Assembly: GCA_016870115.1 (NCBI GenBank)
Contig: VGCH01000002.1
Coordinates: 124,001 to 188,000, forward strand
DNA: 64,000 bases
Direction of reading: 5' to 3'
DNA from: Alphaproteobacteria bacterium
GTDB lineage: Bacteria > Pseudomonadota > Alphaproteobacteria > Reyranellales > Reyranellaceae
Part shown: piece by piece, positions 1 to 64,000 of the stretch
Position numbering within the stretch: position 1 is the stretch's first letter
How the letters are laid out: each line of letters opens with the position of its first letter
The notes under the pieces: generated by a model
Databases searched by the model: none
Told to the model about the DNA's origin: nothing
What the model saw: the letters and a program-made list of their open reading frames with translations, nothing else
Program-made: the position numbers and the translations under genes

Positions 1-128
1 TCGGCGAGCAGCGCGTCGACCACCGGGGCAAGCTCGGCCACCATCGTGGCGTCCATGTAGCCGGGCGGCGGATTGGTGAACCTCACCACCGCGACGCCGT
101 CGCGCGTCTCGACCCCGATCCTCGCCAT
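1..128 (-). CDS. Enoyl-CoA hydratase/isomerase family protein, N-terminal fragment cut by the window edge
   Basis: Reading leftwards from an ATG at 128, 42 codons are visible before the window ends. They include VAVVRFTNPPPGYMDATMV, which resembles the first beta strand and turn of the crotonase fold (a V-x-x-L/F-N-P-P pattern). Crotonases hydrate or isomerise acyl-CoA thioesters. The oxyanion-hole and catalytic segments lie outside the window, so the substrate cannot be judged. It is on the same strand as the broken transporter gene upstream, about 100 bases away. The family call is fairly good for so short a piece; the specific function is unknown. Confidence 0.6.
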   Translation of the reverse strand, partial: MARIGVETRDGVAVVRFTNPPPGYMDATMVAELAPVVDALLA

Positions 129-230
129 GTCGCCTCCGGACGATGTTTCCGCTGTCGTCCCGAGCCTAGCGAAGGACCTCTCTGGTCGCGAGCGATTCAA
201 CGGTGTTCCGCGGCGCGGCAGGCTCTTGGC

Positions 231-1070
231 TCAGGCGCGTCGGTCGAGGATCGCGGTGGTGATGCCGGCGAGCACGAGCGCGGTGCCGAGGGCGAGGGCG
301 GGCGTGATCGGCTCACCGAGCAACGCCCACGATGACACGATGCCCATCAACGGCACGCCCAACATGCCGAGCGAGGCGGTGAGCGGCGGCAGCGCGCGCG
401 CCACCGAAACAGCGGCCCATGTCGCGGACGGACCCAGCACACCCAGCAACAGCAGCACCAGCAAGAGGCTCGTGTCGGTGATGTCGAGCCGGCCGGCGGG
501 TTCGGCGAGCGCGGCGATCGGCACGAGCAGGATCGTGGCGACCGCCATCTGCCAGGGCAGCACCTGCAGCGGCGAGAGGTGCCAGCGATGGCGGCGGGCC
601 TGCAGGATCGCGATCGCCCAGCAGAGAGCGGCGAGCAATAGGCAGGCATGACCGAACAGCACGGCGCGATCGCGCCAGTCGAAGCGCGGCAGGTCGACGA
701 TGACGGCGACGCCCGCGAGCCCCAGCGCCGCACCGGCAAGGCCGCGCCAGCCGACGCGCTCGCCCACGAGCAACGCCAGCGGCACCATCCAGAGCGTGGT
801 CGTGTAGGCGAGCACGCCGGAGCGACCGGCCGGCACCACCTCGACGCCGAGATTGGCGAGCGGAAAGAAACAGGTGAGCTGGAAGACGCCCACCGACAGG
901 ATCACCGGCCAATCGGCGCGGGTCGGCCGCGCGAGTTGGCCGAGTAGACCGAGCGCTACGAACGCGGTGACGCAGCACAATCCGGCTCGGGCGACAGCGA
1001 GTTAGAGCGGCGTCGCGGCCTCCAATCCAACGCGGATCGCGGGCCAGGCCAGCCCGAACAACGCGACCAT
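231..1070 (-). pseudogene. EamA/DMT-family transporter interrupted by an in-frame TAA
   Basis: The main open part (231-980) encodes about nine hydrophobic helices typical of the 10-helix EamA drug/metabolite exporters, including the repeat end near the C-terminus (LLGEPITPALALGTALVLAG). In the same frame upstream, codons from an ATG at 1068-1070 encode the expected first helix (WMVALFGLAWPAIRVGLEA) followed by ATPL. A TAA stop at 1002-1004 then precedes LAVARAGLCCVTAF. With the stop read through, the length (280 codons) fits the family. Either the gene is inactivated, a TTG at 978-980 starts a shortened 249-residue protein without helix 1, or the stop is a base-calling error. It lies downstream of gltB on the same strand. 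Confidence 0.7.
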
Positions 1071-1123
1071 CCAGGCCAGCTGCAGCCAGGCCGCGCGTGC
1101 GCCCTGCTGCGGAGGGGGCGTCG

Positions 1124-4100
1124 TCAGGCGCGCTTCTTTCGCGCCGGGAGCGACAGCGGCGCGGCGAGGCGCGTCAGCATCTCGCGCGGCACGATCTGGT
1201 GGAAGTGCCGCACCTCGGCGTCCCAGTCATTCAGCAGGCGAGCCGCCAGCGCCGAGCGGGTCTCGCGGCCATGCGCCTCGATCAGCCCGCGCAGCACCGC
1301 CTGCCAGTGCGGTGTCTCGACCGCCTGCCACAGGACGGTGTCGGGATTGACGTTGAGAGCGAAGCGCGCGTCGGGATCCCAGACGAAGGCCATGCCGCCG
1401 GTCATGCCGGCCGCGAAGTTGACGCCCACCGGACCGAGCACGACCACGCTGCCGCCGGTCATGTACTCGCACGCGTTGGCGCCGGTGCCCTCGACGACGG
1501 CGTCGGCGCCGGAATTGCGCACGGCGAAGCGTTCGCCGGCGCGGCCGGCGGCGAAGAGCCGGCCCGAGGTCGCGCCATACAGCACCGTGTTGCCGACGAT
1601 GGCATTCTCGTGCGCGACCAGTCGGCTCGACACCGGTGGACGCACGACGACGGTGCCGCCAGACAGGCCCTTGGCGACATAGTCATTGGCCTCGCCGAAC
1701 ACTTCGATCTTCATGCCCTGGACCGCGAAGGCGCCGAGCGACTGGCCGGCTGAGCCGCGCAGGCGCACGGTGATGGTGTCGTCGGGCAGCGTGGCCATGC
1801 CGAAGCGCCGCACGATCTCGGCGGCGAGGCGCGTGCCGACGGCGCGGTGCGTGTTGCGCACGCCATATTGCAGCTGCATCTTCTCGCGACGCTGGAAGAG
1901 CGGCCTTGCGTCTTCGATCATGCGGGCGTCGAGCGAGTCCGGCACCTCGTTGCGGCCCTCGACCGTGCAATGTACGGCCTCGCGCCCGCCATCGGCGCGC
2001 ACCAGCAGCGGATTGAGATCGAGATCGTCGAGGTGGCGGGCGCCACGGCTGACCTGGCGCAGGAGATCGGCGCGCCCCACGATCTCACGCAGCGAGCGAT
2101 AGCCCAGCGAGGCCAAGATCTCGCGCACCTCCTCGGCGATGAAGCTGAAGAGGTTGACGACCTTCTCCGGCGTGCCGGTGAACTTTGAGCGCAGCGCCTC
2201 GTCCTGCGTGCAGACGCCGACCGGGCAGGTGTTGGAGTGGCACTGGCGCACCATGATGCAGCCCATGGCGATCAGGGATGCCGTGCCGATGCCGTACTCC
2301 TCGGCGCCCAACATGGCCGCGATGACCACGTCGCGGCCCGTCTTGAGTCCGCCGTCAGTGCGCAGCAGCACCTTGTCGCGCAGGCGGTTCAGCGTCAGCA
2401 CCTGATGCGCCTCGGAAAGCCCCATCTCCCAGGGAATGCCGGCGTGCTTGATCGAGGTCTGCGGTGAGGCGCCCGTGCCGCCGCTGTGGCCTGAGACCAG
2501 GATCGTGTCGGCCTTGGCCTTGGCGACGCCGGCGGCGATCGTGCCGATGCCGGATCGCGCCACCAGCTTCACGCAGACCCGCGCCTCGGGGTTGATCTGC
2601 TTCAGGTCGTAGATCAGCTGCGCGAGATCCTCGATCGAATAGATGTCGTGGTGCGGCGGCGGGCTGATCAGGCTCACGCCCGGCGTCGAATGGCGCAGCC
2701 GCGCGATGAGCTCGGTCACCTTGAGACCGGGCAGCTGGCCGCCCTCGCCGGGCTTGGCACCCTGCGCCACCTTGATCTCGATCTCGCGGCAGTTGTTGAG
2801 ATACTCCGCGGTGACGCCGAAGCGGCCCGAGGCGATCTGCTTGATCGCCGAGGAGGCGTTGTCGCCGTTGTCGCGCGGCCGGTAGCGCGCCGGATCCTCA
2901 CCGCCTTCGCCCGAGTCCGACTTGGCGCCGATCCGGTTCATGGCGATCGACAGCGTCTCGTGCGCCTCCGGCCCCAGCGCGCCGAGCGAGATGCCGGGCG
3001 CCACCAGACGACGACGCAGTTCGGTCGGCGACTCCACCTCGTCGACCGGGATCGGCTTGCGGTCGGGCCGGAAGTCCAGCAGGTCGCGCAGCGCCACCGC
3101 CGACTGGCGGCGCACCAGCTCGCCGTAGCGCTTGAACTTGGCATAGGACTCGGTCGCGACCGCGTCCTGCAGGAGATGGATCGCCTCGGCGTCGAAGGCG
3201 TGCGCCTCCGCGCCGCGCCGCGCCTTGTAGAAGCCGCCGATCGGCAGGGCGATCGCGTCCTCGTCGAACGCCGCGCGGTGGCGCTCGGCGACCTTCTCCT
3301 GCACGCCCCGCAGGCCGATGCCCGACAGCCGGGATGGCATGCCAGGGAAGAACTCCTGCACCAGCGAGCGCGAGAGACCCACGGCCTCGAAGTTGCAGCC
3401 GCCGCGGTACGACGAGAGCACCGACACGCCGATCTTGGACATGACCTTCAGCAGCCCGTCGTCCAGCGCGCGCTTGTAGTTGGCGAGCGCCTCGGCGAGC
3501 GGGCGCTTGCCGGCGAGACCGCGGGCATGACGGGCCGCGATCGTCTCTTCGGCGAGATAGGGGTTCACGCTGGTCGCGCCGACGCCGATCAACACCGCGG
3601 CGTGATGCACGTCGAGGCATTCGCCGGCCCGCACGTTGAGCGACGTCCAGGTGCGCAGCGACTGGCGTACGAGGTGCGCGTGCACCGCGCCCGCCGCCAG
3701 GATCATCGGCAGCGCCGCGCGATCCAGCGCGAGCGCGGCGTCGGACAGCACAAGATGCAGGCAACCCTCGCGCACCGCCGTTTCGGCCTCGGCGCGGATC
3801 CGATCGAAGGCCTGGCGCATGGCATCGAGCCCGCCGTCGGGATCGAACGTGCAATCGATCTCGGCAGCGCTGTCGCCCATGTAGCGCCGCATCGCGGCGA
3901 ACTCGGCGTTGAGCACGATCGGCGACTGCAGCGAGAGCATGACGCTCTGCTCCGGACTCTCGTCCAGGATATTGCCGAGATTGCCGAGGCGCGTGCGGAG
4001 CGTCATCACGTTGCGCTCGCGCAGGGAGTCGATCGGCGGGTTGGTGACCTGGCTGAAATTCTGGCGGAAGAAGTGCTGCATGCCGCGATAGCTGTCGGAC

Positions 4101-5659
4101 AGCACCGCAAGCGGTGTGTCGTCACCCATCGAACCCACGGCTTCCTTGGCGTCCTCCAGCATCGGCTGCAGAACGGTCTCGAGGTCCTCGATCGTCCAGC
4201 CTGCCGCGTACTGGCGGCGGCGCAACTCGTCGCGGTCGAACAGCGGCGCGGCCGGCGCGTCGGAGCGAATCAGTGAGTCGAGCTCGACCGTGCCGCCGAT
4301 CCAGCGCGTGTAGTCGCGCCCGGTGGCGAGCTCATCCTTGAGTTCGCGATCGCGCCACAGCCGGCCGGTCTCCAAATCGACCGCCAGCATCTCGCCCGGA
4401 CCGAGCCGGCCCTTCTCCAGGATCGACGCCTCCTCGCGTGGCACCAGGCCCGCCTCGGACCCCGCGATCAGCAGACCGTCCTCGGTGCGCTGGAAGCGCA
4501 TTGGCCGCAGCCCGTTGCGATCCATGCCGACCAACGCCCATTTGCCCGCGACGGCAGCGATGGCGGCGGGACCGTCCCACGGCTCCATCACGCCGTTCAC
4601 GTAGTTGTAGAGCGCGCGGTGGCTCTCCGGCACGTTGGGATTCCCCGCCCACGCCTCGGGGATCATCATGGTCTTGACCATCGGCAGATTGCGATGACCG
4701 CGCACCAGCAGTTCGAAGACGTTGTCGAGCGCCGAGGAGTCGGAGTGGCCGGGCTGCACGATCGGCTTCAGATCCTCCAGCGCCGCGCCGAAGCCGTCAT
4801 GGGCGAGCCGCGCCTCATGGCTCTTCATCCAGTTCACGTTGCCCGGCAGCGTGTTGATCTCGCCGTTGTGCGCCAGCACGCGGAACGGCTGGGCGAGCCG
4901 CCATTGCGGAAACGTGTTGGTCGAGTAGCGCTGGTGGAAGATCGCGAAGCGCGACACGAAGCGCTCGTCCGCGAGATCGGGATAGAAGGCCGAGAGATGC
5001 TCGGCGAGGAACATGCCCTTGTAGATCACCGACCGGCAGGACAGCGAGCAGACATAGAAGCCGTCGAGATTCTCGGCCAGCACGGCCTTCTCGATGCGCC
5101 GCCGCAGGATGAAGAGCTGCTTCTCGAATTCGCGATTGTCGATCGCCGGGTCGCCGCGCCCGAGCAGCAGCTGCTCGATCTCCGGCCGCGTGGCGTTCGC
5201 CTTCTCGCCGATCACCGAGATGTCGACCGGCACCTGGCGCCAGCCGAGGATGCGGTGGCCCATGCGAAGCGTCTCGGTCTCGACAATGACGCGGCAACGT
5301 TCCTGCGCCGCGAGATCGGTGCGCGGCAGGAACACCATGCCGACCGCGATACGGCCGACCTGCGGCGCCTCGCCGGAGGCGTCGCGGACATGGTCCTTGA
5401 AGAAATCCTGCGGGATCTCGACATGCAGACCCGCGCCATCGCCGGTCTTGCCGTCGGCATCGACGGCACCCCGGTGCCAGACCGCGCGCAATGCATCGAT
5501 GCCCGCCACCACGACGTCGCGGCGCTGCCTGCCGTCGAGAGCGGCGACGAGGCCGACACCGCAGGCGTCGGACTCGACGGTCGGGTCGTAGCCGTAGGCG
5601 TCGGCGAGACGGCGACGGCCCGCGTCCCACGCCGCGACGAAGTCGGGGCGCGCGCTCAT
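1124..5659 (-). CDS. gltB: Glutamate synthase (NADPH) large subunit
   Basis: This 1511-residue protein is the large subunit of GOGAT. It transfers the amide of glutamine to 2-oxoglutarate to give two glutamates in ammonia assimilation. The short propeptide ends at Cys33 in DACGVG; after processing this Cys is the N-terminal nucleophile of the glutamine amidotransferase domain (about residues 33-430). A central domain, an FMN-binding synthase domain (SGHSGGTGASP) and a 3Fe-4S cysteine cluster (MGCIMVRQCHSNTCPVGVC) follow, then the C-terminal glycine-rich beta-helix. Length is normal. Its ATG overlaps the tautomerase stop (ATGA at 5656-5659), so it is probably translationally coupled. Unusually, gltD is not adjacent: two small genes lie between. 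Confidence 0.97.
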   Translation of the reverse strand: MSARPDFVAAWDAGRRRLADAYGYDPTVESDACGVGLVAALDGRQRRDVVVAGIDALRAVWHRGAVDADGKTGDGAGLHVEIPQDFFKDHVRDASGEAPQVGRIAVGMVFLPRTDLAAQERCRVIVETETLRMGHRILGWRQVPVDISVIGEKANATRPEIEQLLLGRGDPAIDNREFEKQLFILRRRIEKAVLAENLDGFYVCSLSCRSVIYKGMFLAEHLSAFYPDLADERFVSRFAIFHQRYSTNTFPQWRLAQPFRVLAHNGEINTLPGNVNWMKSHEARLAHDGFGAALEDLKPIVQPGHSDSSALDNVFELLVRGHRNLPMVKTMMIPEAWAGNPNVPESHRALYNYVNGVMEPWDGPAAIAAVAGKWALVGMDRNGLRPMRFQRTEDGLLIAGSEAGLVPREEASILEKGRLGPGEMLAVDLETGRLWRDRELKDELATGRDYTRWIGGTVELDSLIRSDAPAAPLFDRDELRRRQYAAGWTIEDLETVLQPMLEDAKEAVGSMGDDTPLAVLSDSYRGMQHFFRQNFSQVTNPPIDSLRERNVMTLRTRLGNLGNILDESPEQSVMLSLQSPIVLNAEFAAMRRYMGDSAAEIDCTFDPDGGLDAMRQAFDRIRAEAETAVREGCLHLVLSDAALALDRAALPMILAAGAVHAHLVRQSLRTWTSLNVRAGECLDVHHAAVLIGVGATSVNPYLAEETIAARHARGLAGKRPLAEALANYKRALDDGLLKVMSKIGVSVLSSYRGGCNFEAVGLSRSLVQEFFPGMPSRLSGIGLRGVQEKVAERHRAAFDEDAIALPIGGFYKARRGAEAHAFDAEAIHLLQDAVATESYAKFKRYGELVRRQSAVALRDLLDFRPDRKPIPVDEVESPTELRRRLVAPGISLGALGPEAHETLSIAMNRIGAKSDSGEGGEDPARYRPRDNGDNASSAIKQIASGRFGVTAEYLNNCREIEIKVAQGAKPGEGGQLPGLKVTELIARLRHSTPGVSLISPPPHHDIYSIEDLAQLIYDLKQINPEARVCVKLVARSGIGTIAAGVAKAKADTILVSGHSGGTGASPQTSIKHAGIPWEMGLSEAHQVLTLNRLRDKVLLRTDGGLKTGRDVVIAAMLGAEEYGIGTASLIAMGCIMVRQCHSNTCPVGVCTQDEALRSKFTGTPEKVVNLFSFIAEEVREILASLGYRSLREIVGRADLLRQVSRGARHLDDLDLNPLLVRADGGREAVHCTVEGRNEVPDSLDARMIEDARPLFQRREKMQLQYGVRNTHRAVGTRLAAEIVRRFGMATLPDDTITVRLRGSAGQSLGAFAVQGMKIEVFGEANDYVAKGLSGGTVVVRPPVSSRLVAHENAIVGNTVLYGATSGRLFAAGRAGERFAVRNSGADAVVEGTGANACEYMTGGSVVVLGPVGVNFAAGMTGGMAFVWDPDARFALNVNPDTVLWQAVETPHWQAVLRGLIEAHGRETRSALAARLLNDWDAEVRHFHQIVPREMLTRLAAPLSLPARKKRA

Positions 5660-5841
5660 GGATCGGCGAAGAGCTTGCCGGCCTCGGCCCAGTTCTCTTT
5701 CTTGATGTCGGTCAGCACGATCTGCACGGCGTCGGGTGTGCAGCCCAGGGCCCGGCAGGTACCATCAGTCAGCTCGCGCACCAGCGTGCGGCGTTGCTCC
5801 AGCGTACGGCCCTCGAACATCTCAACACGGATCATCGGCAT
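5656..5841 (-). CDS. 4-oxalocrotonate tautomerase-family protein
   Basis: This 61-residue protein begins MPMIRVEMFEGRTLEQ. The proline at position 2, exposed after removal of Met, is the catalytic base of the 4-OT superfamily, and the length matches the small single-domain members. Such enzymes ketonise dienols or act on other enol substrates; the substrate here is unknown. The gene sits inside the gltD-gltB operon, 18 bases after the glutathione transferase gene and overlapping gltB by four bases. Its role with glutamate synthase is not evident from the sequence. Family assignment is strong and specificity is open. Confidence 0.85.
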   Translation of the reverse strand: MPMIRVEMFEGRTLEQRRTLVRELTDGTCRALGCTPDAVQIVLTDIKKENWAEAGKLFADP

Positions 5842-5859
5842 GACGTCTCTCCCTCGGTC

Positions 5860-6474
5860 TCAGCGTGGATACTGGTCTATCGCGACATGGCCGCCGCGAC
5901 CGGCGATGCGTTCCATCCAGGCGCGGATCGCGGGGTAGGGGGCGAGGTCGAAATCGCCCTCATGCGCAACGTGGGTGTAGGCATAGAGCGCGATGTCGGC
6001 GAGACCGAACCGGTCCTCGACGAAGTAGCGACGCGTCGCCAGGTGTCCTTCCATGACGGCGAGCGCGGCATAGCCCTTCTTCATGCGCTCCGGCAGATCC
6101 ATTTCCTGCAACGGCGACAGCGTCTTGAGATAGTGGCGCCAGAAACGCGCCACCGCGATGTAGGGCTCGTGGCTGTACTGTTCGAAGAACATCCATTGCA
6201 GCGTCTGCGCGCGCGCGAGCCGGCCGGCCGGCTGGAACTTCGTGCCATCGGCCAGATACCAGAGGATCGCGCCCGACTCCGCGATGTGCGTGCCGTCTTC
6301 CAGCTCCAGCAACGGGATGCGGCCGTTGGGATTGCGCGCGAGAAACTCGGGCGTGCGCGTCTCACCGGAGAGAATGTCCTTCGTGACGTAGCGGTAGGCG
6401 ATGCCCAGATACGCCATCAGCAGGCGGCATTTGTAGCCGTTGCCGGAGTCCGGATAGTCGTAGAGCGTCAGCAT
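5860..6474 (-). CDS. Glutathione S-transferase family protein
   Basis: This 204-residue protein has an N-terminal thioredoxin-like GST domain (MLTLYDYPDSGNGYKCRLL) with the glutathione-contact segments NPNGRIPLLELEDG and ESGAILWYLA, followed by an all-helical C-terminal domain ending in FGLADIALYAYTHVA. It is expected to be a cytosolic enzyme that conjugates or reduces small electrophiles with glutathione. The open frame extends further upstream, but that part overlaps the end of gltD and reads as low-complexity Arg-rich sequence, so the ATG at 6472-6474 was chosen. It lies 14 bases after gltD and 18 before the tautomerase gene, in one operon with gltB. Confidence 0.88.
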   Translation of the reverse strand: MLTLYDYPDSGNGYKCRLLMAYLGIAYRYVTKDILSGETRTPEFLARNPNGRIPLLELEDGTHIAESGAILWYLADGTKFQPAGRLARAQTLQWMFFEQYSHEPYIAVARFWRHYLKTLSPLQEMDLPERMKKGYAALAVMEGHLATRRYFVEDRFGLADIALYAYTHVAHEGDFDLAPYPAIRAWMERIAGRGGHVAIDQYPR

Positions 6475-6488
6475 GGTGTTCTCCGTGG

Positions 6489-7922
6489 TCAGGCGGCGGC
6501 GCGGGTCGCGGCGCGCGCGGCGAGGCGCGCATGGAGGGCATCGGCGGCGTCGCGGCCGTCCTTGATCGCCCACACCACCAGCGAGGCGCCGCGCACGATG
6601 TCGCCGGCGGCATAGACGCCATCCAGCGAGGTCTGGAAGCTCTTCGAGTCGATGCGCAGCGTGCCGTTGGCGCGGGTCGCGAGGTCCGGCGCGGCGAGGA
6701 GCGTCGGCAGAGGCTCGGGATCGAAGCCCAGCGCCTTCAAGGCGAGATCGGCCTCCAGTTCAAAGCCCGAGCCCGCGATCTCGCGCGGGGTCTGCCGACC
6801 CGAGGCGTCGGCCACGCCAAGATGGACGCGGATCGCGCGCACGCGCTCCAGCCGTCCCGCGCCATCAAACGCCTGAGGGGCGGCGAGCCAGGAAAACACC
6901 ACACCCTCTTCCTCGGCGTGACGCACTTCGCGTTGCGAGCCCGGCATGTTGGCGCGGTCGCGGCGATAGAGGCAGGTGACCGAGGCCGCGCCTTGGCGCA
7001 CGGCGGTGCGCACGCAATCCATCGCCGTGTCGCCGCCACCGATCACGACGACACGCTTGCCGCGCGCGTCGAGACGGCGCTCGTCGGCGGCCGGAAGACG
7101 ATCGCCGAGGCCGACGCGGTTGGCGGCGATCAGATAGTCGAGCGCGGGCTCAATGCCCGGCAGGCCGGCGCCCGGTCCGCCCAGTTCGCGCGCGGCATAG
7201 ACGCCGGTTGCCAGCAGCACCGCGTCGTGGCGCGAGCGCAGCTCGGCGAGCGCCAGGTCACGGCCGATTTCGACGCCCAGTCGGAACTCGATGCCGGCCC
7301 CGCGCAGCAGTGCCTCGCGCCGCTGCACGATGTCCTTGTCGAGCTTGAAATTGGGAATGCCGTAGATCAGTAGGCCGCCCACGCGGTCGTGGCGGTCGTA
7401 GACCGTTACCGCGTGGCCGCGCCGGCGCAGCCGCTCGGCGGCCGCCAGACCGGCGGGGCCGGCGCCGACGATGCCGATGCTCGACGCCAATTCGCGGCGC
7501 GGGCGCGGCGCGCGCACCCAGCCGCGCTCGAAGGCGGTGTCGGTGACGTACTTCTCGATCGCGCCGATGGTGACGGACTCGAAGCCCTTCTCGATCACGC
7601 AGTTGCCTTCGCAGAGCCGGTCCTGCGGGCAGATGCGGCCGCAGATTTCGGGAAAGCTGTTGGTCGCTTGCGAGACCTCGTAGGCCTCCTCCAGCCGTCC
7701 CTCGGCGGTGAGCTTCAGCCAGTCCGGGATGTGATTGCCGAGCGGGCAATGGACCTGACAGAAGGGCACGCCGCATTGCGAGCAGCGCCCGGCCTGCTCC
7801 GCCGCTTTCGCCTCGGCATAGCCGGCATAGATCTCGTCGTGGTCGCGCCGCCGCGTCGCGGCCGACCGCTTCGCCGGCATCGCCTGCGGCGTGCCGACAA
7901 ACTTGAGCATCCGTTCGACCAT
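6489..7922 (-). CDS. gltD: Glutamate synthase (NADPH) small subunit
   Basis: This 477-residue protein is the NADPH-oxidising subunit that feeds electrons to GltB. The N-terminal ferredoxin-like domain has the Cys pattern RCSQCGVPFCQVHCP and later CGRICPQDRLCEGNC, which bind 4Fe-4S clusters. The FAD-binding fold (GIVGAGPAGLAAAERL) starts near residue 150, the NADPH-binding fold is marked by VVVIGGGDTAMDC, and the C-terminal FAD contact is GVYAAGDIVRGASLV. Length is typical. It is the first gene of the leftward operon. The AT-rich stretch just upstream (about 7965-8010) is the likely promoter region. Confidence 0.96.
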   Translation of the reverse strand: MVERMLKFVGTPQAMPAKRSAATRRRDHDEIYAGYAEAKAAEQAGRCSQCGVPFCQVHCPLGNHIPDWLKLTAEGRLEEAYEVSQATNSFPEICGRICPQDRLCEGNCVIEKGFESVTIGAIEKYVTDTAFERGWVRAPRPRRELASSIGIVGAGPAGLAAAERLRRRGHAVTVYDRHDRVGGLLIYGIPNFKLDKDIVQRREALLRGAGIEFRLGVEIGRDLALAELRSRHDAVLLATGVYAARELGGPGAGLPGIEPALDYLIAANRVGLGDRLPAADERRLDARGKRVVVIGGGDTAMDCVRTAVRQGAASVTCLYRRDRANMPGSQREVRHAEEEGVVFSWLAAPQAFDGAGRLERVRAIRVHLGVADASGRQTPREIAGSGFELEADLALKALGFDPEPLPTLLAAPDLATRANGTLRIDSKSFQTSLDGVYAAGDIVRGASLVVWAIKDGRDAADALHARLAARAATRAAA

Positions 7923-8077
7923 GGGCCCCCGCGCGCAACTCCCTTGCGCACGATGAGTTCACCATGGCCCAAAAATTAAGTCAACAATAGATAACTATTT
8001 TTTCGCCGACACCCCGAGAAGAGGTGTTCCATCAGCCTAGCCCTCTGACTGGTGGTGAAAATAGTATCGAAACCGGA
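7923..8077. promoter_or_regulatory. Probable promoter region of the gltD operon
   Basis: This 155-base gap separates the end of the NDUFA9-like gene from gltD, both on the minus strand. Its core at about 7970-8010 is strikingly AT-rich compared with the roughly 70% GC surroundings, with A and T runs flanking a TTGACT hexamer on the minus strand. That suits an upstream promoter for the gltD-gltB operon. No convincing -10 could be fixed and no good sigma54 -24/-12 pair was seen here. Confidence 0.4.
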
Positions 8078-9031
8078 CTAAATGGGAGCCTCCCGATTGT
8101 AGCGGCCGCCGGCGCGGAACCGGTCGAGATAGGTCGGTAGAATCGCCTCCACCGAGGTCGGCGCGACACCCAGCTCGGCAAGACCAGGCACCCCCGCGCG
8201 GACCACATTGTCCTGGGTCAGGAGCCCCACCTGGTCTGCGGTGATGGGCGGCACCGGCAGAAACTCCGCCAGCCAACCGCCGATCGTCATCAAGGCCGCC
8301 GGCACGCCGATCACCGGCTTGTCGCGCCCGATCTGGCGCAGCACGAGGGCCGCGATCTCGCGATAAGTGAAGACCCGCGGGCCGCCCAGCTCGAACACCA
8401 TGCCGGCCGTTTCGGGGCGAGTGGCTGCCGCGACCACCGCCGCGGCAAGATCGCCGACAAAGATCGGCTGCACCCGCGCGCGGCCATCGCCCACGAGCGG
8501 CAGGAAGGGCGCGGTGGTGGCGATGCGCGCCATCCGGTTGAACATCGCATCGTCGGGCCCGAACACGACACTGGGCCGCAGGATGGTGGCGCGCGGAAAG
8601 CCCGCGACGATGGCGCCCTCGGCGCCGACCTTGGAGCGGATGAAGGGATTGCGCGACTCGCGATCGTCGGCGCCCAGCCCGGAGATATGGATCACCCGCT
8701 CGGCGCCGCCCGCACGCGCGGCCTCCGCTATGGCGGCGGCGCCCGCGACATGCACGGCCTCGTAGCGCTGACGCAGGCGCTGAAAGGGAATGCCCGCGGC
8801 GTTCACGACGACCTGACTGCCCTCGGCCGCCCGCCGCACCGAATCGGGCATGCGCAGGTTGGCGATCACTGGCACCACCTGGCCCACTTCGCCGGCGGTG
8901 CGCGTGGCCTCGACGAACGCCAGCCGTCGCGCCGCGACCCGCACCCGCGCGCCGGCCCGCGCGAAGGCCCGGACGACCGACCGGCCGACAAAACCGCTGC
9001 CGCCAAACACCGTCACTTCCCTGATCGCCAT
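8078..9031 (-). CDS. NAD-dependent epimerase/NDUFA9-like protein
   Basis: This 317-residue protein opens with a Rossmann dinucleotide motif, VTVFGGSGFVGRSVVRAF, followed by features of the atypical SDR group that includes complex I subunit NDUFA9 (GAERVIHISGLGAD, RPSVVFGPDDAMFNRMA, PIFVGDLAAAVVAA). Alphaproteobacterial members are often called complex I NDUFA9 subunit family protein, and a role in respiration or quinone metabolism is inferred only from that. The canonical YxxxK is replaced by a weaker SxxxK arrangement, normal for the group. The ATG at 9029-9031 was chosen because the longer frame adds an unrelated leader. Confidence 0.85.
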   Translation of the reverse strand: MAIREVTVFGGSGFVGRSVVRAFARAGARVRVAARRLAFVEATRTAGEVGQVVPVIANLRMPDSVRRAAEGSQVVVNAAGIPFQRLRQRYEAVHVAGAAAIAEAARAGGAERVIHISGLGADDRESRNPFIRSKVGAEGAIVAGFPRATILRPSVVFGPDDAMFNRMARIATTAPFLPLVGDGRARVQPIFVGDLAAAVVAAATRPETAGMVFELGGPRVFTYREIAALVLRQIGRDKPVIGVPAALMTIGGWLAEFLPVPPITADQVGLLTQDNVVRAGVPGLAELGVAPTSVEAILPTYLDRFRAGGRYNREAPI

Positions 9032-9100
9032 GCCGCATCTCCGCTGCGCTGCCCGTGCTGGGCTATAGAGCATCGACGCGCCCACGCAAGGGTGCGCCGG

Positions 9101-9129
9101 TTGACATCGAAGCGGGCCCGCCGTAACGA
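9101..9129 (+). promoter_or_regulatory. Sigma70-type promoter of tRNA-Leu
   Basis: TTGACA at 9101-9106 is followed by exactly 17 bases and TAACGA at 9124-9129, about 25 bases before the mature tRNA. The perfect -35 box and ideal spacing make this a strong housekeeping promoter candidate. RNase D begins only 26 bases after the tRNA, so the same promoter may serve it. Confidence 0.7.
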
Positions 9130-9154
9130 ACGGCCGCTTCGAGCCGCGTGCCGT

Positions 9155-9239
<85 letters not shown>

Positions 9240-9265
9240 TGCCGCTCCTTCGAGGCAGGCACTGA

Positions 9266-9877
9266 ATGGCGATCAGCCTTTACCGCGACGACCTGCCCCC
9301 CGGCCTGGATCTCGGATCCGTCGTCGCCATCGACAGCGAAACCATGGGGCTGAACCCGCACCGCGACCGGCTGTGTCTGGTGCAGCTCTCCTCGGGCGAT
9401 GGCAACGCGCATCTCGTGCAGATCGCGCGCGCGCCCAAGCCGGCGCCACGCCTCGCGGCGCTGATCGCCGATCCCAAGGTGCTGAAGCTCTTCCATTTCG
9501 GCCGGTTCGATATCGCCGTGCTCGAGCATAGCCTCGGCGTCCGTTGTGAGCCGGTCTACTGCACCAAGATCGCGGCCCGCCTCACGCGCACCTTCACCGA
9601 CCGGTTCGGCCTCAAGGATCTCTGCAAGGAGTTGCTGGGCGTCGAGATCTCCAAGCAGCAGCAGAGCTCCGACTGGGGCGCCGACCAGCTGACGGACGAG
9701 CAGATGGCCTACGCCGCCTCCGACGTCCTGCACCTGCACGCACTCAAGGCCCGGCTGGATGCGCTGCTCGCCCGCGAAGGCCGCACCGAGCTCGCCGAAG
9801 CCGCCTTCCGGTTTCTGCCGGCACGCGCCCGCCTCGACCTCGCCGGCTGGCCCGAAACCGACATTTTTGCCCACTGA
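9266..9877 (+). CDS. rnd: Short ribonuclease D-type 3'-5' exonuclease
   Basis: This 203-residue protein is a DEDDy exonuclease: Exo I has D23 and E25 in AIDSETMGL, Exo II is in FHFGRFDIAVL, and Exo III is YAASDVLHLH with the catalytic Tyr and Asp. It consists of the nuclease domain only, without the HRDC domains of the longer E. coli RNase D, as is common in alphaproteobacteria. It is expected to trim 3' ends of structured RNAs such as tRNA precursors, fitting the tRNA gene 26 bases upstream. It directly precedes rpoN. Confidence 0.9.
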   Translation: MAISLYRDDLPPGLDLGSVVAIDSETMGLNPHRDRLCLVQLSSGDGNAHLVQIARAPKPAPRLAALIADPKVLKLFHFGRFDIAVLEHSLGVRCEPVYCTKIAARLTRTFTDRFGLKDLCKELLGVEISKQQQSSDWGADQLTDEQMAYAASDVLHLHALKARLDALLAREGRTELAEAAFRFLPARARLDLAGWPETDIFAH

Positions 9878-9963
9878 GCCCCTACCGGGGCTGGGCGCTC
9901 GCGGGGTGCGCGCGAGGTTCAGGTGGGGGCGGACGGGTGAGTCCCAGTTCAGAGCGATAATTT

Positions 9964-9979
9964 TGGCACGATTCTTGCA
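9964..9979 (+). promoter_or_regulatory. Sigma54 (-24/-12) promoter of rpoN
   Basis: TGGCAC, five bases, then TTGCA gives a full match to the sigma54 consensus. The invariant GG is at 9965-9966 and GC at 9977-9978, with the correct 12-base phase. Transcription would start near 9990, 37 bases before the rpoN ATG. RpoN would then act on its own gene, with an unidentified enhancer-binding activator. Confidence 0.85.
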
Positions 9980-10026
9980 TTGACCTCCCTTGAGGGTATG
10001 GGCACCCTCGTTTTGGGGGAGAATTG

Positions 10027-11559
10027 ATGCGTATCGGTCCCAGTCTGATCGTCGCACCGCGGCAGGCCTTGGCCATGACGCCGCAGCTGCAACAGGCGAT
10101 CAAGCTGCTGCAATTCTCCCAGCTCGAACTTGCGGCCTATCTCCAGCAGGAGCTCGAGAAGAACCCGCTCCTCACCGAGGCTTCGGTCGATCTGGACGAG
10201 GGGCCCGAGGCGCCGCCGGAGGCTGAACCGGTCGATACCGCCCAGGCCCTGCGGGACGCCACGCCGGCGCTCGCCGAAGCCGACGAGCGTTGGACGCGCG
10301 AGCATGCCGATCGCGGCGGCGATGCACTGGCCTCGACCGTGCGTCGCGATCCCGACGCGCCCGACGCGCTGGATTTTCTCGCCGACAAGCCGCTCTCGCT
10401 TGAGGCTCATGTCGCGCGCCAGATCGGGCTCACCATCCAAGAACCCGCCGCGCGTCGCATCGCCGACGCGCTCGCCCGCGAACTCGATGACGCCGGTTAC
10501 TGCCGCGTCGACGTGGCGCGCGTGGCGGCGGCGCTGGGCGTCACCGTGGAGGCCGTCGAGGCGGTGCGGGGTCGCCTGCGCGCGATCGAACCCGCCGGTC
10601 TTTTCGCGCGTGATCTTGGCGAATGCCTCGCGGCGCAGCTCGCCGAGCGCAACCGCCTGGACCCGGCGATGCAAGCGTTGCTGGCCAACCTCGCTCTGGT
10701 CGCGTCCGGCGATCTCGTCGGCCTGCGCAAGCGCTGCGGCGTCGACGCCGCCGATCTCGCCGACATGCTTGCCGAACTGCGGGCGCTGGATCCGCGGCCC
10801 GGTCTCGCCTTCGATACTGAAGCGCCGCCCACCGCCGCGCCCGACATCGTCCTGAGCGAGGTGCGCGATCCCGACACCGGCGAGCGCGGTTGGCATCTCG
10901 AACTCACCACCGAGGCGCTGCCGCGCGTGCTGGTCGATCGGCACTATCACGCGACGCTGATGAAGGGCGCGCGCTCGCGGCCCGACCGCGATTTCGTCGC
11001 CGAACGTTTCCAGTCGGCCAACTGGTTGGTGAAGACGCTGGAGCAGCGCGCCACCACCATCCTGAAGGTCGCGCGCGAGATCGTGCGGCAGCAGGATGCG
11101 TTCTTCCGCGAAGGCGTTGGCAAGCTGCGTCCGCTGGTGTTGCGCGACATCGCGATCGCCACCGAGCTGCATGAGAGCACGGTGAGCCGCGTCACCTCCA
11201 ACAAGTACATCGCGACGCCCTCGGGCACGTTCGAGCTCAAGTACTTCTTCACCTCGGCGCTGGCCGGCGCCCAGCCCGGCGCCACCGTCTCCTCCGAGGC
11301 GGTGCGCCAGCGCATCCGGCTGCTGATCGAGGGCGAAGGCGCGGTCCGGCCGCTGTCCGACGACCGGCTGGTGGCGCTCCTCAAGGGCGAGGGGATCGAG
11401 ATCGCGCGCCGCACCGTCGCCAAGTATCGCGAGGCGCTCCGCATTCCCTCGTCGGCCGAGCGCCGGCGCCTGGGGCGGGTCGGGCTGCGCCGGGGTCCGG
11501 CGGCGGCAGCCATCCCGCCGGCCCAGGCCGCCTTGGCCCTTCACGGGACTGTTGCTTGA
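10027..11559 (+). CDS. rpoN: RNA polymerase sigma-54 factor
   Basis: This 510-residue protein is the alternative sigma factor for nitrogen and other activator-dependent promoters. Region I is glutamine- and leucine-rich (MTPQLQQAIKLLQFSQLEL), an acidic region II follows, then the core-binding domain. Near the C-terminus are the helix-turn-helix (IATELHESTVSRVTSNKYI) and the RpoN box ARRTVAKYRE, which contacts the -24 element. The ATG at 10027 follows a GGGGGAGA ribosome site and was preferred to the TTG one codon earlier. The usual lptA/lptB genes upstream and hpf downstream are missing. Confidence 0.97.
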   Translation: MRIGPSLIVAPRQALAMTPQLQQAIKLLQFSQLELAAYLQQELEKNPLLTEASVDLDEGPEAPPEAEPVDTAQALRDATPALAEADERWTREHADRGGDALASTVRRDPDAPDALDFLADKPLSLEAHVARQIGLTIQEPAARRIADALARELDDAGYCRVDVARVAAALGVTVEAVEAVRGRLRAIEPAGLFARDLGECLAAQLAERNRLDPAMQALLANLALVASGDLVGLRKRCGVDAADLADMLAELRALDPRPGLAFDTEAPPTAAPDIVLSEVRDPDTGERGWHLELTTEALPRVLVDRHYHATLMKGARSRPDRDFVAERFQSANWLVKTLEQRATTILKVAREIVRQQDAFFREGVGKLRPLVLRDIAIATELHESTVSRVTSNKYIATPSGTFELKYFFTSALAGAQPGATVSSEAVRQRIRLLIEGEGAVRPLSDDRLVALLKGEGIEIARRTVAKYREALRIPSSAERRRLGRVGLRRGPAAAAIPPAQAALALHGTVA

Positions 11560-11641
11560 CCGTCCGGGGGGCACGCCCTATACGGGCCCACCCCTCGCCG
11601 GCCCGCGTCTTGGGCTTGCCGGCTAACCACTTGGTGTAATT

Positions 11642-12112
11642 GTGGAAATTGCCGATTTGCTGATGGGTCCGGAGGCCGTGCTGGCGGGCCTCAAGGTCTC
11701 GGCCAAGAAGCCCGTGCTCGATGAATGTGCAGGTCTCGCCGCCCGTCTGTGGGGGCATGATCGCCGACGGGTGTTCGAACTTCTCCTGGAGCGCGAGCGG
11801 CTCGGTTCAACCGGCGTCGGGGGCGGTATCGCGATCCCGCACGCCCGCCTGGCCGGCATGTCGCGGCCGGCGGCGCTGTTCGCCCGGCTGGCGCAGCCCG
11901 CGGAGTTTGACGCGATCGACCAGCGGCCGGTCGATCTCGTGTTCATGCTGCTGTCGCCCGATGGCGCCGGCGCCGATCATCTGAAGGCGCTGGCGCGGCT
12001 CTCGCGCACGATGCGCGATCGCACGCTCGTCGAGAAGCTTCGCGCCACGGATGCCGCTGACGCGCTCTTCGCTCTCCTCGTCGAACCCGCGGCCACCCTG
12101 CACGCCGCCTAG
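11642..12112 (+). CDS. ptsN: PTS IIA-like nitrogen-regulatory protein PtsN
   Basis: This 156-residue EIIA(Ntr) protein carries the phosphoryl-accepting His67 in GGIAIPHARL and ends with the usual helical segment. In the nitrogen PTS it receives phosphate from NPr/EI(Ntr) and regulates potassium uptake, nitrogen and PHA-related processes by protein contacts. The start is a GTG giving MEIADLL, the conserved family N-terminus; no clear Shine-Dalgarno precedes it. It lies 82 bases after rpoN, where many proteobacteria have hpf in between. Confidence 0.92.
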   Translation: MEIADLLMGPEAVLAGLKVSAKKPVLDECAGLAARLWGHDRRRVFELLLERERLGSTGVGGGIAIPHARLAGMSRPAALFARLAQPAEFDAIDQRPVDLVFMLLSPDGAGADHLKALARLSRTMRDRTLVEKLRATDAADALFALLVEPAATLHAA

Positions 12113-12132
12113 AGAGCGGCGGCAGGCGAGCG

Positions 12133-12160
12133 CCGCCCGCGCGTCAATGGACGCGGGCGG
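12133..12160. other. GC-rich hairpin between converging ptsN and DUF1150 genes
   Basis: CCGCCCG (12133-12139) pairs with CGGGCGG (12154-12160) around an inner CGTC/GACG stem, overlapping the last codons of the DUF1150 gene. It sits where two transcripts converge and could slow both, but no T-run follows on either strand, so a terminator call is weak. Confidence 0.3.
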
Positions 12161-12365
12161 GTTCCAAATCGTGCTGGCGGATCATCGCCTCGGCGATCTC
12201 GACCGAGGGCGCGGCCGCGATCGGTTTGCCGTCGGCGGAGAAAATGCCAATCGCGTGCTGGCCGTCGGCGAGATTGACCCGACGCACATAAGCGACCTGC
12301 TGGGCGCCCAGCGCCAGGAACGCGTCGTCGGCGAGACGAACGTAAGCGGATGCGATGCTGTCCAC
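12144..12365 (-). CDS. DUF1150 family protein
   Basis: This 73-residue protein has LGAQQVAYVRRVNLADG, HAIGIFSADGKPIA and a C-terminal IRQHDLEPARVH, all typical of the alphaproteobacterial DUF1150 family, whose function is unknown. The GTG at 12363-12365 follows a good AGGGAGG ribosome site and is preferred to longer upstream frames. It lies 11 bases after the Hsp20 gene in the same orientation. That pairing is widespread in alphaproteobacteria and suggests a link to heat-shock or small-chaperone function. Confidence 0.85.
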   Translation of the reverse strand: MDSIASAYVRLADDAFLALGAQQVAYVRRVNLADGQHAIGIFSADGKPIAAAPSVEIAEAMIRQHDLEPARVH

Positions 12366-12376
12366 GCGATCCTCCC

Positions 12377-12832
12377 TTAGCGGCCGCCGCGGCGTGCGGC
12401 GATGTCGATGGGCGCGTCCGCTGCGCCCCGCGCGTCGATCCTGATCGTGCGCACCCGGGGCTCGACCTCGGGTCGCATCAGCTCGATCGACAGCAGCCCG
12501 TTGTCGAGGCGCGCGCCGGTGACCTCGATACCTTCGGCCAGCATGAAGGCGCGCTGGAACTGGCGCGCGGCGATCCCGCGATGGAGATAGACCCGCTCCG
12601 GATCGTCGGCCTGTCGGCCGCGCACAGTCAGTTGGTTCTCCGCGAGCTCGATCGTGAGATCGGCCTCGGCGAAGCCCGCCACGGCCAGCACGATGCGCAA
12701 GCCGTTGGTGCCGACACGTTCGATATTGTACGGCGGGTAGCCCTCGGCGTTCTTGGCCAACCGATCGAGCGAACGCTCCAGCTGGTCGAAGCCCAGCAAG
12801 AGCGGCGAATTGAAAACACCCAGACGACTCAA
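12377..12832 (-). CDS. Hsp20/IbpA-type small heat-shock protein
   Basis: This 151-residue protein has an alpha-crystallin domain from about residue 35 (YPPYNIERVG) through LTVRGRQ and YLHRGIAARQFQRAF to NGLLSIELMRPE, followed by a short IRI-containing tail. Small Hsps hold unfolding proteins for refolding by DnaK/ClpB. The start is a TTG at 12830-12832 behind a strong AAGGAGGAGG ribosome site. That site can pair with a GGGTCC segment about 25 bases upstream, so thermosensor-type control is possible. It forms an operon with DUF1150. Confidence 0.9.
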   Translation of the reverse strand: MSRLGVFNSPLLLGFDQLERSLDRLAKNAEGYPPYNIERVGTNGLRIVLAVAGFAEADLTIELAENQLTVRGRQADDPERVYLHRGIAARQFQRAFMLAEGIEVTGARLDNGLLSIELMRPEVEPRVRTIRIDARGAADAPIDIAARRGGR

Positions 12833-12876
12833 CGGACCCTCCTCCTTGGAGCGAGCGGGCAGGGGACCCGGAACGG

Positions 12877-12904
12877 CATCCCCGTGACAGTGAATCTGGG
12901 GATG
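12877..12904 (-). promoter_or_regulatory. Hairpin in the Hsp20 leader, possible RNA thermometer element
   Basis: A perfect 7-base stem CATCCCC/GGGGATG closes a 14-base loop about 45-72 bases upstream of the Hsp20 start. CGG and CCG flanks extend the stem across a small bulge. Together with the possible pairing that hides the ribosome site, this resembles the multi-hairpin leaders of alphaproteobacterial small heat-shock genes, but the ROSE signature was not firmly identified. Confidence 0.35.
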
Positions 12905-13022
12905 AACCGGGCGGCTTCAATCCCCAGTCGCGGCCCCGTCCGGTCGCCAGCCGGCCCGCCGTCAGCTACACTCGCTCGTCCCTGAAACCCCGGTCCCATG
13001 CCCCCTTGCGGTCCGACGCCCC

Positions 13023-14795
13023 ATGACCCTGATCCTCGCGGGAACCGGCGCCCGGCGGTCTGCTGAGACCCGCGTGGCCCAGACCTCCGCTCCGCGTCGC
13101 GGTGGCGCGCCGCCGCTCGCAAGCCCGGCGCCGCCGCCCGAGCTGCCGCGCGCGCTGCGCTGGCTGCTGGGCTCCGGCGCCTATGCCGCCACGCTGGGCC
13201 GGCGCGCGCCCGGCAGCTTCTTCGCCGTCGCGCCCGATCCCTGGCCGGGCGACGCCGAGGCGGGCCGTCGCCTGCTGGAGGGCGAGTTCGTGGCGCTGGG
13301 TCGGGGTGATCACGTCGTCCCGGGCGATGGCGATCCCGCCTGGTCGCGGACGTCGAGCGATCCCGGCTGGCGCGCGGCCCTGAACAGCTTCGAATGGCTG
13401 CGCGATCTGCGGGAGTCTGGCGAGCCCGCGGCGGCCGCCCATGCCCGCGCCCTGATCGAGGACTGGATCGCCACGCAATGGCGTTGGTCGCCGCTGGCCT
13501 GGCGGCGCGATGTGCTGGCGACCCGCATGGTCGCGTGGATCCGGCACTACGATTTTCTGAGCGCCGGCGCGGACGCCGGCTTCGCGGGCCGCTTCGTGGG
13601 CGCGCTCGCCCGCCAGCGCCGCCAGCTCCTGCGCGCTTCGGGCCGTGCCGCCGGCGCGCCGCGCGGCCGCGAGGCGGTGCTGGTGCTGAAGGCCATCGCC
13701 TTCGCCGACCTCGCCTTCAGCCGCGAGGGCCCGCGCTTTGCCAAGAGTCTCGACGCGGCGCTGCAGCGGCTGGGCCGCCACCTGAAGCGCTACGTGCTGC
13801 ATGACGGCGTGGTGAGCGAGCGCGCGCCGCAGCTGCAGCTCGCCGTGCTGCGCGACCTCGTGGATCTGCGCGCGGCGCTCTCGTCGGCCGATCTCCGCGC
13901 GCCGCCCGAGATGCTGGCTGCCATCGATCGCCTGGCACCGGCGCTGCGCTTCTTTCGTCATGGCGATGGCGGGCTCGCGCTCTTCAATGGCGCCGCCGAG
14001 GGCGACCGCGCCACAATCGATCTCGTGTTGGCGCGCTCCGGCTCGGCCGATCCGCCGCCGCCCACGCTCCCGGTCAGCGGCTTCCAGCGCCTCGCCGCCG
14101 GCACGTCGCTGGTGCTCGTCGATGCCGGCAGCCCGCCCGGTCGCGGCCTCGATGCCGACGCCCATGCCGGCACGCTGAGCTTCGAGATGAGCGCCGCGCA
14201 TGAGCGGCTGATCGTGAATTGCGGCTCCCATCCCTCGGCCTCGCCCGACTGGCGCTTCTTCATGCGCTACACGGCGGCGCATTCGACTGCAGTGGTCGAC
14301 GACACCAACTCGAGCGAGGTGACGGCGGAGGGCGCGCTGGAGTATCGCGCGGGCAATGTGCTGGTCGAACGTGCCGATCGTGATGGCGCGCATTGGCTCG
14401 ACATGAGCCACGACGGCTACCGCTCGCTCTATGGCATCGTCCATCGCCGCAGGCTCTGGCTCTCGCCCGACGGCGGCGACCTGCGCGGCGAGGACGGATT
14501 CGCGGGCCATGAGGGGCGGCCGGTGACGGTGCCCGACCGGCGCTTCATCCTGCGCTTCCATTTGCACCCGGCCGTGAAGGCGACGCTGGCGCAGAGCGGC
14601 CAGGCGGTGCTGATGCGCCTGCCCTCGGGCCGCGGCTGGCGCCTGCGTGCAAGCGGCGCCGGCATCGGCCTCGCCGAGAGCGTCTACCTCGCGTCCGGCG
14701 AACGGCTGCGCCGCACCGAACAGATCGTGCTGGTCGGCCAGGTTCCGCGCGAAGGCACGACGGTGAAGTGGGCGCTGACCCGGATGGAAGGGTAG
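13023..14795 (+). CDS. Heparinase II/III family protein
   Basis: This 590-residue protein has an N-terminal helical toroid (about 1-320; FEWLRDLRESGE and LVLKAIAFADLAFSREG) and a C-terminal beta-sandwich region marked by FEMSAAHERLIVNCGS and YTAAHSTAVVDDTNS, with HDGYRSLYGIVHRRRLWLS following. This layout is that of alphaproteobacterial heparinase II/III-like proteins, often encoded near rsmB or purH. They are polysaccharide-lyase relatives whose natural substrate is generally unknown. No signal peptide is obvious. It is divergent from the Hsp20 gene. Confidence 0.85.
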   Translation: MTLILAGTGARRSAETRVAQTSAPRRGGAPPLASPAPPPELPRALRWLLGSGAYAATLGRRAPGSFFAVAPDPWPGDAEAGRRLLEGEFVALGRGDHVVPGDGDPAWSRTSSDPGWRAALNSFEWLRDLRESGEPAAAAHARALIEDWIATQWRWSPLAWRRDVLATRMVAWIRHYDFLSAGADAGFAGRFVGALARQRRQLLRASGRAAGAPRGREAVLVLKAIAFADLAFSREGPRFAKSLDAALQRLGRHLKRYVLHDGVVSERAPQLQLAVLRDLVDLRAALSSADLRAPPEMLAAIDRLAPALRFFRHGDGGLALFNGAAEGDRATIDLVLARSGSADPPPPTLPVSGFQRLAAGTSLVLVDAGSPPGRGLDADAHAGTLSFEMSAAHERLIVNCGSHPSASPDWRFFMRYTAAHSTAVVDDTNSSEVTAEGALEYRAGNVLVERADRDGAHWLDMSHDGYRSLYGIVHRRRLWLSPDGGDLRGEDGFAGHEGRPVTVPDRRFILRFHLHPAVKATLAQSGQAVLMRLPSGRGWRLRASGAGIGLAESVYLASGERLRRTEQIVLVGQVPREGTTVKWALTRMEG

Positions 14796-14907
14796 CGCGC
14801 CGAGATTGTCGTGCGGCGGCGCCGGAAGACATCGTCACCGCCACGGCGGCACGTGGAGTGGCAAGCGGAGATCGTCGATATGGGCGTTCAGCGGAAACTT
14901 GAGTCGT

Positions 14908-15663
14908 ATGGGTGTGACTGTCCTCGCTCTGGCCGCGATGGGGGCCGGCTCCGCGGCCGCGCAGGGCTCACCGCCGCAATATGAGCACACGCGGGGCATC
15001 TCCGAGTTCGCATTCGGGGCGGAGGTCACGGCTGAGCGCGCGCACTTCCACCGGGATGGCGCGGGTTGCCCGGCGCCGACGGAGGCCTGCCGACGCGGCG
15101 GCTATGTCGTGCGCGGCGACCTCGTGGTGGTGAGCGATGCCGGCGGGAACGCGCCCTTCGTCAAGGCGTCGTACATCGCCAATGCCGACGTGCCCGCGAC
15201 AACCGGATGGTTGCGCCGCGCCGATCTGCGCATCACCGACACGGCGCCTGACGTGCCGGTGTCGAGCTGGGTCGGCCGCTTTGGCGCGACCCCGTTCAAG
15301 CGGGGAAATCAGGCGCTGTCGGCCGAGCTTCAGATTCGCTTGGCGCCCAGCGGCTCGCTCGTGCTGGTCGGCGAAAGCGTGCCGACCATCGAAGGCCGCC
15401 CGTTCACTCAGGCGCCGTCGGCGCAGGCCGACGGCCCGCTCACCATCACTTCGCGCGGCGGCATCCAGGCAACCTACTCGGGCAGTCCGCGAGGCAGTTG
15501 CGATCTGAGTCGTGTGCTGATCGGCCCCTACCTCGCGGTCGACGCTTCCGGCCACGAGTGCGGCGGCGAGGGCGGCCTGCGGGCGACATTTCAGGGCCTC
15601 TACCTGCGCGCCGGTGCGCGCCCGAGCAGTTCCGGCGGCGCGCCACCGGCGCGGCAGCGCTGA
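14908..15663 (+). CDS. Exported protein with an SH3-like segment and a CGG-F-x-G-x-Y C-terminal domain
   Basis: This protein of about 251 residues starts with a signal peptide (MGVTVLALAAMGAGSAAAQG), so it is probably periplasmic. Residues around 65-110 (GGYVVRGDLVVVSD to TTGWLRRADL) look like a bacterial SH3-like fold. The C-terminal part has CDLSRVLIGPYLAVD, then HECGGEGGLRATFQGLYLR, a Cys-Gly-Gly plus F-x-G-x-Y pattern that I associate with small periplasmic proteins of lysozyme-inhibitor type. The function is unproved. An upstream TTG at 14899 is a possible alternative start. It converges on trpS. Confidence 0.65.
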   Translation: MGVTVLALAAMGAGSAAAQGSPPQYEHTRGISEFAFGAEVTAERAHFHRDGAGCPAPTEACRRGGYVVRGDLVVVSDAGGNAPFVKASYIANADVPATTGWLRRADLRITDTAPDVPVSSWVGRFGATPFKRGNQALSAELQIRLAPSGSLVLVGESVPTIEGRPFTQAPSAQADGPLTITSRGGIQATYSGSPRGSCDLSRVLIGPYLAVDASGHECGGEGGLRATFQGLYLRAGARPSSSGGAPPARQR

Positions 15664-15687
15664 CGCCAACGGCCGTCGGCGCGCCCC

Positions 15688-16752
15688 TCAGGGCCGGAGG
15701 AATCCCACGGCGCGATAGACTTCTGCCAGGATCGGCTCAGCCACCGCGTTCGCCTTGTCGGCGCCGGCGCGCAGCACGCGGTCGACATGGGCGGGGTCGG
15801 CCATCAGGCGTTTCATCTCGGCGCCCATGGGGCCGAGCTTCTCGACCGCGAGGTCGGTCAGTCGCGCCTTGAAGTCGGAGAATTGCCGGCCGGCGAACTC
15901 CGCGATCGCGGCGTCGCGGTCGATATCGGCGAGCGCGGCGTAGATGCCCAGCAGATTGTCGGCCTCGGGGCGCTTCTCGGCTTCGGCGGCGTCGGCCGGC
16001 ATGGGGTGCGGATCGGTCTTGGCGCGGCGGATCTTCTGGGCGATCGCGTCGGCCTCGTCGGTCAGTGTGATGCGCGAGAAGTCCGAGGGGTCGGACTTGC
16101 TCATCTTCTTGGTGCCGTCGCGCAGGCTCATCACGCGCGTGGCGGCGCCCAGGATCAAGGGCTCCGTCACCGGAAAGAAGTCGGGCTGGGCGAAGTCGTT
16201 ATTGAACTTGATCGCGATGTCGCGCGTCAGCTCCAGATGCTGCTTCTGGTCCTCGCCGACCGGCACATGGGTCGCCTTGTAGATCAGGATGTCGGCCGCC
16301 ATCAACGCCGGATAGGCGTAGAGACCAAGCGAGGCGTTCTCGCGGTCCTTGCCGGCCTTCTCCTTGAACTGGGTCATGCGGTTCATCCAGCCGAGGCGCG
16401 CCACGCAGTTGAACACCCAGGCGAGCTGGGCATGGGCGGGCACGGCGGACTGGTTGAAGATCGCGTGGCGGGAGGCGTCGATGCCGGCGGCGAGATAGGC
16501 GGCCGCGATTTCGCGGGTTTGCGCCGCGAGCTGGGCGGGGTCCTGCGGCTGGGTGATCGCGTGCAGGTCGACCACGCAATAGAAGCACTCGTAGTCGCCT
16601 TGCAGGCGGGCGAAGTTGCGGATCGCGCCGAGATAGTTGCCGAGGTGGAGATTGCCGGTCGGCTGCACCCCGGACAGGATCCGGCCCTTGAGGCCGCGCG
16701 CGGCATAGGCGGCGAGGTGCGGGTTCACGGGGGCGTTCGTGGGGTCGCTCAT
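15688..16752 (-). CDS. trpS: Tryptophanyl-tRNA synthetase
   Basis: This 354-residue class I synthetase charges tRNA-Trp. The HIGH-type signature is [10 protein letters not shown] at residues 31-40, and the KMSKS loop is [31 protein letters not shown] and the C-terminal anticodon-binding helices are as expected, and the length is normal. In many relatives trpS follows murJ. Here two plus-strand genes lie between them. Confidence 0.97.
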
Positions 16753-16892
16753 GGATGTGGACTCCGGGGTCTGGGGAAGGGCCGCGGGGTTTGGACCTCC
16801 GCGTACCCCGCCGTTGGAGGGCAGGGGCCGGCGGGTATCGCCCGGGCGCCGATTCCGATCAAGCGACGATTGACGGCGGCGCTCGGGCCTGC

Positions 16893-16908
16893 TGGCATCG
16901 CCTTTGCT
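16893..16908 (+). promoter_or_regulatory. Candidate sigma54 promoter of the peptide-binding protein gene
   Basis: TGGCAT, five bases, TTGCT matches the sigma54 pattern with the invariant GG (16894-16895) and GC (16906-16907) correctly spaced; only the last base of TGGCAC differs. Transcription would begin near 16919, leaving a short leader that still contains the GGAGG ribosome site before the ATG at 16935. Confidence 0.55.
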
Positions 16909-16934
16909 GCATATTCCCGCGATGGAGGCCTGCG

Positions 16935-18731
16935 ATGAACGAGCATGACCTGAAGTCTATGATCGATGATGTGGCGAGCGGCCGGATGGCGCGCCGCTCC
17001 TTCCTGCGGCGCATGGCGGCGGTCGGTATCGCCGCACCGTTTGCCAACCAGATCCTGGCGCTGGGCGGTGTGGCGATGGCGCAGCCGGCCACCCCGTTTG
17101 CCTACAAGCCGACCAAACGCGGCGGCGGCGGCCTGCTGAAGGTGCTGTGGTGGCAGGGCCCGACGCTCCTCAATCCGCACTTCGCGGTCGGCACCAAGGA
17201 TCAGGATGGCAGCAAGCTCTTCTACGAGCCGCTTGCCGGCTGGGACGCCGAAGGGAATCTCCGGCCCGTGCTGGCAGCCTCGATCCCGAGCCGCGAGGAC
17301 GGCACGCTGGCGGCCGACGGCCGCTCCGTTGTCTGGAAGCTGAAGCCCGGCATCACCTGGCACGACGGCAAGCCCTGCACGGCCGACGATCTGGTGTTCA
17401 ACTGGGAATATGCCCGCGATCCCGCCACGGCCGCCGTCACCAGCGGCGCCTACAAGGACGTGACCGTCGAGAAGATCGACCAGCTCTCGGTGCGGGTGAA
17501 GTTCAACGAACCGACGCCGTTCTGGGCGGAGGCGTTCGTGGGCTCGGCCGGCTGCATCATTCCCAAGCACCTCTTCGCCGACTTCACCGGCGCCAAGTCG
17601 CGCGAAGCGCCGACCAATCTCAAGCCGGTCGGCACCGGCCCCTATATGTTCAAGGACTTCAAGCCGGGCGATCTCGTGACCGGCGTCATCAATCCCAACT
17701 ACCACCAGGCCAACAAGCCGTACTTCGACGCCATCGAGATGAAGGGCGGCGGCGACGCCGCCTCGGCGGCGCGGGCGGTGCTGCAGACGGGCGAGTTCGA
17801 CTTCGCCTGGAACATGCAGGTCGAGGACGAGGTGCTGGTCCGGCTGGAGCGCGGCGGCAAGGGCCGCATGGTCTTCACCAAGGGCGGCGGCATCGAGCAT
17901 ATCCAGCTCAACACCACCGACCCCTGGACCGAGGTCGATGGCGAGCGCTCGGCGGCGAGCACCAAGCATCCGCTATTGTCCGACGTCGCGGTGCGCCGCG
18001 CGCTCAACCTGCTGGTCGATCGCGACTCGGTCGAGAAGCACATCTACGGCCGCGCCGGCACGGCGACACCCAACTACGTGAACAATCCCGACCGGTTCCG
18101 CTCGAAGACCACCAAGTTCGAGTTCAATGTCGACAAGGCCAACGCGCTCCTCGACGCGGCGGGCTGGGTGCGCGGCGCCGACGGCATCCGCGCCAAGGAC
18201 GGCAAGAAGCTGAAACTGGTCTACCAGACCTCGATCAACCAGCCGCGCCAGAAGAACCAGGCGATCGTGAAGCAGGCGGCGCAACGGGCGGGCATCGACA
18301 TCGAACTGAAGTCGGTGACAGCCTCGGTGTTCTTCTCGTCCGACGTCGCGAACCCGGACACCTACACCAAGTTCTATTGCGATCTGCAGATGTACAACAC
18401 CGGCCCGAACGCGCCGGATCCGGGCCTGTTCATGCGCGCCTTCCACGGCAGCGAGATCGCGAACAAGGCCAACAAGTGGCAGGGCCGCAACATCACGCGC
18501 TGGCGCAACGCCGAATACGACAAGCTGCACGACGCCTCGAAGCTCGAACTCGACCCGATCAAGCGGGCGGCCATGCTGATCCGCTGCAACGAGATGGTGA
18601 TCGAGGATGTGGTGGTGATCCCGGTGGTGGCGCGCCTCGGCGCGGGCGCGGCGGCCCACAAGCTCGCCGTCGATCTGAGCGGCTGGGACACCAACACCTG
18701 GAACCTCGCGAGCTGGTATCGCGAGGCCTAG
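16935..18731 (+). CDS. ABC transporter peptide/solute-binding protein (family 5), orphan
   Basis: This 598-residue periplasmic binding protein of the DppA/OppA family starts with a twin-arginine-like leader, [17 protein letters not shown], and continues with family features: [40 protein letters not shown] and [16 protein letters not shown]. It should deliver peptides or similar solutes to an ABC importer, but no permease or ATPase genes are next to it. The ATG at 16935 with GGAGG nearby was chosen; the open frame extends upstream into unlikely sequence. The upstream sigma54-like promoter suggests nitrogen-linked expression. Confidence 0.88.
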
Positions 18732-18846
18732 AGTCCGTCGGGCCGGCGGGACGCAGCCCGACGGGAAAACCGGCGAACCGGGCAGCGTGGTTTCGTTCGC
18801 GGCCGATCCCCCATAAGGTGCGGGTCCTTCCGTTCAGAGGACCCGC

Positions 18847-19794
18847 ATGGCCACGACCGCGCCCATCGAATTCGCCTTCCCCGACATCGCGCGCTGGCAG
18901 GCGGGCAGCGACGGTGCGCGTTACATCCATGTGCGCAAGGCCGCCGCGTCGGGGCCGACCGTGATGGTGAACGCGCTTACTCACGGCAATGAGGTGTCCG
19001 GCGCGATTGCCGTCGACCACCTGTTGGCCGCCGGGATCGGTCCGCGCCGCGGCACGCTCATTCTTTCCTTCGCCAATGTCGATGCCTATGCCAGCTTCGA
19101 TCCGGCGGCGCCGTTCAAGTCGCGGATGGTGGACGAGGACTTCAACCGTGTGTGGGGCCGGCTCGGCCAGCCCGCGACCACGGTCGAGACGCGGCGCGCC
19201 GAGGAGATGCGGCCGTTCGTCGATCGCACCGATCTGCTGCTCGATCTGCACTCCATGCACGATGATGGCGTGCCGCTGATGCTGTCGGGGCCGCTCGACA
19301 AGGGCGTCGCCTTCGCGCGCCGGCTGGGCGCGCCGGTCGATATCGTGCGCGACGCGGGCCACGCCGCCGGCATGCGCATGCGCGACTATGGTGGCTTCGG
19401 CGATGCCGCGAGCCCGAAGAACGCGCTGCTGATCGAGACCGGCCAACATTGGCGCGCCTCGTCGGTGACGGTCGCCAAGGACATCGTCGCGCGGTTTCTG
19501 GTCGAAACCGGTGTCGTCGATGCGGCGGACGTGCCGGCGGGCTGGCGCCAACCCGCGCCGGCGGCACAGCGCGTGGTCGAGGTGACTCACGCGATCGCCA
19601 CGCGCACCGGTGACTTCCGCGCCACCCGTATCTTCGAAGGCCAGGAAGTGGTCGCCCGTGCCGGAACCGTGCTCGGTCACGACGATGGCGAGCCGGTGAA
19701 GACGCCCTACGACAATTGCGTGCTGGTGATGCCGTCGGCCAACCGGCCGCTCAGGCCGGGGGTGACGGTGGTGCGGTTGGGGCGCTTCGTCTGA
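18847..19794 (+). CDS. Succinylglutamate desuccinylase/aspartoacylase-family zinc hydrolase
   Basis: This 315-residue protein carries the M14-type zinc site of the AstE/AspA family: the first His-Glu pair in ALTHGNEVSGA, FNRVWGRL with the substrate-binding Arg, and the third ligand in LLDLHSMHDD. Such enzymes deacylate N-acyl amino acids or similar amides. The acyl group is unknown, and divergent members are common near peptide-uptake genes, as here. Its last 44 bases overlap the end of murJ on the opposite strand. Confidence 0.85.
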   Translation: MATTAPIEFAFPDIARWQAGSDGARYIHVRKAAASGPTVMVNALTHGNEVSGAIAVDHLLAAGIGPRRGTLILSFANVDAYASFDPAAPFKSRMVDEDFNRVWGRLGQPATTVETRRAEEMRPFVDRTDLLLDLHSMHDDGVPLMLSGPLDKGVAFARRLGAPVDIVRDAGHAAGMRMRDYGGFGDAASPKNALLIETGQHWRASSVTVAKDIVARFLVETGVVDAADVPAGWRQPAPAAQRVVEVTHAIATRTGDFRATRIFEGQEVVARAGTVLGHDDGEPVKTPYDNCVLVMPSANRPLRPGVTVVRLGRFV

Positions 19795-21301
19795 ACAGCG
19801 CCACGATCTCGTCACGCCGCAGGATGCCGAGCGCGATACCGAAGGCGCCGTAGAGCGCGGCGCCGGACACGCACAGCCCCAGCGTCGCCGTGCCGCCGTA
19901 GCTGTGCGGCTCGATGAACCACAGGAAGCCGCCCATGCCGGCGCTGGCGGCGAGGATCCGCCAGCCGCGATCGAACAGCCGGCCATCGGCCACCCAGTGG
20001 CCGCGGGCGATCAGCACAACGGCGAGCGCCACGGCATTCAGCCAGCCGGCGATCGAGCTGGCGAGCGCGATGCCGGCGGCACCGAGTGAAGTCGCCTTCA
20101 GGAAGAAAATGTTCAACGCGACATTGGCCGCGATGGCGGCGAGCGCGATGTAGAGCGGCGTGCGCGTATCCTCGCGGGCGAAGAAGCCCGGCGTGAGCCC
20201 CTTCACCGCCACGAAGGCCGGCAGTCCGATCGCGAAAGCGGCCAGCGCCTGGCCGGCGCGGATCGCGTCTTCGTTGCCGAAGCGGCCACGCTCGAACAGC
20301 ATGCGGACCAGCGGTTCGGCAAGCACCCAGAGCGCGACGGCGGCGGGCAGTGCCAGCAGGAAGCCGAACTCAAGCGCGCGGTTCTGGTTGGCCATCGCCG
20401 CGTCGTTCTCGCCGGCCCGCAATTGACGCGCGAGCATGGGCAGAAGTGCGGTGCCGATCGCGACGCCGACGACGCCCAGCGGCAGCTGGGCCACGCGGTC
20501 GGCGTAGTAGAGCGCCGAGATCGCGCCGGCCGGCAGCAACGACGCCCAGACCACGTCGAGGAACAGCGAGATCTGCTGCACGCCGCCGCCGACGGCCACC
20601 GGTGTGGCGAGGGTGACCAGCCGACGCACGCGCGCGGTCCAGCGCGGCCGTGTGAAGCCGACGCCCACGCCCTCCGCATGCGCCGCGCGCACCAGCCAAA
20701 GCCACTGCAGCAGGCCGGCGAGCGTGACGCCAATCGCCGCCGCATAGCCGCCGTTGGGCAGCAGCGGGGTCAGCCCGAGCACCGCGGCGATGATCGCGAG
20801 ATTGAGCAGGATCGGTGTCGCCGCGACATGGGCGAAGCGCTCGATCCCGTTCAGCACGCCGCCATGTAGGGACACTAGCGAGATGAAGAGCAGATAGGGG
20901 AAGCAGATGCGCCCGAGATCGATCGCGAGCGCAAAGGTCGGATCGTCGGTGAGCCCCGGCGCCAGCAGGCGCATCACCCAGGGCATCGCGATCACCAGGA
21001 CGATCACGAACGGCAGGAGCACCAGCAGAAAGGCGGCCTGCGCCTCGCGCGCGAACGCGATGGCGGCATCGCGGCCACCTGCCTGCATCTCGCGCGCGAA
21101 GATCGGCACGAAGGCCGCCGAGAAGGCGCCCTCGGCGAACAGGCGGCGAAAGAAATTGGGCAGCTTGAACGCGACGAAAAATGCATCGGCGATCGCGCCG
21201 CCGCCCAGCACCGCCGACAGCACCATGTCGCGCACGAAGCCCGCCACGCGGCTCAGCATCGTGAACCCGCCCACCGTCGCGATTGCGCGCGCGAGACTCA
21301 T
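19751..21301 (-). CDS. murJ: Lipid II flippase MurJ (MviN family)
   Basis: This 516-residue membrane protein has about 14 hydrophobic helices. It opens with the family signature RAIATVGGFTMLSRVAGFVRD and continues with LFAEGAFSAAFVPIF, whose charged residues line the lipid II cavity in MurJ. It moves lipid II across the inner membrane for peptidoglycan synthesis. It starts at ATG 21299-21301 after a 288-base non-coding leader region with several hairpins. Its 3' end overlaps the convergent deacylase gene. Confidence 0.95.
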   Translation of the reverse strand: MSLARAIATVGGFTMLSRVAGFVRDMVLSAVLGGGAIADAFFVAFKLPNFFRRLFAEGAFSAAFVPIFAREMQAGGRDAAIAFAREAQAAFLLVLLPFVIVLVIAMPWVMRLLAPGLTDDPTFALAIDLGRICFPYLLFISLVSLHGGVLNGIERFAHVAATPILLNLAIIAAVLGLTPLLPNGGYAAAIGVTLAGLLQWLWLVRAAHAEGVGVGFTRPRWTARVRRLVTLATPVAVGGGVQQISLFLDVVWASLLPAGAISALYYADRVAQLPLGVVGVAIGTALLPMLARQLRAGENDAAMANQNRALEFGFLLALPAAVALWVLAEPLVRMLFERGRFGNEDAIRAGQALAAFAIGLPAFVAVKGLTPGFFAREDTRTPLYIALAAIAANVALNIFFLKATSLGAAGIALASSIAGWLNAVALAVVLIARGHWVADGRLFDRGWRILAASAGMGGFLWFIEPHSYGGTATLGLCVSGAALYGAFGIALGILRRDEIVALFRRSAPTAPPSPPA

Positions 21302-21392
21302 CGCGGCCGTCGTCCGTGCGAGGTGAAACTAGCGATAGTCATGACCGGCGGGGACCATACCAACTCTGGGAACGCGAGGAACAAAGATACAG

Positions 21393-21432
21393 CGGAAATG
21401 CCTTATTTCCGTCATGGCTCTCTGGCATTTTT
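21393..21432. other. Two mutually exclusive hairpins upstream of murJ
   Basis: CGGAAAT (21393-21399) pairs with ATTTCCG (21405-21411) over a five-base loop. The overlapping AAATGCC (21396-21402) pairs perfectly with GGCATTT (21424-21430), which runs into TT. The two stems share bases and cannot form together, an attenuator-like arrangement. The region is unusually AT-rich for this window and has no good open frame. It could be part of a murJ leader (minus strand) or a small RNA (plus strand). Confidence 0.4.
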
Positions 21433-21483
21433 CGTACCGGTGGTGGCCGGCGACGTAGTGGCCGGTATAAACCGCCACCGCGC

Positions 21484-21507
21484 AAGCCGGCCCGAAGGGG
21501 CCGGCTT
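21484..21507. terminator. Strong 10-bp hairpin terminator after the monooxygenase gene
   Basis: AAGCCGGCCC and GGGCCGGCTT form a perfect 10-base stem with a four-base loop. On the plus strand it is followed by CTGCGTTTC, a tail often seen after alphaproteobacterial terminators. On the minus strand it lies about 85 bases after the flavin monooxygenase stop and before murJ. It may work in both directions. Confidence 0.6.
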
Positions 21508-21589
21508 CTGCGTTTCGGGGCGGGCGCTGGATGTCTGGGGACGGGCGCGGCGCTCAAGCGCGCGGAGCGGACCGGCTCTGGAACAGGGT

Positions 21590-22849
21590 TCAGCTTCGAC
21601 CGGCATCGGCAGCCAGTTGCAAGAGCGTCTCGCGATCTTGCGCCACCAGCTTCTTGTAGTCGCCCACGATCCGCTCTAGCTCGATCGCCGGCAGAACGCT
21701 CTCCAGATCTTCGAATCCATCGGGTGCGCGCTGTTCGACAATGTCGAGCATCACATCGATGCCCTTGCGCCGGTTGCTCTCGACGATGCGTGCGGTCGCG
21801 GGCAGTCGCTTGGCCTCGTAGCGGAGGAGCGCCGCTTCGGGGTCGCTACCTGCACCCAGCTCCTGCGTCAGGGCCTCGCCGTCCAGGATGGCCTGCGACG
21901 CGCCGTTGGAGCCGATGGGATACATCGGGTGTGCGGCATCGCCCAGCAGCGAGACGCGGCCGTGACTCCAGCGTGGCAGCGGATCGCGGTCGACCATCGG
22001 GAACTCGAGCACCTGATGCGCGGCGCGGATCACCGAGGGCACATCGAGCCAGTCGAAGCACCACTCCTCGAAGCGCGGCAGGAAGTCTTCCAGCCGGCCG
22101 GGTCGGTTCCAGTCCTCGCGCCGCAGCATCTGGCTCTCGCCCATGTGCAGGTCGCAGATCCAGTTGATCAGCGCTTCGCCGCGCTCGGCATGGGCGCGGC
22201 TGATCGGATAGCACACGAACTTCTGGGTGTGATGGCCGGCCTGCACCATGGTCGCGCCGCCGAGGAACGGCTTGCCGACGGTGACGCCGCGCCACATCAG
22301 GATGCCCTGCCACTTGGGGGGACCTTCGTCGGGATGATAGTGCGCGCGCACCGCCGAATGGATGCCGTCGGCGCCGATGAGCAGGTCGGCCTCGGCGGTC
22401 TCCGCCGGCGCGCCATCGCGATCGACGAAGCGCATTTGGACGCGCGCGCCGCGCTGCTCGAAGCCCGCGATGCGCCGGCCCAAGCGCAGCGCGGAGGCGC
22501 CCAGCATCGCCTGCGCCGCGCGGTAGAGGATCATCTGAAGTTCGCCGCGATGGATCGAGAATTGCGGCCAGGGCAGGCCCGCCCGCCGGCCACGTGGATC
22601 CGCCCAGATGGTCTGACCATGGCGATTGGCGAAGCGCAGCTCGGCGGTCTCTATGGCGGTGGCGGCGAGCGCGGGCTCGAGACCCAGCTGCGACAGGATA
22701 CGCACCGCGCCGGCCTGGATATTGATGCCGACGCCGAGCGGCCGCAGTTCACTCGTCGCCTCGTAGACGACGACGTCGAATCCCGCCTTTTTCAGAAGCA
22801 TCGCGGCGGTCAGCCCGCCGATGCCCGCACCCGCGATTGCGATTCGCAT
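21590..22849 (-). CDS. FAD-dependent monooxygenase (salicylate hydroxylase-like)
   Basis: This 419-residue class A flavoprotein hydroxylase has the FAD-binding GAGIGGLTAAMLLKKAGF at the N-terminus, ADLLIGADGIHSAVR (the DG motif) near the middle, and LLGDAAHPMYPIGSNGASQA (the GD motif) towards the C-terminus. Such enzymes use NAD(P)H and oxygen to hydroxylate aromatic or related rings; the substrate cannot be told. The stop lies about 80 bases before a strong hairpin. It is six bases after the DUF971 gene on the same strand, so probably co-transcribed. Confidence 0.9.
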   Translation of the reverse strand: MRIAIAGAGIGGLTAAMLLKKAGFDVVVYEATSELRPLGVGINIQAGAVRILSQLGLEPALAATAIETAELRFANRHGQTIWADPRGRRAGLPWPQFSIHRGELQMILYRAAQAMLGASALRLGRRIAGFEQRGARVQMRFVDRDGAPAETAEADLLIGADGIHSAVRAHYHPDEGPPKWQGILMWRGVTVGKPFLGGATMVQAGHHTQKFVCYPISRAHAERGEALINWICDLHMGESQMLRREDWNRPGRLEDFLPRFEEWCFDWLDVPSVIRAAHQVLEFPMVDRDPLPRWSHGRVSLLGDAAHPMYPIGSNGASQAILDGEALTQELGAGSDPEAALLRYEAKRLPATARIVESNRRKGIDVMLDIVEQRAPDGFEDLESVLPAIELERIVGDYKKLVAQDRETLLQLAADAGRS

Positions 22850-22855
22850 CGCCGG

Positions 22856-23272
22856 TCAGGGGTCGCGGCTCAATCCGCGATAAAGGAGTGCCGCGAGATA
22901 GGCGTTCCAGCGCTCGGTGTAGGTGTCGCCGAGTTCGCGCAGGTAGGACCAGCTGTAGATGCCGGTGTCATGCTTGTCGTCGAACACGATGCGGATGGCG
23001 TAGTGGCCAACCGGCTCGACGGCCGCGATCTTCACATGGCGACGGCCCGACACGATCTTCTTGCGGTTGAGGCCATGCCCCAGCACGTCGGCCGACGGAC
23101 TCTCTACTCGAAGATACTCAGCGGGCAGCGAGTAGGAGCTGCCGTCTGCGAAATCGATCTCCAGCCGGCCTTCTTCCTTGAACAGGCGAAGCTCCTGCGG
23201 CCAGGGCGCGTCCTCGGACTCGTAGGAGCCCTGGTCCGGCACCGACTTGGGCCACATGTCGGTCGAGGTCAC
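22856..23272 (-). CDS. DUF971 (GBBH-like N-terminal domain) protein
   Basis: This 138-residue protein has [40 protein letters not shown] and [18 protein letters not shown], the pattern of DUF971, which is also the N-terminal domain of gamma-butyrobetaine hydroxylase. Stand-alone bacterial forms are common and have been linked by neighbourhood to iron-sulfur biology. The usual metal-binding residues of that domain are only partly visible. Its start overlaps the Trm112 stop by four bases (23269-23272). Confidence 0.85.
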
Positions 23273-23520
23273 GGCGTGTCCTGCAGCTGGCGCGCTTCGC
23301 CCGCCAGCATGATCGGAATGCCATCGCGGATCGGGTAGGCGAGGCCCGCCTTGCGGCTCAGCAGTTCACCTGCCGCGGCGTCGTACTCCAGCGGCCCGTG
23401 CGTCACCGGACACACCAGGATTTCGAGCAGCTTGGGATCGATGCCGGCGCGACGCGGCGCGGTATCCGGCGGGGACGACGACGGGGGAGCCATCGGGACC
23501 GGGCTTCCTGTGTTGTTCAT
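23269..23520 (-). CDS. Trm112 family protein
   Basis: This 83-residue protein carries the Trm112 core [40 protein letters not shown]. Bacterial versions are thought to be small accessory proteins related to the zinc-binding activator of methyltransferases. Only one cysteine of the usual zinc set is present, as in many bacterial homologues. The ATG at 23518-23520 was chosen; ATG at 23491-23493 is also possible. It overlaps DUF971 by ATGA. Confidence 0.82.
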
Positions 23521-23558
23521 TGACGCTATAGCACAGGGGCCGCGTGACCGCGATGCCG

Positions 23559-24269
23559 TCAATGCGCCCGCTTGGGGCCATCGTCGCTGCCGGGAAAAGC
23601 GGCGAGTTCCAGGAATGCCGTCAGGAGTTTGGCGCGCTGGGTGCCGTCGCGCGCCTCAAGCAGCGCCTGCTTCTCGGTCGGTGAGAAGGGCAGCATCATG
23701 GACAGCGACGTCACAAGACTGCCATCGGTGGCTTGGCGGACCTGATCCCAGTCGGCCTTCAGCCCCTTGGCACGGAAGAACGCCCCGAGCGCGGCCAACA
23801 GCCGGTCGCGATCGAGCGACACCGCCTCGTCGGCATGGTCGAGATCGGCCCGCCAGGCGCTGAATTGCGAGGTCACGCGGCGATAGCCGCCTTGGGCCGG
23901 TTCAAGCTCGCGGCCGACATCGAAGCGGGCGACGCCGGCCAGCACCACGAGAAGGCGCCCGTCCTCGGTCTCGCTGAAACTCACGATCCGGCCGGCGCAG
24001 CCGGTGCGGTGGACGGCGGGAGGCCCGCTTTCCTCGGCGATGCCGTCGCCGGCGTATCCGCCGGGGCGCTGCGGCTGGATCATGCCGATCATGCGATGCC
24101 CCGCCAGCGCGTCCAGGATCATGGCGAGATAGCGCGGCTCGAAGATGTTGAGCGGCAGCCGGCCGCCGGGCAGCAGCAGCGACCCCGCCAGCGGAAAGAT
24201 CGGCAGCGTCTCGGGCAGTTGCTCGAATGCGGGATCGAAGGGACTGCGGTCGGGTGTGCGCTCGCTCAT
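23559..24269 (-). CDS. LON N-terminal domain (substrate-binding) protein
   Basis: This 236-residue protein matches the stand-alone Lon substrate-binding domain: [45 protein letters not shown], and a C-terminal helical bundle. It has neither the AAA ATPase nor the protease domain, so it probably binds unfolded substrates or partners. The ATG at 24267-24269 gives the family N-terminus; the longer open frame only adds codons overlapping the CnoX gene. It lies 20 bases downstream of CnoX, the common alphaproteobacterial order. Confidence 0.88.
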
Positions 24270-24289
24270 CGACCGGCGGGCCGCCCGCG

Positions 24290-25225
24290 TCAGGAGAACA
24301 GGATGGTCGAGAGCCGCTTGCGGCCCGCGACGGCCAGCGGATCGGCAAAGCCCAGCGCCTCGAAGAACTTCAGGAGCTGCTTGCGCGCCGCCTCCTCGTT
24401 CCAGGCACGGTCGGCCTTGATCATGGCGAGCAGTTCGTCGATCGCCGCCTCGCGCTGATCGCCGGCCCAATAGGCCAGGGCGAGATCGAGCCGCGCCTGG
24501 TGGTCCTTCGGGTTCGCGGCTGCCCGCGCCTTCAGCTCGCCCACCGGGCCCGCCGCCTGCGCCTGGTCGGCGAGATCGAGTTCGGCCAGCAGCGCCACGA
24601 CTTCGGCGTTGTTCTTTTCCTTCGCCGGCACCTGGGCGAGCAGAGCTCGCGCCTTTGCGGGATCGCCCGCTTTGGTGTGGCAGCGCGCCATGCCCGCCAG
24701 CGCGCCGACATGCGTCGGTTCGGCCTGCAGGATCTCGGCATAGACCCGGGCGGCAAGGGCGAGGTCGTTTTGCGCGATGGCTTCCTTGGCGTGATCCAGC
24801 AGGGCGGCGATCTCGTCACCCGCGCCCTCGGCGCCGGCCGGGCCGCCGGTCGCCTGGACCAGGCGATCGACGAAGGCCTTCACCTGGCTCTCGGGGACCG
24901 CACCCATGAAGCCGTCCACCGGGCGACCGCCGAAGAAGGCATAGACCGCGGGAATCGATTGGATGCGCAGCTGTTGGGCCAGCATCTGGTTCTGGTCGAT
25001 GTTGATCTTGACCAGCTTCACCGCGCCCTTGGCCGCCTTCACCACCTTCTCGATGGTCGGCTGGAGCTGCTTGCAGGGTCCGCACCAGGGCGCCCAGAAA
25101 TCGACGATCACCGGCACCGTGCGCGAGGTTTCCAGCACGTCCTTGGCGAACTTGGTCTGGTCGCTGTCCTTGATGAGATCGGCGGGCGCGGCCGCGTCGG
25201 GCGCGCCCTTGAGCAGGGTTTCCAT
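24290..25225 (-). CDS. cnoX: CnoX-type thioredoxin/TPR co-chaperone
   Basis: This 311-residue protein has a thioredoxin domain (about 20-125) with WCGPC at residues 47-51, followed by tetratricopeptide-like helices (NDLALAARVYAEILQAEPTH, LALAYWAGDQREAAIDELLA). This is the YbbN/CnoX layout. Alphaproteobacterial CnoX keeps both cysteines, has disulfide-reducing activity, and protects proteins from oxidative aggregation before handing them to chaperonins. It heads the CnoX-LON-Trm112-DUF971 cluster. Confidence 0.88.
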   Translation of the reverse strand: METLLKGAPDAAAPADLIKDSDQTKFAKDVLETSRTVPVIVDFWAPWCGPCKQLQPTIEKVVKAAKGAVKLVKINIDQNQMLAQQLRIQSIPAVYAFFGGRPVDGFMGAVPESQVKAFVDRLVQATGGPAGAEGAGDEIAALLDHAKEAIAQNDLALAARVYAEILQAEPTHVGALAGMARCHTKAGDPAKARALLAQVPAKEKNNAEVVALLAELDLADQAQAAGPVGELKARAAANPKDHQARLDLALAYWAGDQREAAIDELLAMIKADRAWNEEAARKQLLKFFEALGFADPLAVAGRKRLSTILFS

Positions 25226-25307
25226 GGAGCCTCGGGAGGGAGAACGGTGTCTCTCCCAATTTGGCGCCGCGCCCTTGGGTCCGCAAGGGGCGCCGCCGGT
25301 CCCGACC

Positions 25308-27101
25308 TCAGCGGTCGTCGACCCGCGAGACGATCCGATGGACTTCGGTGGGTTCGGTCACCGGGATCGAGCAGAGACCGTTGGCGCAGGCGAAGGCGGC
25401 GGCTTCCTCGAGCTCGGGATATTCGACATCCGAGAGAGCCAGCGGCCCCTCGCGTCGATCCCACCACTCGATGCGGAGGTAGCGCGTGGGGTAGCGGCGC
25501 GCGGCCTCGTAGAGGCGTCGGGCCGCAGGATCGTCCTTGGCACCGACGATAGTGACGTGGGTGGGTTCACGCGACAGTTCGCGGTCGGCCAGCAACGCAC
25601 CGGGCACGATCAGATCATCCTCGGCCAGCGAGATCAGATAGCGCATGCCATGCTCGGCACCGGCGCGGAACTCGGTCCGGCCGGTGTAGCGATGCAGCAG
25701 GTTCAACAGACGCACGCTCGCCATGTTCTCGTCGATCTGCCGCACCGGACGGGCGAGCGCGCCGCGGGCGCCTTGCGTGGGCACGCGCACCATGAATCCG
25801 CCGGCGGGATCGGTGTGATCGCGCAGGATCACGGCCGCGAGTTCGCCGGCGATCGAGAGGTAGCGGCGCTCGGCGGTGCTGCGATGGAGTGCGAGCGCGG
25901 CTTCGGCGATGGCGAGCGTATCGCCGAGATGCGTATCCGCGTCGGTCGGCTGGGCATGTCCCATGCCGCCGCCCGGTGCGCGGCGGTGAGCAAGCGCCCA
26001 CGCCACCGCGGCGCGGGCCGCATCCAGCAAGGCGGCATCGCCGGTTACGTCGTAGAGCGCGGCAAGGCTCGCGGCCGCCCAGCCGGTCTCGCGGGCGTAG
26101 AGCGAGCGGTCGATCGGCGGCTGCGGGCCGGCGCGACGCGCGGCGTCGGGCAAGGCGTAGAATTTTCCACCCGGCAGCTCGGGTGACGCATCGGCGTCCT
26201 GGCTGACATAGAAGGCGCCAGACGGATCGCGCATGAACGCCGTCAGCCAACGCGCGACTTCGCGAGCCGCCGCGAGATGCGCGGGGTCGCCCTCGATCTG
26301 CCAGGCGAGCACGTAAGTTCGGATCGCGTCGCGCTGGATGTTGAGCAGCTTCTCGAAATGCGCGCCGGACCAGTCGGGACGGTCGGCATATTGGTAGATC
26401 CCGCCCCACACCGGATCGATCAGGCGCGTGGCTCCGGACAGCGTGCGCAGAGCCATCGCCCGCCACGGCGCGGGCTCGGCGTTGCGCGCGAGCGTGCGGC
26501 CGCGTTCCAGTGCCCACTCAACCGTGTCGCCGTGAATGAAGCGATGCACATTGCCGAAGCCGCCATTGATCTTGTCGTGAGCGGCATCGATCAGCGTCTC
26601 GGTTTGCGCGCGCCGTGCGGCCGAGAGACCGCCGACCGAAGGCGGAACCTCGACCCCCAGGCGCTGCTCGGGTAGCGCCGATGGATCCTCGATCACCGCG
26701 GTGATCAGGCGATCAAACAGCTCCGGCGAGATATAGCCGCGGCGCTTGAAGATCTCGTTGCCGTCCTTGTCGAACATGATAGTGGCCGGCGACCCCCAGT
26801 TCTCGTAGCGGTAGGAGAGCTCAGGGTCGGAATCCTGATCGACGCGCACTGCGATGAAACGCTCGGCGAGTCGTCGCTGGATCGCCGGATCGCGGTAGGT
26901 CGTGCGCTCCATCACATGGCACCAGTGGCACCACACCGCCGCCATATGGAGCAGGATGTACTTGTTCTCGCGGGCGGCGCGGTCGAACAGCGCGTCGCTC
27001 CAGCGATGCCAGGTGAGGCCGCTCTGATCGGCGCGGGCCGATGGGGTCAACGCGGGGGCCACCGCGATCAGGATCGCGATCAGGGAAAGGAAACGCTGCA
27101 T
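25308..27101 (-). CDS. YyaL/DUF255-type thioredoxin-domain protein, secreted
   Basis: This 597-residue protein has a signal peptide (MQRFLSLIAILIAVAPALTP), so it differs from the usual cytosolic members. The N-terminal DUF255 thioredoxin-like domain carries AAVWCHWCHVM with Cys58 and Cys61 and FIAVRVDQDSDPEL. The rest (about 170-480) forms an (alpha/alpha)6 barrel like that of N-acylglucosamine epimerases (WGGIYQYAD, RETGWAAASLAALYDVTGD). Function in bacteria is not established. Confidence 0.82.
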   Translation of the reverse strand: MQRFLSLIAILIAVAPALTPSARADQSGLTWHRWSDALFDRAARENKYILLHMAAVWCHWCHVMERTTYRDPAIQRRLAERFIAVRVDQDSDPELSYRYENWGSPATIMFDKDGNEIFKRRGYISPELFDRLITAVIEDPSALPEQRLGVEVPPSVGGLSAARRAQTETLIDAAHDKINGGFGNVHRFIHGDTVEWALERGRTLARNAEPAPWRAMALRTLSGATRLIDPVWGGIYQYADRPDWSGAHFEKLLNIQRDAIRTYVLAWQIEGDPAHLAAAREVARWLTAFMRDPSGAFYVSQDADASPELPGGKFYALPDAARRAGPQPPIDRSLYARETGWAAASLAALYDVTGDAALLDAARAAVAWALAHRRAPGGGMGHAQPTDADTHLGDTLAIAEAALALHRSTAERRYLSIAGELAAVILRDHTDPAGGFMVRVPTQGARGALARPVRQIDENMASVRLLNLLHRYTGRTEFRAGAEHGMRYLISLAEDDLIVPGALLADRELSREPTHVTIVGAKDDPAARRLYEAARRYPTRYLRIEWWDRREGPLALSDVEYPELEEAAAFACANGLCSIPVTEPTEVHRIVSRVDDR

Positions 27102-27159
27102 GCGCGCAATCTACGACCGGCCGTTGCCCGACGGATGAGGCCCTCGCGCGGATGTGAAG

Positions 27160-27492
27160 TCAGTTGCGAATCTGCAGCCGCTCCAGCTCCGCGCCGAGGC
27201 GGCCCGTCAGAAACATCCCGCACATGCGGAAATCGCTGATCAGCGACCAGAGCGGCGCCTCAAACGTGGCGGGCTTGTTGTTCTCGATCACGAAATGGCC
27301 GAACCAGGCCGGTCCGTAGCCGAAGACCGGCACCGCCAGCAGCAGCCACCAGCTCGAGGTCGTGACCGCCACCGCCAGCGCCAGCGTGGCGGCGATGGTG
27401 CCGAAATAGTGGACGGCCCGGGTTTGCCGCTTGCTGTGCTCGCGGAGATAGAAGGGCCAGAACTCGGCGTAGGTGTGGAAGCGCTTGGCCAT
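27160..27492 (-). CDS. Mpo1/DUF962 family membrane protein
   Basis: This 110-residue protein matches the Mpo1-like (DUF962) family: FHTYAEFWPFYLREHSKR, the first conserved His in AVHYFGTIAA, and GYGPAWFGHFVIENNKPATF with the second. Two to three hydrophobic helices lie in between. Yeast Mpo1 is an Fe(II)-dependent dioxygenase of 2-hydroxy fatty acids; bacterial members are mostly uncharacterised, so only a membrane lipid-related role is suggested. Confidence 0.88.
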   Translation of the reverse strand: MAKRFHTYAEFWPFYLREHSKRQTRAVHYFGTIAATLALAVAVTTSSWWLLLAVPVFGYGPAWFGHFVIENNKPATFEAPLWSLISDFRMCGMFLTGRLGAELERLQIRN

Positions 27493-27501
27493 GGCCGGAG
27501 T

Positions 27502-28707
27502 TTAGCCCAGGGCGCCGGCCTTGCGCAGCCCGTTGATCTCGGCGGCGGTGAATCCCGCTTCGCCCAGCACGGATTCGGTATGCTCGCCCAGCGCCGGTGG
27601 CGGACCGGGCCGGCGCGCGGTCGCGAAGCCGAGTCGGATGGGATTGTTCACCACCCGCGGCACCTCGGGATTGTCGGTCGGCGTGAACAGCCCGGCATGC
27701 TCGGCCTGGGGGTCCTCGACCACCTCGGCGACCCGGCCGATCACGCCGAACGGCAGGCCGGCCGCGCCAAGTCGCGCGGCCCAGATGTCGTAGGGCTCTC
27801 GCCGGAAGAGCGCCGCGAGTTCGGCTCCCAGCGCGATGGCGTTGGCGCGTCGTCCCTCTCGGCTTGCGAAGCGGGGCTCGTTTTCGAGATCGGGTCGCTC
27901 GATGGCGGCACAGAACGCGGCCCAGCGTCGGTCGTCGCGCACCAGCAGCAACTGAAGCCAGCGGTCGTCTGCGGTCCGATAGAGATTGGCGAGCGCATTG
28001 CGCGGCCGGTCCGGCGGCTGCCGCGGCGGCAGGGCGGCGCCGACCAGCGCGCCCTGCAGCGTCGTGCCATTGGCCCAGGCGCCGTTGGCATAGAGCGAGG
28101 TGCCGACCCAGCCGCCGCGTCCCGTGCGATCACGCCGCCGCAGCCCCATCAGGATCGCGGCGACGAGGGTCATGGCGGTGGCGCGATCACCCTGCGCGGG
28201 CAGCGAGACGCCCGGCGGTCCGCCCTCGTGGCGCGCGGCGTCGAGAATGCCGGCACGCCCGAAATAGGCGGTGATGTCGAAGCCCGGCCGATCGCGCTCG
28301 GGGCCGGTCTCGCCAAAACCGGTCAGCGAGCAATAGACGAGCCGTGGATGGCGCGGTTCGAGATCCTCCCAGCGCAACCGCAGGCGCTCGCGCACGGCGA
28401 TGGGGAAGTTCACGATCGCGACATCGGCGCGATCGAGCAGACGATCCAGCGCACCGCGCCCGGCGTCGGTCTTGAGATCGAGGGTGACGGAGCGCTTCAA
28501 CCGGCCATCGAGCTGCCAGGGAAAGTTCACCGCGCTCTGGGGATAGCCGACGCTTCGGAAATTCTGGCGGTGCGGATCGCCGTCCGGCGGTTCGATCTTG
28601 ATCACGTCGGCGCCGAAATCCGCGAGCGTCGCGGCCGCCGCGGGTCCGGCGATGAACGAGCTGATATCGAGAACAGTGAGACCGGCGAGCGGCGCTTCCT
28701 CGCTCAT
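27502..28707 (-). CDS. CaiB/BaiF family CoA transferase (second of a tandem pair)
   Basis: This 401-residue family III CoA transferase has MSEEAPLAGLTVLDISSFIA, DVIKIEPPDGDPHRQ, VNFPIAVRERLRLRWEDL and YCSLTGFGETGPERDRPGFD; the catalytic Asp of the family should lie near residue 150-170. It moves CoA between organic acids, with the substrate unknown. ATG 28705-28707 overlaps the stop of its paralogue (ATGA), so both are translationally coupled. Both copies are 401 residues long and align throughout, which suggests a tandem duplication and possibly a heteromer. Confidence 0.88.
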   Translation of the reverse strand: MSEEAPLAGLTVLDISSFIAGPAAAATLADFGADVIKIEPPDGDPHRQNFRSVGYPQSAVNFPWQLDGRLKRSVTLDLKTDAGRGALDRLLDRADVAIVNFPIAVRERLRLRWEDLEPRHPRLVYCSLTGFGETGPERDRPGFDITAYFGRAGILDAARHEGGPPGVSLPAQGDRATAMTLVAAILMGLRRRDRTGRGGWVGTSLYANGAWANGTTLQGALVGAALPPRQPPDRPRNALANLYRTADDRWLQLLLVRDDRRWAAFCAAIERPDLENEPRFASREGRRANAIALGAELAALFRREPYDIWAARLGAAGLPFGVIGRVAEVVEDPQAEHAGLFTPTDNPEVPRVVNNPIRLGFATARRPGPPPALGEHTESVLGEAGFTAAEINGLRKAGALG

Positions 28708-29909
28708 CGCATGCCGCCACTCGCGCGCAGCGCCTCGATTTCCGCTTCGCCGAAGCCCGCCTCGCGCAGCACCTCGGCGCTGTGCTCGCCGAGGGCGGGC
28801 GCGGGTCCGGCGATGCGCTGGGTGGCGAAGCTCACGCGCATCGGATTGGCGAGGGTGCGGGGAACGTCCGGCGTCGCCGTGGCCACGATGGCGCCGCTGG
28901 CGACGGCCTGCGCGTCGTCGGGAATGTCCTGCGGGCGGCTGATCACGCCGAACGTCACGTCCTCTGCCGCCAACGCGGCGCGCCAATGCTCGTAGGGCCG
29001 GCTCTCGAAGCTGCGGGCGAGCTCCGCGGCCAGCGCGGCCGAATTCTTGCGGCGCGGCGCCAGCTCGGCGAAGCGCGGATCGTCCGCGAGCTCGGGCCGC
29101 TGCAAGGCCCGACACAGCGGCGCCCAGAGCTTGTCCTCGCGCACGATGGTGAGCTGCAGCCAGCGGTCATCGGCGGTGCGGTAGAGATTGCCCAGCGCGG
29201 TGCGCGGCCGGTCGCGCGGTGGACGCGGCGGCAGGAAGGCGCCCACCAGCGCGGCCTGGGCGACCACCCCGCACGACCAGAGCCCGTTGCCGAGGAGCGA
29301 TGTGCCGACCCACGAACCTTCGCCGGTTTTCATGCGGTGCATCAGCGCGAGCAGGATCGAGGAAACGAGACCCATCGAAGTCGCGCGATCGCCCTGCGCC
29401 GGCACTGCCGTGCCGGGCGGTCCTCCCTCGTAGCGTTGGGCGTCGAACAGGCCGGAACGGGCGAAGTACGCCGTGGCGTCGAAGCCAGGGCGATCGCGAT
29501 CCGGACCCTCCTCGCCATAGCCGGTGAGCGAAGCGTAGATCAGCCGCGGATTGACCTCGCGAACATCGTCGTAGCTGAGACGCAGCTTCTCGCGCACCGG
29601 CGGCGGGAAATTGCAGATCAGCACGTCGGCGGTGGCGAGCACGCGATCGAACGCGGCGCGCGCGGCGGGCTGTTTGAGATCGAGGACGAGGCTCCGCTTG
29701 TTGCGCGAGTCCATCGCCCAGGGATAGTTCACCGCCGCCTTCGGGTAGGATGGCGAGTCGTGCATGATCGAGCGGTTGGGATCGCCCTCGGGCCCCTCCA
29801 CCTTGATGACGTCGGCGCCCCAGTCGCCCAGCACCACCGCAGCGGCGGGGGCGGCGATGAACGAGCTGATGTCCAGCACCTTGAGGCCGGCAAGCGGAAG
29901 CGCGGTCAT
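28704..29909 (-). CDS. CaiB/BaiF family CoA transferase (first of a tandem pair)
   Basis: This 401-residue paralogue of the following gene has LPLAGLKVLDISSFIAAPAA, DVIKVEGPEGDPNRS, YASLTGYGEEGPDRDRPGFD and LYRTADDRWLQLTIVREDK. It belongs to the same CoA-transferase family with intertwined dimers. It is divergent from a sulfatase gene about 100 bases away. The close similarity to its neighbour points to recent duplication; no pathway partner inside the window fixes its substrate. Confidence 0.88.
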   Translation of the reverse strand: MTALPLAGLKVLDISSFIAAPAAAVVLGDWGADVIKVEGPEGDPNRSIMHDSPSYPKAAVNYPWAMDSRNKRSLVLDLKQPAARAAFDRVLATADVLICNFPPPVREKLRLSYDDVREVNPRLIYASLTGYGEEGPDRDRPGFDATAYFARSGLFDAQRYEGGPPGTAVPAQGDRATSMGLVSSILLALMHRMKTGEGSWVGTSLLGNGLWSCGVVAQAALVGAFLPPRPPRDRPRTALGNLYRTADDRWLQLTIVREDKLWAPLCRALQRPELADDPRFAELAPRRKNSAALAAELARSFESRPYEHWRAALAAEDVTFGVISRPQDIPDDAQAVASGAIVATATPDVPRTLANPMRVSFATQRIAGPAPALGEHSAEVLREAGFGEAEIEALRASGGMR

Positions 29910-30008
29910 GTTCCTCCCGGGAGTTCTTGTCGGGGCCGATTGTGGCGCGCCTCTCGACCATGCGCCATTGGCCCGTTACCGTGCCGCCCGACGAAACACG
30001 GAGACGAC

Positions 30009-31433
30009 ATGGCCCGCACCCGCAAGAAGCCGAACCTCTTGGTCGTGCTGATCGACGACCTGCGCTTCGACGAACTCGGCTGCTGTGGGCACCCCTATAT
30101 GAAGACGCCGCACACCGACCGGCTGGCAGCGGAGGGCGCGCGCTTCACCTCGGCGTTCCACACCACACCGCTCTGTTCGCCGAATCGCGCCTCGATCCTC
30201 ACCGGCCAGTATGCGAGCCGGCACGGCGTCATCGACAATGTGGCGCGCGACGCCCACAGCCATCGCCTGCCCAACTATCACCCGATCCTGCAACGCCTGG
30301 GCTATCGCACCGGCCATGTCGGCAAGTGGCACATGGGCAATTCCGGCGGTCCGCGCCCCGGTTACGATCGCTGGGTGAGTTTCCCCGGGCACGGCGAGAT
30401 CATCGATCCGATCCTGAACATCGACGGGAAGGAAGAGCGCTACCCCGGCTACATCACCGATCACCTGAACGCCCATGCGCTCGAGTTCCTGAAGTCGAAG
30501 GACGAGCGGCCCTTTGCGCTGTTCCTCGCGCACAAGGCAGTGCATCCCGACGCCTACCAATCGGCCGACGGCACGCTCGATCTCACGCGCCTCGCGGGTC
30601 CAGGGCGCGGCGGCTACATCCCGGCGGAACGACACCGCGACCTCTATCGCGACGCCGTCTTCCCGCCGGCGCCCAATGTGAAGTCGCTCGACGAGGTGGT
30701 GAAGCAGAAGCCGGCCTGGACCGAGGCCTTCGCGCTCAAGACCGCGGAGCAATCCCGCGCGGTGCTGGATCGCATCGGCGCCGGCACCCAGGAAGAGGTG
30801 CGCCAGCGCGCTCGCATGATGGCCTCGGTCGACGAGGGCATGGGCGAGATCCTGGCGCTGCTGGAGAAGCGCGGCCAGCTTGACGATACCTTCGTGCTGT
30901 TCCTCGGCGACAACGGCTATTTCTTCGGTGAGCACGGGCTCGGTCCGGAGCGCCGCTTCGCCTACGAGGAAGGCATCAAGTCGCCGTTCCTGATCCGCTA
31001 TCCGGCGTGGTTCGCCCCGGGCGCGCGCATCGACGACATGGTGCTGGCGCTCGATATCGCGCCGACGCTGGTCGAGTTGGCGGGCGGCAAGGCCGCCGAC
31101 ATGGCGCACATGCAGGGCCGGTCGCTGCGGCCCCTCGCGCGTCGCGGAAAGCCCGGGTGGGCGTGGCGGCAATCCTTCATGTGCGAGTACTTCAGCGAGA
31201 ACGCCATGCCGTGGCTGATCGGCATGAGCTACAAGGCCGTCCGCACGCGCCGCCACAAGTACATTCACTGGACCCAGCAATCGGCCGACGGGATCGCCCG
31301 CGACGAACTCTACGATCTCGCGGCCGATCCTTACGAGATGAAGAACCTGATCCGCAGCCGCGCCGAGACGGCCACGGTGAAGCGCCTACGGACCGAGCTC
31401 GCGCGGCTGGTCGCGCAATCGGTCGGACTCTAG
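30009..31433 (+). CDS. Sulfatase (arylsulfatase family), formylglycine type
   Basis: This 474-residue protein has the metal-binding pair D16-D17 in LLVVLIDDLR, and Cys56 in LCSPNRASILTG, a C-x-P-x-R site where Cys is converted to formylglycine by a modifying enzyme. THVGKWHMG-like residues (GHVGKWHMGN), HKAVHPD and FLGDNGYFFGEHGL complete the active site. There is no signal peptide, so it is probably cytosolic; phosphonate or phosphate ester hydrolases of this superfamily are an alternative. It is followed after 12 bases by a Bug-type binding protein. Confidence 0.88.
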   Translation: MARTRKKPNLLVVLIDDLRFDELGCCGHPYMKTPHTDRLAAEGARFTSAFHTTPLCSPNRASILTGQYASRHGVIDNVARDAHSHRLPNYHPILQRLGYRTGHVGKWHMGNSGGPRPGYDRWVSFPGHGEIIDPILNIDGKEERYPGYITDHLNAHALEFLKSKDERPFALFLAHKAVHPDAYQSADGTLDLTRLAGPGRGGYIPAERHRDLYRDAVFPPAPNVKSLDEVVKQKPAWTEAFALKTAEQSRAVLDRIGAGTQEEVRQRARMMASVDEGMGEILALLEKRGQLDDTFVLFLGDNGYFFGEHGLGPERRFAYEEGIKSPFLIRYPAWFAPGARIDDMVLALDIAPTLVELAGGKAADMAHMQGRSLRPLARRGKPGWAWRQSFMCEYFSENAMPWLIGMSYKAVRTRRHKYIHWTQQSADGIARDELYDLAADPYEMKNLIRSRAETATVKRLRTELARLVAQSVGL

Positions 31434-31445
31434 AAGGAGACGTCC

Positions 31446-32420
31446 ATGTCGCATCGTCGCCGTGTCGTTCTGGCGGGACTCGCCGCGTTGCCGTTCGCTG
31501 GTCCGGCCACCGCGCAGACCTGGCCGCAAAAGCCGATCCGCCTGCTGGTGCCATTGGGCGCTGGCGGCACCGCCGACATCGTGGCGCGAGTCATCGCCGA
31601 GGAGGCGGCCAAGGCGCTGGGCCAGAACATCGTGATCGACAACAAGCCGGGCGCCGGCGGCACGATCGCTTCGGCCGAGGCCGCGCGCGCGGCGGCCGAC
31701 GGCTACACCATGCTGCTGGTGTCGCAGGGCACGATGGTCTTCAACATGGGCCTCTACAAATCGCCCGGCTACGACTCGCAGAAGGATCTAGCGCCGGTGG
31801 CGCTGACCGGTGGCGTCTCCAATGTGCTCATCGTGCCACCGTCCAGCCCGTTCAAGTCGGTCGCCGACGTGATCGCGGCGGCCCGCGCCAAGCCCGGCGA
31901 GATCACCTATTCCTCGGGCGGGGCGGGAACCAGCCACCACATGTCGTCGGTGCTGTTCGAGTTGCGCGCCGGTATCAAGCTTCAGCACGTGCCGTATCGC
32001 ACCGCGCCCGCCGGCATTCTCGCGGTGATGAACAGCGAAGTGCAGATGGCCTTCTACAACACGCCCACGGTGCTGCAGCAGATCCGTGGCGACAAGTTGC
32101 GCGCGCTCGCCGTCACCAGCGAGGGACGCAACGAGCTGCTGCCCAGCGTGCCCACTATGGGTGAGGCCGGGGTGCGCGACTATCTGGTGAATACCTGGGT
32201 CGGGTTCGCGGTGCCCCGTGGCACACCGCAGCCCGTTATCCAGCGGCTGAACGCCGAGTTCAATCGCGCCGCCCAGCTGCCGGCGGTGCGCGAGAAGATG
32301 CTGGCGCAGGGCATCGAACTCGCCCCGCCGCAGGCGCCCGAGGCGGTCGACAAGCTGGTGCGCGACGACCTCGCGCTCTGGGTTCCGATCATCAAGGCCG
32401 CCGGCGCCTCGGCCGACTGA
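31446..32420 (+). CDS. Bug/TctC-type tripartite tricarboxylate transporter binding protein
   Basis: This 324-residue protein starts with a secretion signal (RRRVVLAGLAALPFAGPATA) and has the family features WPQKPIRLLVPLGAGGTADI, VIDNKPGAGGTIA and LAVTSEGRNELLPSVPTMGE. It should bind a carboxylate or amide in the periplasm. The membrane TctA/TctB partners are not in the window, as is frequent for the many Bug paralogues. A good AGAAGGAGA ribosome site precedes the ATG, and the short gap suggests co-transcription with the sulfatase gene. Confidence 0.9.
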   Translation: MSHRRRVVLAGLAALPFAGPATAQTWPQKPIRLLVPLGAGGTADIVARVIAEEAAKALGQNIVIDNKPGAGGTIASAEAARAAADGYTMLLVSQGTMVFNMGLYKSPGYDSQKDLAPVALTGGVSNVLIVPPSSPFKSVADVIAAARAKPGEITYSSGGAGTSHHMSSVLFELRAGIKLQHVPYRTAPAGILAVMNSEVQMAFYNTPTVLQQIRGDKLRALAVTSEGRNELLPSVPTMGEAGVRDYLVNTWVGFAVPRGTPQPVIQRLNAEFNRAAQLPAVREKMLAQGIELAPPQAPEAVDKLVRDDLALWVPIIKAAGASAD

Positions 32421-32501
32421 CCGCCGCGATTCTTGCCAAGCGGGCGGGTGGCGCGTATCTCTGCGCCTTCCACCACTTGAACGGCGCGGACGCAGCAAAT
32501 C

Positions 32502-33515
32502 ATGGGCTACAGGGTCGCCGTTGTCGGCGCGACCGGCAATGTCGGTCGCGAAATGCTGCAGATCCTGGCCGAACGCAACTTCCCGGCCGACGAGGTGGTG
32601 GCGCTCGCGTCGGCACGCTCGGCCGGCCGGCAGATCTCCTTCGGTGAGCATGGCACGCTCAAGTGCCAGGACCTCGCGCGCTACGATTTCAAGGGCATCG
32701 ATCTGGTGCTGAGCTCGCCCGGCGCCAAGGTGTCGGCGGAGAACAGCCCGCGCGCCGCCCGAGCCGGCGCCATCGTGATCGACAACACCTCGCACTTTCG
32801 CATGGACCCGGATGTGCCGCTGGTCGTGCCCGAGGTGAACGCGCCGGCGATCGCGGGCTACACCCGGCGCAACATCATCGCCAATCCCAACTGCTCGACC
32901 ATCCAGATGGTGGTGGCGCTGAAGCCGTTGCATGCGGCGGCCACCATCCGCCGCGTCGTGGTCGCGACCTATCAGTCGACTTCGGGCGCCGGCAAGGAGG
33001 GGATGGACGAGCTCCTGAACCAGACCAAGAGTTTCTTCGTCAACCAGACGCTGGACCCGCGCAAGTTCACCAAGGACATCGCCTTCAACGTCATTCCCCA
33101 TATCGACCAGTTCATGGATGACGGCTCGACCAAGGAAGAATGGAAGATGGTGGTCGAGACCAAGAAGATTCTCGACCCGAAGATCAAGGTGCATGCGACC
33201 TGCGTGCGGGTGCCGACCTTCGTGGGCCACGCCGAGGCGGTGAACATCGAGTTCGAGCAGCCGCTGGAGGAAGAGGACGCGCGTCGACTGCTGGCCGCGC
33301 AGCCCGGCATCCTGGTGGTGGATCGCCGTGAGAATGGCGGCTACGTCACGCCGAAGGAAATCACCGGCCAGGATGGCGTGTTCGTGAGCCGGGTGCGCAG
33401 CGATCCCACGGTCGAGAACGGACTTGCGCTGTGGATCGTGAGCGACAATCTGCGCAAGGGCGCGGCGTTGAACGCCGTGCAAATCGCCGAAGAACTGGTC
33501 AGGAGCTACGTCTAG
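32502..33515 (+). CDS. asd: Aspartate-semialdehyde dehydrogenase
   Basis: This 337-residue enzyme reduces aspartyl phosphate to the semialdehyde in lysine, threonine, methionine and diaminopimelate synthesis. NADP-binding GATGNVGREML is at the N-terminus, catalytic Cys131 in NPNCSTIQ, and substrate-binding residues lie in STSGAGKEGMDEL and RVPTFVGHAEAVNIEF. Length and motifs fit the bacterial form. The 5' region contains a GGCGC/GCGCC hairpin (32450-32467). A broken glycosyltransferase-like gene starts three bases after its stop. Confidence 0.95.
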   Translation: MGYRVAVVGATGNVGREMLQILAERNFPADEVVALASARSAGRQISFGEHGTLKCQDLARYDFKGIDLVLSSPGAKVSAENSPRAARAGAIVIDNTSHFRMDPDVPLVVPEVNAPAIAGYTRRNIIANPNCSTIQMVVALKPLHAAATIRRVVVATYQSTSGAGKEGMDELLNQTKSFFVNQTLDPRKFTKDIAFNVIPHIDQFMDDGSTKEEWKMVVETKKILDPKIKVHATCVRVPTFVGHAEAVNIEFEQPLEEEDARRLLAAQPGILVVDRRENGGYVTPKEITGQDGVFVSRVRSDPTVENGLALWIVSDNLRKGAALNAVQIAEELVRSYV

Positions 33516-33518
33516 CCG

Positions 33519-34318
33519 ATGGCATTGGGTCCTATGGAATGGGTTCCGAGAGGCGTCGCTCCGGCACCGATGCGCGAGGCTCCGGCGGTGCCGGCGGCCT
33601 CCCAGCCCGCTGCGGCCCCTGCCGCTAAAGCCGCTCCGGCGCCTGCCGCCAAGCCCGCCGCGGCGCCAGCATCCGGCGCGGCACCGGCGGCCCCCGCTGG
33701 TCTCGCTCGACTACATCGATCACGTCGTGGCGGAGGGCGAGCCGCTGCCTGAGTTCGACCTTCACGCCTCGCTTCTGTCGCTGCCCTGGCTCTGCGGGCC
33801 GGAGCTTGGCCGTGCCGCCGCCGAAACAGCGTACCTTCATCCGCCCCGGGAAAGCCGCATCAAGCTCGGCCGCCTGCCGCGCGCCAAGCTGCGTCTCGGT
33901 GTCTACTGGGCGGCGATGCCCGGGCAACCGCTCGACCGGCAGCGCTCGGCGCCGTTCCGCCACTTCATGGCGCTGGCGGGCGATCCCGAGTTGCTCGTGT
34001 TCAGCCTGCAGGGCGGCGTGAATCAGAAGGACATCCAGCAGTTCGGCGCGGGCGGGATCGTCCACGATGTCGGTCGCGGCATCTTCGACTTCGCCGAGGC
34101 GGCGACGGCGCTGGCGCAGCTCGATCTCCTGATCTCCATCGACGCGCCGATCGCCCACTTGGCGGCCGCCATGGGCATGCCGACCTGGGTGCTGACGCCG
34201 CCGGCGGTCGATTGGCGCTGGGGTGCGGCTGTTCCGCCAGTCCGGCGCTGACTGGAGCGCTGTCTTCGACGAGATCGCGCGTGAGCTCGATCGCCTGAAG
34301 GCTGAAGTCGCGGCCTGA
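33519..34318 (+). pseudogene. Glycosyltransferase-like C-terminal domain with Ala/Pro-rich head, frameshifted twice
   Basis: Three frames must be joined. From ATG 33519 an Ala/Pro/Lys-rich head (APAAKAAPAPAAKPAAAPAS) leads to a CCCCC run at 33691-33695. Removing one C continues into LVSLDYIDHVVAEGEPLPEF, DLHASLLSLPW, KLRLGVYWAAMPGQPLDRQR, FSLQGGVNQKDIQQF and ISIDAPIAHLAAAMGMPTWV. At the GGGG run 34220-34223, removing one G continues VRLFRQSGADWSAVFDEIA to the TGA at 34316-34318. The body resembles the glycosyltransferase domain found at the end of TPR proteins, but the expected DDSPWYP-like segment is missing between RW and RLFRQ. Real decay is likelier than base error alone. Confidence 0.65.
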
Positions 34319-34372
34319 TTCCAGCGAGACCGGAGATGCTCTAGGGTCGCCGTTCACATCCGGGGACCCGAC

Positions 34373-34963
34373 ATGCTCGACGACAAGGCACTCGACACGA
34401 TCTTCCGCACTGCCCGCACGCACAACGGCTGGCTCGACCGAGCGGTGCCCGACGCGACCTTGCGCGCGCTCTACGACCTCATGAAGTGGGGCCCAACCTC
34501 GGCCAATTGCTCGCCAGCGCGGCTGGTGTTCGTGCGCAGCCGCGACGGCAAGGAGCGGCTGCGTCCGGCGCTGAGTGCCGGCAATCTCGCCAAGACGATG
34601 TCCGCCCCGGTCACCGCCATCGTGGCGCACGACACCCGTTTCCACGAGCATCTGCCCCGGCTCTTCCCGCATGACCAAAGCGCCGCCAGCTGGTTCAGCG
34701 GCCCCGGCAAGGAAGCGGTCGGGGCCGAAACCGCGTTTCGCAACGGCACGCTTCAGGGCGCGTACCTGATGATCGCGGCGCGCGCCGTCGGGCTCGACTG
34801 CGGCCCGATGAGCGGTTTCGACAAGGCGAAGGTCGATGCCGCGTTCTTCGCTGATGGTCGCTTCAAGTCGAACTTTCTCTGCAATCTCGGCTACGGCGAT
34901 GCGTCGAAGATCTTCGCCCGCAGCCCGCGGCTCGGATTCGACGAGGCCTGCACGCTCGCCTGA
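34373..34963 (+). CDS. RutE/HadB-like nitroreductase-family protein
   Basis: This 196-residue flavin-dependent reductase resembles RutE (malonic semialdehyde reductase of pyrimidine degradation): [56 protein letters not shown] and [19 protein letters not shown] and NADPH use is expected of the family. The rest of the rut operon is absent here, so the true substrate may be another aldehyde or quinone-like compound. Confidence 0.85.
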
Positions 34964-34966
34964 CGG

Positions 34967-35662
34967 TCAGAAGCCAAGCGTCCGGCCGATCTGCCGCCAG
35001 GGCAGCGGCAACAACGAGATCAGCGCCACAAAGCCGAAGGCGAGGATCACCGCGCCGGAAATCCGGTTCAGCCACAACAGGCCCGCGCCGGTGAAGCGTG
35101 TCCGCAGCGAAACAGCGGCGACGCACAGCAGGAACCACCAGGCGAGCGCGCCGCTGAACACGGCCGCGATCAGCACCAGCGCATCGGGCAGGCTGTTGCC
35201 CACACCGGCCAGATCGCGACCGGCGAAGGCCGCGCCGAACGCGACCATGGTCAGCGGATTGAACACGGTGATGAAGAAGCTCGAACTGCCATAGCGCAGC
35301 AGCGTGGCGACACGATGTTCGCGATCGTCGGCCACCGGATCGCCGACGGTGCGCGGTCGATGGCGCATCGTGGTCCAGCCCATCACCAGCAGCACCAGCC
35401 CGCCCAACCCGCGCAGCCAACCGTCGTGGCGGGCGATGAAGGCCTCGACGAATCCGAGACCGAAGGCCGCGATCGCGCCAAACACCGCGTCGCCCAGCGC
35501 CGCGCCGATGCCGGTGACATAGCCCGCAAGCGCGCCGACCGTGATCGATCGCCGGATGCAGAGGGCCGCCGCCGGTCCGACGGGCACCGCGATCAGGAAA
35601 CCGATGACCGCGCCCTCGATGGCGAGTGCCACGGGATTGAACAGGAAGCCGGGCACGTCCAT
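34967..35662 (-). CDS. LysE family amino-acid exporter
   Basis: This 231-residue membrane protein has about six helices and the LysE/RhtB-like N-terminal signature IAVPVGPAAALCIRRSITVG, followed by YVTGIGAALGDAVFGAIAAF and SSSFFITVFNPLTMVAF. It exports amino acids or related metabolites; the substrate cannot be told. It starts six bases after pyridoxal kinase and converges on the RutE-like gene with a three-base gap. Confidence 0.88.
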   Translation of the reverse strand: MDVPGFLFNPVALAIEGAVIGFLIAVPVGPAAALCIRRSITVGALAGYVTGIGAALGDAVFGAIAAFGLGFVEAFIARHDGWLRGLGGLVLLVMGWTTMRHRPRTVGDPVADDREHRVATLLRYGSSSFFITVFNPLTMVAFGAAFAGRDLAGVGNSLPDALVLIAAVFSGALAWWFLLCVAAVSLRTRFTGAGLLWLNRISGAVILAFGFVALISLLPLPWRQIGRTLGF

Positions 35663-35668
35663 GGCGCG

Positions 35669-36529
35669 CTAGACCGGCTCAACGGCGAAGCGCGGACGCG
35701 GGTCCGCGAGGGCAGCCTGCGCGGCGACCAGTTGCAGCTCGCGTTCGCCCGACTCCCGGGTCTGGCGCAGCACCGCGTGAATCGCGGACGCCGCGAAGCC
35801 GAGCGCGTCGGCAGGATCGTCGCTCTCCAGCCAGCGCGCCGAAAAGAGGGCCGCCACCGTGTCGCCCGTCCCGTTGGGCGCCGGTTCGAAGGCGATGAAC
35901 GGTGTCGCCACCCGCCAGGCACGATCGGGCGCGACCGCCAGCATCTCGATGCTGTCGGGGGCGGCGTCGGCGCGTCGGAGGCTGGTCACCAGAGCAAGAT
36001 AGGGACGCTGGCCGCTTCCCAAAAGTCCACGGGCGGCAGCGAGCGCGTCGGCCAGGGTGGCGATTCGCCGGCCCGTCAGGTGCTCCAGCTCGAACTGGTT
36101 GGGGGTCAGCAGATCGCAGGCGGGCAGCGCGCGGTCGCGGAAGAACGCGTCGATGCCCGGCTTCACATAGAGGCCGGTGTCGGTATCGCCCAGCACGGGA
36201 TCGCAGCACCAGATCGCCCGCGGATTGGCCGCGCGCAGTCGCCGCGCCGTGTCGAGGATCACGTCGCCCAGTGCCGCGTCGCCGACATAGCCCGTGAGCA
36301 GCGCGTCGCAGCGCGCGAGCTGGCCCAGCGCCTCGATGCCCGCCACTTGTGCCGTGACCTCCTCCGGTGTCGCGGCGCGGCCTTTCCAGGAGCCATAGCC
36401 GGTGTGGTTGGAGAACGAGACCGTGTTCACGGCCCACACATCGTGCCCCAGTCGTTGCAGCGGAAAAGTTGCCGCCCGGTTACCGACATAGCCGTAGGCG
36501 ACATGGCTCTGGAGCGAGAGAAAACGCAT
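35669..36529 (-). CDS. pdxY: Pyridoxal kinase (PdxY type)
   Basis: This 286-residue ribokinase-family enzyme phosphorylates pyridoxal in the vitamin B6 salvage pathway. SLQSHVAYGYVGNRAATFPL is the substrate region, TLTPNQFELEHLTG-like (LLTPNQFELEHLTGR) follows, and NGTGDTVAAL holds the catalytic Asp and anion hole. ATG 36527-36529 was chosen over one seven codons upstream because the family begins at SLQSH. It is divergent from the malyl-CoA lyase gene and upstream of lysE. Confidence 0.92.
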   Translation of the reverse strand: MRFLSLQSHVAYGYVGNRAATFPLQRLGHDVWAVNTVSFSNHTGYGSWKGRAATPEEVTAQVAGIEALGQLARCDALLTGYVGDAALGDVILDTARRLRAANPRAIWCCDPVLGDTDTGLYVKPGIDAFFRDRALPACDLLTPNQFELEHLTGRRIATLADALAAARGLLGSGQRPYLALVTSLRRADAAPDSIEMLAVAPDRAWRVATPFIAFEPAPNGTGDTVAALFSARWLESDDPADALGFAASAIHAVLRQTRESGERELQLVAAQAALADPRPRFAVEPV

Positions 36530-36600
36530 GCCGCCGCGAGCTTGCCACAAGGCCGCCCGCCGTTATAGTCCGCCGCCTTTTTCCGCCCGGAGCGACATCC

Positions 36601-37476
36601 ATGTCCGAAGCCGTCCGTCCGCGCCGCAGCGTGCTCTACATGCCCGGCGCCAACACCCGCGCACTGGAGAAAGCGCGGACGCTGGCGGCCGACGCGCTAA
36701 TCTTCGATCTTGAGGACGCGGTCGCACCGGACGCCAAGGTGGCCGCGCGCGCCAACGTGGTGGCCGCCGCGCGCTCGCGGAGCTACGGACGGCGCGAGAT
36801 CGCAATTCGTTGCAACGGGCTCGCCACCGCCTGGGGCCGCGACGACATCGCGGCGATCGCGGGCTCCGGCGCCGACGCGCTGCTGGTGCCCAAGGTCGAG
36901 AGCGCCGCCGATGTCGCGGCGGTGGTTGCCGCCCTCGATGCCGCAGCGGCACCGGCCGGGATGGCGGTCTGGGCGATGATGGAGACGCCGCTCGGCATTT
37001 TGCGGGCCGCCGAGATCGCCGGCGCGCATCCCCGGCTTCGGCTGTTCGTGATGGGCACCAACGATCTGGTGAAGGACATGCGTGCGCGGCACACGCCGCT
37101 TCGACTGCCGATGGTGACGGCGCTCGGTATCGCGATGCTGGCCGCCCGCGCGCACGGTCTCACCATCCTCGACGGCGTCTACAACGACATCCAGGACGCC
37201 GACGGCTTCCGTGCCCAGTGCGTGCAGGGCCTCGAGATGGGGTTCGATGGCAAGACGCTGATCCATCCGTCCCAGGTCGAACCGTGCAACGAGGTCTTCG
37301 CACCCTCGGCCACGGAGCTCACCCAGGCGGCGCGCATCGTCGAGGCCTTCGCGGCCGCCGAGGCCGCCGGCAAGGGCGTGGCCACGGTCGATGGCCGGAT
37401 GATTGAGAACCTGCATGTCGAGCAGGCGAGGCGAGCGCTGGCGCTGGCCGAGGCCATCCGGGCGATGGCGTCGTGA
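36601..37476 (+). CDS. HpcH/HpaI-type CoA ester lyase (malyl-/citramalyl-CoA lyase-like)
   Basis: This 291-residue TIM-barrel enzyme has RSVLYMPGANTRALEKAR, the Mg-binding DLEDAVAPDAK, AIRCNGL, LVPKVESAADV, MMETPLGILRA and FDGKTLIHPSQVEPCN, all typical of the CitE/malyl-CoA lyase family. The next gene is a mesaconyl-CoA hydratase-like enzyme, overlapping by four bases (GTGA). This suggests cleavage of beta-methylmalyl- or malyl-CoA in a C2-assimilation or mesaconate route. Exact substrate preference is inferred from context. Confidence 0.85.
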   Translation: MSEAVRPRRSVLYMPGANTRALEKARTLAADALIFDLEDAVAPDAKVAARANVVAAARSRSYGRREIAIRCNGLATAWGRDDIAAIAGSGADALLVPKVESAADVAAVVAALDAAAAPAGMAVWAMMETPLGILRAAEIAGAHPRLRLFVMGTNDLVKDMRARHTPLRLPMVTALGIAMLAARAHGLTILDGVYNDIQDADGFRAQCVQGLEMGFDGKTLIHPSQVEPCNEVFAPSATELTQAARIVEAFAAAEAAGKGVATVDGRMIENLHVEQARRALALAEAIRAMAS

Positions 37477-38543
37477 GCGCGCCTGAGCCGCGGTCCAAGT
37501 CCTGGGCCGGAAACTTCTTCGAGGATTTCCGTGTCGGCCAGGAGTTCGCGCATGCCACGCCGCGCACCCTGACGGAGGGTGACGCCGCGCTGAACATCGC
37601 GCTGTTCGGCTCGCGCTTCGCGATGAATTCGTCCGACGCCTTTGCCCGCGCCTGCGGTCTGCCGCGCGCGCCGCTCGATGATCTGCTGGTGTTCCATATC
37701 GCGATCGGCAAGACGGTGCCCGACGTCAGCCTGAACGCCGTCGCCAATCTCGGCTACGCCGAGTTCCGCTGGGGCGTGCCCGTCTATCCCGGCGACACTC
37801 TGGCCTCACGCTCCGCCGTGATCGGGTTGCGCGAAAACTCCGCGCGCGACAGCGGCGTCGTTTGGGTGCGCACCGTCTCGACGAACCAGCGCGGCGAGAC
37901 CGTGCTCGACTATGTCCGCTGGGTGATGGTGCGCAAGCGCGACCCCGCGACACCCGTTCCGGCGGCTGTGGTGCCCAAGCCCGCCGCGTCCGTGTCGGCG
38001 GACTCGCTGGTCGTGCCCGACGGGTTGCGTCGCGCCGGCTACGATTTTGCCGCCGCCGGGTCGCCCTGGAGTTGGGACGACTATGAGCCGGGCGAACGCA
38101 TCGATCATGTCGACGGCCTCACGCTGGAGGAGGCCGAGCACATGATGGCGACGCGCCTCTATCAGAACACCGCGCGCGTTCATTTCGACGCCTTCGCCGC
38201 GCGGGCGAGCCGCTTCGGCAAGCGTCTGGTCTATGGCGGGCACGTGATGTCGCTCGCCCGCGCGCTCTCCTTCAACGGGCTGGGCAATGCCTTTCGCCTG
38301 GCCGCCATCAATGCCGGTAGTCACAGCGCGCCGACGTTCGGGGGTGACACGATCTACGCCTGGTCGCAGGTGCTGGAGCGCGCGCCGCTGCCCGGCCGGT
38401 CCGACTTTGGTGCGTTGCGTCTTAGGACTGTCGCGACGAAAGACTGCCCGTCGGCGGCGTTCGCGGAGCGTCAGCCCGATGGCGCCCGCCATCCGGCGGT
38501 CGTTCTCGACCTCGACTATTGGGCCCTGGTACCGCGCCGCTAG
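37473..38543 (+). CDS. mch: MaoC-type dehydratase, mesaconyl-CoA hydratase-like
   Basis: This 356-residue protein contains two hot-dog folds, with FFEDFRVGQEFAHATPRTLT and NIALFGSRFAMNSSDAFARA in the first and RVHFDAFAARASRFGKRLVY, GGHVMSLARALSFNGLGNAF in the second. The length and fold order match mesaconyl-CoA hydratases, which convert mesaconyl-CoA and beta-methylmalyl-CoA in the ethylmalonyl-CoA pathway. The GTG at 37473 overlaps the lyase stop. It lies just upstream of sdhCDAB, an arrangement I recall from other Rhodospirillales. The symbol is tentative. Confidence 0.82.
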   Translation: MSAPEPRSKSWAGNFFEDFRVGQEFAHATPRTLTEGDAALNIALFGSRFAMNSSDAFARACGLPRAPLDDLLVFHIAIGKTVPDVSLNAVANLGYAEFRWGVPVYPGDTLASRSAVIGLRENSARDSGVVWVRTVSTNQRGETVLDYVRWVMVRKRDPATPVPAAVVPKPAASVSADSLVVPDGLRRAGYDFAAAGSPWSWDDYEPGERIDHVDGLTLEEAEHMMATRLYQNTARVHFDAFAARASRFGKRLVYGGHVMSLARALSFNGLGNAFRLAAINAGSHSAPTFGGDTIYAWSQVLERAPLPGRSDFGALRLRTVATKDCPSAAFAERQPDGARHPAVVLDLDYWALVPRR

Positions 38544-38595
38544 CGAAATTACCCAGCAATTTCAGTGGGCTGGAACGCCGAGGCCGGGAGATCAA

Positions 38596-38623
38596 TTGAC
38601 TTGGGGCGAGTGGCGGCTAAAAA
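38596..38623 (+). promoter_or_regulatory. Candidate sigma70 promoter of the sdh operon
   Basis: TTGACT (38596-38601), 16 bases, TAAAAA (38618-38623) lies 37 bases before sdhC. The AGGAGG ribosome site is at about 38642. Upstream, GAAATT/AATTTC (38545-38563) forms a small hairpin right after the hydratase stop, which may separate the two transcripts. Confidence 0.5.
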
Positions 38624-38659
38624 GGAAGCCCGACCCCGCCCCAGGAGGTTCACGCCGCT

Positions 38660-39058
38660 ATGAGCGCTGCCCATCGGCCGGTCAATCGACCGCTCAGTCC
38701 GCATCTCCAGATCTACAAGCCGCAGCTCACCTCGGTCCTGTCGATCCTTCACCGGGCCACCGGGATCGCTCTATCGGTCGGCGTGCTCTACCTCGTCGCC
38801 TGGGTCGTGTTCGCCTCCGCGAGTGCCTCGACCTACGCGAGCTTCCAGGGCTTCAACGCCTCGATCCTGGGTCGCATCTGCCTCGGCGGCTGGCTCTTCT
38901 GCCTCTACTACCATCTCGCCAACGGCATCCGGCATCTGTTCTGGGACGCGGGCTACGGCTTCGACCTGAAGGATGCCTATCGCAGCGGCTGGCTTGTGGT
39001 CGCCGTTTCCCTGATCGCCACTGCCCTCTCTTGGGTGGTCGGCCTGCGGCTCGTCTAG
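38660..39058 (+). CDS. sdhC: Succinate dehydrogenase cytochrome b556 subunit
   Basis: This 132-residue membrane anchor has the family start RPLSPHLQIYKPQLTSVLSI, the His- and Arg-containing LHRATGIALSVG, three hydrophobic helices, and the haem-ligating His in YYHLANGIRHLFWD. Together with SdhD it binds haem b and ubiquinone. It is the first gene of sdhCDAB and has a clear AGGAGG ribosome site. Confidence 0.95.
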   Translation: MSAAHRPVNRPLSPHLQIYKPQLTSVLSILHRATGIALSVGVLYLVAWVVFASASASTYASFQGFNASILGRICLGGWLFCLYYHLANGIRHLFWDAGYGFDLKDAYRSGWLVVAVSLIATALSWVVGLRLV

Positions 39059-39068
39059 GAGGCCCGCC

Positions 39069-39452
39069 ATGAGCGATCTTCGTTCGCCGCTCGCCCGGGC
39101 TCGCGGCCTTGGTTCGGCCCACGACGGGCTGCACCACTGGTGGGCGCAGCGCGTCACCGCTGTCGCGCTGGTGCCTTTGGTCGTCTGGTTCGCGGTGTCG
39201 CTGGTGATGCTGTCGGGCGCCGAATATGGCGCGGTGCGGGCCTGGATTTCCTCGTCGCTTGCCATGGTGCTGCTCACGCTCACCATCGTTGTTGGCTTGC
39301 ACCATGCGCAGCTCGGCATGCAGGTCGTGATCGAGGACTACGTTGCGCGCGACGGGCTCAAGCTCGCCTGCATCGTGGCGATGCGCTTCCTCGCCGTGGT
39401 GGCGGGGCTGGGCGCGATCGTGGCGATCCTGCGCATCGGTTTCGGAGGCTGA
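39069..39452 (+). CDS. sdhD: Succinate dehydrogenase hydrophobic membrane anchor subunit
   Basis: This 127-residue protein begins with a short cytosolic leader containing [20 protein letters not shown], the usual signature, then three hydrophobic helices with [19 protein letters not shown], which holds a haem/quinone-site His. It follows sdhC by 10 bases and precedes sdhA by four, so the three are clearly co-transcribed. Confidence 0.93.
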
Positions 39453-39456
39453 GAAC

Positions 39457-41292
39457 ATGGCCGAGAACGGCAAGAACGGCACCGCCCGCGCGGGTAGCGT
39501 TTCGATCGGTGGGCGTGCCTACACCGTCGTCGATCACGAATACGATGTGGTGATCGTGGGAGCCGGCGGCGCCGGACTGCGCGCCACCTTCGGCATGGCC
39601 TCGAAGGGGCTGCGGACCGCCTGCATCACCAAGGTCTTCCCGACCCGCAGCCATACCGTGGCGGCGCAGGGCGGCATCTCGGCGGCGCTCGGCAACATGG
39701 GCCCCGACGATTGGCGCTGGCACATGTACGACACCGTCAAGGGCTCGGACTGGCTGGGCGATCAGGACGCGATCGAATACATGTGCCGCGACGGCATCCC
39801 GGCCATCATCGAGCTTGAGCATTTCGGCGTGCCCTTCAGCCGCACGCCCGAGGGCAAGATCTACCAGCGGCCGTTCGGCGGCATGACCACCGAGTTCGGC
39901 AAGGGCATCGCGCAGCGCACCTGCGCCGCCGCCGATCGCACCGGCCACGCCATCCTGCACACGCTCTACCAGCAGTCGCTCCGCAACAACGCGGAGTTCT
40001 TCATCGAGTATTTCGCGCTCGATCTCATCATGGACGAGGGCGTCTGCCGCGGCGTGATGGCGTGGAACCTGGATGACGGCACGATCCACCGCTTCCGCGC
40101 CCACAAGACCGTGCTGGCGACCGGCGGCTGCGGGCGCATCTACCAGACCGCGACGTCGGCTCACACCTGCACCGGCGACGGTGGAGCGATGGCCCTGCGC
40201 GCCGGCCTGCCGCTGCAGGACATGGAGTTCGTCCAGTTCCATCCGACCGGCGTCTATGGCGCGGGCTGCCTCATCACCGAGGGCGTGCGCGGCGAGGGTG
40301 GCTACGTCACCAACGCCAACGGCGAGCGTTTCATGGAGCGTTACGCGCCGTCGGCCAAGGATCTCGCGTCGCGCGACGTTGTCAGCCGCGCCATGACCGT
40401 GGAAATCCGCGAAGGTCGCGGCTGCGGTCCGGGCAAGGACTATATCGAGCTGCACATCGAACATCTCGATCCCAAGATCGTGCATGAGCGGCTGCCCGGC
40501 ATCGCCGAGACCGCGCGCATCTTCGCGGGCGTCGATGTCACGCGCGAGCCGATCCCGATCCTGCCGACCTGCCACTACAACATGGGCGGCATCCCGGCGA
40601 ACTATCACTGCGAGGTGATGACGGTGAAGGACGGCGATCCCTTCACGCCGGTCCCCGGCCTGATGGCGCTGGGCGAGGCCGCCTCGATCGGCGTGCACGG
40701 CGCGAACCGTCTGGGCTCGAACTCGCTGCTCGAGCTGGTGGTGTTCGGCCGCTCCGCCACCAACCGCACGGTGGCGCAGATCGAGCCGGGCTCATCGCAC
40801 AAGCACCTGCCCAACGCCGGCGAGGCCGCGATCGCGCGTCTGGATCGACTGCGCCACGCCTCCGGCGGCACCGGTACCGCCCAGCTGCGACTTGAGATGC
40901 AGAAGACCATGCAGAACGATTGCGCGGTTTTCCGCACCACCCAGAGCCTGTCGGAAGGTTGTGCCAAGCTCGACCGCGTGTTCGACGGGCGCGGCGATAT
41001 CCGGGTCAAGGACCGCTCGATGATCTGGAACTCCGACCTGATGGAGACGCTGGAGTTCGAGAACCTGATCGTCCAGGCGCAGGCGACGATCCGCTCCGCC
41101 GCCAACCGCCAGGAAAGCCGCGGCGCGCATGCGCACGAGGACTTCCCCGACCGAGACGACAAGAACTGGCTGAAGCACACCGTCGTGTGGGTCGAGGAGA
41201 ACGGGCGCACCCGCATCGACTACCGGCCGGTAAATCTCCAGCCGCTCACCAACGAAGTGCAGTCCTTCCCGCCCAAGGCGCGGGTGTACTGA
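39457..41292 (+). CDS. sdhA: Succinate dehydrogenase flavoprotein subunit
   Basis: This 611-residue protein has the FAD-binding [19 protein letters not shown] and the FAD-linking His in [11 protein letters not shown]. The active-site region is [14 protein letters not shown] and later [20 protein letters not shown], with a dicarboxylate-binding segment [12 protein letters not shown] and a C-terminal [20 protein letters not shown]. It oxidises succinate to fumarate in the TCA cycle. The ATG at 39457 fits the family N-terminus; upstream codons overlap sdhD. Confidence 0.97.
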
Positions 41293-41323
41293 GACCGCGA
41301 CGCGACAGAGCTCCGAGGAACCG

Positions 41324-42103
41324 ATGGCCGAGTTTACCCTGCCCGCGAACTCCAAGGTTGGCGTGGGCGAAACCTACAAGGCTTCGCCTGAGGCCAAGAA
41401 CGTGCGGCGCTTCAAGGTCTATCGCTGGACGCCCGACGATGGCCGCACCCCGGTGGTCGACACCTACGAGGTCGATCTCGACAGCTGCGGGCCGATGGTT
41501 CTGGACGCGCTGATCAAGATCAAGAACGAGATCGACAGCTCGCTCACCTTCCGCCGCTCCTGCCGCGAGGGCGTGTGCGGGTCCTGCGCGATGAACATCG
41601 ACGGCACCAACACGCTCGCCTGCACCAAGTACATCTCCGAGGTGAAGGGCGACGTGAAAGTCTATCCGCTGCCGCACATGCCGGTGGTGAAGGACCTCGT
41701 GCCCGATCTCTCCGGCGCCTACGCCCAGCTTGCCTCGATCGAGCCGTGGCTGAAGTCCGCGACACCCGCGCCGACGCGCGAGCGGCTGCAGTCGCCCGAG
41801 GAGCGCGCCAAGCTCGACGGCCTGTGGGAGTGCATCCTCTGCTTCTCCTGCACCACCTCCTGCCCAAGCTACTGGTGGAGCGGCGAGCGCTATCTCGGCC
41901 CCGCCATCCTGCTGCAGGCCTACCGCTGGATCGCCGACAGCCGCGACGAAGCCAAGGGCGAGCGGCTGGATCAGCTCCAGGATCCGTTCCGGCTCTATCG
42001 CTGCCACACCATCATGAACTGCACCAAGACCTGCCCCAAGGGTCTCAACCCCGCCAAGGCGATCGCCGAGATCAAGAAGCTGATGGTGGAACGCACCATC
42101 TGA
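41324..42103 (+). CDS. sdhB: Succinate dehydrogenase iron-sulfur subunit
   Basis: This 259-residue electron-transfer subunit carries the 2Fe-2S cysteines in [13 protein letters not shown] with a later C (NTLACTKYI), the 4Fe-4S motif [11 protein letters not shown], and the final cluster ligands in [19 protein letters not shown]. It links SdhA to the quinone site. It ends the operon; a hairpin terminator follows at 42143-42164. Confidence 0.97.
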
Positions 42104-42142
42104 TCGGCGCGCGGTCGTTGATCGCGCGGCCGACCTCGCGGT

Positions 42143-42164
42143 GAGAGGACTGGTTTGTCCTCTC
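42143..42164. terminator. Hairpin between converging sdhB and the S12 peptidase
   Basis: GAGAGGAC (42143-42150) and GTCCTCTC (42157-42164) pair perfectly around TGGTTT. It lies 40 bases after the sdhB stop and immediately after the stop of the convergent S12 peptidase gene, which is a good position for a two-way terminator. No long T-run follows. Confidence 0.55.
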
Positions 42165-42165
42165 T

Positions 42166-43764
42166 CTACACCCGCTCGAAGCGCAGGCCTTTCACGCGGC
42201 CGGTGAAGACCGACAGCGCCGCGATCCGGCCGGCGCGGTCGCGCTCCAGCCGCGCGAGCTGCGTCGTGCGCAGCCAGCCACCCGCCGGCATCGTGACTTC
42301 CACCGTGTCCGCATCGAGACCGCTCAGCGTCCAGGGCGCGCCGCCTCCGGCATAGGGGCCCGAGACGGCGACTTCCCAGCCCGATGTGCCGCGTGCGATT
42401 CGCCACTCCGCGCCGGCGTCAGCGGAGCGCCAGAGACCGGCGAGCGCGGCGGGCGGGGCGGCGCGTCGGCCGGCACGGCGCAGAGTACGGACCCGGCCCG
42501 CGCCGAAATCGACCTGGAGGGTCGCGCCGCGTCCCGCGCGAGCGGCGAACTCGAAGGAGCCGCGCTCGGCGGCGAGCCAGCCATCGGCGCGCGGCGCCAG
42601 GGTAAAGGGCGTTCCGTTCTGGATCGCGACCGGCTCGCCCGCGCGCCAGTCGAGCTCGACCAGCGCCGGCTCCGCCGGATCGAACCAGAGTCCCTTGAGC
42701 GGCCGGAAGTCGCGCTCGCCGAGAGGCGAAGCTTCGGCGATGCGATTGTCGCCCGCCAGGATGAGACGCGCCACGTCGCGCGCTACGCGCCAGGGATCGA
42801 TGCTCGCGAGGTTGGCGATGACGACGATCGCGAGATCGGCCGCGGGCAACCGCAGAAGCTCGGTGCGGAAGCCCGGCCACAATCCGCCGTGGCCGATGCC
42901 GGCTAGTCGGCCGAGCATCGAGCTGTCGAGGCCGCGACGATAGGGGTTGTCGTGCTCACCGGTGAGCTTCTTGGGCGTGGCGAGCTTGGTGAGAACCGAC
43001 GCCAGCGGCCCGGCATCGAAGGCGGCGCTCCACAGCAGCAGATCCTCGACCGTGGAGATCAGGCCGCCTTCACCGCCTTGCGGATAGGCGTGGGCCGCGC
43101 GCGTGAAGCCTGCCTCGGCGTCGCCGAGATAGCTGGTCGCGAGGTCGGGCACGACCGTGTCCATGCGCGGCGCCAGCAGGGTGCGCGTGAGGCCGGCGGC
43201 TTCGAGAACGCGCCGGCGCAATACGTCGGCAAGCGGGGCACCCTCGAGTCGCGCCACGATCTCGCCCAGCATGAGAAAGTTGGTGTTGCTGTAGAGAAAG
43301 CGGCTACCCGGTGGGAAGTTGAGATGGGTGTTGCGCGCGCACACCGCCAGCAGGTCCTGGGCTTGTGCCGGCTTGTCGAGTCCGTGCCCGCCCAGCCGCA
43401 GCAATTCGAGAAAATCCGGCAGGCCGCTCGAGTTGCGCATCATCTGGTCGATCGTGACCGGCAGTTTCTTCAGCTCCGGCAGATAATCGTGCGGCGCCGC
43501 ATCGAGCGAGAGCTTGCCCTCGGCCGCCAGCATTAGCGCCGCCGTGACGGTGAACTGCTTGGTCACCGAGGCGATGCGAAACCGCGTTGCGGGGCCGATC
43601 GGCACGCCATGTTCGATGCTGGCGAGCCCCCAGCCCTTCACGAACTCCACGCTGTCGCCCCGCCGCACGCCCACGATCAGGCCGGGCGATCCGGGCGCGG
43701 CATAGCGGGCGAAGCGCTGATCCAGCGCGCGCTCCAAGCGAAGCATATCGATCTTGCGGGTCAT
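42166..43764 (-). CDS. Serine beta-lactamase-fold hydrolase, D-aminopeptidase-like (S12)
   Basis: This 532-residue protein has Ser66 and Lys69 in RIASVTKQFT (the S-x-x-K motif) and FLYSNTNFLMLGE with the Tyr general base. GIGHGGLWPGFRTELL stands in for the third motif, followed by about 200 residues rich in beta strands. The three-part architecture and length resemble the D-aminopeptidase of Brucella/Ochrobactrum type, acting on peptides with an N-terminal D-residue, rather than a true beta-lactamase. No signal peptide is seen. The start was set at ATG 43762-43764; an ATG six codons further on is possible. Confidence 0.8.
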   Translation of the reverse strand: MTRKIDMLRLERALDQRFARYAAPGSPGLIVGVRRGDSVEFVKGWGLASIEHGVPIGPATRFRIASVTKQFTVTAALMLAAEGKLSLDAAPHDYLPELKKLPVTIDQMMRNSSGLPDFLELLRLGGHGLDKPAQAQDLLAVCARNTHLNFPPGSRFLYSNTNFLMLGEIVARLEGAPLADVLRRRVLEAAGLTRTLLAPRMDTVVPDLATSYLGDAEAGFTRAAHAYPQGGEGGLISTVEDLLLWSAAFDAGPLASVLTKLATPKKLTGEHDNPYRRGLDSSMLGRLAGIGHGGLWPGFRTELLRLPAADLAIVVIANLASIDPWRVARDVARLILAGDNRIAEASPLGERDFRPLKGLWFDPAEPALVELDWRAGEPVAIQNGTPFTLAPRADGWLAAERGSFEFAARAGRGATLQVDFGAGRVRTLRRAGRRAAPPAALAGLWRSADAGAEWRIARGTSGWEVAVSGPYAGGGAPWTLSGLDADTVEVTMPAGGWLRTTQLARLERDRAGRIAALSVFTGRVKGLRFERV

Positions 43765-43845
43765 GCCGTACTCAACGCCCGCGACCGCGGCTTGGCAAGT
43801 TGCCGCGCGTCGCCGTATGACCAGCCATCGGCAGGGGAGACGGAG

Positions 43846-44655
43846 ATGACGGGGCAATTCGTGACCATCGAGCGTGGGCTGGGGCCGGATGGCCGGGTCG
43901 CCGTCGTGCGATTCGACCGCAAGGATGGCATCAACGCGCTCAGCCATCGCGCCATGACGGAGCTGCGCGATGCCGCGCGCTCGTTCGACGACGATCTCGA
44001 CACGTCCGTGGTGGTGTTGACCGGTTCGGCCAAAGCCTTTTCCGCCGGCTTCGATCTCAAGGACCCCGACGGGCTGAAGCGCGACGCGCTGCCGATCGGC
44101 GAACGCATCCAGCGCCAACGGCTGGGGCCGAAGATGTGCAAGGCCTGGCAGGAGATGGACCAGGTCACGATCGCCGCGATCGAGGGCCATTGCATCGGCG
44201 GCGGCGCGGCGCTCGTCGTGTCGCTCGACTTCCGCACCTGTGGCCGGTCCGCGCATTTCCGCATTCCCGAGGTCGAGCTCGGCATGAACATGAGCTGGGG
44301 GTCGATCCCGCGCATGCTGGCGCTGATGGGGCCGGCGCGCACCAAGCAGGCGGTGATCCTCGCGTCGGATCGCATCGCGGCGGCGGATGCGCTCGACTGG
44401 GGGCTGGTCGAGAAGGTGACCGAGGACGGGCAGGCGTTCGTCGACGCCTTCGCATTCGCCGAGCGCATCGCGCGTCAGCCGCCGATCCCGGTGCGCATGA
44501 CCAAGAGCTCGGTCAATCGCCTCGCCCATGCCCTCGACGACCTCGCCGCTCACATGGACGCGGATCAGAACGTCCTGACGGGCCTCACCGAGGACTACCG
44601 CGAGGGAACGCAAGCCTTTCGCGAGAAGCGCAAGCCGAAGTTCCGCGGCCGCTGA
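43846..44655 (+). CDS. Crotonase/enoyl-CoA hydratase family protein
   Basis: This 269-residue protein has VAVVRFDRKDGINALSHRAM, the oxyanion segment AFSAGFDLKD, and AIEGHCIGGGAALVVSLDFR with IPEVELGMNMSWGSIPRML, all crotonase-fold features. A Glu is present at a usual catalytic position (PEVELG). It probably hydrates or isomerises an acyl-CoA. The ATG at 43846 follows a GGGGAGACGGAG ribosome site. It converges with the selenoprotein-like gene. Confidence 0.87.
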   Translation: MTGQFVTIERGLGPDGRVAVVRFDRKDGINALSHRAMTELRDAARSFDDDLDTSVVVLTGSAKAFSAGFDLKDPDGLKRDALPIGERIQRQRLGPKMCKAWQEMDQVTIAAIEGHCIGGGAALVVSLDFRTCGRSAHFRIPEVELGMNMSWGSIPRMLALMGPARTKQAVILASDRIAAADALDWGLVEKVTEDGQAFVDAFAFAERIARQPPIPVRMTKSSVNRLAHALDDLAAHMDADQNVLTGLTEDYREGTQAFREKRKPKFRGR

Positions 44656-44668
44656 AAGTCGCGGCCGA

Positions 44669-45862
44669 TCACACCCGGAACGGCGCGGGGACCAGCAAGT
44701 TCTCTGCGATCGGGTGCAGGCTCTTGTCGGCGTTGGCGAGACAGGCGCGCCGGCAGGCGTTGACCAGCGCCCCGGCGGCGGTGCCGCGCCAATACCACTC
44801 ATCGACCTGACGACTCGACGGGCGCGCGCCGGCACCGAGTGCGGCCTCGCCGTAGAAGGCGCGCAGATCGTCGGCGAAGAACTTGAGCGCCAGCACGGGC
44901 GGCATCGGCGGCGCCGGACTCGCGGGCACGTCGCCGGCCTCGAAGGCGGCGAGAAAGCGCGGCCAGGTCGCGGGCCCGCCGGGCAGGAGCCCGATCGTGG
45001 TGCGACCGCTCCGCAGCCTGTGCGCCTGCCAGGCGGGGCCGAGCTCCGCGACTTCGCGCGCGAAGGCGCCGGCGAACGGGCCCGCCGCCGGGTCGGCCGC
45101 GTGGGGCGGTGGCGACCAGCTCGGATCGTCGAGCCGGCCCGGCGCTTCCTCGGCGTGGTCGGCCAGGATCACCGGACCGTCGGTCCGCTCCAGGAGACCC
45201 AGCGCGGCGGTGAGCACGCGAGTCTGGAAGGCCGCATCGTCGGGCTCACCCAGCGGCCGGCCGAGCTGGAACGCAACGGCCAGAGCGCGCGGCGGGCAGA
45301 TCTTCTCGGCGTGAAGCCGGATCAGCGCAACGACCACCGTCGGCAGACCGCGACTCTCGAGCATGTGGGCCAGGGCGCTCACGGCGCGCGTGCAGAAGGG
45401 TCAAACCGGGACAAGCAAGGCGGCGTCGACGGCCTCCTGCCGACACTGGCCCGCGATCCGGTCGGCGGTCTCCTCCATTGCCTTGGGGTCGGTCGAACCC
45501 ATCACAGAATAGTGCGTCTCGGCGAGCCCGCCGATCGTGCCGGCCGATGCCATGTCGGCCAGCCGCCGCAGCGGGTAGACCGTGTCGAGGTCGCGCTGGA
45601 AGCCGCCGCGATCGTAGTTGATCGACACGTGGCTCATCACCAGATCGCCCGCGCCGAGCGTGGCGGGCAGCAGGCGAACCTCGGCCGAGCCGGGTCGGAA
45701 TGGGCTGTCTCCCCGGGGGTGCAGCGCCGCCGACGTCACCACCGCGACCTTGCGGCGCGCGAGCGGCGGGCCCGCGACGAACGGCGTCGCGGCGAAGGTC
45801 GGGCACTCGAGGTCGCGCAGGCGCTGCGCCGTCGCGGGTGGAAGGTCTTCGAGCCGGGCCAT
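44669..45862 (-). CDS. Probable selenoprotein: GrdB/PrdB-like reductase family with in-frame UGA (Sec154)
   Basis: A single reading frame runs from ATG 45862 to 44669, broken only by TGA at 45401-45403. Before it comes the family N-terminal half (RRKVAVVTSAALHPRGDSPF, VMSHVSINYDRGGFQRDLDT, AGTIGGLAETHYSVMGSTD, DAALLVPV). After it, still in frame, comes PFCTRAVSALAHMLESRGLP. The TGA thus occupies the first position of a U-P-F-C motif (residues 154-157), where glycine/sarcosine/betaine/D-proline reductase selenoprotein B relatives carry Sec or Cys. Read through, the protein is 397 residues, including a conserved C-terminal half (GRPLGEPDDAAFQTRV). A candidate stem-loop follows the UGA. It lies seven bases after DUF1289 and is probably in the phaR operon. 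The substrate is unknown. Confidence 0.82.
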
Positions 45863-45869
45863 GTGTCCC

Positions 45870-46052
45870 CTACAGTTTGCGTTGCGGCAGCAACTCCAGC
45901 ACGGCGCGGCGCTGGTCGTCATCCATGATCGACCAGCGGCCGATCTCGTCGATGGTGCGGCGGCAGCCCAGACACAGGTTGCTGCGCGGGTCGAGTTTGC
46001 AGACGCCGATGCAGGGCGAGATCACGCGCGCGCCCGGCTCGGGCTTGCTCAC
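45870..46052 (-). CDS. DUF1289 family cysteine-cluster protein
   Basis: This 60-residue protein has Cys14, Cys18, Cys27 and Cys30 in SPCIGVCKL and LCLGCRRTIDEIGRWS, the DUF1289 signature, which suggests a bound metal or iron-sulfur cluster. Function is unknown. It begins nine bases after phaR and ends seven bases before the selenoprotein candidate, so the three appear to be one operon. Confidence 0.88.
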   Translation of the reverse strand: MSKPEPGARVISPCIGVCKLDPRSNLCLGCRRTIDEIGRWSIMDDDQRRAVLELLPQRKL

Positions 46053-46061
46053 GCCAGCCTC

Positions 46062-46706
46062 TCAGCCCTTGGTGCGGACCAGGGACGCGAGCTGGCCCTG
46101 CAGCTCGTCGAGCTTGCGCTGCAGCTCATCGATCGCCTCGTCGTTTCGGGCGGCGGTCGGCGCGGTCGGCGGGGTCGGGGCCGCGGCGGGTGCTGTCGTG
46201 TTCGGCGGAGTCGTTCCCGGCGGTGGGGCGGCTCCCGGCCGGAACGGCGTGAACAGCCGCATGGCGTTCTCGAACATCGCCATGTTCTGCTTGCCCATCG
46301 ACTCGAACTGCTGGAACGGATTGAAGCCGAAGGCGTTCTGCAGGTAGCGGCGCATCTGGTCCTGGTTGCGCGAGAACTGCTGCATCGACATTTCGAGATA
46401 CTGCGGCACCACTCCCTGGAGGCTGTCGCCATAGAACGAGATCAGCTGGCGCAGGAATGAGATCGGCAGCAGGTGTTGGCCCTTGCCCTCTTCCTCGAAG
46501 ATGATCTGCGTCAGCACTGACCGCGTGATCTCTTCGCCGGTCTTGGCGTCGAACACGGCGAAGTCGGTCTTGTCCTTCACCATCTGCGCGAGATGGTCGA
46601 GCGTCACATAGGCGGAGGTCGCCGTGTTGTAGAGGCGCCGGTTGGCGTATTTCTTGATGACCACCGGTGGGACCCGGGTCGCGCCTTCGCTAGCCTGATC
46701 GGCCAT
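46062..46706 (-). CDS. phaR: Polyhydroxyalkanoate synthesis repressor PhaR
   Basis: This 214-residue protein has the PhaR DNA-binding domain KKYANRRLYNTATSAYVTLD, MVKDKTDFAVFDAKTGEEIT and LTQIIFEEE, then the PHB accumulation regulatory segments around LLPISFLRQLISFYGDSLQG. The Pro/Ala tail and a final short helix (LQRKLDELQGQLASL) are typical. PhaR binds PHA granules and represses phasin and PHA genes until granules form. It is divergent from the PHA-synthase-like pair. A plausible operator lies at the phaA start. Confidence 0.95.
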   Translation of the reverse strand: MADQASEGATRVPPVVIKKYANRRLYNTATSAYVTLDHLAQMVKDKTDFAVFDAKTGEEITRSVLTQIIFEEEGKGQHLLPISFLRQLISFYGDSLQGVVPQYLEMSMQQFSRNQDQMRRYLQNAFGFNPFQQFESMGKQNMAMFENAMRLFTPFRPGAAPPPGTTPPNTTAPAAAPTPPTAPTAARNDEAIDELQRKLDELQGQLASLVRTKG

Positions 46707-46862
46707 CCCGCCTCGCTGTTGCCGCCCCGCGCGCGGGTAAACGGCCGTTCATGGACTGACGGCAACCTTACCGCTGATACCGCAGTGCGGCAAGAAGCCC
46801 CTCGCGGCTGCGAAAGAGCGTGTTGAGCGCGCGCCGCACGCGCGCCGCGCTATAGTGCGGCC

Positions 46863-47201
46863 ATGACCGCCGATCGCGACGACCAAAACGCCGAGTTCGA
46901 CCGTCTGGCTCGGCGCTATCTCGATCTCTGGAGCGGACAGCTCGGGGGTCTGGCCGGCGACCGTGCGCTCACCGACCAGATCGCCCGGCTTCTCGCGGTC
47001 GCGAACGCCCAGGTCGCGAGCCTGATGCCGAGTGCCCCGCCCCCCGCCGCCGGAGCGTCCCATGATCCCGCCGCCGCGTCTCGGACCTCGCCCACTTCCC
47101 CTGCATCTGGGGACGGCGCTGTCGGGCTGGACGAGCTGCGAAGCCGCCTGGCCGCTCTTGAGGCGCGAGTCCGCGCACTCGAAGGCGGGCGAGGGGGCTG
47201 A
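46863..47201 (+). CDS. Small protein preceding the PHA-synthase-like gene, C-terminal coiled coil
   Basis: This 112-residue protein starts EFDRLARRYLDLWSGQLGGL, which resembles N-terminal parts of small proteins encoded beside PHA synthases, passes through an Ala/Pro linker, and ends with the heptad-like LDELRSRLAALEARVRALEG. Its last 140 bases overlap the next gene in another frame. Its position and coiled coil suggest an accessory or granule-associated partner, perhaps PhaE-like, but this is inference. Confidence 0.6.
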   Translation: MTADRDDQNAEFDRLARRYLDLWSGQLGGLAGDRALTDQIARLLAVANAQVASLMPSAPPPAAGASHDPAAASRTSPTSPASGDGAVGLDELRSRLAALEARVRALEGGRGG

Positions 47202-48330
47202 TCCTTTCGCCGCTCTGCTCGCGGAGATCGATGCGGTCGCGCGGGGCGCGCCCACCGGTACCTTCGAGAGGGCGCTGAAGCGCGAGATCGCACGGCGCAT
47301 GGACCGGCTGGCTGCCGGCGTTCTCGCCTATCGCCAGCACAAGGTGCGGCGCACGCTCGCGGAGCCACCGGTCGTCTGGAGCGAGGGCGGCACGCGGCTG
47401 CTGGACTACGGCGCCACCGATCGATCGGCGCGTCGGCGCGGCGCGCGCGCCGTGCTCGTTGTGCCCTCGCTCATCAATCGCTGGCAGGTGCTCGATCTCG
47501 CGCCCGGGAAGAGCCTGCTGCGTGCCATGGCTGCGTCGGGGCTGCGGCCCTACCTCGTCGACTGGGGCGATCCCGGAGCGATCGAACGCGGCTACGACGC
47601 GGCCGGCTATGTCGGTCGCTTGGAGCGCGCCCTCAGTTTCGTTGCCCGTCGCGCGCGGCGGGCGCCCGCCGTCATGGGCTACTGCATGGGTGGCACGCTG
47701 GCCGTCGGGCTGGCGGCCCGCCGACCGCGCGGCGTCGCGGCCCTCGCTCTCCTCGCTGCACCTTGGGACTTCCACGCGGATCGCACCGGACAGGCGTTTC
47801 TCGTTTCTTCGGGGCCGCTGCTTGCGCGTCTCGCGCAACAGCTGGGCGAATTGCCGCTCGATGTGCTGAACACGCTCTTCTGGTCGCTCGATCCCTGGCT
47901 TGCGGAGAAGAAGTTCGCGCGCTTCGCCGGCATGGATCCGGAAAGCGACGCGGCACGCGATTTCGTGCTGCTCGAGGACTGGCTGAACGAAGGTCCCGCG
48001 CTCGCTGGTCCGACCGCGCGCGACTGCCTGATCGATTGGTACGGCGCCAACCTGCCCGGCGCGGGCGATTGGACCGTCGCGAAGACCCGCGTGACACCGG
48101 CGAAACTCAAGATGCCGGCACTGGTGCTGATCCCCTCGGGCGATCGCATCGTGCCGCCAGGATCCGCGGCCGCGCTGACCGAGCCCGGTCGCGGCCTCGC
48201 CAACGCCACCCGGCGTGACTTGCCGCTCGGCCATATCGGCATGGTCGTGAGCGGCCGCGCCCGCGATCTCTGCTGGGAGCCGCTGATCGCGTGGCTGCAG
48301 GAGAATCCGGTGCGACGGGCGCGCGCATGA
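47062..48330 (+). CDS. PHA synthase (PhaC)-like alpha/beta hydrolase
   Basis: This 422-residue protein has the lipase-like box GYCMGGTLAVG with the nucleophilic Cys typical of PHA synthases in place of Ser, VVPSLINRWQVLDLAPGKSL, YLVDWGDPGAIERGY, and the Asp/His region LIPSGDRIVPPGSA and LPLGHIGMVVSG. It would polymerise hydroxyacyl-CoA into PHA; class III-like or a divergent PhaC relative are both possible. The N-terminus RLGPRPLPLHLGTALSGW is conserved in relatives as I recall, supporting the ATG at 47062 despite the overlap. The following LytTR gene overlaps its stop by ATGA. Confidence 0.8.
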   Translation: MIPPPRLGPRPLPLHLGTALSGWTSCEAAWPLLRRESAHSKAGEGADPFAALLAEIDAVARGAPTGTFERALKREIARRMDRLAAGVLAYRQHKVRRTLAEPPVVWSEGGTRLLDYGATDRSARRRGARAVLVVPSLINRWQVLDLAPGKSLLRAMAASGLRPYLVDWGDPGAIERGYDAAGYVGRLERALSFVARRARRAPAVMGYCMGGTLAVGLAARRPRGVAALALLAAPWDFHADRTGQAFLVSSGPLLARLAQQLGELPLDVLNTLFWSLDPWLAEKKFARFAGMDPESDAARDFVLLEDWLNEGPALAGPTARDCLIDWYGANLPGAGDWTVAKTRVTPAKLKMPALVLIPSGDRIVPPGSAAALTEPGRGLANATRRDLPLGHIGMVVSGRARDLCWEPLIAWLQENPVRRARA

Positions 48331-49145
48331 CTCTTTCCGACCGCTTCGACTGGCGACACGTTGCGGTATGGACCGGGCTGCTCGCGATCTCGCTGTTCGC
48401 GCATACCCAAACCGAGGTGGCGAACGCGGCGCATCGCGGCGCCGATGTGACCTGGTCCCGTCACTTTACGTTGGAGCTGACGAGCCACCTGGTCGTGGGC
48501 GCACTCCTGCCGGCGATCTATCTCCTGCATCGGCGTTGGCCACTCGCGGGCGGCTGGCGGCACCTCGCTCTCCATGCGGCCGCGATGCTGCCATTCACGC
48601 TGTTGCACACGCTCGGCATGGCGGCGCTGCGATTGCTCTGGTTCAACGCCGTATTGGGCGAGGCCTACAGCTTTCCCGTCACTCTTGGGCGACTTGGCTA
48701 CGAGTTCGCCAAGGACATCGTGAACTACGGTATGCTCTCGGCCGGCGTGATGGCGATGCGCCATGTCTTCGCGCGCGCGGCGGCGGTTGCCCCCGCGCCG
48801 TCGGCGGCACGCCCGGAGCGCTTCGCCGTCCGGCGGCGCGACCGCGAGATCATGGTCGAGGTGGCCGACATCGACTGGATCGAGGCCGCCGGCAACTATG
48901 CGATCCTGCATGTCGGCGGCGAGCGGCTGGAGATCCGCTCCTCGCTCTCGCGGCTCGAAACTGAACTCGACCCCACGCGCTTCGTTCGGGTCCACAAGTC
49001 ACATCTGGTGAATGTGACGCGCGTGGTCGAAGTCACCCCCTGGATGAGTGGTGACTGGCGGATCAAGCTCAAGGACGGCGCCGAGCTGAACCTCAGCCGC
49101 CGCTACCGGGCGCGATTCGAGGCGGCCGTGCCCGTTCGGTCCTGA
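48327..49145 (+). CDS. Membrane-bound LytTR-family transcriptional regulator
   Basis: This 272-residue protein has four hydrophobic helices in the first 145 residues (VAVWTGLLAISLFAH, HLVVGALLPAIYLLH, LHAAAMLPFTLLHTLGMA, IVNYGMLSAGVMAM). A C-terminal LytTR DNA-binding domain follows (about 165-262; WIEAAGNYAILHVGGERLEI, RFVRVHKSHLVNVTRVVEV, LNLSRRYRARFE). It lacks a receiver domain, so membrane sensing is likely. It is coupled to the upstream gene by ATGA and is followed by an acyltransferase gene, with three 21-bp-phased repeats in the gap that look like its binding sites. Confidence 0.88.
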   Translation: MTLSDRFDWRHVAVWTGLLAISLFAHTQTEVANAAHRGADVTWSRHFTLELTSHLVVGALLPAIYLLHRRWPLAGGWRHLALHAAAMLPFTLLHTLGMAALRLLWFNAVLGEAYSFPVTLGRLGYEFAKDIVNYGMLSAGVMAMRHVFARAAAVAPAPSAARPERFAVRRRDREIMVEVADIDWIEAAGNYAILHVGGERLEIRSSLSRLETELDPTRFVRVHKSHLVNVTRVVEVTPWMSGDWRIKLKDGAELNLSRRYRARFEAAVPVRS

Positions 49146-49146
49146 C

Positions 49147-49197
49147 CGAACGTCCCGGCCGGCACGCCGGTCGTCCCGCCGGGCTCGCCGGTCGTCA
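49147..49197 (+). promoter_or_regulatory. Three 9-bp direct repeats at 21-bp period, candidate LytTR operator
   Basis: CCGAACGTC (49147-49155), CCGGTCGTC (49168-49176) and CCGGTCGTC (49189-49197) recur exactly every 21 bases; the last two extend to CGCCGGTCGTC. LytTR regulators such as AgrA and ComE bind 9-bp direct repeats separated by about 12 bases, so the spacing fits. The array begins right after the LytTR stop codon and precedes the acyltransferase ATG by 66 bases. The first repeat overlaps a CGTTCGGT/ACCGAACG hairpin (49133-49153). Confidence 0.6.
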
Positions 49198-49262
49198 CAT
49201 TTGCTCAAGATTTCAACGGGTTGAGCGGTAGGTCGCCGGGGTCACGAACCCGGAGCGTTCCG

Positions 49263-50402
49263 ATGTCTACCCCGCCTGCCGATGCCCGCCGCGCCGATCT
49301 CGATTGGCTGCGCGTTCTCGCGTTCGCCCTGCTGATCCTCTACCACGCCGGCATGCCCTGGTCGGGATGGGGCTGGCACATCGAGGCGGAAGAGCCGCTC
49401 GATGCGCTGCGGGCCGTGATGCGATTCATGAACCGCTGGCGCATGCCGCTCATCTTTCTGGTGTCGGGCGCGGCGATCGCGCTGGCGCTCGGGCAACGCT
49501 CGCCGCTCGAGTTCGTCCGCGACCGGATGCACCGGCTCTTGCTGCCGCTGCTCTTCGGCATGGTTGTGCTGGTACCCCCGCAGGTCTGGGTCGAACGCCG
49601 CTATCGCGGTCAGTTCGCCGGATCGTTCGTCGAGTTCCTGCCGCGCGCGTTCGACGGCGTCTATCCGGCCGGCAACCTCAGTTGGCACCATCTCTGGTTC
49701 CTCGCCTATGTGCTGGTGCTGACGCTCATCCTGCTTCCGTTCTTCGTTTGGGCGCGCTCGCCTGCCGGTGCGGCGCGGCTCGACGCGCTGGCGGACCTGT
49801 CAGCGCGCTTCCGACTTTCCTGGATGCTGGCGTTGCCGGTGGCCGCGACGCTGTTGTGGCTCCAGCCACTCAGCTCCAATCCCAATGGCCTGATCGGCGA
49901 TTGGTTCGGCCTTGCCTACTATGGCCTCTTCCTGCTGTTCGGTGCCGTCGTCTTCCGCGCGCCGCGCTGGCTGGATGCGCTGGCCCGCGATCGCTGGTTC
50001 GCGCTGGCGGTGGGTGTCGCCACATGGACGGCGCTGAACCTGATCTTCATTCGGGGCGAGGTGCGCCCGCGAATCGCGGCCGATGAGCGTCTGTGGTTTG
50101 TGCTGGTGCAGGCAATCAACACTGTCGCGTGGCTGCTGACGATCCTGGGCTTCGCGCGTCGGTACCTGGTGGCGCGACCGCCGTTCCTCGCGGCCGCGAC
50201 CGAGGCAGTGTACCCGTTCTACATGCTGCACCAGACCATCACGGTCCTGGTGGCGTGGGGTGTTCTCGCCCTGGGAATCGCTCCTGCGGCCGGCTATCTG
50301 GTCACGGTTTTTGCGACGTTTGCCGGTAGCGCCGCGCTCTATCTTCTGCTCATCCGAAGCCGTCGATGGCTGCGTCCGCTGTTCGGCATGAAGCCGGCGT
50401 GA
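49263..50402 (+). CDS. Acyltransferase 3 family membrane protein (OpgC/MdoC-like)
   Basis: This 379-residue integral membrane protein has about ten helices and the acyltransferase-3 features DLDWLRVLAFALLILYHAGM (with the catalytic His), FMNRWRMPLIFLVSGAAIAL, FVRDRMHRLLLPLLFGM and NLSWHHLWFLAYVLVL. Such enzymes O-acylate sugars or glucans at the membrane. LytTR-acyltransferase pairs are recurrent, and the phased repeats upstream suggest direct control by its neighbour. It converges on the GNAT gene with three bases between. Confidence 0.87.
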   Translation: MSTPPADARRADLDWLRVLAFALLILYHAGMPWSGWGWHIEAEEPLDALRAVMRFMNRWRMPLIFLVSGAAIALALGQRSPLEFVRDRMHRLLLPLLFGMVVLVPPQVWVERRYRGQFAGSFVEFLPRAFDGVYPAGNLSWHHLWFLAYVLVLTLILLPFFVWARSPAGAARLDALADLSARFRLSWMLALPVAATLLWLQPLSSNPNGLIGDWFGLAYYGLFLLFGAVVFRAPRWLDALARDRWFALAVGVATWTALNLIFIRGEVRPRIAADERLWFVLVQAINTVAWLLTILGFARRYLVARPPFLAAATEAVYPFYMLHQTITVLVAWGVLALGIAPAAGYLVTVFATFAGSAALYLLLIRSRRWLRPLFGMKPA

Positions 50403-50405
50403 TGA

Positions 50406-50933
50406 TCAAGCCCGACGCTTGGCGTAGAGCAGGATCGTCGTGCCCCGGTCCGTCACGATCTCGCGCTCGCGGGTCATGCCGAACTTCTCAAGCGAGCGTT
50501 GCCCGGCCGAATTTGTGGATCGCGTGATCGCGACGATGCGATCCAGTCCCACCACCTCGAAGCCGAAGCGCAGCGCGGCCGCACCCAGCTCGGGGCCATA
50601 GCCCTGCCCCTGCGCCTCCGGCGTGAAGGCGGCGCGCAGCGCGATGCCGTGGCCGGCATCGTGCACCCAGAGGCCCCCAATCCCGAGAAACCGTCCGTCT
50701 TCACGCGCGCTCAGGAACCAGGTGCCGAAACCCAGCGCCGGCCAGCCCGCGGCATAGTCGCGAACCAGCGCGTCGCTGGCCGCGCGATCGAGCGGCCCGT
50801 GTTTCAGAAGGCTCATGACCCGCGCGTCGGCGTGAAACGGCGCGAGCACCTCGGCGTCGCTTTCCAGGATCGGCCGCATCGCCATGCGAGCGGTCAGGAT
50901 CGTGCCGCGGTCGGCGGGTGCGTCCGGGGTCAT
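50406..50933 (-). CDS. GNAT family N-acetyltransferase
   Basis: This 175-residue protein begins with [19 protein letters not shown] and contains the acetyl-CoA-binding region [20 protein letters not shown] and [19 protein letters not shown], as in RimJ/RimL-like GNAT enzymes. The acceptor is unknown. ATG 50931-50933 gives the family start; the longer frame reads into the phaA promoter region. It is divergent from phaA. Confidence 0.87.
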
Positions 50934-50951
50934 CGGAAAGGCGGCCGGTCC

Positions 50952-51003
50952 TTGCTCGCAGCTGGAGCCGGAGCCTATAACACGCCGTCTTGTGCACTGC
51001 ACA
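50952..51003 (+). promoter_or_regulatory. phaA promoter with a palindromic PhaR-type operator
   Basis: TTGCTC (50952-50957), 18 bases, TATAAC (50976-50981) place transcription start near 50988. Immediately after lies TGTGCA-C-TGCACA (50991-51003), a perfect palindrome containing TGC-N3-GCA, the core of the CTGC-N3-GCAG site reported for PhaR in Rhodobacter/Paracoccus. A repressor bound there would block the start site. phaR itself lies 4 kb away. Confidence 0.6.
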
Positions 51004-51048
51004 CACGGCGCGACGGGTCGGCCCGGCGCACCGCCAAAGGAGGATTCG

Positions 51049-52224
51049 ATGACCGACATTGTGATCGCGAGTGCGGCGCGTACGCCCATCGGTTCGTTCA
51101 GCGGCGCGTTGGGCGGCTTGCCCGCGCATGAGCTCGGACGCGTCGCCATCAAGGGCGCGATGGAGCGCGCGGGCGTCACGCCCGCCGAGGTCGACGAAGT
51201 CATCATGGGCCAGATCCTGACGGCCGGTCAGGGCCAGAACCCGGCCCGCCAAGCCGCGGTCGCCGCCGGCATCCCGGTCGAGAAGACCGCGCTTGGCATC
51301 AACCAGCTCTGCGGCTCGGGCCTGCGCGCTGTCGCGTTCGGCTGGCAGGCGATCCGCAACGGCGATGCCCGCATCATGGTGGTGGGCGGCCAGGAGAGCA
51401 TGAGCCAGGCGCCGCACGTCGCCCACATGCGCGACGGCACCAAGATGGGCGAGCTGAAGATGCTCGACTCCATGATCAAGGACGGGCTGTGGGATGCCTT
51501 CAACGGCTACCACATGGGCAACACCGCCGAGAACGTGGCGCAGAAGTACCAGATCACCCGCGCCGAGCAGGACGCCTTCGCGGCCTCCTCGCAGAACAAG
51601 GCCGAGGCCGCGCAGAAGAACGGCCGCTTCAAGGACGAGATCGTTCCGGTCACCGTCAAGACCCGCAAGGGCGACGTCACCGTCGACACCGACGAGTTCC
51701 CGCGTCACGGCACTACGGCGGAGTCGCTCGGCAAGTTGCGGCCGGCCTTCGCCAAGGACGGCTCGGTGACGGCGGGCAACGCCTCGGGCATCAATGACGG
51801 TGCCGCGGCGCTGGTGCTCATGAGCGCCGACGAGGCCAAGAAGCGTGGCGTGAAGCCGTTGGCCCGGATCGTCTCCTGGGCGACCACGGGCGTCGATCCG
51901 GCCGTGATGGGCATTGGGCCGGTGACCGCCTCGCAGACGGCGCTGAAGAAGGCTGGCTGGACGGTCAAGGACCTCGACCTCGTGGAGGCCAACGAGGCCT
52001 TCGCCGCCCAGGCGCTGGCGGTCGGCAAGGAACTCGGCCTCGATGCCGGCAAGCTGAACGTCAATGGCGGCGCGATCGCGCTTGGCCACCCGATCGGCGC
52101 CTCGGGCGCCCGCGTGCTCACGACGCTGCTTTTCGAGATGCAGAAGCGCGATGCCAAGAAGGGCCTCGCTACCCTCTGCATCGGCGGCGGCATGGGTATC
52201 GCTATGTGCGTGCAGCGCGACTAG
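51049..52224 (+). CDS. phaA: Acetyl-CoA acetyltransferase (beta-ketothiolase)
   Basis: This 391-residue thiolase condenses two acetyl-CoA to acetoacetyl-CoA, the first step of PHB synthesis. Nucleophile Cys88 lies in [10 protein letters not shown], the conserved His in [20 protein letters not shown], and the second Cys in [12 protein letters not shown]. Length and motifs are those of bacterial biosynthetic thiolases. AAAGGAGG precedes the ATG at 51049. The pathway partner phaB lies about 1.8 kb downstream. Confidence 0.95.
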
Positions 52225-52296
52225 CGACCGCCGCGGTTCGTACGCCTCTCCCTGGCGACGGGAGAGGGTCATGCTTTCGTCGCTCACAAACGACAA

Positions 52297-52318
52297 CGGC
52301 GCCCCCGAAGGGGCGCCG
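52297..52318 (-). terminator. UUCG-loop hairpin terminator between phaA and the small secreted protein gene
   Basis: CGGCGCCCC and GGGGCGCCG form a nine-base stem. Read on the minus strand the loop is TTCG, a stable tetraloop, followed by TTGTCGTTTGT. It lies 28 bases after the small secreted protein stop and 73 bases after phaA, so it can stop both converging transcripts. Confidence 0.65.
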
Positions 52319-52345
52319 CGTCGCTGGAGGCCGGGGGACGGGGCC

Positions 52346-52573
52346 TCAGCGCATCGCCGGCAGTTCGATCTCTTCGATCAGGAAGCGGGCGGCGTCCGTG
52401 GACGCGTCGTTGCGGCTGTTGGCGTTGCCCGTCAGGGCTTTGTGCGTCAGCGCATTCGGGCTGATGCCATTGACCGAGACGCCGTTGCCCCCGGTCCAGC
52501 TGCCAGCCTGAGCGGGGGCCGTGGCGGCAAAAGCGGCGGCGGCGATGATGCAAGTGATGATGATCTTCAGCAT
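52346..52573 (-). CDS. Small secreted Asn/Gly-rich protein
   Basis: This 75-residue protein has a clear signal peptide (MLKIIITCIIAAAAFAATAP, then AQA), leaving about 52 residues: GSWTGGNGVSVNGISPNALT, then a charged C-terminal part ending EEIELPAMR. The NG-repeat type of sequence occurs in small secreted proteins of unknown function. GGAGAG precedes the ATG. It reads in the same frame as the decayed MFS gene upstream, with no stop between. I do not recognise its function. Confidence 0.6.
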   Translation of the reverse strand: MLKIIITCIIAAAAFAATAPAQAGSWTGGNGVSVNGISPNALTHKALTGNANSRNDASTDAARFLIEEIELPAMR

Positions 52574-53817
52574 GACGCTCTCCGCTGCTCTGTCCTTGGC
52601 CCGCGGGATGCGGTCCGTCGATGGCGCGAAGATGCCGGATCCCCGTGTCTTGGCCGTGTTGCCGACCCAGCGATTCGGTAGTGTCTGTATCGCGGGCGGC
52701 GACTTGAGCGTTAGACGGGCGTCGGCCAGTGTCCCGCCGGCCAACGCGCCCAGCGGTCGCACGCCGTAGATGGCCACCTGCACTGCCGCGTTGACGCGAC
52801 CCAAGAGTGCCGCGGGCGTCACAAGCTGGCGAATGGTGGTTTGTGCGATCAGCCACAGCATCGGGCCGAACCCGACCACGAAGTGCGCTGTCGCGGCGGC
52901 GCCGAAGCTTGCGATGGCATCGCCGAGGCGCGGTGCGGTGAGCAGCGCGGCTGCCGCGAGGATCGAACTTGCGGGGCCGAAGATCATGGTCGCCCCGGGC
53001 GGCAGCCGGCGCGCGACCAGCGGCGCCGCCAGCGCCCCTGCGATCAGGCCCGCGCCATAGGCCGATTGCGCCGCGCCGGCGCCGGCCGCCCCGAGGCCGA
53101 GCGGGCCCAGCGCGAACGGCACCCAAAGCGCCAGCAGCGCGAAGAAGGCGAAGTTCCAGAACACCGCGCAGAAGAAGATGCCGCGCAGCAGCCCGTGCTC
53201 CAGAACGAAAACCACGCCGGCGCGCGCCGATGCGAACAGCGATGGTGCCGGTCCGCCGGCGCGCGGGGCGTCGGTCGGCAACCGCCGAACGCAGGCGAGC
53301 GCCACAGCGGCGCCCAGGGCGGCGGCGGCATAGCCCCAGCTCGCGCTCGCGTGTTCGGCCATCAGCCCGACGACACCGGTGCGGCGAGGCTGACGGCCGC
53401 GCGCACCAGCTCGATCCGGGCATTGGCGCGCGGCAGGTCGGCGGCCGGCACGAGTCCCGGCAGGATCGACACCGAGCCCAGCACGTAGATCACAGTCGCC
53501 GAGGCGGAAAGAAACGCGCCGAGGCCAAGCAGCCAGGCCATGCCCGCTTCCGCGGCGATGAGCGCGACGAGGGCGCCGGCCATCCCCATCGCCTGCGCGC
53601 CCGCGAGCAGGCGGCGACGCGAGGCGCGGTCGATCCAGGCGCCGGCCGGCAGCGACACCAGCAACCACGCGGCACTTTGCGCCGCCATCAGGAGGCCGAT
53701 GGTGGCGCCGTTGGCGCCGAGCGCCAATGCGGCGGTGAGCGGAAGGGCGGCGAGTGCGAGCTGGTCGGCGGCGTGACTGCCAGCGGCTGCGCCTAGGAGC
53801 GCGGTGAACGGCTTCAT
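52574..53817 (-). pseudogene. MFS transporter remnant: frameshift and lost C-terminus
   Basis: From ATG 53815-53817 a normal MFS N-terminal half reads LLGAAAGSHAADQLALAALP, LPAGAWIDRASRRRLLAGAQ and ends RAAVSLAAPVSSG at a TGA (53362-53364). The continuation, GVVGLMAEHASASWGYAAAA and RRLPPGATMIFGPAS, lies in another frame starting at about 53377. The second half stops resembling MFS after RPLGALAGGTLADARL, losing the last one or two helices, and then runs into the small secreted protein gene. Two lesions point to a true pseudogene. Confidence 0.75.
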
Positions 53818-53990
53818 GCCTGCTTCTCTCACGCGCGCTGTCCCGCCTCTATCCGCCATCGTCTCGTCATTCGGCGCGGACCGCAGGACAGGGCCATACC
53901 CGCGACGCCGCGTGCGGTTCCCTCCTGCGGGGAATCGCACTAGGCTCGGGCTCTCGCGGTGAACGAGGCCGCGCAATGAGGGAGGAAGCG

Positions 53991-54716
53991 ATGAGCGGAC
54001 GGGTGGCGATCGTGACCGGCGGCACGCGCGGCATTGGCGCGGCGATCTCGCGCATGTTGAAGCTGCGCGGCTACAGCGTCGCGGCCAGCTATGCCGGCAA
54101 CGACGTGGCGGCCTCGGCGTTCAAGGCGGAAACCGGCATTCCGGTCTACAAGTTCGACGTCGGCAAGTTCGACGAGTGCGTGGCCGCGGTGGCGCAGATC
54201 GAGAAGGATCTGGGGCCGGTCGCGGTGCTGGTGAACAACGCCGGCATCACCCGCGACGCCACGATGAAGCGGCTCAATCGCGACATGTGGGACTCGGTGA
54301 TCGATACCAATCTCGGTTCCTGTTTCAACATGTGCAAGGCGACGTGGGATGGCATGAACTCCCGCGGCTTCGGCCGCGTCGTCAATATCGGTTCGATCAA
54401 TGGCCAGGGCGGCCAGTATGGCCAGGTGAACTACGCCGCGGCCAAGTCGGGCATCCATGGATTCACCAAGGCGCTGGCCCAGGAGGGCGCTGCCAAGAAC
54501 GTGACCGTGAACGCGATCGCGCCGGGCTACACCGACACCGACATGGTTTCGGCGGTGCCGGCCAACGTGCTGGAGAAGATCGTGGCCAAGATCCCGGTCG
54601 GCCGCCTCGGCAAGGCCGATGAGATCGCGCGCGGCGTCTTGTTCCTGGTGGCCGACGACGCGGGCTTCATCACCGGCTCGACGCTGTCGATCAACGGCGG
54701 CCAACACATGTACTGA
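53991..54716 (+). CDS. phaB: Acetoacetyl-CoA reductase
   Basis: This 241-residue short-chain dehydrogenase reduces acetoacetyl-CoA to (R)-3-hydroxybutyryl-CoA with NADPH. It has the TGGTRGIGAAISRML cofactor motif, LVNNAGITRDATMKRL, YAAAKSGIHGFTKALAQEGA (catalytic Tyr and Lys), and the PHB-specific GSINGQGGQYGQVNY. It starts at ATG 53991 after GAGGAAGCG; an upstream ATG at 53976 is less likely. It follows the MFS remnant divergently and precedes an AhpD-like gene. Confidence 0.93.
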   Translation: MSGRVAIVTGGTRGIGAAISRMLKLRGYSVAASYAGNDVAASAFKAETGIPVYKFDVGKFDECVAAVAQIEKDLGPVAVLVNNAGITRDATMKRLNRDMWDSVIDTNLGSCFNMCKATWDGMNSRGFGRVVNIGSINGQGGQYGQVNYAAAKSGIHGFTKALAQEGAAKNVTVNAIAPGYTDTDMVSAVPANVLEKIVAKIPVGRLGKADEIARGVLFLVADDAGFITGSTLSINGGQHMY

Positions 54717-54743
54717 TGCGCGCCGCGCGAGGAGGAGAGGGCC

Positions 54744-55142
54744 ATGGCCAAGTTGACCGAGTACAAGGACATGGCGCCGCGCGCCAAGGCAGTCGTCGAG
54801 CGCATCGCCGCCGCGCGGGGCGCCGATCCGGCCGACATCAACAATGTCTGGAAGGCGCTGGCGCGTCATCCGTCGGTGATGGAGCAGTTCTCCACCGAGA
54901 TCGGCCAGGCAATGAAGCCGGGCGCGCTCGACGCGCTCACCAAGGAGCTGGTCTATCTCGCCGTCTCGATCGCCAATCAGTGCGACTATTGCATCAACTC
55001 GCACACCTACATGGCGCGCAAGAAGGGCATGAGCGAGGCCATGTACGAAGAATTCATGGCCGTGGTCGCCGTCGCCGACAAGGGCAACAAGCTCGCGGCG
55101 GCCTATCGTGTGCCGCCTGACGCGGCGTTCGAGGAGTCGTGA
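54744..55142 (+). CDS. AhpD-like carboxymuconolactone decarboxylase family protein
   Basis: This 132-residue protein has LTKELVYLAVSIANQCDYCI with Cys80, Cys83 and His87 (CDYCINSH), the peroxidase-type active site of AhpD relatives. It probably reduces peroxides or works as a disulfide enzyme. It follows phaB by 27 bases and overlaps the methyltransferase start by four (GTGA), so the three genes are likely co-transcribed. Confidence 0.87.
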   Translation: MAKLTEYKDMAPRAKAVVERIAAARGADPADINNVWKALARHPSVMEQFSTEIGQAMKPGALDALTKELVYLAVSIANQCDYCINSHTYMARKKGMSEAMYEEFMAVVAVADKGNKLAAAYRVPPDAAFEES

Positions 55143-55957
55143 GCGGCGACACACCGGCGCCCGCGTCTCTCTCTCCGAGCTGGGACGCCAACCTCTATCT
55201 CCGCTTTGCCGACCTGCGCCTGAGACCGGCGCTCGACCTGATGGGGCGGCTCGATGGCGCGCTGGCGGCGCGCGCGGGCCACGCCGTCTACGATCTCGGG
55301 TGCGGCGCGGGCAACATCACCCGCATCCTCGCCGAGCGCTTCCCGACTGCGCCGGTGGTCGGTGTCGACTCTTCGGAAGCCATGCTTGCCAAGGCGCGGA
55401 CGCAGACCAGCGACCTGCGTATCTCGTTTCGGACCGGCGATCTCGCGTCGTTTCGCCCCGACGCGTCGCCGGCGATCCTCTACAGCAACGCCGCCTATCA
55501 CTGGCTCGAGAACCACCTCGCCCTGTTCCCCGACCTCGTGCGGCTCCTGCCTCCGGGCGGGCAGCTCGCGATCCAGATGCCGCGCAATCATCAGGCGCCA
55601 TCGCATGCGCTGATGCCGGTCGCGGCCGAGCGCGGACCGTGGCGCGAGAGGCTCGCGGGCGTGCGCGGCATCGCGCCGGTGGCCGATCCCGACCGCTATT
55701 GGGACGCGCTGCGCCCGCACTGCTCGGCGCTGGAGATCTGGGAGACCGTCTATCAGCAGCCGCTCACCGGGCCCAATCCGGTGGCCGAGTTCACTTCGGG
55801 CACCGGGCTGCGTCCCTATCTCGACGCGCTCGCCGAGCCGGAACGCACGGCCTTCTACAAGGTCTATTGCGAGCTTGTGGGCGAGGCCTATCCCCGCCGC
55901 CCCGATGGCACGACGCTCTTTCCGTTTCGTCGCCTCTTCATCGTCGCGACGCGCTGA
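55139..55957 (+). CDS. tam: Trans-aconitate 2-methyltransferase-like protein
   Basis: This 272-residue SAM-dependent methyltransferase has YDLGCGAGNITRILAERFPT, VVGVDSSEAMLAKAR, and the Tam-specific NAAYHWLENHLALFPDLVRL, PGGQLAIQMPRNHQAPSH and YWDALRPHCSALEIWETVY. Tam methylates trans-aconitate, removing a TCA-cycle inhibitor. The GTG at 55139 overlaps the AhpD stop codon. Motifs and length fit; the symbol rests on this resemblance. Confidence 0.87.
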   Translation: MSGDTPAPASLSPSWDANLYLRFADLRLRPALDLMGRLDGALAARAGHAVYDLGCGAGNITRILAERFPTAPVVGVDSSEAMLAKARTQTSDLRISFRTGDLASFRPDASPAILYSNAAYHWLENHLALFPDLVRLLPPGGQLAIQMPRNHQAPSHALMPVAAERGPWRERLAGVRGIAPVADPDRYWDALRPHCSALEIWETVYQQPLTGPNPVAEFTSGTGLRPYLDALAEPERTAFYKVYCELVGEAYPRRPDGTTLFPFRRLFIVATR

Positions 55958-56054
55958 GGCGCCGCTCGCCCTGCGCCGCGGGCTCGGTGTCATCCCGGGC
56001 GGCGCGCGTCATCCTGACATCCGCCGTGGGCGGCCTGTGCTATAGGCACCGCCC

Positions 56055-57776
56055 ATGACCCTCCATCGTTCCGGCGCTCTGGCGCTGCTCCTTGCGGCGC
56101 TCGCCGGCTGCGCCGAGCCGCCGGTTGCGGCGCCACCGCCCAGCGTGGCGGCGTCCGCGCCGTCAGCGTCCCGCCACATGGTGGCCGCCGCCCATCCGCT
56201 CGCGGTCGAGGCCGGGCTCGCCATGCTGCGGCGGGGCGGGTCGGCGGTCGATGCCGCGATCGCGACGCAAATGGTGCTGGGCGTGGTCGAACCGCATGCC
56301 TCCGGTCTGGGCGGCGGCGGATTCCTGATGCTGCTCGATCCGGCGACCGCTCGCGTCGTCGCCTGGGACGGGCGCGAAACGGCACCGGCTGGCGCGACCC
56401 CCGAACTCTTTCTCCAGGCCAATGGCGAGCCGCTGCCGTTCCGCGACGCCGTGGCGTCGGGTCTTTCCGTCGGTGTGCCGGGCGTATTGCGCATGCTCGA
56501 GACCGTGCATCGCGAGCGCGGGCGCCTGCCCTGGGCCGATCTCTTTCAGCCGGCGATCCAGCTCGCGCGCGGGGGCTTCGAGGTGGCACCCCGTCTCGCC
56601 ACCCGTCTCGAGGCCTTCCGGTCGCTCGGCGATGAGCCCGGGGCGCGCGCGCTCTATTGGCGGCCGGACGGCACGCCCAAGCGCGCCAGCGATCGCGTGG
56701 TGAATGTCGAGCTTGCCGATCTGATGCAGCGCATCGCCCGCGAAGGCTCCAGCGCCTTCTATGAGGGCGCGGTCGCGGCCGAGATGGTGGCGCGGGTGCG
56801 CGGCCATCGCCGGCCGGGCACGCTCTCGCTCGACGATCTGCGCGCCTACCGCCCTATCCGGCGCGAGGCCCTGTGCGGACCCTATCGCGCCTGGACTATT
56901 TGCGGCATGCCGCCTCCCTCGTCGGGCGGCATCGCGGTGGCCCAGATGCTGGCGATCCTGGAGCCGCACGATCTCGGCCAGCTGGCGCCAAGCAGCGCGG
57001 CGGCGGCACATCTGATCGCCGAGGCGGGCCGCCTGGCTTTCGCCGATCGCGACCGCTATGTCGCCGATCCCGCCCATGTCGATGTGCCGACCGCGGGCCT
57101 GCTGGCGCGCGACTACCTCGCGCGCCGCGCCGCGCTGGTGCGAACCGACCGCAGCATGGGCAAGGCCGAGCCCGGCCAGCCCAGCCGATCCTCCGCTTTC
57201 GCCAGCGACGAGACGCGCACGGGCGATGGCACCAGCCACATCACGGTGGTCGATGGGCGTGGCGAGGCGGTGTCCTTCACCACCACCATCGAGGCGCCGT
57301 TCGGCTCGCAGATCCAGGTGCGGGGCATGCTGCTCAACAACGAGCTCACCGACTTCTCGCTGCGACCCGAGATCGCCCGCCGACCGGTCGCCAACCAAGC
57401 CGATGCCGGCAAGCGGCCACGCTCCTCGATGTCGCCCACCATCGTGCTGGATCGCGACCGCCGCTTTCACGCCGCGCTTGGTTCGGCTGGCAGCGCGCGC
57501 ATCATCGGCGACACGCTGCACACGCTGGTCGGTATTCTCGACTGGAACCTCTCGATGCAGGCCGCGATCGATAGGCCGCGCGTCATCAACATGAACGGCG
57601 TTACCGAGCTCGAAGAAGCGTCGGGTGCGGAGCCGCTGGCCGCCACGCTGCGGGCGATGGGGCATGAGGCGGCGGTGCGCCGTCACGAGGGCGGCCTGTC
57701 GGGAATTCAACGCCGCGCCGGTGCATGGGACGGCGGTGCCGACCGGCGCCGCGATGGCGTGGCGCGGGGCGAGTAG
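56055..57776 (+). CDS. ggt: Gamma-glutamyltransferase, lipoprotein-type
   Basis: This 573-residue Ntn hydrolase hydrolyses or transfers gamma-glutamyl groups from glutathione. The leader LALLLAALAGCAEPP has a lipobox, so it is probably a periplasmic lipoprotein. HPLAVEAGLAMLRRGGSAVD, HASGLGGGGFLM and the autoprocessing Thr393 in GDGTSHITVVD are canonical; PRSSMSPTIVLDRD follows. The methyltransferase gene begins four bases after its stop. Confidence 0.93.
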   Translation: MTLHRSGALALLLAALAGCAEPPVAAPPPSVAASAPSASRHMVAAAHPLAVEAGLAMLRRGGSAVDAAIATQMVLGVVEPHASGLGGGGFLMLLDPATARVVAWDGRETAPAGATPELFLQANGEPLPFRDAVASGLSVGVPGVLRMLETVHRERGRLPWADLFQPAIQLARGGFEVAPRLATRLEAFRSLGDEPGARALYWRPDGTPKRASDRVVNVELADLMQRIAREGSSAFYEGAVAAEMVARVRGHRRPGTLSLDDLRAYRPIRREALCGPYRAWTICGMPPPSSGGIAVAQMLAILEPHDLGQLAPSSAAAAHLIAEAGRLAFADRDRYVADPAHVDVPTAGLLARDYLARRAALVRTDRSMGKAEPGQPSRSSAFASDETRTGDGTSHITVVDGRGEAVSFTTTIEAPFGSQIQVRGMLLNNELTDFSLRPEIARRPVANQADAGKRPRSSMSPTIVLDRDRRFHAALGSAGSARIIGDTLHTLVGILDWNLSMQAAIDRPRVINMNGVTELEEASGAEPLAATLRAMGHEAAVRRHEGGLSGIQRRAGAWDGGADRRRDGVARGE

Positions 57777-57780
57777 AACC

Positions 57781-58968
57781 ATGGCGAAACTTCCGAGTGT
57801 GATCCTGCGCGCCGGCGAGGACCGTCGTGTCCGGGCCGGCCGGCCGTGGGTCTTTTCCAACGAGGTGCTGATGGACGGCGACGCCAAGGCGATTCCGCCC
57901 GGCGCGCTCGCCACCCTTCGCGCGGCGTCGGGCGAAAAGCTCGGCCTCGTCACCTTCAATCCGCATTCCCTGATCGCGGGACGGCTGATCAGCCACAATC
58001 CCGAAGCCAGCGTCGATCCGCTGTTCATCGGACGCCGGCTTGCGCGCGCGGCGGCCCTGCGCGACCGGCTGGTGGGCGTGCCGTTCTATCGGCTGATCCA
58101 TGCCGAGGCTGATGGCTTGCCCGGCCTGATCGTCGATCGCTTCGGTGACGTGTTCGTGGTTCAGGCCAATAGCGCCGGGATGGAAGCGCTGACGCCGGTG
58201 CTGCTAGAAGCGCTGCGGGCGGAGTTCCAGCCGCGCGGCATCCTGCTCAAGAATGACAGCCCGGTGCGCACGCTTGAGGGTCTGGAGCGGGGCATCTCGG
58301 TGGCGGCGGGCGAGGTGCCGGATCGCATCGAGCTTCGCGAGAACGGCGCGCGTTTCGTGGCCGAGCTGGCGGGCGGCCAGAAGACCGGTTGGTTCTACGA
58401 CCAGCGTGACAATCGCGCTTTCATGGCCAGCCTCACGCGCGATGCCTCGGTGGTCGATCTCTTTTGCTACGCAGGCGGCTTCGGCGTACTGGCGGCCCGC
58501 GCAGGCGCCCGTCAGGTGCTGTGTGTGGACCGCTCGCAGGATGCGCTCGATGTTGTGGGCGACGCTGCGGCGCTGAACGACGTCGCGGACCGTGTCGCGA
58601 CGCGGCGGGCCGAAGCGTTCGAGGCGCTGGAAGAGCTGGCGGCCGGCGGCCGCGCGCATGAGGTGGTGATTTGCGATCCGCCGGCGTTCGTGAAAAGCCG
58701 CAAGGATCTCAAGGCCGGCGTGCGTGGTTATCGCAAACTCGCGCGGATGGCGGCGGGGCTGGTGGCGCCGGGCGGGTTCCTGTTCATGGCGTCCTGCTCG
58801 CACCTGGTCGAACCGCCGCTCTTTGCCGAACAGGTCCAGCGCGGTCTGCAGGATGCCGAGCGTGGCGGGCGGATCCTGCGGTCGTCGGGCGCCGCGCTCG
58901 ACCATCCGGTTCATCCCGCCCTGCCCGAAACCGCCTACCTCAAGGCGCTGGTCTTGCAGCTCGACTGA
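57781..58968 (+). CDS. Class I SAM-dependent rRNA methyltransferase (RlmI/RsmI-like PUA-fused type)
   Basis: This 395-residue protein has an N-terminal PUA-like domain (RAGEDRRVRAGRPWVFSNEV), an EEHEC-like segment VPFYRLIHAEADGLPGLIVD, GGQKTGWFYDQRDNR, the SAM motif VVDLFCYAGGFGVLAARAG, and the catalytic ICDPPAFVKSRKDLKAGVRG. It belongs to the COG1092 family of 23S rRNA m5C methyltransferases. The ATG at 57781 directly follows ggt, so both probably share a transcript. Confidence 0.9.
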   Translation: MAKLPSVILRAGEDRRVRAGRPWVFSNEVLMDGDAKAIPPGALATLRAASGEKLGLVTFNPHSLIAGRLISHNPEASVDPLFIGRRLARAAALRDRLVGVPFYRLIHAEADGLPGLIVDRFGDVFVVQANSAGMEALTPVLLEALRAEFQPRGILLKNDSPVRTLEGLERGISVAAGEVPDRIELRENGARFVAELAGGQKTGWFYDQRDNRAFMASLTRDASVVDLFCYAGGFGVLAARAGARQVLCVDRSQDALDVVGDAAALNDVADRVATRRAEAFEALEELAAGGRAHEVVICDPPAFVKSRKDLKAGVRGYRKLARMAAGLVAPGGFLFMASCSHLVEPPLFAEQVQRGLQDAERGGRILRSSGAALDHPVHPALPETAYLKALVLQLD

Positions 58969-59037
58969 CCTCGCGGCTGTCGAAAGCCGTCGCGGAGGAT
59001 GCTAGCGTCAGGGGGACCCAACCTCAGGAGATCGCCC

Positions 59038-60534
59038 GTGCCCGCTTCCAACCGTCGCCAGTTTCTCGGCGCCTCGACCGCGCTGATCGCCGCTGGCGCC
59101 TTCGGCCCCGCCGCCTGGGCGCAGGCTCGCGACCGCGTCGTCATCGGCATGTCGCTCGAGCCGCCCGTGCTCGACCCGACCAAGAATGCTGCCGCCGCGA
59201 TCCGCGAGATCACCTACCAGAACATCTACGAGAGCCTTGGCCGGATCGACCGGACCGGCGGCATCGTGCCGGGTCTTGCCGAGAGCTGGACGATCTCGCC
59301 TGACGGCAAGACCTACACCTTCAAGCTGCGCGCCGGCGTGAAGTATCACGATGGCAAGCCGTTCAACGCCGCGGTCGCCAAGTTCTCGATCGACCGGCTC
59401 TACGCCGCCGACTCCACGGTGCCGGCCAAGTCGCTCTACACCGACATCGAGAGCGTGACCGCGGTCGATGCGACGACGCTCACCATCCAGCTGAAGAACC
59501 CCAACTCCTACTTCCTCTATTCGATCTCGCTTGGTGACGCCGCGATCCAGCATCCGGACTCGGCACCGACCAACGATAAGACACCGATCGGCACTGGCCC
59601 GTTCATGTTCAAGGAGCGTCGCGAGGGCGACTCGATCCAGCTCGTGAAGGCGCCGACGTTCCGCGACCCCGGCGCGATCAAGCTCAACACGGTGACCTTC
59701 AAGTTCGTGAAGGACGCCTCGGCCCAGGTGAACGCGCTCCTCGCCGGCGACGTCGACACGTTCCCCGGCTTCCAGGCGCCCGAGCTGGTCGACCGGCTGC
59801 GCCGCGACAATCGCTTCGCCGTGGTCTTGGGCTCGACCGAGGGCGAGGTTCTGCTCGCCACCAACAACGGCAAGAAGCCGTTCGACAATCCCAAGGTGCG
59901 TCAGGCGATCGCGCATGCGATCGACCGGGCCGAGCTGATCGCGTCGGAATCCGGCTTCGGAACGCCGATCGGCTCGCACTTCCCGCCGCACAACAAGGCC
60001 TATGTCGACCTGACCAAGACCTATCCGCTGGATATCGCCAAGGCGAAGGCGCTCCTCGCCGAGGCGGGCGTGCCCAACGGGTTCGAGGCGACGCTGAAGC
60101 TGCCGCCGGTGGGCTACGCCCAGCGGGCCGGCGAGCTGATGGTGAGCCAGCTCGGCAAGATCGGCATCAAGCTCTCAATCGTTCAGCTGCAGTGGCCGCA
60201 ATGGCTCTCCGAGGTGTTCCGCGAGCGCAACTACGATCTCACCATCGTGGCGCATACCGAGGCCAACGATCTCGATCGCTACGCGCGCGACGGCTACTAC
60301 TGGGGTTACGATTCGGCGGAGTTCAAGGCGAAGTGGCGCGAGGTCGTGCTGACCACCGACTTCGCCAAGCGCGACGATCTCCTGAAGGACGCCCAACGCA
60401 TCCTCGCCCGCGATGCCGTGAACGGCTTCCTCTGGCAGCTCGCCAAGATCGGCGTGTGGCGCAAGGAGCTGGTCGGCATGTGGGAGAACTCTCCCACGCC
60501 CTCGATCGACCTCTCCGGGGTCCATTGGCGCTGA
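59038..60534 (+). CDS. ABC transporter peptide/solute-binding protein (family 5)
   Basis: This 498-residue protein has a twin-arginine-like leader (NRRQFLGASTALIAAGAFGP) with a likely cut after AWA, then SLEPPVLDPTKNAAAAIREI, ESWTISPDGKTYTFKLRAGV, KYHDGKPFNAAVAKFSIDRL and PIGTGPFMFKERREGD, the DppA family pattern. The GTG at 59038 follows CAGGAGATCG. It heads an operon with two permeases and an amidase pair, suggesting uptake of amide- or peptide-type compounds. Confidence 0.92.
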   Translation: MPASNRRQFLGASTALIAAGAFGPAAWAQARDRVVIGMSLEPPVLDPTKNAAAAIREITYQNIYESLGRIDRTGGIVPGLAESWTISPDGKTYTFKLRAGVKYHDGKPFNAAVAKFSIDRLYAADSTVPAKSLYTDIESVTAVDATTLTIQLKNPNSYFLYSISLGDAAIQHPDSAPTNDKTPIGTGPFMFKERREGDSIQLVKAPTFRDPGAIKLNTVTFKFVKDASAQVNALLAGDVDTFPGFQAPELVDRLRRDNRFAVVLGSTEGEVLLATNNGKKPFDNPKVRQAIAHAIDRAELIASESGFGTPIGSHFPPHNKAYVDLTKTYPLDIAKAKALLAEAGVPNGFEATLKLPPVGYAQRAGELMVSQLGKIGIKLSIVQLQWPQWLSEVFRERNYDLTIVAHTEANDLDRYARDGYYWGYDSAEFKAKWREVVLTTDFAKRDDLLKDAQRILARDAVNGFLWQLAKIGVWRKELVGMWENSPTPSIDLSGVHWR

Positions 60535-60556
60535 TCGCCTCGCCGGCAGGCGCGCG

Positions 60557-61504
60557 ATGATCGAGTTCCTGTCGCGACGCTTCGCCGCCGCGCTTCTGAC
60601 GCTCGCGCTCGCGACGCTGCTGGTGTTCGCGGTCGTCGAGATCCTGCCCGGCGATCCGGCGCTCGTCATGCTGGGTACCGATGCGCGGCCTGACACGTTG
60701 GCCGCGCTTCGCGCCAAGCACGGCTTCGACCGGCCGCTCGGCGAGCGCTACGTGTCCTGGATCGCGGGTCTGCTGACCGGCGATCTCGGCGCCAGCCATG
60801 CCTATGGCACGCCGGTCGCGAAGCTGATCAACGATCGTCTGCACGTGACGTTGCCGCTTGGAGCGATGGCGCTCTCCTGGGCGACCCTGATCGCCATCCC
60901 GCTCGGGGTCTATGCCGCCTGGCGCCACAACAGCGCCGGCGACTGGGGCGTCATGACCTTCAGCCAGCTTGGCATCTCGATCCCCAATTTCTGGTTCGGG
61001 ATTCTTCTGGTGCTCCTGTTCGCGGTCACGCTGGGCTGGTTCCCGTCCGGCGGCTTTCCCGGCTGGAAACAGGACGTCGGCAAGTCGCTGCACGCGCTGG
61101 TCCTGCCGGCCCTGTCGCTGTCGCTCGGCGAGATCGCCATTCTCGCCCGCGTCACGCGCTCGGCCATGCTGGACACGCTGCGCGAGGACTATGTGCGGAC
61201 CGCCCGCGCCAAGGGCGCCGCCGAGGGTGCGGTGCTGTTCCGTCACGCGCTGCGCAACGCGCTGATCCCGGTCACCACCGTTGCCGGTCTGATCGCGGGA
61301 TTCCTGATCGGTGGCGCGGTCATCATCGAGAGCGTCTTCCGCCTGCCCGGTGTCGGCTCGCTGGTCTACGACTCAATCAACAACCGCGATCTCATCGTCA
61401 TCAAGAACGTCACCATCCTGTTCACGGCGCTGGTGCTCGCGGTGAATCTCCTGGTCGATCTCGCCTACGCGGTGCTCGATCCCCGGCCCAAGGTGACCGC
61501 ATGA
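60557..61504 (+). CDS. ABC transporter permease, DppB type
   Basis: This 315-residue membrane protein has six helices and the DppB/OppB features RRFAAALLTLALATLLVFAV, PGDPALVMLGTDARPDTLAA, HGFDRPLGERYVSW, and the EAA loop DYVRTARAKGAAEGAVLFRH, followed by GVGSLVYDSINNRDLIVIKN. It forms the channel with its partner permease, whose start overlaps its stop (61501-61504). Confidence 0.94.
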   Translation: MIEFLSRRFAAALLTLALATLLVFAVVEILPGDPALVMLGTDARPDTLAALRAKHGFDRPLGERYVSWIAGLLTGDLGASHAYGTPVAKLINDRLHVTLPLGAMALSWATLIAIPLGVYAAWRHNSAGDWGVMTFSQLGISIPNFWFGILLVLLFAVTLGWFPSGGFPGWKQDVGKSLHALVLPALSLSLGEIAILARVTRSAMLDTLREDYVRTARAKGAAEGAVLFRHALRNALIPVTTVAGLIAGFLIGGAVIIESVFRLPGVGSLVYDSINNRDLIVIKNVTILFTALVLAVNLLVDLAYAVLDPRPKVTA

Positions 61505-62352
61505 GCGCGATCGCGACCTTTGCCGGCCGCGCCCGCCGCCACGGCTCCTTCCGCATCGGGGCACTCCTGCTGCTGCTGTTCGCCGGCACCGCGCTTCTGT
61601 CGCTCTTCTGGACGCCGCATGGCGCGGAGACGGTGGCGATGCGCCTGCGCCTGCAGCCCGCGTCGGCGACGCATTGGCTCGGGACCGATCATCTCGGTCG
61701 CGATGTGCTGTCCCGCATCATGGTGGGAGCGCAGACCTCGATCGCGGTCGGCCTGCTTGCCGTCACGCTCGGCATGGGCGTGGGCGTGGCGTTGGGCGCC
61801 TGGGCGGCCGCGCGGCGCGGTTGGGTTGACGAGGCGCTGTCCCGCAGCTCCGACCTGATCTTCGCCTTCCCCGCGGTCTTGATCGCGATCCTGATCGCGT
61901 CAGTGCTGGGGGCGAGCGCCACCAACGCCGTGCTCGCCATCGCGATCTTCAACGTGCCGGTTTTCGCGCGGGTGACGCGGGGCGCCGCCCTCGCCATGTG
62001 GGGCCGCGACTTCGTGCGGGCGGCGACGGCGATGGGGCAGGGGCCGCTGCGCATCACGCTTCGCCACATCCTGCCCAATGTCGCATCGGTACTGATCGTG
62101 CAGGCGACGATCCAGTTCGCGGTCGCGATCCTGGCTGAGGCCGGCCTGTCCTACCTCGGGCTTGGCGCGCAGCCGCCGATCCCGTCCTGGGGCCGCATGC
62201 TGCGCGACGCCCAGACCTACATTTTCCAGTCGCCCGAGCTTGCGATCTGGCCGGGTCTCGCGATCGCGCTCGCCGTGCTCGGCCTCAACATGCTGGGCGA
62301 TGGACTGCGCGATCTGCTGGACCCGCGTCTGCGGCTGATGCGGGTGGGATAA
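61501..62352 (+). CDS. ABC transporter permease, DppC type
   Basis: This 283-residue permease has the DppC pattern HWLGTDHLGRDVLSRIMVGA, LGMGVGVALGAWAAARRG, the EAA loop RDFVRAATAMGQGPLRITLR, and LAEAGLSYLGLGAQPPIPSW with WPGLAIALAVLGLNMLGDGL. It pairs with the DppB-type protein. No ATPase gene (DppD/DppF) follows in the window; the amidase genes come next. Confidence 0.94.
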   Translation: MSAIATFAGRARRHGSFRIGALLLLLFAGTALLSLFWTPHGAETVAMRLRLQPASATHWLGTDHLGRDVLSRIMVGAQTSIAVGLLAVTLGMGVGVALGAWAAARRGWVDEALSRSSDLIFAFPAVLIAILIASVLGASATNAVLAIAIFNVPVFARVTRGAALAMWGRDFVRAATAMGQGPLRITLRHILPNVASVLIVQATIQFAVAILAEAGLSYLGLGAQPPIPSWGRMLRDAQTYIFQSPELAIWPGLAIALAVLGLNMLGDGLRDLLDPRLRLMRVG

Positions 62353-62376
62353 CGTTCCGCGGAAGGGAGCATCGAG

Positions 62377-62559
62377 ATGGATGCGAAGGCGGTCGAAGTG
62401 TTGGCGCGGGAGGCGGGTCTCTCACGCGCGCTGGACAAGTTTCCCGACGACGTCGCCGCGGCGGCGGCGCAGGCCGCCGATCTCGCCCGGCGGTTGGGGC
62501 CACCGGCTGATCCGCTGGCGGAGCCTTGGCCGCCGATGAAGGTGGGAGCGCCGCGATGA
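62377..62559 (+). CDS. AtzG-like protein (DUF4089)
   Basis: This 60-residue protein reads AVEVLAREAGLSRALDKFPD, DVAAAAAQAADLARRLGPPA and DPLAEPWPPMKV. It resembles AtzG/DUF4089 proteins, which pair with amidases as a small stabilising subunit, as AtzG does with AtzE. It is followed by an amidase overlapping its stop by ATGA. The tiny size and coupling strongly support the pairing. Confidence 0.8.
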   Translation: MDAKAVEVLAREAGLSRALDKFPDDVAAAAAQAADLARRLGPPADPLAEPWPPMKVGAPR

Positions 62560-63956
62560 GCGATCCCTCCCTTCTCTCCGCGGTCGAGGCGGCGCGGGCC
62601 ATGGCGGCCGGCAAACTCTCGCCGGTCGACCTCCTTGACGCTTATCTCGCGCGCATCGACCGCCACGAGGCGGCGCTCAACGTCTTCATCGCGCTGGACC
62701 GCGACGCCGCGCGGACCGCCGCACGGGCGGCGGAGGCGGAGCTGCGCGCCGGTCGCCGGCGCGGGCCACTGCACGGACTGCCGATCGGCATCAAGGACAT
62801 CGTCGATGTCGCGGGCCTGCGGACCACCTGTCATTCGCGTCTGCGGCTCGACGCGCCGCCCACGATCGAGGATGCGGTCTGTGTCGCCGCGCTGCGTGGC
62901 GCGGGTGGACTGGTCGTTGGCAAGCTCGCGACGCATGAATTCGCGATCGGCGGGCCGAGCTTCGATCTTCCCTTTCCGCCAGCGCGCAATCCGTGGAACC
63001 GCGACCACCACCCCGGCGGGTCGTCGTCGGGTTCGGGCGCGGGCCTCGCCGCCGGCTTCTTTCCGCTGGCCGTCGGAACCGACACCGGGGGCAGCGTGCG
63101 CAATCCCGCGAGCGCTTGCGGAGTCGTAGGTCTCAAGCCGACCTACGGGCTGGTCTCGCGCCGCGGTGTGCAGCCGCTGTCCTTCACGCTCGATCACGTG
63201 GGACCGATGGCGCGGACCGTCGCGGACTGCGCGTTGATGCTTCAGGTCATGGCGGCGCACGATCCGGCGGATCCGGGCAGCGCACCGGCGCCTCGGGTGG
63301 ACTATGCGCGGTCGCTTGAGAGCGGCGTGCGCGGCCTGCGTATCGGGGTGGTGCGGCACTTCCACGACGCCGACCACGTCGCCCATCCCGGGGTCGCGGC
63401 CGCGCTGGACGAGGTCGTGCGCACGCTCGCCGCCGAGGGCGCACAGGTCGCCGACATCCGTCTGCCGCCGCTCGCCCGCTTCGCGACCGTCAACCGCGTT
63501 ATCCTGATGGCGGAGGCCTTTGCCATTCACGGCAACGATCTGCGCGAGCGACCCGAAGGGTTCTGCCAGTCCAGCCGGCGGCGCATGCTGGTCGGCGCTT
63601 TCGTGGGCGGCGCCGACTATGTGCAGGCCAACCGGCAGCGGTTGGAGTTGATGGTGGCTGTCGATGCCGCGCTGGCCGAGGTCGATGTGCTGCTGTGCGC
63701 CAGCTCCATGGATCCGCCGTGCCGCATCGACGATGCGGGCGAGGTCGAACGCACCTATCCCCGCCAGGCGCGGACACCGTTCAACGTCACCGGCCATCCC
63801 GCGCTCGCCATGATGTCGGGCCTGTCCCGGGATGGCTTGCCGCTGTCGGTTCAGTTCGCCGGTCGCAACTTCGATGAGGCGACGGTGCTGCGGGTGGCGC
63901 GCGCCTGGGAGCGGGCCAGCGGGATCGATCGCAAGCGACCGGCGCTGGCGGCTTGA
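62556..63956 (+). CDS. Amidase signature family hydrolase (AtzE-like)
   Basis: This 466-residue amidase has the catalytic triad K80 (GIKDIVDVAG), S156 (HHPGGSSSGSG) and S180 (GTDTGGSVRNPASACG). SRRGVQPLSFTLDHVGPMAR and NVTGHPALAMMSGLSRDGLP are typical of the AtzE-like subgroup. It hydrolyses an amide, likely carboxybiuret-type or another small amide imported by the ABC system upstream; this is context-based. ATG 62556 overlaps the AtzG stop. About 44 bases of non-coding sequence follow to the window end. Confidence 0.9.
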   Translation: MSDPSLLSAVEAARAMAAGKLSPVDLLDAYLARIDRHEAALNVFIALDRDAARTAARAAEAELRAGRRRGPLHGLPIGIKDIVDVAGLRTTCHSRLRLDAPPTIEDAVCVAALRGAGGLVVGKLATHEFAIGGPSFDLPFPPARNPWNRDHHPGGSSSGSGAGLAAGFFPLAVGTDTGGSVRNPASACGVVGLKPTYGLVSRRGVQPLSFTLDHVGPMARTVADCALMLQVMAAHDPADPGSAPAPRVDYARSLESGVRGLRIGVVRHFHDADHVAHPGVAAALDEVVRTLAAEGAQVADIRLPPLARFATVNRVILMAEAFAIHGNDLRERPEGFCQSSRRRMLVGAFVGGADYVQANRQRLELMVAVDAALAEVDVLLCASSMDPPCRIDDAGEVERTYPRQARTPFNVTGHPALAMMSGLSRDGLPLSVQFAGRNFDEATVLRVARAWERASGIDRKRPALAA

Positions 63957-64000
63957 CGCCCCACCCCGGCGGGTCTAGCGGTTGGCAGATCGTCGGGGGT

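Follow-up and report, generated by a model that had tools for sequence, protein, structure and literature searches.

Sigma-54 is often regarded as constitutive, with control resting with the activators. A near-perfect sigma-54 site lies directly in front of rpoN, the gene for sigma-54 itself, in the window (the whole 64-kb stretch of DNA that was analysed), and it raises the question of whether RpoN acts there on its own gene. The organism is a relative of Reyranella, a large sister genus, and not a rhizobium. Within this clade RpoN very probably controls its own production through the near-perfect site before rpoN, and the sequence speaks for sigma-54 abundance being itself under control in the Reyranella clade. 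The locus is arranged as follows.

9266..9877, + strand: rnd-like 3'-5' exonuclease gene (ribonuclease D family), the upstream neighbour of rpoN (open reading frame; PF01612, E 6.6e-37)
9964..9979, + strand: sigma-54 -24/-12 element TGGCACG-ATTC-TTGCA, also split as TGGCAC-GATTC-TTGCA (12/12 consensus; 36/36 clade conservation)
9990, + strand: predicted transcription start (+1), 11 bases past the last -12 base by standard sigma-54 promoter geometry
9991..10010, + strand: predicted 5'-terminal leader hairpin TGAGGGT-atgggc-ACCCTCG (arm pairing; own versus swapped arms)
10015..10021, + strand: Shine-Dalgarno-like GGGGGAG (sequence)
10027..11559, + strand: rpoN (sigma-54), 510 amino acids from ATG (open reading frame; PF00309, PF04963, PF04552)
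11642..12112, + strand: ptsN-like EIIA(Ntr) gene (open reading frame; PF00359, E 4.9e-28)

The -24/-12 element in front of rpoN

The RpoN reading frame is complete, with its activator-interacting (AID), core-binding (CBD) and DNA-binding (DBD) domains, and rpoN is present in single copy in the window's genome. The ptsN-like gene begins 82 bases past the rpoN stop (intervening bases 11560-11641) and probably shares the rpoN transcript. Neither a terminator-like site nor a sigma-70-like promoter was found in 9100-11700. The gap between rpoN and ptsN, 82 bases in the window, is about 770 bases in the sister genus g4 (L030), where there is room for an hpf-like gene.

The original prediction placed a near-perfect -24/-12 site 48-63 bases before rpoN, and this was borne out. 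Positions 9964-9979 of the + strand read TGGCACGATTCTTGCA, which agrees with all 12 specified positions of TGGCACG-N4-TTGCW, including the GG and GC at -24/-12, and the site lies 63-48 bases 5' of the rpoN ATG at 10027. This is the sole exact match to TGGCACN5TTGCW within the 64-kb window. Allowing one mismatch gives 2 matches in the window versus 1.44 expected by chance, and the exact pattern occurs 5 times in the whole genome versus 2 times for the reversed pattern, so a lone match is by itself weak evidence. The remaining exact matches in the genome include sites 5' of glnK-amtB and of a nitrate-type transporter gene.

What carries the element beyond chance is its conservation in front of rpoN among relatives. 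We picked rpoN loci with readable 5' ends from the window genome's family by protein similarity, blind to the motif. At all 36 of these 5' ends, which come from the window's genus and Reyranella, the best site matched 11-12 of the 12 positions and lay at -59 to -64; the runner-up site at the same 5' ends matched 6-9 of 12. A motif-based scan, in which the motif was joined to the RpoN start, found matches in 58 of 75 family genomes, and its reversed control found 0. Eight Reyranella genomes were missed by that scan: in five of them the element is there but departs slightly from the pattern or from the start-codon anchor, and in the other three the assembly does not include an rpoN 5' end. Failure of the element to be conserved among relatives had been named beforehand as a possible refutation; on inspection, the element proved to be conserved within its own clade. 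One further genome (G092) has two differing rpoN 5' ends, one of them partial, on contigs 47 and 197 (L170 and L163), possibly reflecting contamination or a second copy.

Among the relatives, part of which were selected on the motif, the element is constant and the flanking bases are variable. Its distance to the ATG is nearly fixed, and the gap to the upstream gene may be as short as a few bases or as long as about 90. In two genomes, G020 (L025) and G061 (L165), rnd was not found in the fetched upstream DNA, and both element and leader are kept. We therefore assign the element to rpoN and not to rnd. A functionless, consensus-like match to which sigma-54 does not bind would agree with the few exact matches per genome that are expected by chance, but conservation in 36/36 loci at a fixed position amid variable flanks, together with survival of the element through a change of upstream gene, renders this reading highly improbable. 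The conservation indicates that the rpoN site is a genuine, strongly conserved sigma-54 element that belongs to rpoN.

The leader hairpin

With the start set 11 bases past the -12 element, the predicted untranslated leader measures 32-38 nt in 58/58 leaders. The 5' arm of the leader hairpin mostly begins at +2 to +8, and a G-rich Shine-Dalgarno sequence follows. The arm sequences vary between species (for example GGAGGTC/GACCTTC, GAGGGCGA/TCGCCCTC and GGGAAGGC/GCCTTCCC). In 24 diverged leaders, a leader's own arms outpaired arms swapped between species, with scores of 17.96 versus about 15.0 and a permutation p of 0.0005, which is the floor of 2000 permutations. RNAalifold, run on a MAFFT alignment of the leaders, did not recover the hairpin and returned no covarying pair; its consensus is uninformative, probably because species differ by a few bases in where the hairpin lies. 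An Rfam search of 8000-13000 returned one tRNA only, and the leader hairpin matches no known family. We rejected the idea that the hairpin is a terminator, since the locus showed no terminator-like site and the T-run is missing in relatives.

Judging by the order of element, hairpin, Shine-Dalgarno sequence and ATG, promoter and leader appear to form a single module, and the fixed geometry of element, hairpin and ATG favours a working promoter. The hairpin would probably shield the short leader or help to present the Shine-Dalgarno sequence; its protective role is one that we infer.

Activator, activation and repression

The window's genome encodes both RpoN and a GAFTGA activator. Two full-length PF00158 (σ54-interaction-domain) proteins, NtrC and NtrX, are encoded adjacent to each other on contig 14. 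NtrC carries ELFGHERGAFTGA and NtrX is without GAFTGA (contig 14, 19176-19670), so NtrX is unlikely to activate sigma-54 promoters. The Reyranella orthologues of NtrC retain GAFTGA. Other PF00158 matches in the window's genome are weak and are probably other AAA+ proteins. NtrC is the sole GAFTGA enhancer-binding protein found in this genome, and so the likely activator if the rpoN promoter fires; as the assembly is a draft in 59 contigs, it might lack a second one.

The original prediction had also called for a search for activator-binding inverted repeats, such as NtrC sites, upstream of rpoN, and here the outcome was divided: NtrC stands as the likely activator, but no NtrC-type dyad or inverted repeat was recognised within 300 bases upstream of rpoN. 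As glnK likewise gave no definable dyad in this clade, the lack of a recognised enhancer at rpoN is uninformative. Sites matching TGCAC-N7-GTGCA with no more than three mismatches are rarer than chance in the window, and 9700-9960 contains no good one; the final 360 bases of rnd showed no silent-site block of unusual conservation. Two candidate motifs were discarded. GCA-N7-TGC, present at 13/14 glnK and 0/40 rpoN, was withdrawn as an NtrC site since it is the reverse complement of a -24/-12 element; it represents a divergent σ54 promoter, and the comparison of glnK with rpoN therefore says nothing on NtrC. GCA-N9-TGC, present in 17/39 upstream regions, was rejected as an enhancer, its hits lying mostly on conserved rnd codons at about -224. 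Most Reyranella glnK genes (L132-L145) are accompanied, ~40 bases upstream of their own -24/-12 element, by another that is divergent and faces a divergently read gene.

On balance, we lean towards the view that 9964-9979 is an autogenous sigma-54 promoter, activated by NtrC, that raises rpoN-ptsN expression above a basal level. RpoN-RNA polymerase would be held at the element as a tight closed complex. Under nitrogen limitation, phosphorylated NtrC would open this closed complex and so increase rpoN-ptsN transcription, and the transcript would start near 9990, with the hairpin at its 5' end and the Shine-Dalgarno sequence behind it. Basal RpoN would be supplied by read-through out of rnd, which we propose because a terminator-like site was not found between rnd and rpoN. 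T at -17 (0.90) and A/T from -10 to -7 are preferred in the rpoN promoters, in contrast to the glnK promoters of these genomes. Such bases are expected to favour tight sigma-54 binding and easy melting.

The chief alternative to activation is autorepression. It is possible, and to our minds doubtful, that the element is an operator at which the RpoN-polymerase closed complex blocks rnd read-through or is in competition with a sigma-70 promoter overlapping it, and so keeps RpoN at a set level. The C at -12 is invariant in the rpoN elements of the clade, as it is in all reported sigma-54-repressed sites of Escherichia coli, where sigma-54 competes with sigma-70 (PMC4551910). Autorepression would also suit a gene upstream of which no enhancer is recognised, and the rpoN of Rhizobium leguminosarum is negatively autoregulated, a case cited in PMC3538637. 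In 15/40 relatives, and in 0/14 glnK promoters, a sigma-70-like YTGAC-N18-TAnAnY can be read across the element, an overlap that would suit a repressor role and also account for the fixed leader spacing. However, neither the window (ATAATT/TGACCT) nor most relatives have the sigma-70-like elements, and the search of 9100-11700 for a sigma-70-like promoter, described above, detected none. An operator, moreover, needs no fixed spacing to hairpin and ATG unless it overlaps a start. Activation and autorepression may possibly be combined at the rpoN element.

A different enhancer-binding protein in place of NtrC would make the rpoN promoter answer to something other than nitrogen control. PF00158 matches number as many as 8 in some Reyranella genomes, and the draft state of the window's assembly also speaks for this reading, but conservation of the element is just as strong in genomes, the window's included, whose sole strong matches are NtrC and NtrX, and we consider another activator unlikely. 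The loop predicted with NtrC would be cleanly testable, since only one GAFTGA activator was found in the simplest genome.

Proposed origin of the predicted promoter, and known systems

Sister genera g4 and g5, like f2, have rpoN directly behind the end of lptB, and there the gene is without such an element. Searches of the window's genome and the tested members of genera g2 and g3 detected no LptB (at E below 1e-70), LptC or LptD. In the g2 genome rnd adjoins rpoN, and a degenerate element, TGGCGTGATTCTTGCC, lies at -122, counted from the rpoN start presumed in that comparison. We propose that loss of lptCAB, which stands ahead of rpoN in related lineages, brought rpoN behind rnd and removed its old promoter. 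The rpoN sigma-54 promoter seems to have arisen on or after this loss, an order of events that we infer, and a global regulator probably came to need new control through the loss of LPS export, a pathway unrelated to it. Tentatively, we speculate that loss of the LPS-export operon stranded rpoN and led to a self-driven positive loop of NtrC and sigma-54 with a dedicated hairpin leader; the abundance of sigma-54 would then be nitrogen-regulated and possibly bistable, and its regulon would be one with a single activator.

LpxC (PF03331) was found in 0/28 searched genomes of the family f1 and in none of f2, and 14/17 other alphaproteobacteria were positive. With LpxC, LptB, LptC and LptD undetected in the respective genomes searched, the clade may lack lipopolysaccharide.

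Autoregulated rpoN genes were expected to have precedents, and rhizobial and other cases are indeed in the literature. RpoN autoregulation is already known, and the Reyranella-clade case is a further, unusually well-conserved instance. A 2025 survey (PMC12316311) predicts sigma-54-dependent rpoN in alpha-, beta- and gamma-proteobacteria and in other classes, and cites Geobacter sulfurreducens and Dokdonia as sigma-54-dependent rpoN cases. The survey and our locus have in common a -24/-12 promoter before rpoN that implies autoregulation. In contrast to the survey, which reports enrichment by class, the present case concerns a single clade in which all genomes examined show the promoter; its leader hairpin is conserved as well, and the change of gene neighbourhood can be traced.

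In Rhizobium etli and Mesorhizobium loti, rpoN2 belongs to a NifA-dependent prxS-rpoN2 operon with its promoter before prxS (PMC3538637). Transcription of an rpoN gene is sigma-54-dependent there, as we predict here; however, rpoN2 is a second, symbiotic copy, whereas in the window's genome rpoN has no second copy, its predicted promoter lies directly before it and NtrC is the sole candidate activator. The R. leguminosarum rpoN mentioned above is closer in being a single copy under its own control, as is predicted here. There the sign of regulation is established; here it may be positive, negative or both. In Bradyrhizobium sp. DOA9, RpoN binds the rpoNc and rpoNp promoters in gel shifts (PMC13207237). 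Sigma-54 binding at rpoN promoters is common to both cases, by experiment in DOA9 and, here, as a prediction from conservation of the element.

Similar rpoN-proximal elements occur in Alcanivorax relatives, SAR92, one Granulosicoccaceae genome, HTCC5015 and other gammaproteobacterial genomes, and two uncultured alphaproteobacteria also have a -24/-12 element close to rpoN. In a scan of named genomes, limited to rpoN starts with a second codon that opens with a base other than C, the matches (L117-L128 and L130) exceed the roughly one expected, an expectation that is a rough estimate.

What the first reader, a model, noticed from the sequence alone, without database searches (positions are those of the whole stretch)
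45383..45412. In-frame UGA in a UPFC motif: a hidden selenoprotein of the GrdB/PrdB family
Two stretches on the minus strand (45404-45862 and 44669-45400) are in the same frame and separated only by TGA at 45401-45403. Read through, they give LLVPV-U-PFCTRAV in one 397-residue protein. UxxC is a selenium redox motif, and I recall selenoprotein B relatives of glycine/betaine/D-proline reductases carrying Sec or Cys at this spot, with Cys forms in non-selenium species. Both halves look like conserved protein, not random sequence. Downstream of the UGA, GCGC (12-15 bases on) can pair with GCGC (23-26) over a GCCGUGA loop, or GUG-A-GC can pair with GC-C-CAC; either sits roughly where bacterial SECIS elements occur. 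Automatic annotation would give two truncated hypothetical genes. A GrdB-type selenoprotein in the phaR-DUF1289 operon of an aerobic alphaproteobacterium, without other Grd/Prd subunits nearby, is a poorly described system.
Basis: partly seen in the sequence, partly recalled or inferred. Interest (0 to 1): 0.95.

Follow-up and report, generated by a model that had tools for sequence, protein, structure and literature searches.

The report
Stand-alone PrdB-like selenoprotein in aerobic bacteria
The "stop" codon in this gene is almost certainly read as the rare amino acid selenocysteine, giving one whole enzyme that resembles a subunit of D-proline and glycine reductases but lacks their partner protein and carries an extra domain of its own; it belongs to a widespread, uncharacterised branch of a known selenoprotein family.

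Summary
Window 44672-45862 (-) is one 397-residue frame broken only by TGA at 45401-45403. It encodes a selenoprotein. The genome has selA, selB, selD and a UCA tRNA-Sec. In the same bacterial family 52 of 52 full-length places keep exactly this TGA, as do 80 of 80 named relatives from several phyla. The sequence after the TGA is under purifying selection. A hairpin 12-28 nt after the UGA, loop CGUGA/G, is kept by double-sided base changes and decays in five homologues with Cys codons. In 387 alphaproteobacterial genomes the TGA form tracks selB (34 of 38 against 31 of 349).

The core is homologous to PrdB, the Sec subunit of D-proline reductase (hhalign E 2e-33). It is not a PrdB: score 91 against a cut-off of 300, no pyruvoyl partner (PF09338) in any of 75 genomes, a separate clade, and an extra C-terminal helical domain without a structural match. 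"PrdB" UxxC selenoproteins were already counted in sea water in 2005 and 2008, so the kind is known; this fused, partnerless branch is a variant that I found described nowhere. The phaR-DUF1289 context is not conserved. Likely role: a selenol/thiol (U154-C157) reductase; substrate unknown.

The parts
44669..45862 (-). Gene of the PrdB/GrdB-like selenoprotein, 397 residues plus stop, start ATG at 45862
   Evidence: Open but for one TGA; homologues in 74 of 75 genomes of the family and 80 named relatives
45401..45403 (-). In-frame TGA, predicted selenocysteine codon (residue 154)
   Evidence: TGA kept in 80/80 relatives, 52/52 family places, 36/38 class places, the other two without a stop and both TGT/Cys
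45392..45394 (-). Codon of Cys157, second redox residue of the UxxC motif
   Evidence: Invariant in alignments A1 and A2, aligned with the UxxC/CxxC cysteine of PrdB
45373..45389 (-). SECIS-like hairpin (stem 45384-45389 with 45373-45378, loop CGUGA at 45379-45383)
   Evidence: 4 of 6 pairs change on both sides and stay paired in 30 sequences, covariation 0.70 against 0.25 shuffled; 66 of 88 distinct loci keep 6/6 pairs, 22 keep 5/6; five Cys homologues keep 2-4
45143..45769 (-). Core alpha/beta domain (residues about 32-240) homologous to PrdB
   Evidence: hhalign 99.9%, E 2.1e-33 against PrdB; PF07355 22.3 bits, cut-off 22; AlphaFold mean pLDDT 83.8
44699..45076 (-). C-terminal helical domain (residues about 263-388) absent from PrdB and from the short paralogues
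   Evidence: Alignments A1/A2; own model pLDDT 86.1, pTM 0.84; no PDB match
45867..45871 (-). AGGGG, probable ribosome-binding site, overlapping the DUF1289 stop codon
   Evidence: Sequence
45870..46052 (-). DUF1289 gene directly upstream (neighbour, not part of the system)
   Evidence: PF06945, 79 bits; not next to the gene in relatives
46062..46706 (-). phaR, PHA accumulation regulator (neighbour, not part of the system)
   Evidence: PF07879 and PF05233; not next to the gene in relatives

Best explanation
The gene encodes a selenoprotein. SelB with Sec-tRNA-Sec reads the UGA at 45401-45403 as selenocysteine, directed by the hairpin 12-28 nt downstream, so that one 397-residue protein is made (inferred from strong comparative evidence; not shown chemically). 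The protein is a stand-alone relative of PrdB with a fused helical C-terminal domain. Most likely mechanism (inferred): the U154 selenolate attacks an electrophilic atom of a small substrate held in the alpha/beta core, C157 resolves the Se adduct to a Se-S bond, and a thioredoxin- or glutathione-type thiol reduces it again. Without a pyruvoyl partner it cannot use the Schiff-base route of glycine or D-proline reductase, so the substrate is probably not an amino acid deaminated that way. The C-terminal domain may close the active site in place of the missing partner (conjecture). Likelihood: selenoprotein about 0.97; thiol/selenol reductase of this type about 0.5; substrate unknown.
For: Sec machinery: tRNA-Sec with anticodon TCA (72 bits), selB 444 bits, selA 561 bits, selD 287 bits. 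UGA conservation. Purifying selection after UGA. SECIS covariation with controls; decay in Cys homologues L091, L094, L095, L177, L178. selB co-occurrence: 34 of 38 TGA genomes against 31 of 349 others, Fisher p 2e-26; 0 of 6 genomes with only stop-free forms have selB; a further TGA genome, G357, has selB cut by a contig end. Homology to PrdB with the Sec site aligned. No PF09338 partner in 75 genomes, positive control found. Distinct clade.
Against: No 75Se, proteomic or reporter data. The window's own hairpin has a C-C mismatch and is not the predicted minimum for the 45-nt RNA. Three TGA-bearing genomes (G293, G328, G336) show no selB, G293 with high completeness; assembly gaps or decay are possible but unshown. 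The Fisher test ignores shared ancestry. No conserved neighbour points to a substrate or reductant.
Confidence: 0.9

Rival explanations
1. Two separate proteins or a decayed gene: the UGA is a real stop, and the downstream GTG at 45382 starts a second protein.
For: An ORF finder lists 173-aa and 237-aa ORFs either side of the stop.
Against: The same single TGA at the same residue across several phyla; both sides under purifying selection; Cys homologues are single proteins; UxxC spans the stop.
Confidence: 0.02
2. Programmed read-through with another amino acid, or a regulated mix of short and long products, rather than Sec.
For: UGA is leaky in many bacteria (general knowledge); the window's hairpin is weak in isolation.
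Against: tRNA-Sec, SelA, SelB and SelD present; TGA is used as a stop, including this gene's own terminal stop; the alternative residue in homologues is Cys; hairpin and selB track the UGA.
Confidence: 0.03
3. A true D-proline or glycine reductase subunit whose partner is encoded elsewhere.
For: Homology of the whole core to PrdB, 34% identity.
Against: No PF09338 protein in 75 genomes of the family with a working positive control; true prdB genes sit beside prdA; score 91 against a cut-off of 300 bits; separate clade; extra C-terminal domain.
Confidence: 0.04
4. A peroxide- or disulfide-reducing thiol oxidoreductase in oxidative-stress defence.
For: Eight Reyranella-type loci place a UxxC peroxiredoxin-like selenoprotein gene (AhpC-TSA, PF00578) about 900 nt upstream (Sec codon to Sec codon) on the same strand.
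Against: The core shows no thioredoxin-family match; the association is limited to one group of close relatives and absent from the window and other taxa.
Confidence: 0.2

Closest known systems
PrdB, 26-kDa selenoprotein subunit of D-proline reductase (TIGR04483)
   Same: Core sequence (34% identity, hhalign E 2e-33), UxxC at the same columns, UGA-coded Sec in several members
   Different: No PrdA partner, extra C-terminal helical domain of about 130 residues, mostly in Proteobacteria, far below the equivalog cut-off, separate clade
GrdB/GrdF/GrdH of glycine, sarcosine and betaine reductases (PF07355)
   Same: Matches the C-terminal part of PF07355; Sec in the aligned region
   Different: Lacks the N-terminal part of GrdB; no GrdE-type partner; scores 35-42 bits against cut-offs of 602-800
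'Proline reductase PrdB' UxxC selenoproteins of marine metagenomes (Sargasso Sea 42 sequences, GOS 235)
   Same: PF07355-type UxxC selenoproteins of plankton, with Cys homologues; probably the same broad group
   Different: The papers do not, in the parts read, separate a C-terminally fused, partnerless branch; sequence-level identity with this clade was not tested
Short 'glycine/sarcosine/betaine reductase selenoprotein B family protein' of Alphaproteobacteria (group B here; Roseomonas WP_207415257, Haematobacter WP_035710215)
   Same: Same core, Sec or Cys in UPVC/CPVC/CPIC, same hairpin loop CGUGA in Sec forms
   Different: About 300 residues, no helical C-terminal domain; separate clade (99/95)

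Membership tests
Bacterial selenoprotein | In-frame UGA conserved, replaced only by Cys in homologues | tested here: met
   80/80 UGA; 36/38 UGA, the other two TGT/Cys; Cys in L091, L094, L095
Bacterial selenoprotein | selA, selB, selC (UCA anticodon), selD in the genome | tested here: met
Bacterial selenoprotein | SECIS hairpin just downstream of UGA, kept by compensatory change | tested here: met
   the loop starts 17 nt after UGA with G in its first two bases, as the bSECISearch model asks (rule from memory). The window's own copy has one mismatch
Bacterial selenoprotein | Selenium shown in the protein | not testable with these tools
   Needs 75Se labelling or mass spectrometry
PrdB/GrdB superfamily (PF07355) | Pfam gathering score | tested here: met
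   22.3 bits against 22 for the window; all 21 members of A1 match at E <= 0.01, best 4e-11
PrdB/GrdB superfamily (PF07355) | UxxC aligned with the Sec site of PrdB | tested here: met
D-proline reductase PrdB (TIGR04483 equivalog) | Curated cut-off of 300 bits | tested here: not met
   91.1 bits; a true PrdB, L189, scores 406.7
D-proline reductase PrdB (TIGR04483 equivalog) | PrdA pyruvoyl partner in the genome | tested here: not met
   PF09338 absent from 75 genomes including this one; control positive
Glycine reductase GrdB (TIGR01917) | Curated cut-off of 602 bits and GrdE partner | tested here: not met
   35.5 bits; no PF09338
Glycine reductase GrdB (TIGR01917) | GrdA and GrdC/D in the genome | not tested
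UGSC family selenoprotein (NF041046) | Homology to the UGSC profile | tested here: inconclusive
   hhalign probability 20-22%; a true PrdB scores 22 bits against a cut-off of 125

The most novel reading that the evidence does not exclude
A partnerless, oxygen-tolerant PrdB-type selenoenzyme with a fused helical domain that reductively cleaves a bond in a substrate outside the known glycine, sarcosine, betaine and D-proline set, used by soil, freshwater and marine Proteobacteria and by other phyla.
Probability: 0.4. Interest if true: 0.75.

Novelty: new variant of a known kind. Interest (0 to 1): 0.55.

Why it matters
Reductases of the PrdB/GrdB kind are textbook Stickland-fermentation enzymes of strict anaerobes, built from a Sec subunit and a pyruvoyl subunit. 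Here the Sec subunit alone, fused to a new domain, is kept with UGA in most genomes of a bacterial family whose cultured members are aerobes (general knowledge of Reyranella), and in relatives from several phyla. Its chemistry is unknown although it is among the commoner selenoproteins seen in the alphaproteobacterial genomes searched. It offers a clean natural comparison of Sec and Cys forms, and a small SECIS with visible decay once Sec is lost. Gene callers that take UGA as a stop would split it.

Tried and rejected
Neighbourhood as a guide to function: gene clusters around 88 distinct loci showed no neighbour conserved across lineages; phaR-DUF1289 occurs only in the window. PDB by sequence (profile of A2): no credible match. 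PDB by fold: for the whole model, no Foldseek match at E <= 0.001 and best VIA Z 7.6 (LacI, generic Rossmann-like); for the C-terminal domain alone, best Z 3.7, so no function was read from fold. UGSC-family link: suggestive motif likeness but weak statistics. First genome-contig scan with the single sequence found nothing; the scan with the alignment did. Promoter and terminator scan uninformative. Rejected: sequencing error or pseudogene (conservation), reassigned UGA (the gene itself ends at TGA, tRNA-Sec present).

Full report
Observation. Searches show that the two minus-strand stretches are in one frame, separated only by TGA at 45401-45403. Read through from ATG at 45862 they give 397 residues with LLVPV-U-PFCTRAV. 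A ribosome-binding sequence AGGGG precedes the start.

Is it translated through? The genome (3.56 Mb, 59 contigs, window at C2:124001-188000) has tRNA-Sec with anticodon TCA, selB, selA and selD; selA, selB and selC lie together on contig C19. On the same contig a molybdopterin oxidoreductase gene also carries one in-frame TGA, most likely a formate dehydrogenase (inference). A second, shorter homologue with a TGA at the same site lies on the window's contig (L002). In 75 genomes of the family 74 have matches; all 52 full-length (one of them partial at a contig edge or gap) A-type places carry exactly one TGA. A scan of GTDB contigs with the alignment found 261 relatives; in the 80 kept, all 80 have TGA at the residue, from Alphaproteobacteria, Gammaproteobacteria, Desulfobacterota, Nitrospinota, Gemmatimonadota and Chloroflexota as far as the record titles tell. 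This list is ranked by likeness to Sec-type queries, so it can understate Cys forms. In an even draw of 387 alphaproteobacterial genomes, 36 of 38 long matches have TGA; the other two have TGT for Cys. In close pairs pN/pS is 0.15-0.29 before, 0.06-0.34 just after and 0.20-0.37 in the C-terminal part after the TGA, so the downstream part is made as protein in frame.

SECIS. In 30 sequences from the window's subfamily (A) and the short paralogues (B), six pairs (columns 15-20 with 26-31, counted from the T of TGA) close a loop CGUGA or close variants. Four of the six pairs change on both sides and stay paired; 99.4% of cells are paired against 74.5% in shuffles, covariation 0.70 against 0.25, and sliding the partner destroys it. 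A and B share position and loop but have different stems (GCGCGC against CCAGAC). Much of the double-sided change is this one A-to-B difference, so cells count sequences, not events; independent further changes occur within A (C-G for G-C in L065 and L067, A-U in L160) and within B (U-A in L076, L089, L092). Among 88 distinct A loci 66 keep all six pairs and 22 keep five; 18 of 18 B loci keep six. Five Cys homologues keep two to four pairs and have altered loops. The window's own copy has a C-C mismatch at one pair and its 45-nt RNA does not fold this way as minimum; this is the weakest point of the SECIS case for this single gene.

Co-occurrence. TGA-bearing genomes have full selB in 34 of 38 cases, other genomes in 31 of 349 (Fisher p 2e-26, without correction for kinship). 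Of the four exceptions one has selB cut at a contig end (G357), one match is itself interrupted by a further stop (G328), one belongs to a genus where another member has selB (G336), and one (G293) is unexplained. None of the six genomes with only stop-free forms has selB.

What it is. The core matches PF07355 at the cut-off and the D-proline reductase PrdB model with 91 bits, cut-off 300. Profile comparison with four PrdB proteins gives 99.9%, E 2.1e-33 over 198 columns, with U154 on the Sec of PrdB. A tree of the shared core separates A, B and PrdB with strong support; the two A Cys forms lie within A, and L091 (Cys) lies among Sec forms of B, so Cys there probably arose by loss of Sec. AlphaFold gives a confident model (pLDDT 83.8): an alpha/beta core and a C-terminal helical domain. 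The latter is absent from PrdB and B, and neither part has a convincing PDB match. PF09338, the pyruvoyl partner family, is absent from all 75 genomes, while the same search finds it in a known carrier; true prdB genes sit beside prdA.

How it works (inferred). UxxC argues for a selenol nucleophile resolved by C157 and recycled by a dithiol. Without a pyruvoyl group the substrate need not be an amine; a published GrdB-like system proposed for fluoroacetate needs no Schiff base either (PMC10838667). The neighbourhood gives no substrate: phaR-DUF1289 is peculiar to the window. Recurrent but limited associations are a UxxC AhpC-TSA selenoprotein gene upstream in eight Reyranella-type loci, tandem duplicates in four loci and UGSC selenoproteins near three loci.

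Known or new. The Sargasso Sea (PMC1088965) and GOS (PMC2398784) papers list UxxC 'Proline reductase PrdB' selenoproteins with 42 and 235 sequences, and recent reviews list PrdB and GrdB as selenoprotein families (PMC13188914, PMC9312934). The family is therefore known. I found no description of a C-terminally fused, partnerless branch in the papers searched, but only an open-access library was searched. Verdict: a real selenoprotein, new variant of a known kind, function open.

Noticed in passing
L002 1378-2301 (same contig, C2 about 104631-105554, outside the window): Second PrdB-like selenoprotein of the same genome (307 aa, UPVC) directly upstream of a gene that looks like a CaiB-type CoA transferase (judged by eye), with its own CGUGA hairpin.
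   Followed up: yes
G000 C19:11647-13107: Molybdopterin oxidoreductase with one in-frame TGA near selA/selB/selC, most likely a Sec formate dehydrogenase: the genome probably has at least three selenoproteins.
   Followed up: partly
L062 5415-6065 (-), also L063, L064, L066, L069, L070, L071, L154: AhpC-TSA/redoxin gene with in-frame TGA (GSWUPYC or GAWUPYC) just upstream of the PrdB-like gene: two selenoprotein genes in a row in Reyranella-type genomes.
   Followed up: partly
L140, L146, L155, L161: Tandem duplicates of the PrdB-like selenoprotein gene, both copies with TGA, about 30 nt apart.
   Followed up: partly
L124 7768-8289, L125 2139-2681, L133 4468-4983: UGSC-family selenoprotein genes within about 3 kb of the PrdB-like gene; UGSC and PrdB share a UxxC-helix-LE..GIP pattern, and a true PrdB weakly hits NF041046 (22 bits), perhaps a distant common origin.
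   Followed up: partly
L091 1814-2737 (-): Cys (TGT) form nested among Sec forms in the tree, with its hairpin half decayed: a natural Sec-to-Cys replacement.
   Followed up: yes
window 46062-48330: phaR, a divergent alpha/beta hydrolase with weak PhaC_N similarity and a DUF1289 gene lie near each other: polyhydroxyalkanoate metabolism, apparently unrelated to the finding.
   Followed up: no

Follow-up and report, generated by a model that had tools for sequence, protein, structure and literature searches.

A conserved 140-nt dual-coding overlap between a small coiled-coil protein gene and a PHA-synthase-like gene in Alphaproteobacteria

Known class III PHA synthases need a PhaE partner, which is encoded upstream of the synthase. 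In one Rhizobium pair, phaE directly precedes phaC, and the two genes lie 3 nt apart with no overlap. PhaM and the phasins are activators and coats of PHA granules. Same-strand genes nested out of frame are represented by Rz/Rz1 of phage lambda, whose products partner in one complex, and by rnpA/rpmH of Thermus. For overlaps between co-directional bacterial genes, a survey of 338 genomes published in 2008 reports that none longer than 60 nt is real, such cases being annotation errors, and that the longest real one is holD-rimI, at up to 56 nt (PMC2478687). A later study of overlap length excluded overlaps longer than 59 nt because of this annotation-error finding (PMC3887535).

The window analyzed here, 64,000 nt of a contig from an alphaproteobacterium of the family Reyranellaceae, contains a much longer overlap. 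On the forward strand, a small ORF (46863–47201, ATG at 46863 to TGA at 47201, 112 aa) shares 140 nt (47062–47201) with a PHA-synthase-like ORF (47062–48330, ATG at 47062 to TGA at 48330, 422 aa), whose frame is shifted by +1 base relative to that of the small ORF in the sequence of the window. A first-pass annotation had pointed out this 140-bp overlap and called it rare; the ORF coordinates bear out the former, and the latter agrees with the published survey (PMC2478687). Within the shared DNA, positions 47083–47109 (+) encode the GPRPLPLHL motif of the synthase, and positions 47115–47189 (+) encode the C-terminal coil of the small protein (residues 85–109). Like holD-rimI, the pair is co-directional and out of frame, with both protein ends conserved. 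In contrast to holD-rimI, which overlaps by 32–56 nt within Enterobacteria (PMC2478687), the present overlap is 140 nt long in the window and recurs in loci from across a class. Rz/Rz1 and rnpA/rpmH also represent same-strand, out-of-frame dual coding, but they are fully nested and occur in a phage or in the single genus Thermus, whereas here two chromosomal metabolic genes overlap at their ends across a class.

The synthase is best read as an alphaproteobacterial, class-III-like PHA synthase with predicted catalytic activity. Its best-matching family is class III PhaC (TIGR01836, E 2.3e-41), with class I far behind (2.7e-16), and at 142 bits it fails the curated TIGR01836 cutoff of 365.3. The protein has the alpha/beta hydrolase fold with Cys-Asp-His; it carries the catalytic motifs GYCMGG, SGDRIVPP and GHIGM, and C208, D361 and H391, which we take to be the catalytic Cys-Asp-His, are invariant in an alignment of 13 diverse rows. 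A profile of its relatives aligns with a Rhizobium class III PhaC over 306 columns (hhalign, E 2.5e-35). The AlphaFold2 model has a mean pLDDT of 82.9, with residues 38–44 poorly ordered (pLDDT < 50), and its top Foldseek matches are PhaC structures. The locus thus resembles the class III PhaE-PhaC system in having a PhaC-type core with Cys-Asp-His motifs and a candidate partner gene directly upstream, in the order of the Rhizobium pair. It differs from this one Rhizobium case in that the genes overlap, and from class III in general in that the synthase falls below the family cutoff and has an extra N-terminal segment. In Rhodospirillum rubrum, PhaC2 (Rru_A2413) is the main synthase, according to two reports (PMC4026134, PMC9999600).

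The synthase was found at E up to 1e-30 in 70/75 genomes of its own family, and 181 of the 387 genomes of the class contain a match; these 181 fall into 59 family groups by our own count. In a sample of the phylum, matches at E up to 1e-60 come from 19/299 genomes, all of them members of the same class. From the 181 matching genomes, we selected 74 loci, consisting of the 24 best-scoring ones outside Reyranellaceae and 50 picked by hand at about one per family; many loci come from metagenome-assembled genomes. In 62 of the 74, located by profile and by the GPRP anchor, the small frame extends at least 60 nt past the GPRPLPLHL motif, and one relative frame is retained throughout the sampled Alphaproteobacteria. 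The distance from the G codon of GPRP to the stop of the small ORF is a minimum length for the overlap, wherever the synthase is taken to start; in the 62 loci this distance is 107–227 nt (median 161). Two further loci (L182, L187) show an overlap by eye and lack the motif, and 10/74 have no overlap. The coil appears to be dispensable in places, since four of the 62 overlap-keeping loci (L122, L123, L164, L191) have none that is recognizable.

Several loci show how the arrangement can be reduced. In L204 and L205 the small protein is shortened to its N-terminal domain and ends at the synthase start. In all three full-length f11 loci that were read closely (L206, L208, L209), which we call sphingomonad-type, the taxon name being a guess, neither the small ORF nor the segment of the synthase under the coil is present; their synthases still have GPRPLPLFL, with no overlapping ORF. 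These three loci amount to a natural experiment on the role of the segment under the coil. In a tree of the synthase core, rows with the overlap occur throughout, and 13 changes among three states are counted. This pattern suggests that the overlap is old and has been lost repeatedly. However, the backbone of the tree is weak, with 38/92 inner branches open and no overlap in its deepest row, L184, which makes any reading of the age of the overlap and of the direction of change provisional.

Near the overlap, the synthase frame offers four possible start codons of the ATG, GTG or TTG type, namely GTG 47032, ATG 47062, TTG 47158 and ATG 47299, with a stop at 47023 upstream of the first. A Shine-Dalgarno-like GGAG (47052–47055, +) lies inside the small ORF, 6 nt before ATG 47062. 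A match of at least 4 nt at this site is present in 55/60 Reyranellaceae (best in-frame ATG), compared with 9% of 1800 control positions; support across the class is weaker, the nearest ATG having such a match in 35% of 57 loci against 9% of controls. The same DNA also encodes a conserved QGASHA stretch in the linker of the small protein. The N-terminal motif is itself conserved: P9, R10, P11, L12 and H15 are invariant across the 13 diverse rows, and over the GPRPLPLHL block the synthase identity among 59 class loci is 0.71, compared with a null of 0.31 if the small frame were the sole constraint, in line with the conservation that the first-pass annotation had seen in RLGPRPLPLHL. The synthase therefore begins at or near ATG 47062, within the small gene, and not downstream of 47201.

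It could still be argued that the shared stretch codes only for the small protein and that the true synthase start lies downstream. Most long co-directional overlaps in databases are indeed mis-called starts, according to the survey (PMC2478687), and the sphingomonad-type relatives lack the segment that follows GPRPLPLFL. Yet these same relatives keep GPRPLPLFL where no overlapping ORF could impose it, and the excess identity of the motif block, its invariant residues and the conserved Shine-Dalgarno site and ATG all speak for translation from within the small gene. We consider a downstream start next to negligible. Orthologues keep the same two ends of an overlap longer than 60 nt, at the small-gene end in the 62/74 class loci and at the synthase end, with its Shine-Dalgarno site and ATG, in the 55/60 relatives, as expected of a real co-directional overlap.

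Selection on the two frames was measured in two samples. The Reyranellaceae statistics use 60 of 63 selected loci, with L084, L086 and L103 left out because they lacked the motif or had an interrupted frame. The class statistics use the 62 overlap-keeping loci minus three near-duplicates above 85%; the four coil-less rows were not removed on that account before the analysis. Synonymous-site constraint was examined in the Reyranellaceae, as the first-pass annotation had proposed for orthologues. For the synthase frame, the identity of synonymous codons reaches 0.71 in the overlap, where 0.41 is expected (28 columns), and 0.64 downstream, where 0.46 is expected (277 columns), with a column-permutation p of 0.0009. 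The part of the small ORF that precedes the overlap varies like coding sequence, with differences at codon positions 1/2/3 of 0.149/0.074/0.394 among the 60 relatives.

A two-sided null was obtained for the 59 class loci by resampling the synonymous codons of one frame and measuring the identity of the other. In the coil block, the small-frame identity is 0.45 against a null of 0.19, and the maximum of 500 resamplings is 0.22. The synthase identity there is 0.34 against 0.24, and in the GPRPLPLHL block the small-frame identity is 0.33 against 0.27. These nulls ignore phylogeny, and relatedness is controlled by downstream windows only: the best coil window has a small-frame excess of 0.289, whereas 336 downstream windows have a mean of 0.039 (sd 0.021) and a maximum of 0.099. 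The openness of the small frame was rejected as evidence; about 60% of synonymously resampled synthase sequences also stay open, so an open frame proves little.

This chance openness, together with a linker block in which small-frame identity is only just above its null, might suggest that the small frame is a by-product of synthase codon usage, or of an RNA element at the start site, and that the coil is unselected. We regard this explanation as very unlikely, since the coil block lies above all 500 resamplings and all 336 downstream windows, the invariant Arg, Glu and Leu positions in 41 diverse proteins track the small frame, and the small ORF is coding outside the overlap as well. Conservation in either frame goes further than the other frame would force, and both are under selection. 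From the ORF coordinates, the synonymous constraint, the two-sided resampling and the downstream windows, we conclude that the conserved overlap at 47062–47201 is beyond chance and is genuine co-directional dual coding.

The two frames are, however, not equally constrained at every base, and the constraint is largely divided between them. The GPRPLPLHL motif of the synthase lies over the Ala/Pro linker of the small protein, and the coil, which shows the strongest small-frame constraint, lies over a more tolerant segment of the synthase. The earlier description of both frames as meaningful therefore holds in that each exceeds its null, but the critical elements stand mostly side by side and are not superimposed. 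In a typical class member, the synthase segment under the coil reads AALPLLKSGSLPWKP, and the other frame of the same DNA reads RIAALEERLAALE. In the window, the synthase segment, to which the poorly ordered residues 38–44 of the model belong, has drifted to AAWPLLRRESAHSKA and the coil is retained; conversely, the Minwuia-type loci L095, L119, L122 and L123 retain the synthase segment and have lost the coil. Such an overlap is viable when the critical element of one protein is placed over a tolerant stretch of the other. We propose that it persists because shortening either protein would remove a needed element, namely the coil from the small protein or the N-terminal motif from the synthase.

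The signals before the two starts differ. A −10-like element, TATAGT (46851–46856, +), ends 6 nt before ATG 46863 of the small ORF. A TATA sequence no more than 16 nt from the ATG of the small ORF occurs in 57/60 relatives and 36/54 class loci, and in 0/900 control windows, and a Shine-Dalgarno-like site before the small ORF is absent in 58/60 relatives and 49/54 class loci. The TATA box just before the ATG and the near absence of a Shine-Dalgarno site suggest a leaderless transcript for the small ORF, which would begin at the ATG and depend on the TATAGT box. Initiation of the synthase would be separate, at its own internal Shine-Dalgarno site. Backward re-initiation over 140 nt is unlikely. 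One mRNA would then yield both proteins, in a ratio set by the two different starts. The tight coupling of the two products noted earlier is plausible, but these presumed modes of initiation could equally uncouple them.

Programmed frameshifting by which ribosomes leave the small frame for that of the synthase and make a fusion protein appears extremely unlikely. The frames are one base apart, and L186 might contain an in-frame fusion, a weak indication (E 0.007, Z = 1); against this, the start codon of the synthase is conserved and has a Shine-Dalgarno site of its own, and the spacing before the motif is variable. In L186, from an AT-rich genome, a hairpin-like stretch at about 860–1060 in gene orientation is possibly fused to the synthase; as a case of small protein–synthase fusion, it was set aside as too weak (profile match E 0.0072, Z = 1).

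The neighborhood points to PHA metabolism. The gene of the PHA synthesis repressor PhaR (46062–46706, −; TIGR01848 E 9.4e-44, above the cutoff) lies divergently upstream of the small ORF. Between them is a conserved box, CCGCAGTGCGGCAAG (46780–46794), which is a candidate regulator site; its overlapping 9-mers, in TGCGACAAG/CGCAGTGCG variants, recur in 47–52 of 60 relatives. On the reverse strand the box reads CTTGYCGCACTGCGG, and it may be a PhaR site. Three of three Azospirillum records (NZ_CP007797, NZ_CP032343 and NZ_CP022366; L192, L195 and L196), all plasmids, show, in this order, phaR, an unannotated small ORF, the synthase, labeled just "alpha/beta fold hydrolase", an acetyl-CoA acetyltransferase and phbB, in a phbCAB-type operon. 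The PLSDB table, which describes itself as incomplete, has no feature at the position of the small ORF in 7/7 matching Azospirillum plasmids. In the window, a LytTR-domain regulator (48327–49145) starts inside the synthase stop codon, through a 4-nt ATGA overlap. Near phaR, a PrdB/GRDB-like ORF (45401–45922, −) matches TIGR04483 at E 8e-14, far below the cutoff.

The small protein consists of an N-terminal helical hairpin, LARRYLDLWQDQL, a low-confidence Ala/Pro linker and the C-terminal coil. Its AlphaFold2 model (mean pLDDT 82.1) has helices at residues 3–31 and 34–54, which form the hairpin, and at 85–109. In an alignment of 41 diverse proteins, R95, E100, R102 and E107 are nearly invariant, and the C-terminus is among the best-conserved parts of the protein, so the conserved coil described in the first-pass annotation is confirmed and a poorly conserved C-terminus is not what is seen. 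Apart from generic coils, the protein has no match among the families of Pfam or NCBIfam, whether searched alone or as 41 diverse members, and its model has no PDB fold match at E up to 10. The protein of the window gives no match to a PhaE model at E up to 1 in Pfam or NCBIfam, and PhaE is not found among the 25 families shown per library for the 41 members. Identification as PhaE by profile was also unsupported, with an hhalign probability of 0.9% against one PhaE. Since homology to PhaE is undetectable, and in this the protein differs from PhaE, we do not file it under that name.

We estimate a probability of about 0.65 for the reading that this is a genuine, old dual-coding overlap of one PHA operon, in which the small protein serves the synthase as a partner subunit and each protein has its own start. 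On comparative grounds, the likeliest role of the small protein is that of an undescribed partner subunit of the alphaproteobacterial class-III-like PHA synthase, because of the PHB operon context and because the synthase is of class III type, with relatives that need PhaE. The hairpin may be the core element, and the C-terminal coil may mediate self-association or binding to the synthase. That the arrangement is kept across much of Alphaproteobacteria likewise suggests that the small protein partners the synthase. We also count the joint loss of the small gene and the synthase segment in the f11 loci as support for the partnership.

Alternatively, both frames code, and the small protein is a granule or DNA-binding adaptor of the PhaM/phasin type, or a regulator acting with PhaR. 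The small gene adjoins phaR, and like PhaM and the phasins, the protein is small, helical and linked to PHA; in many of its class relatives the coil is followed by a tail rich in Lys and Arg, a feature also of PhaM and PhaF. The small protein of the window, however, has no basic tail, no PhaM or phasin family is found among the matches listed, and, unlike those proteins, the small gene stays beside the synthase in a fixed overlapping frame and disappears together with the synthase segment in the f11 loci. We therefore consider such a role unlikely, though it deserves consideration. A further step from the partner-subunit reading, that PHA synthases with this overlooked small subunit form a distinct two-subunit type in Alphaproteobacteria, marked by a single frame kept across the class and by leaderless and internal Shine-Dalgarno starts on one mRNA, is put forward tentatively and falls somewhat short of an even chance.

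A description of this overlap between a small ORF and a PHA synthase gene was not found in the open-licence literature, which does not prove that it is unpublished. The small subunit would have been overlooked because its gene overlaps phaC. An overlap of 140 nt whose relative frame is the same in most of the families sampled from the class is a direct counter-example to the 60-nt limit. For PHA research, it means that a partner protein is apparently missing from the gene tables, and such synthases, when expressed alone, may therefore have been judged as half an enzyme.
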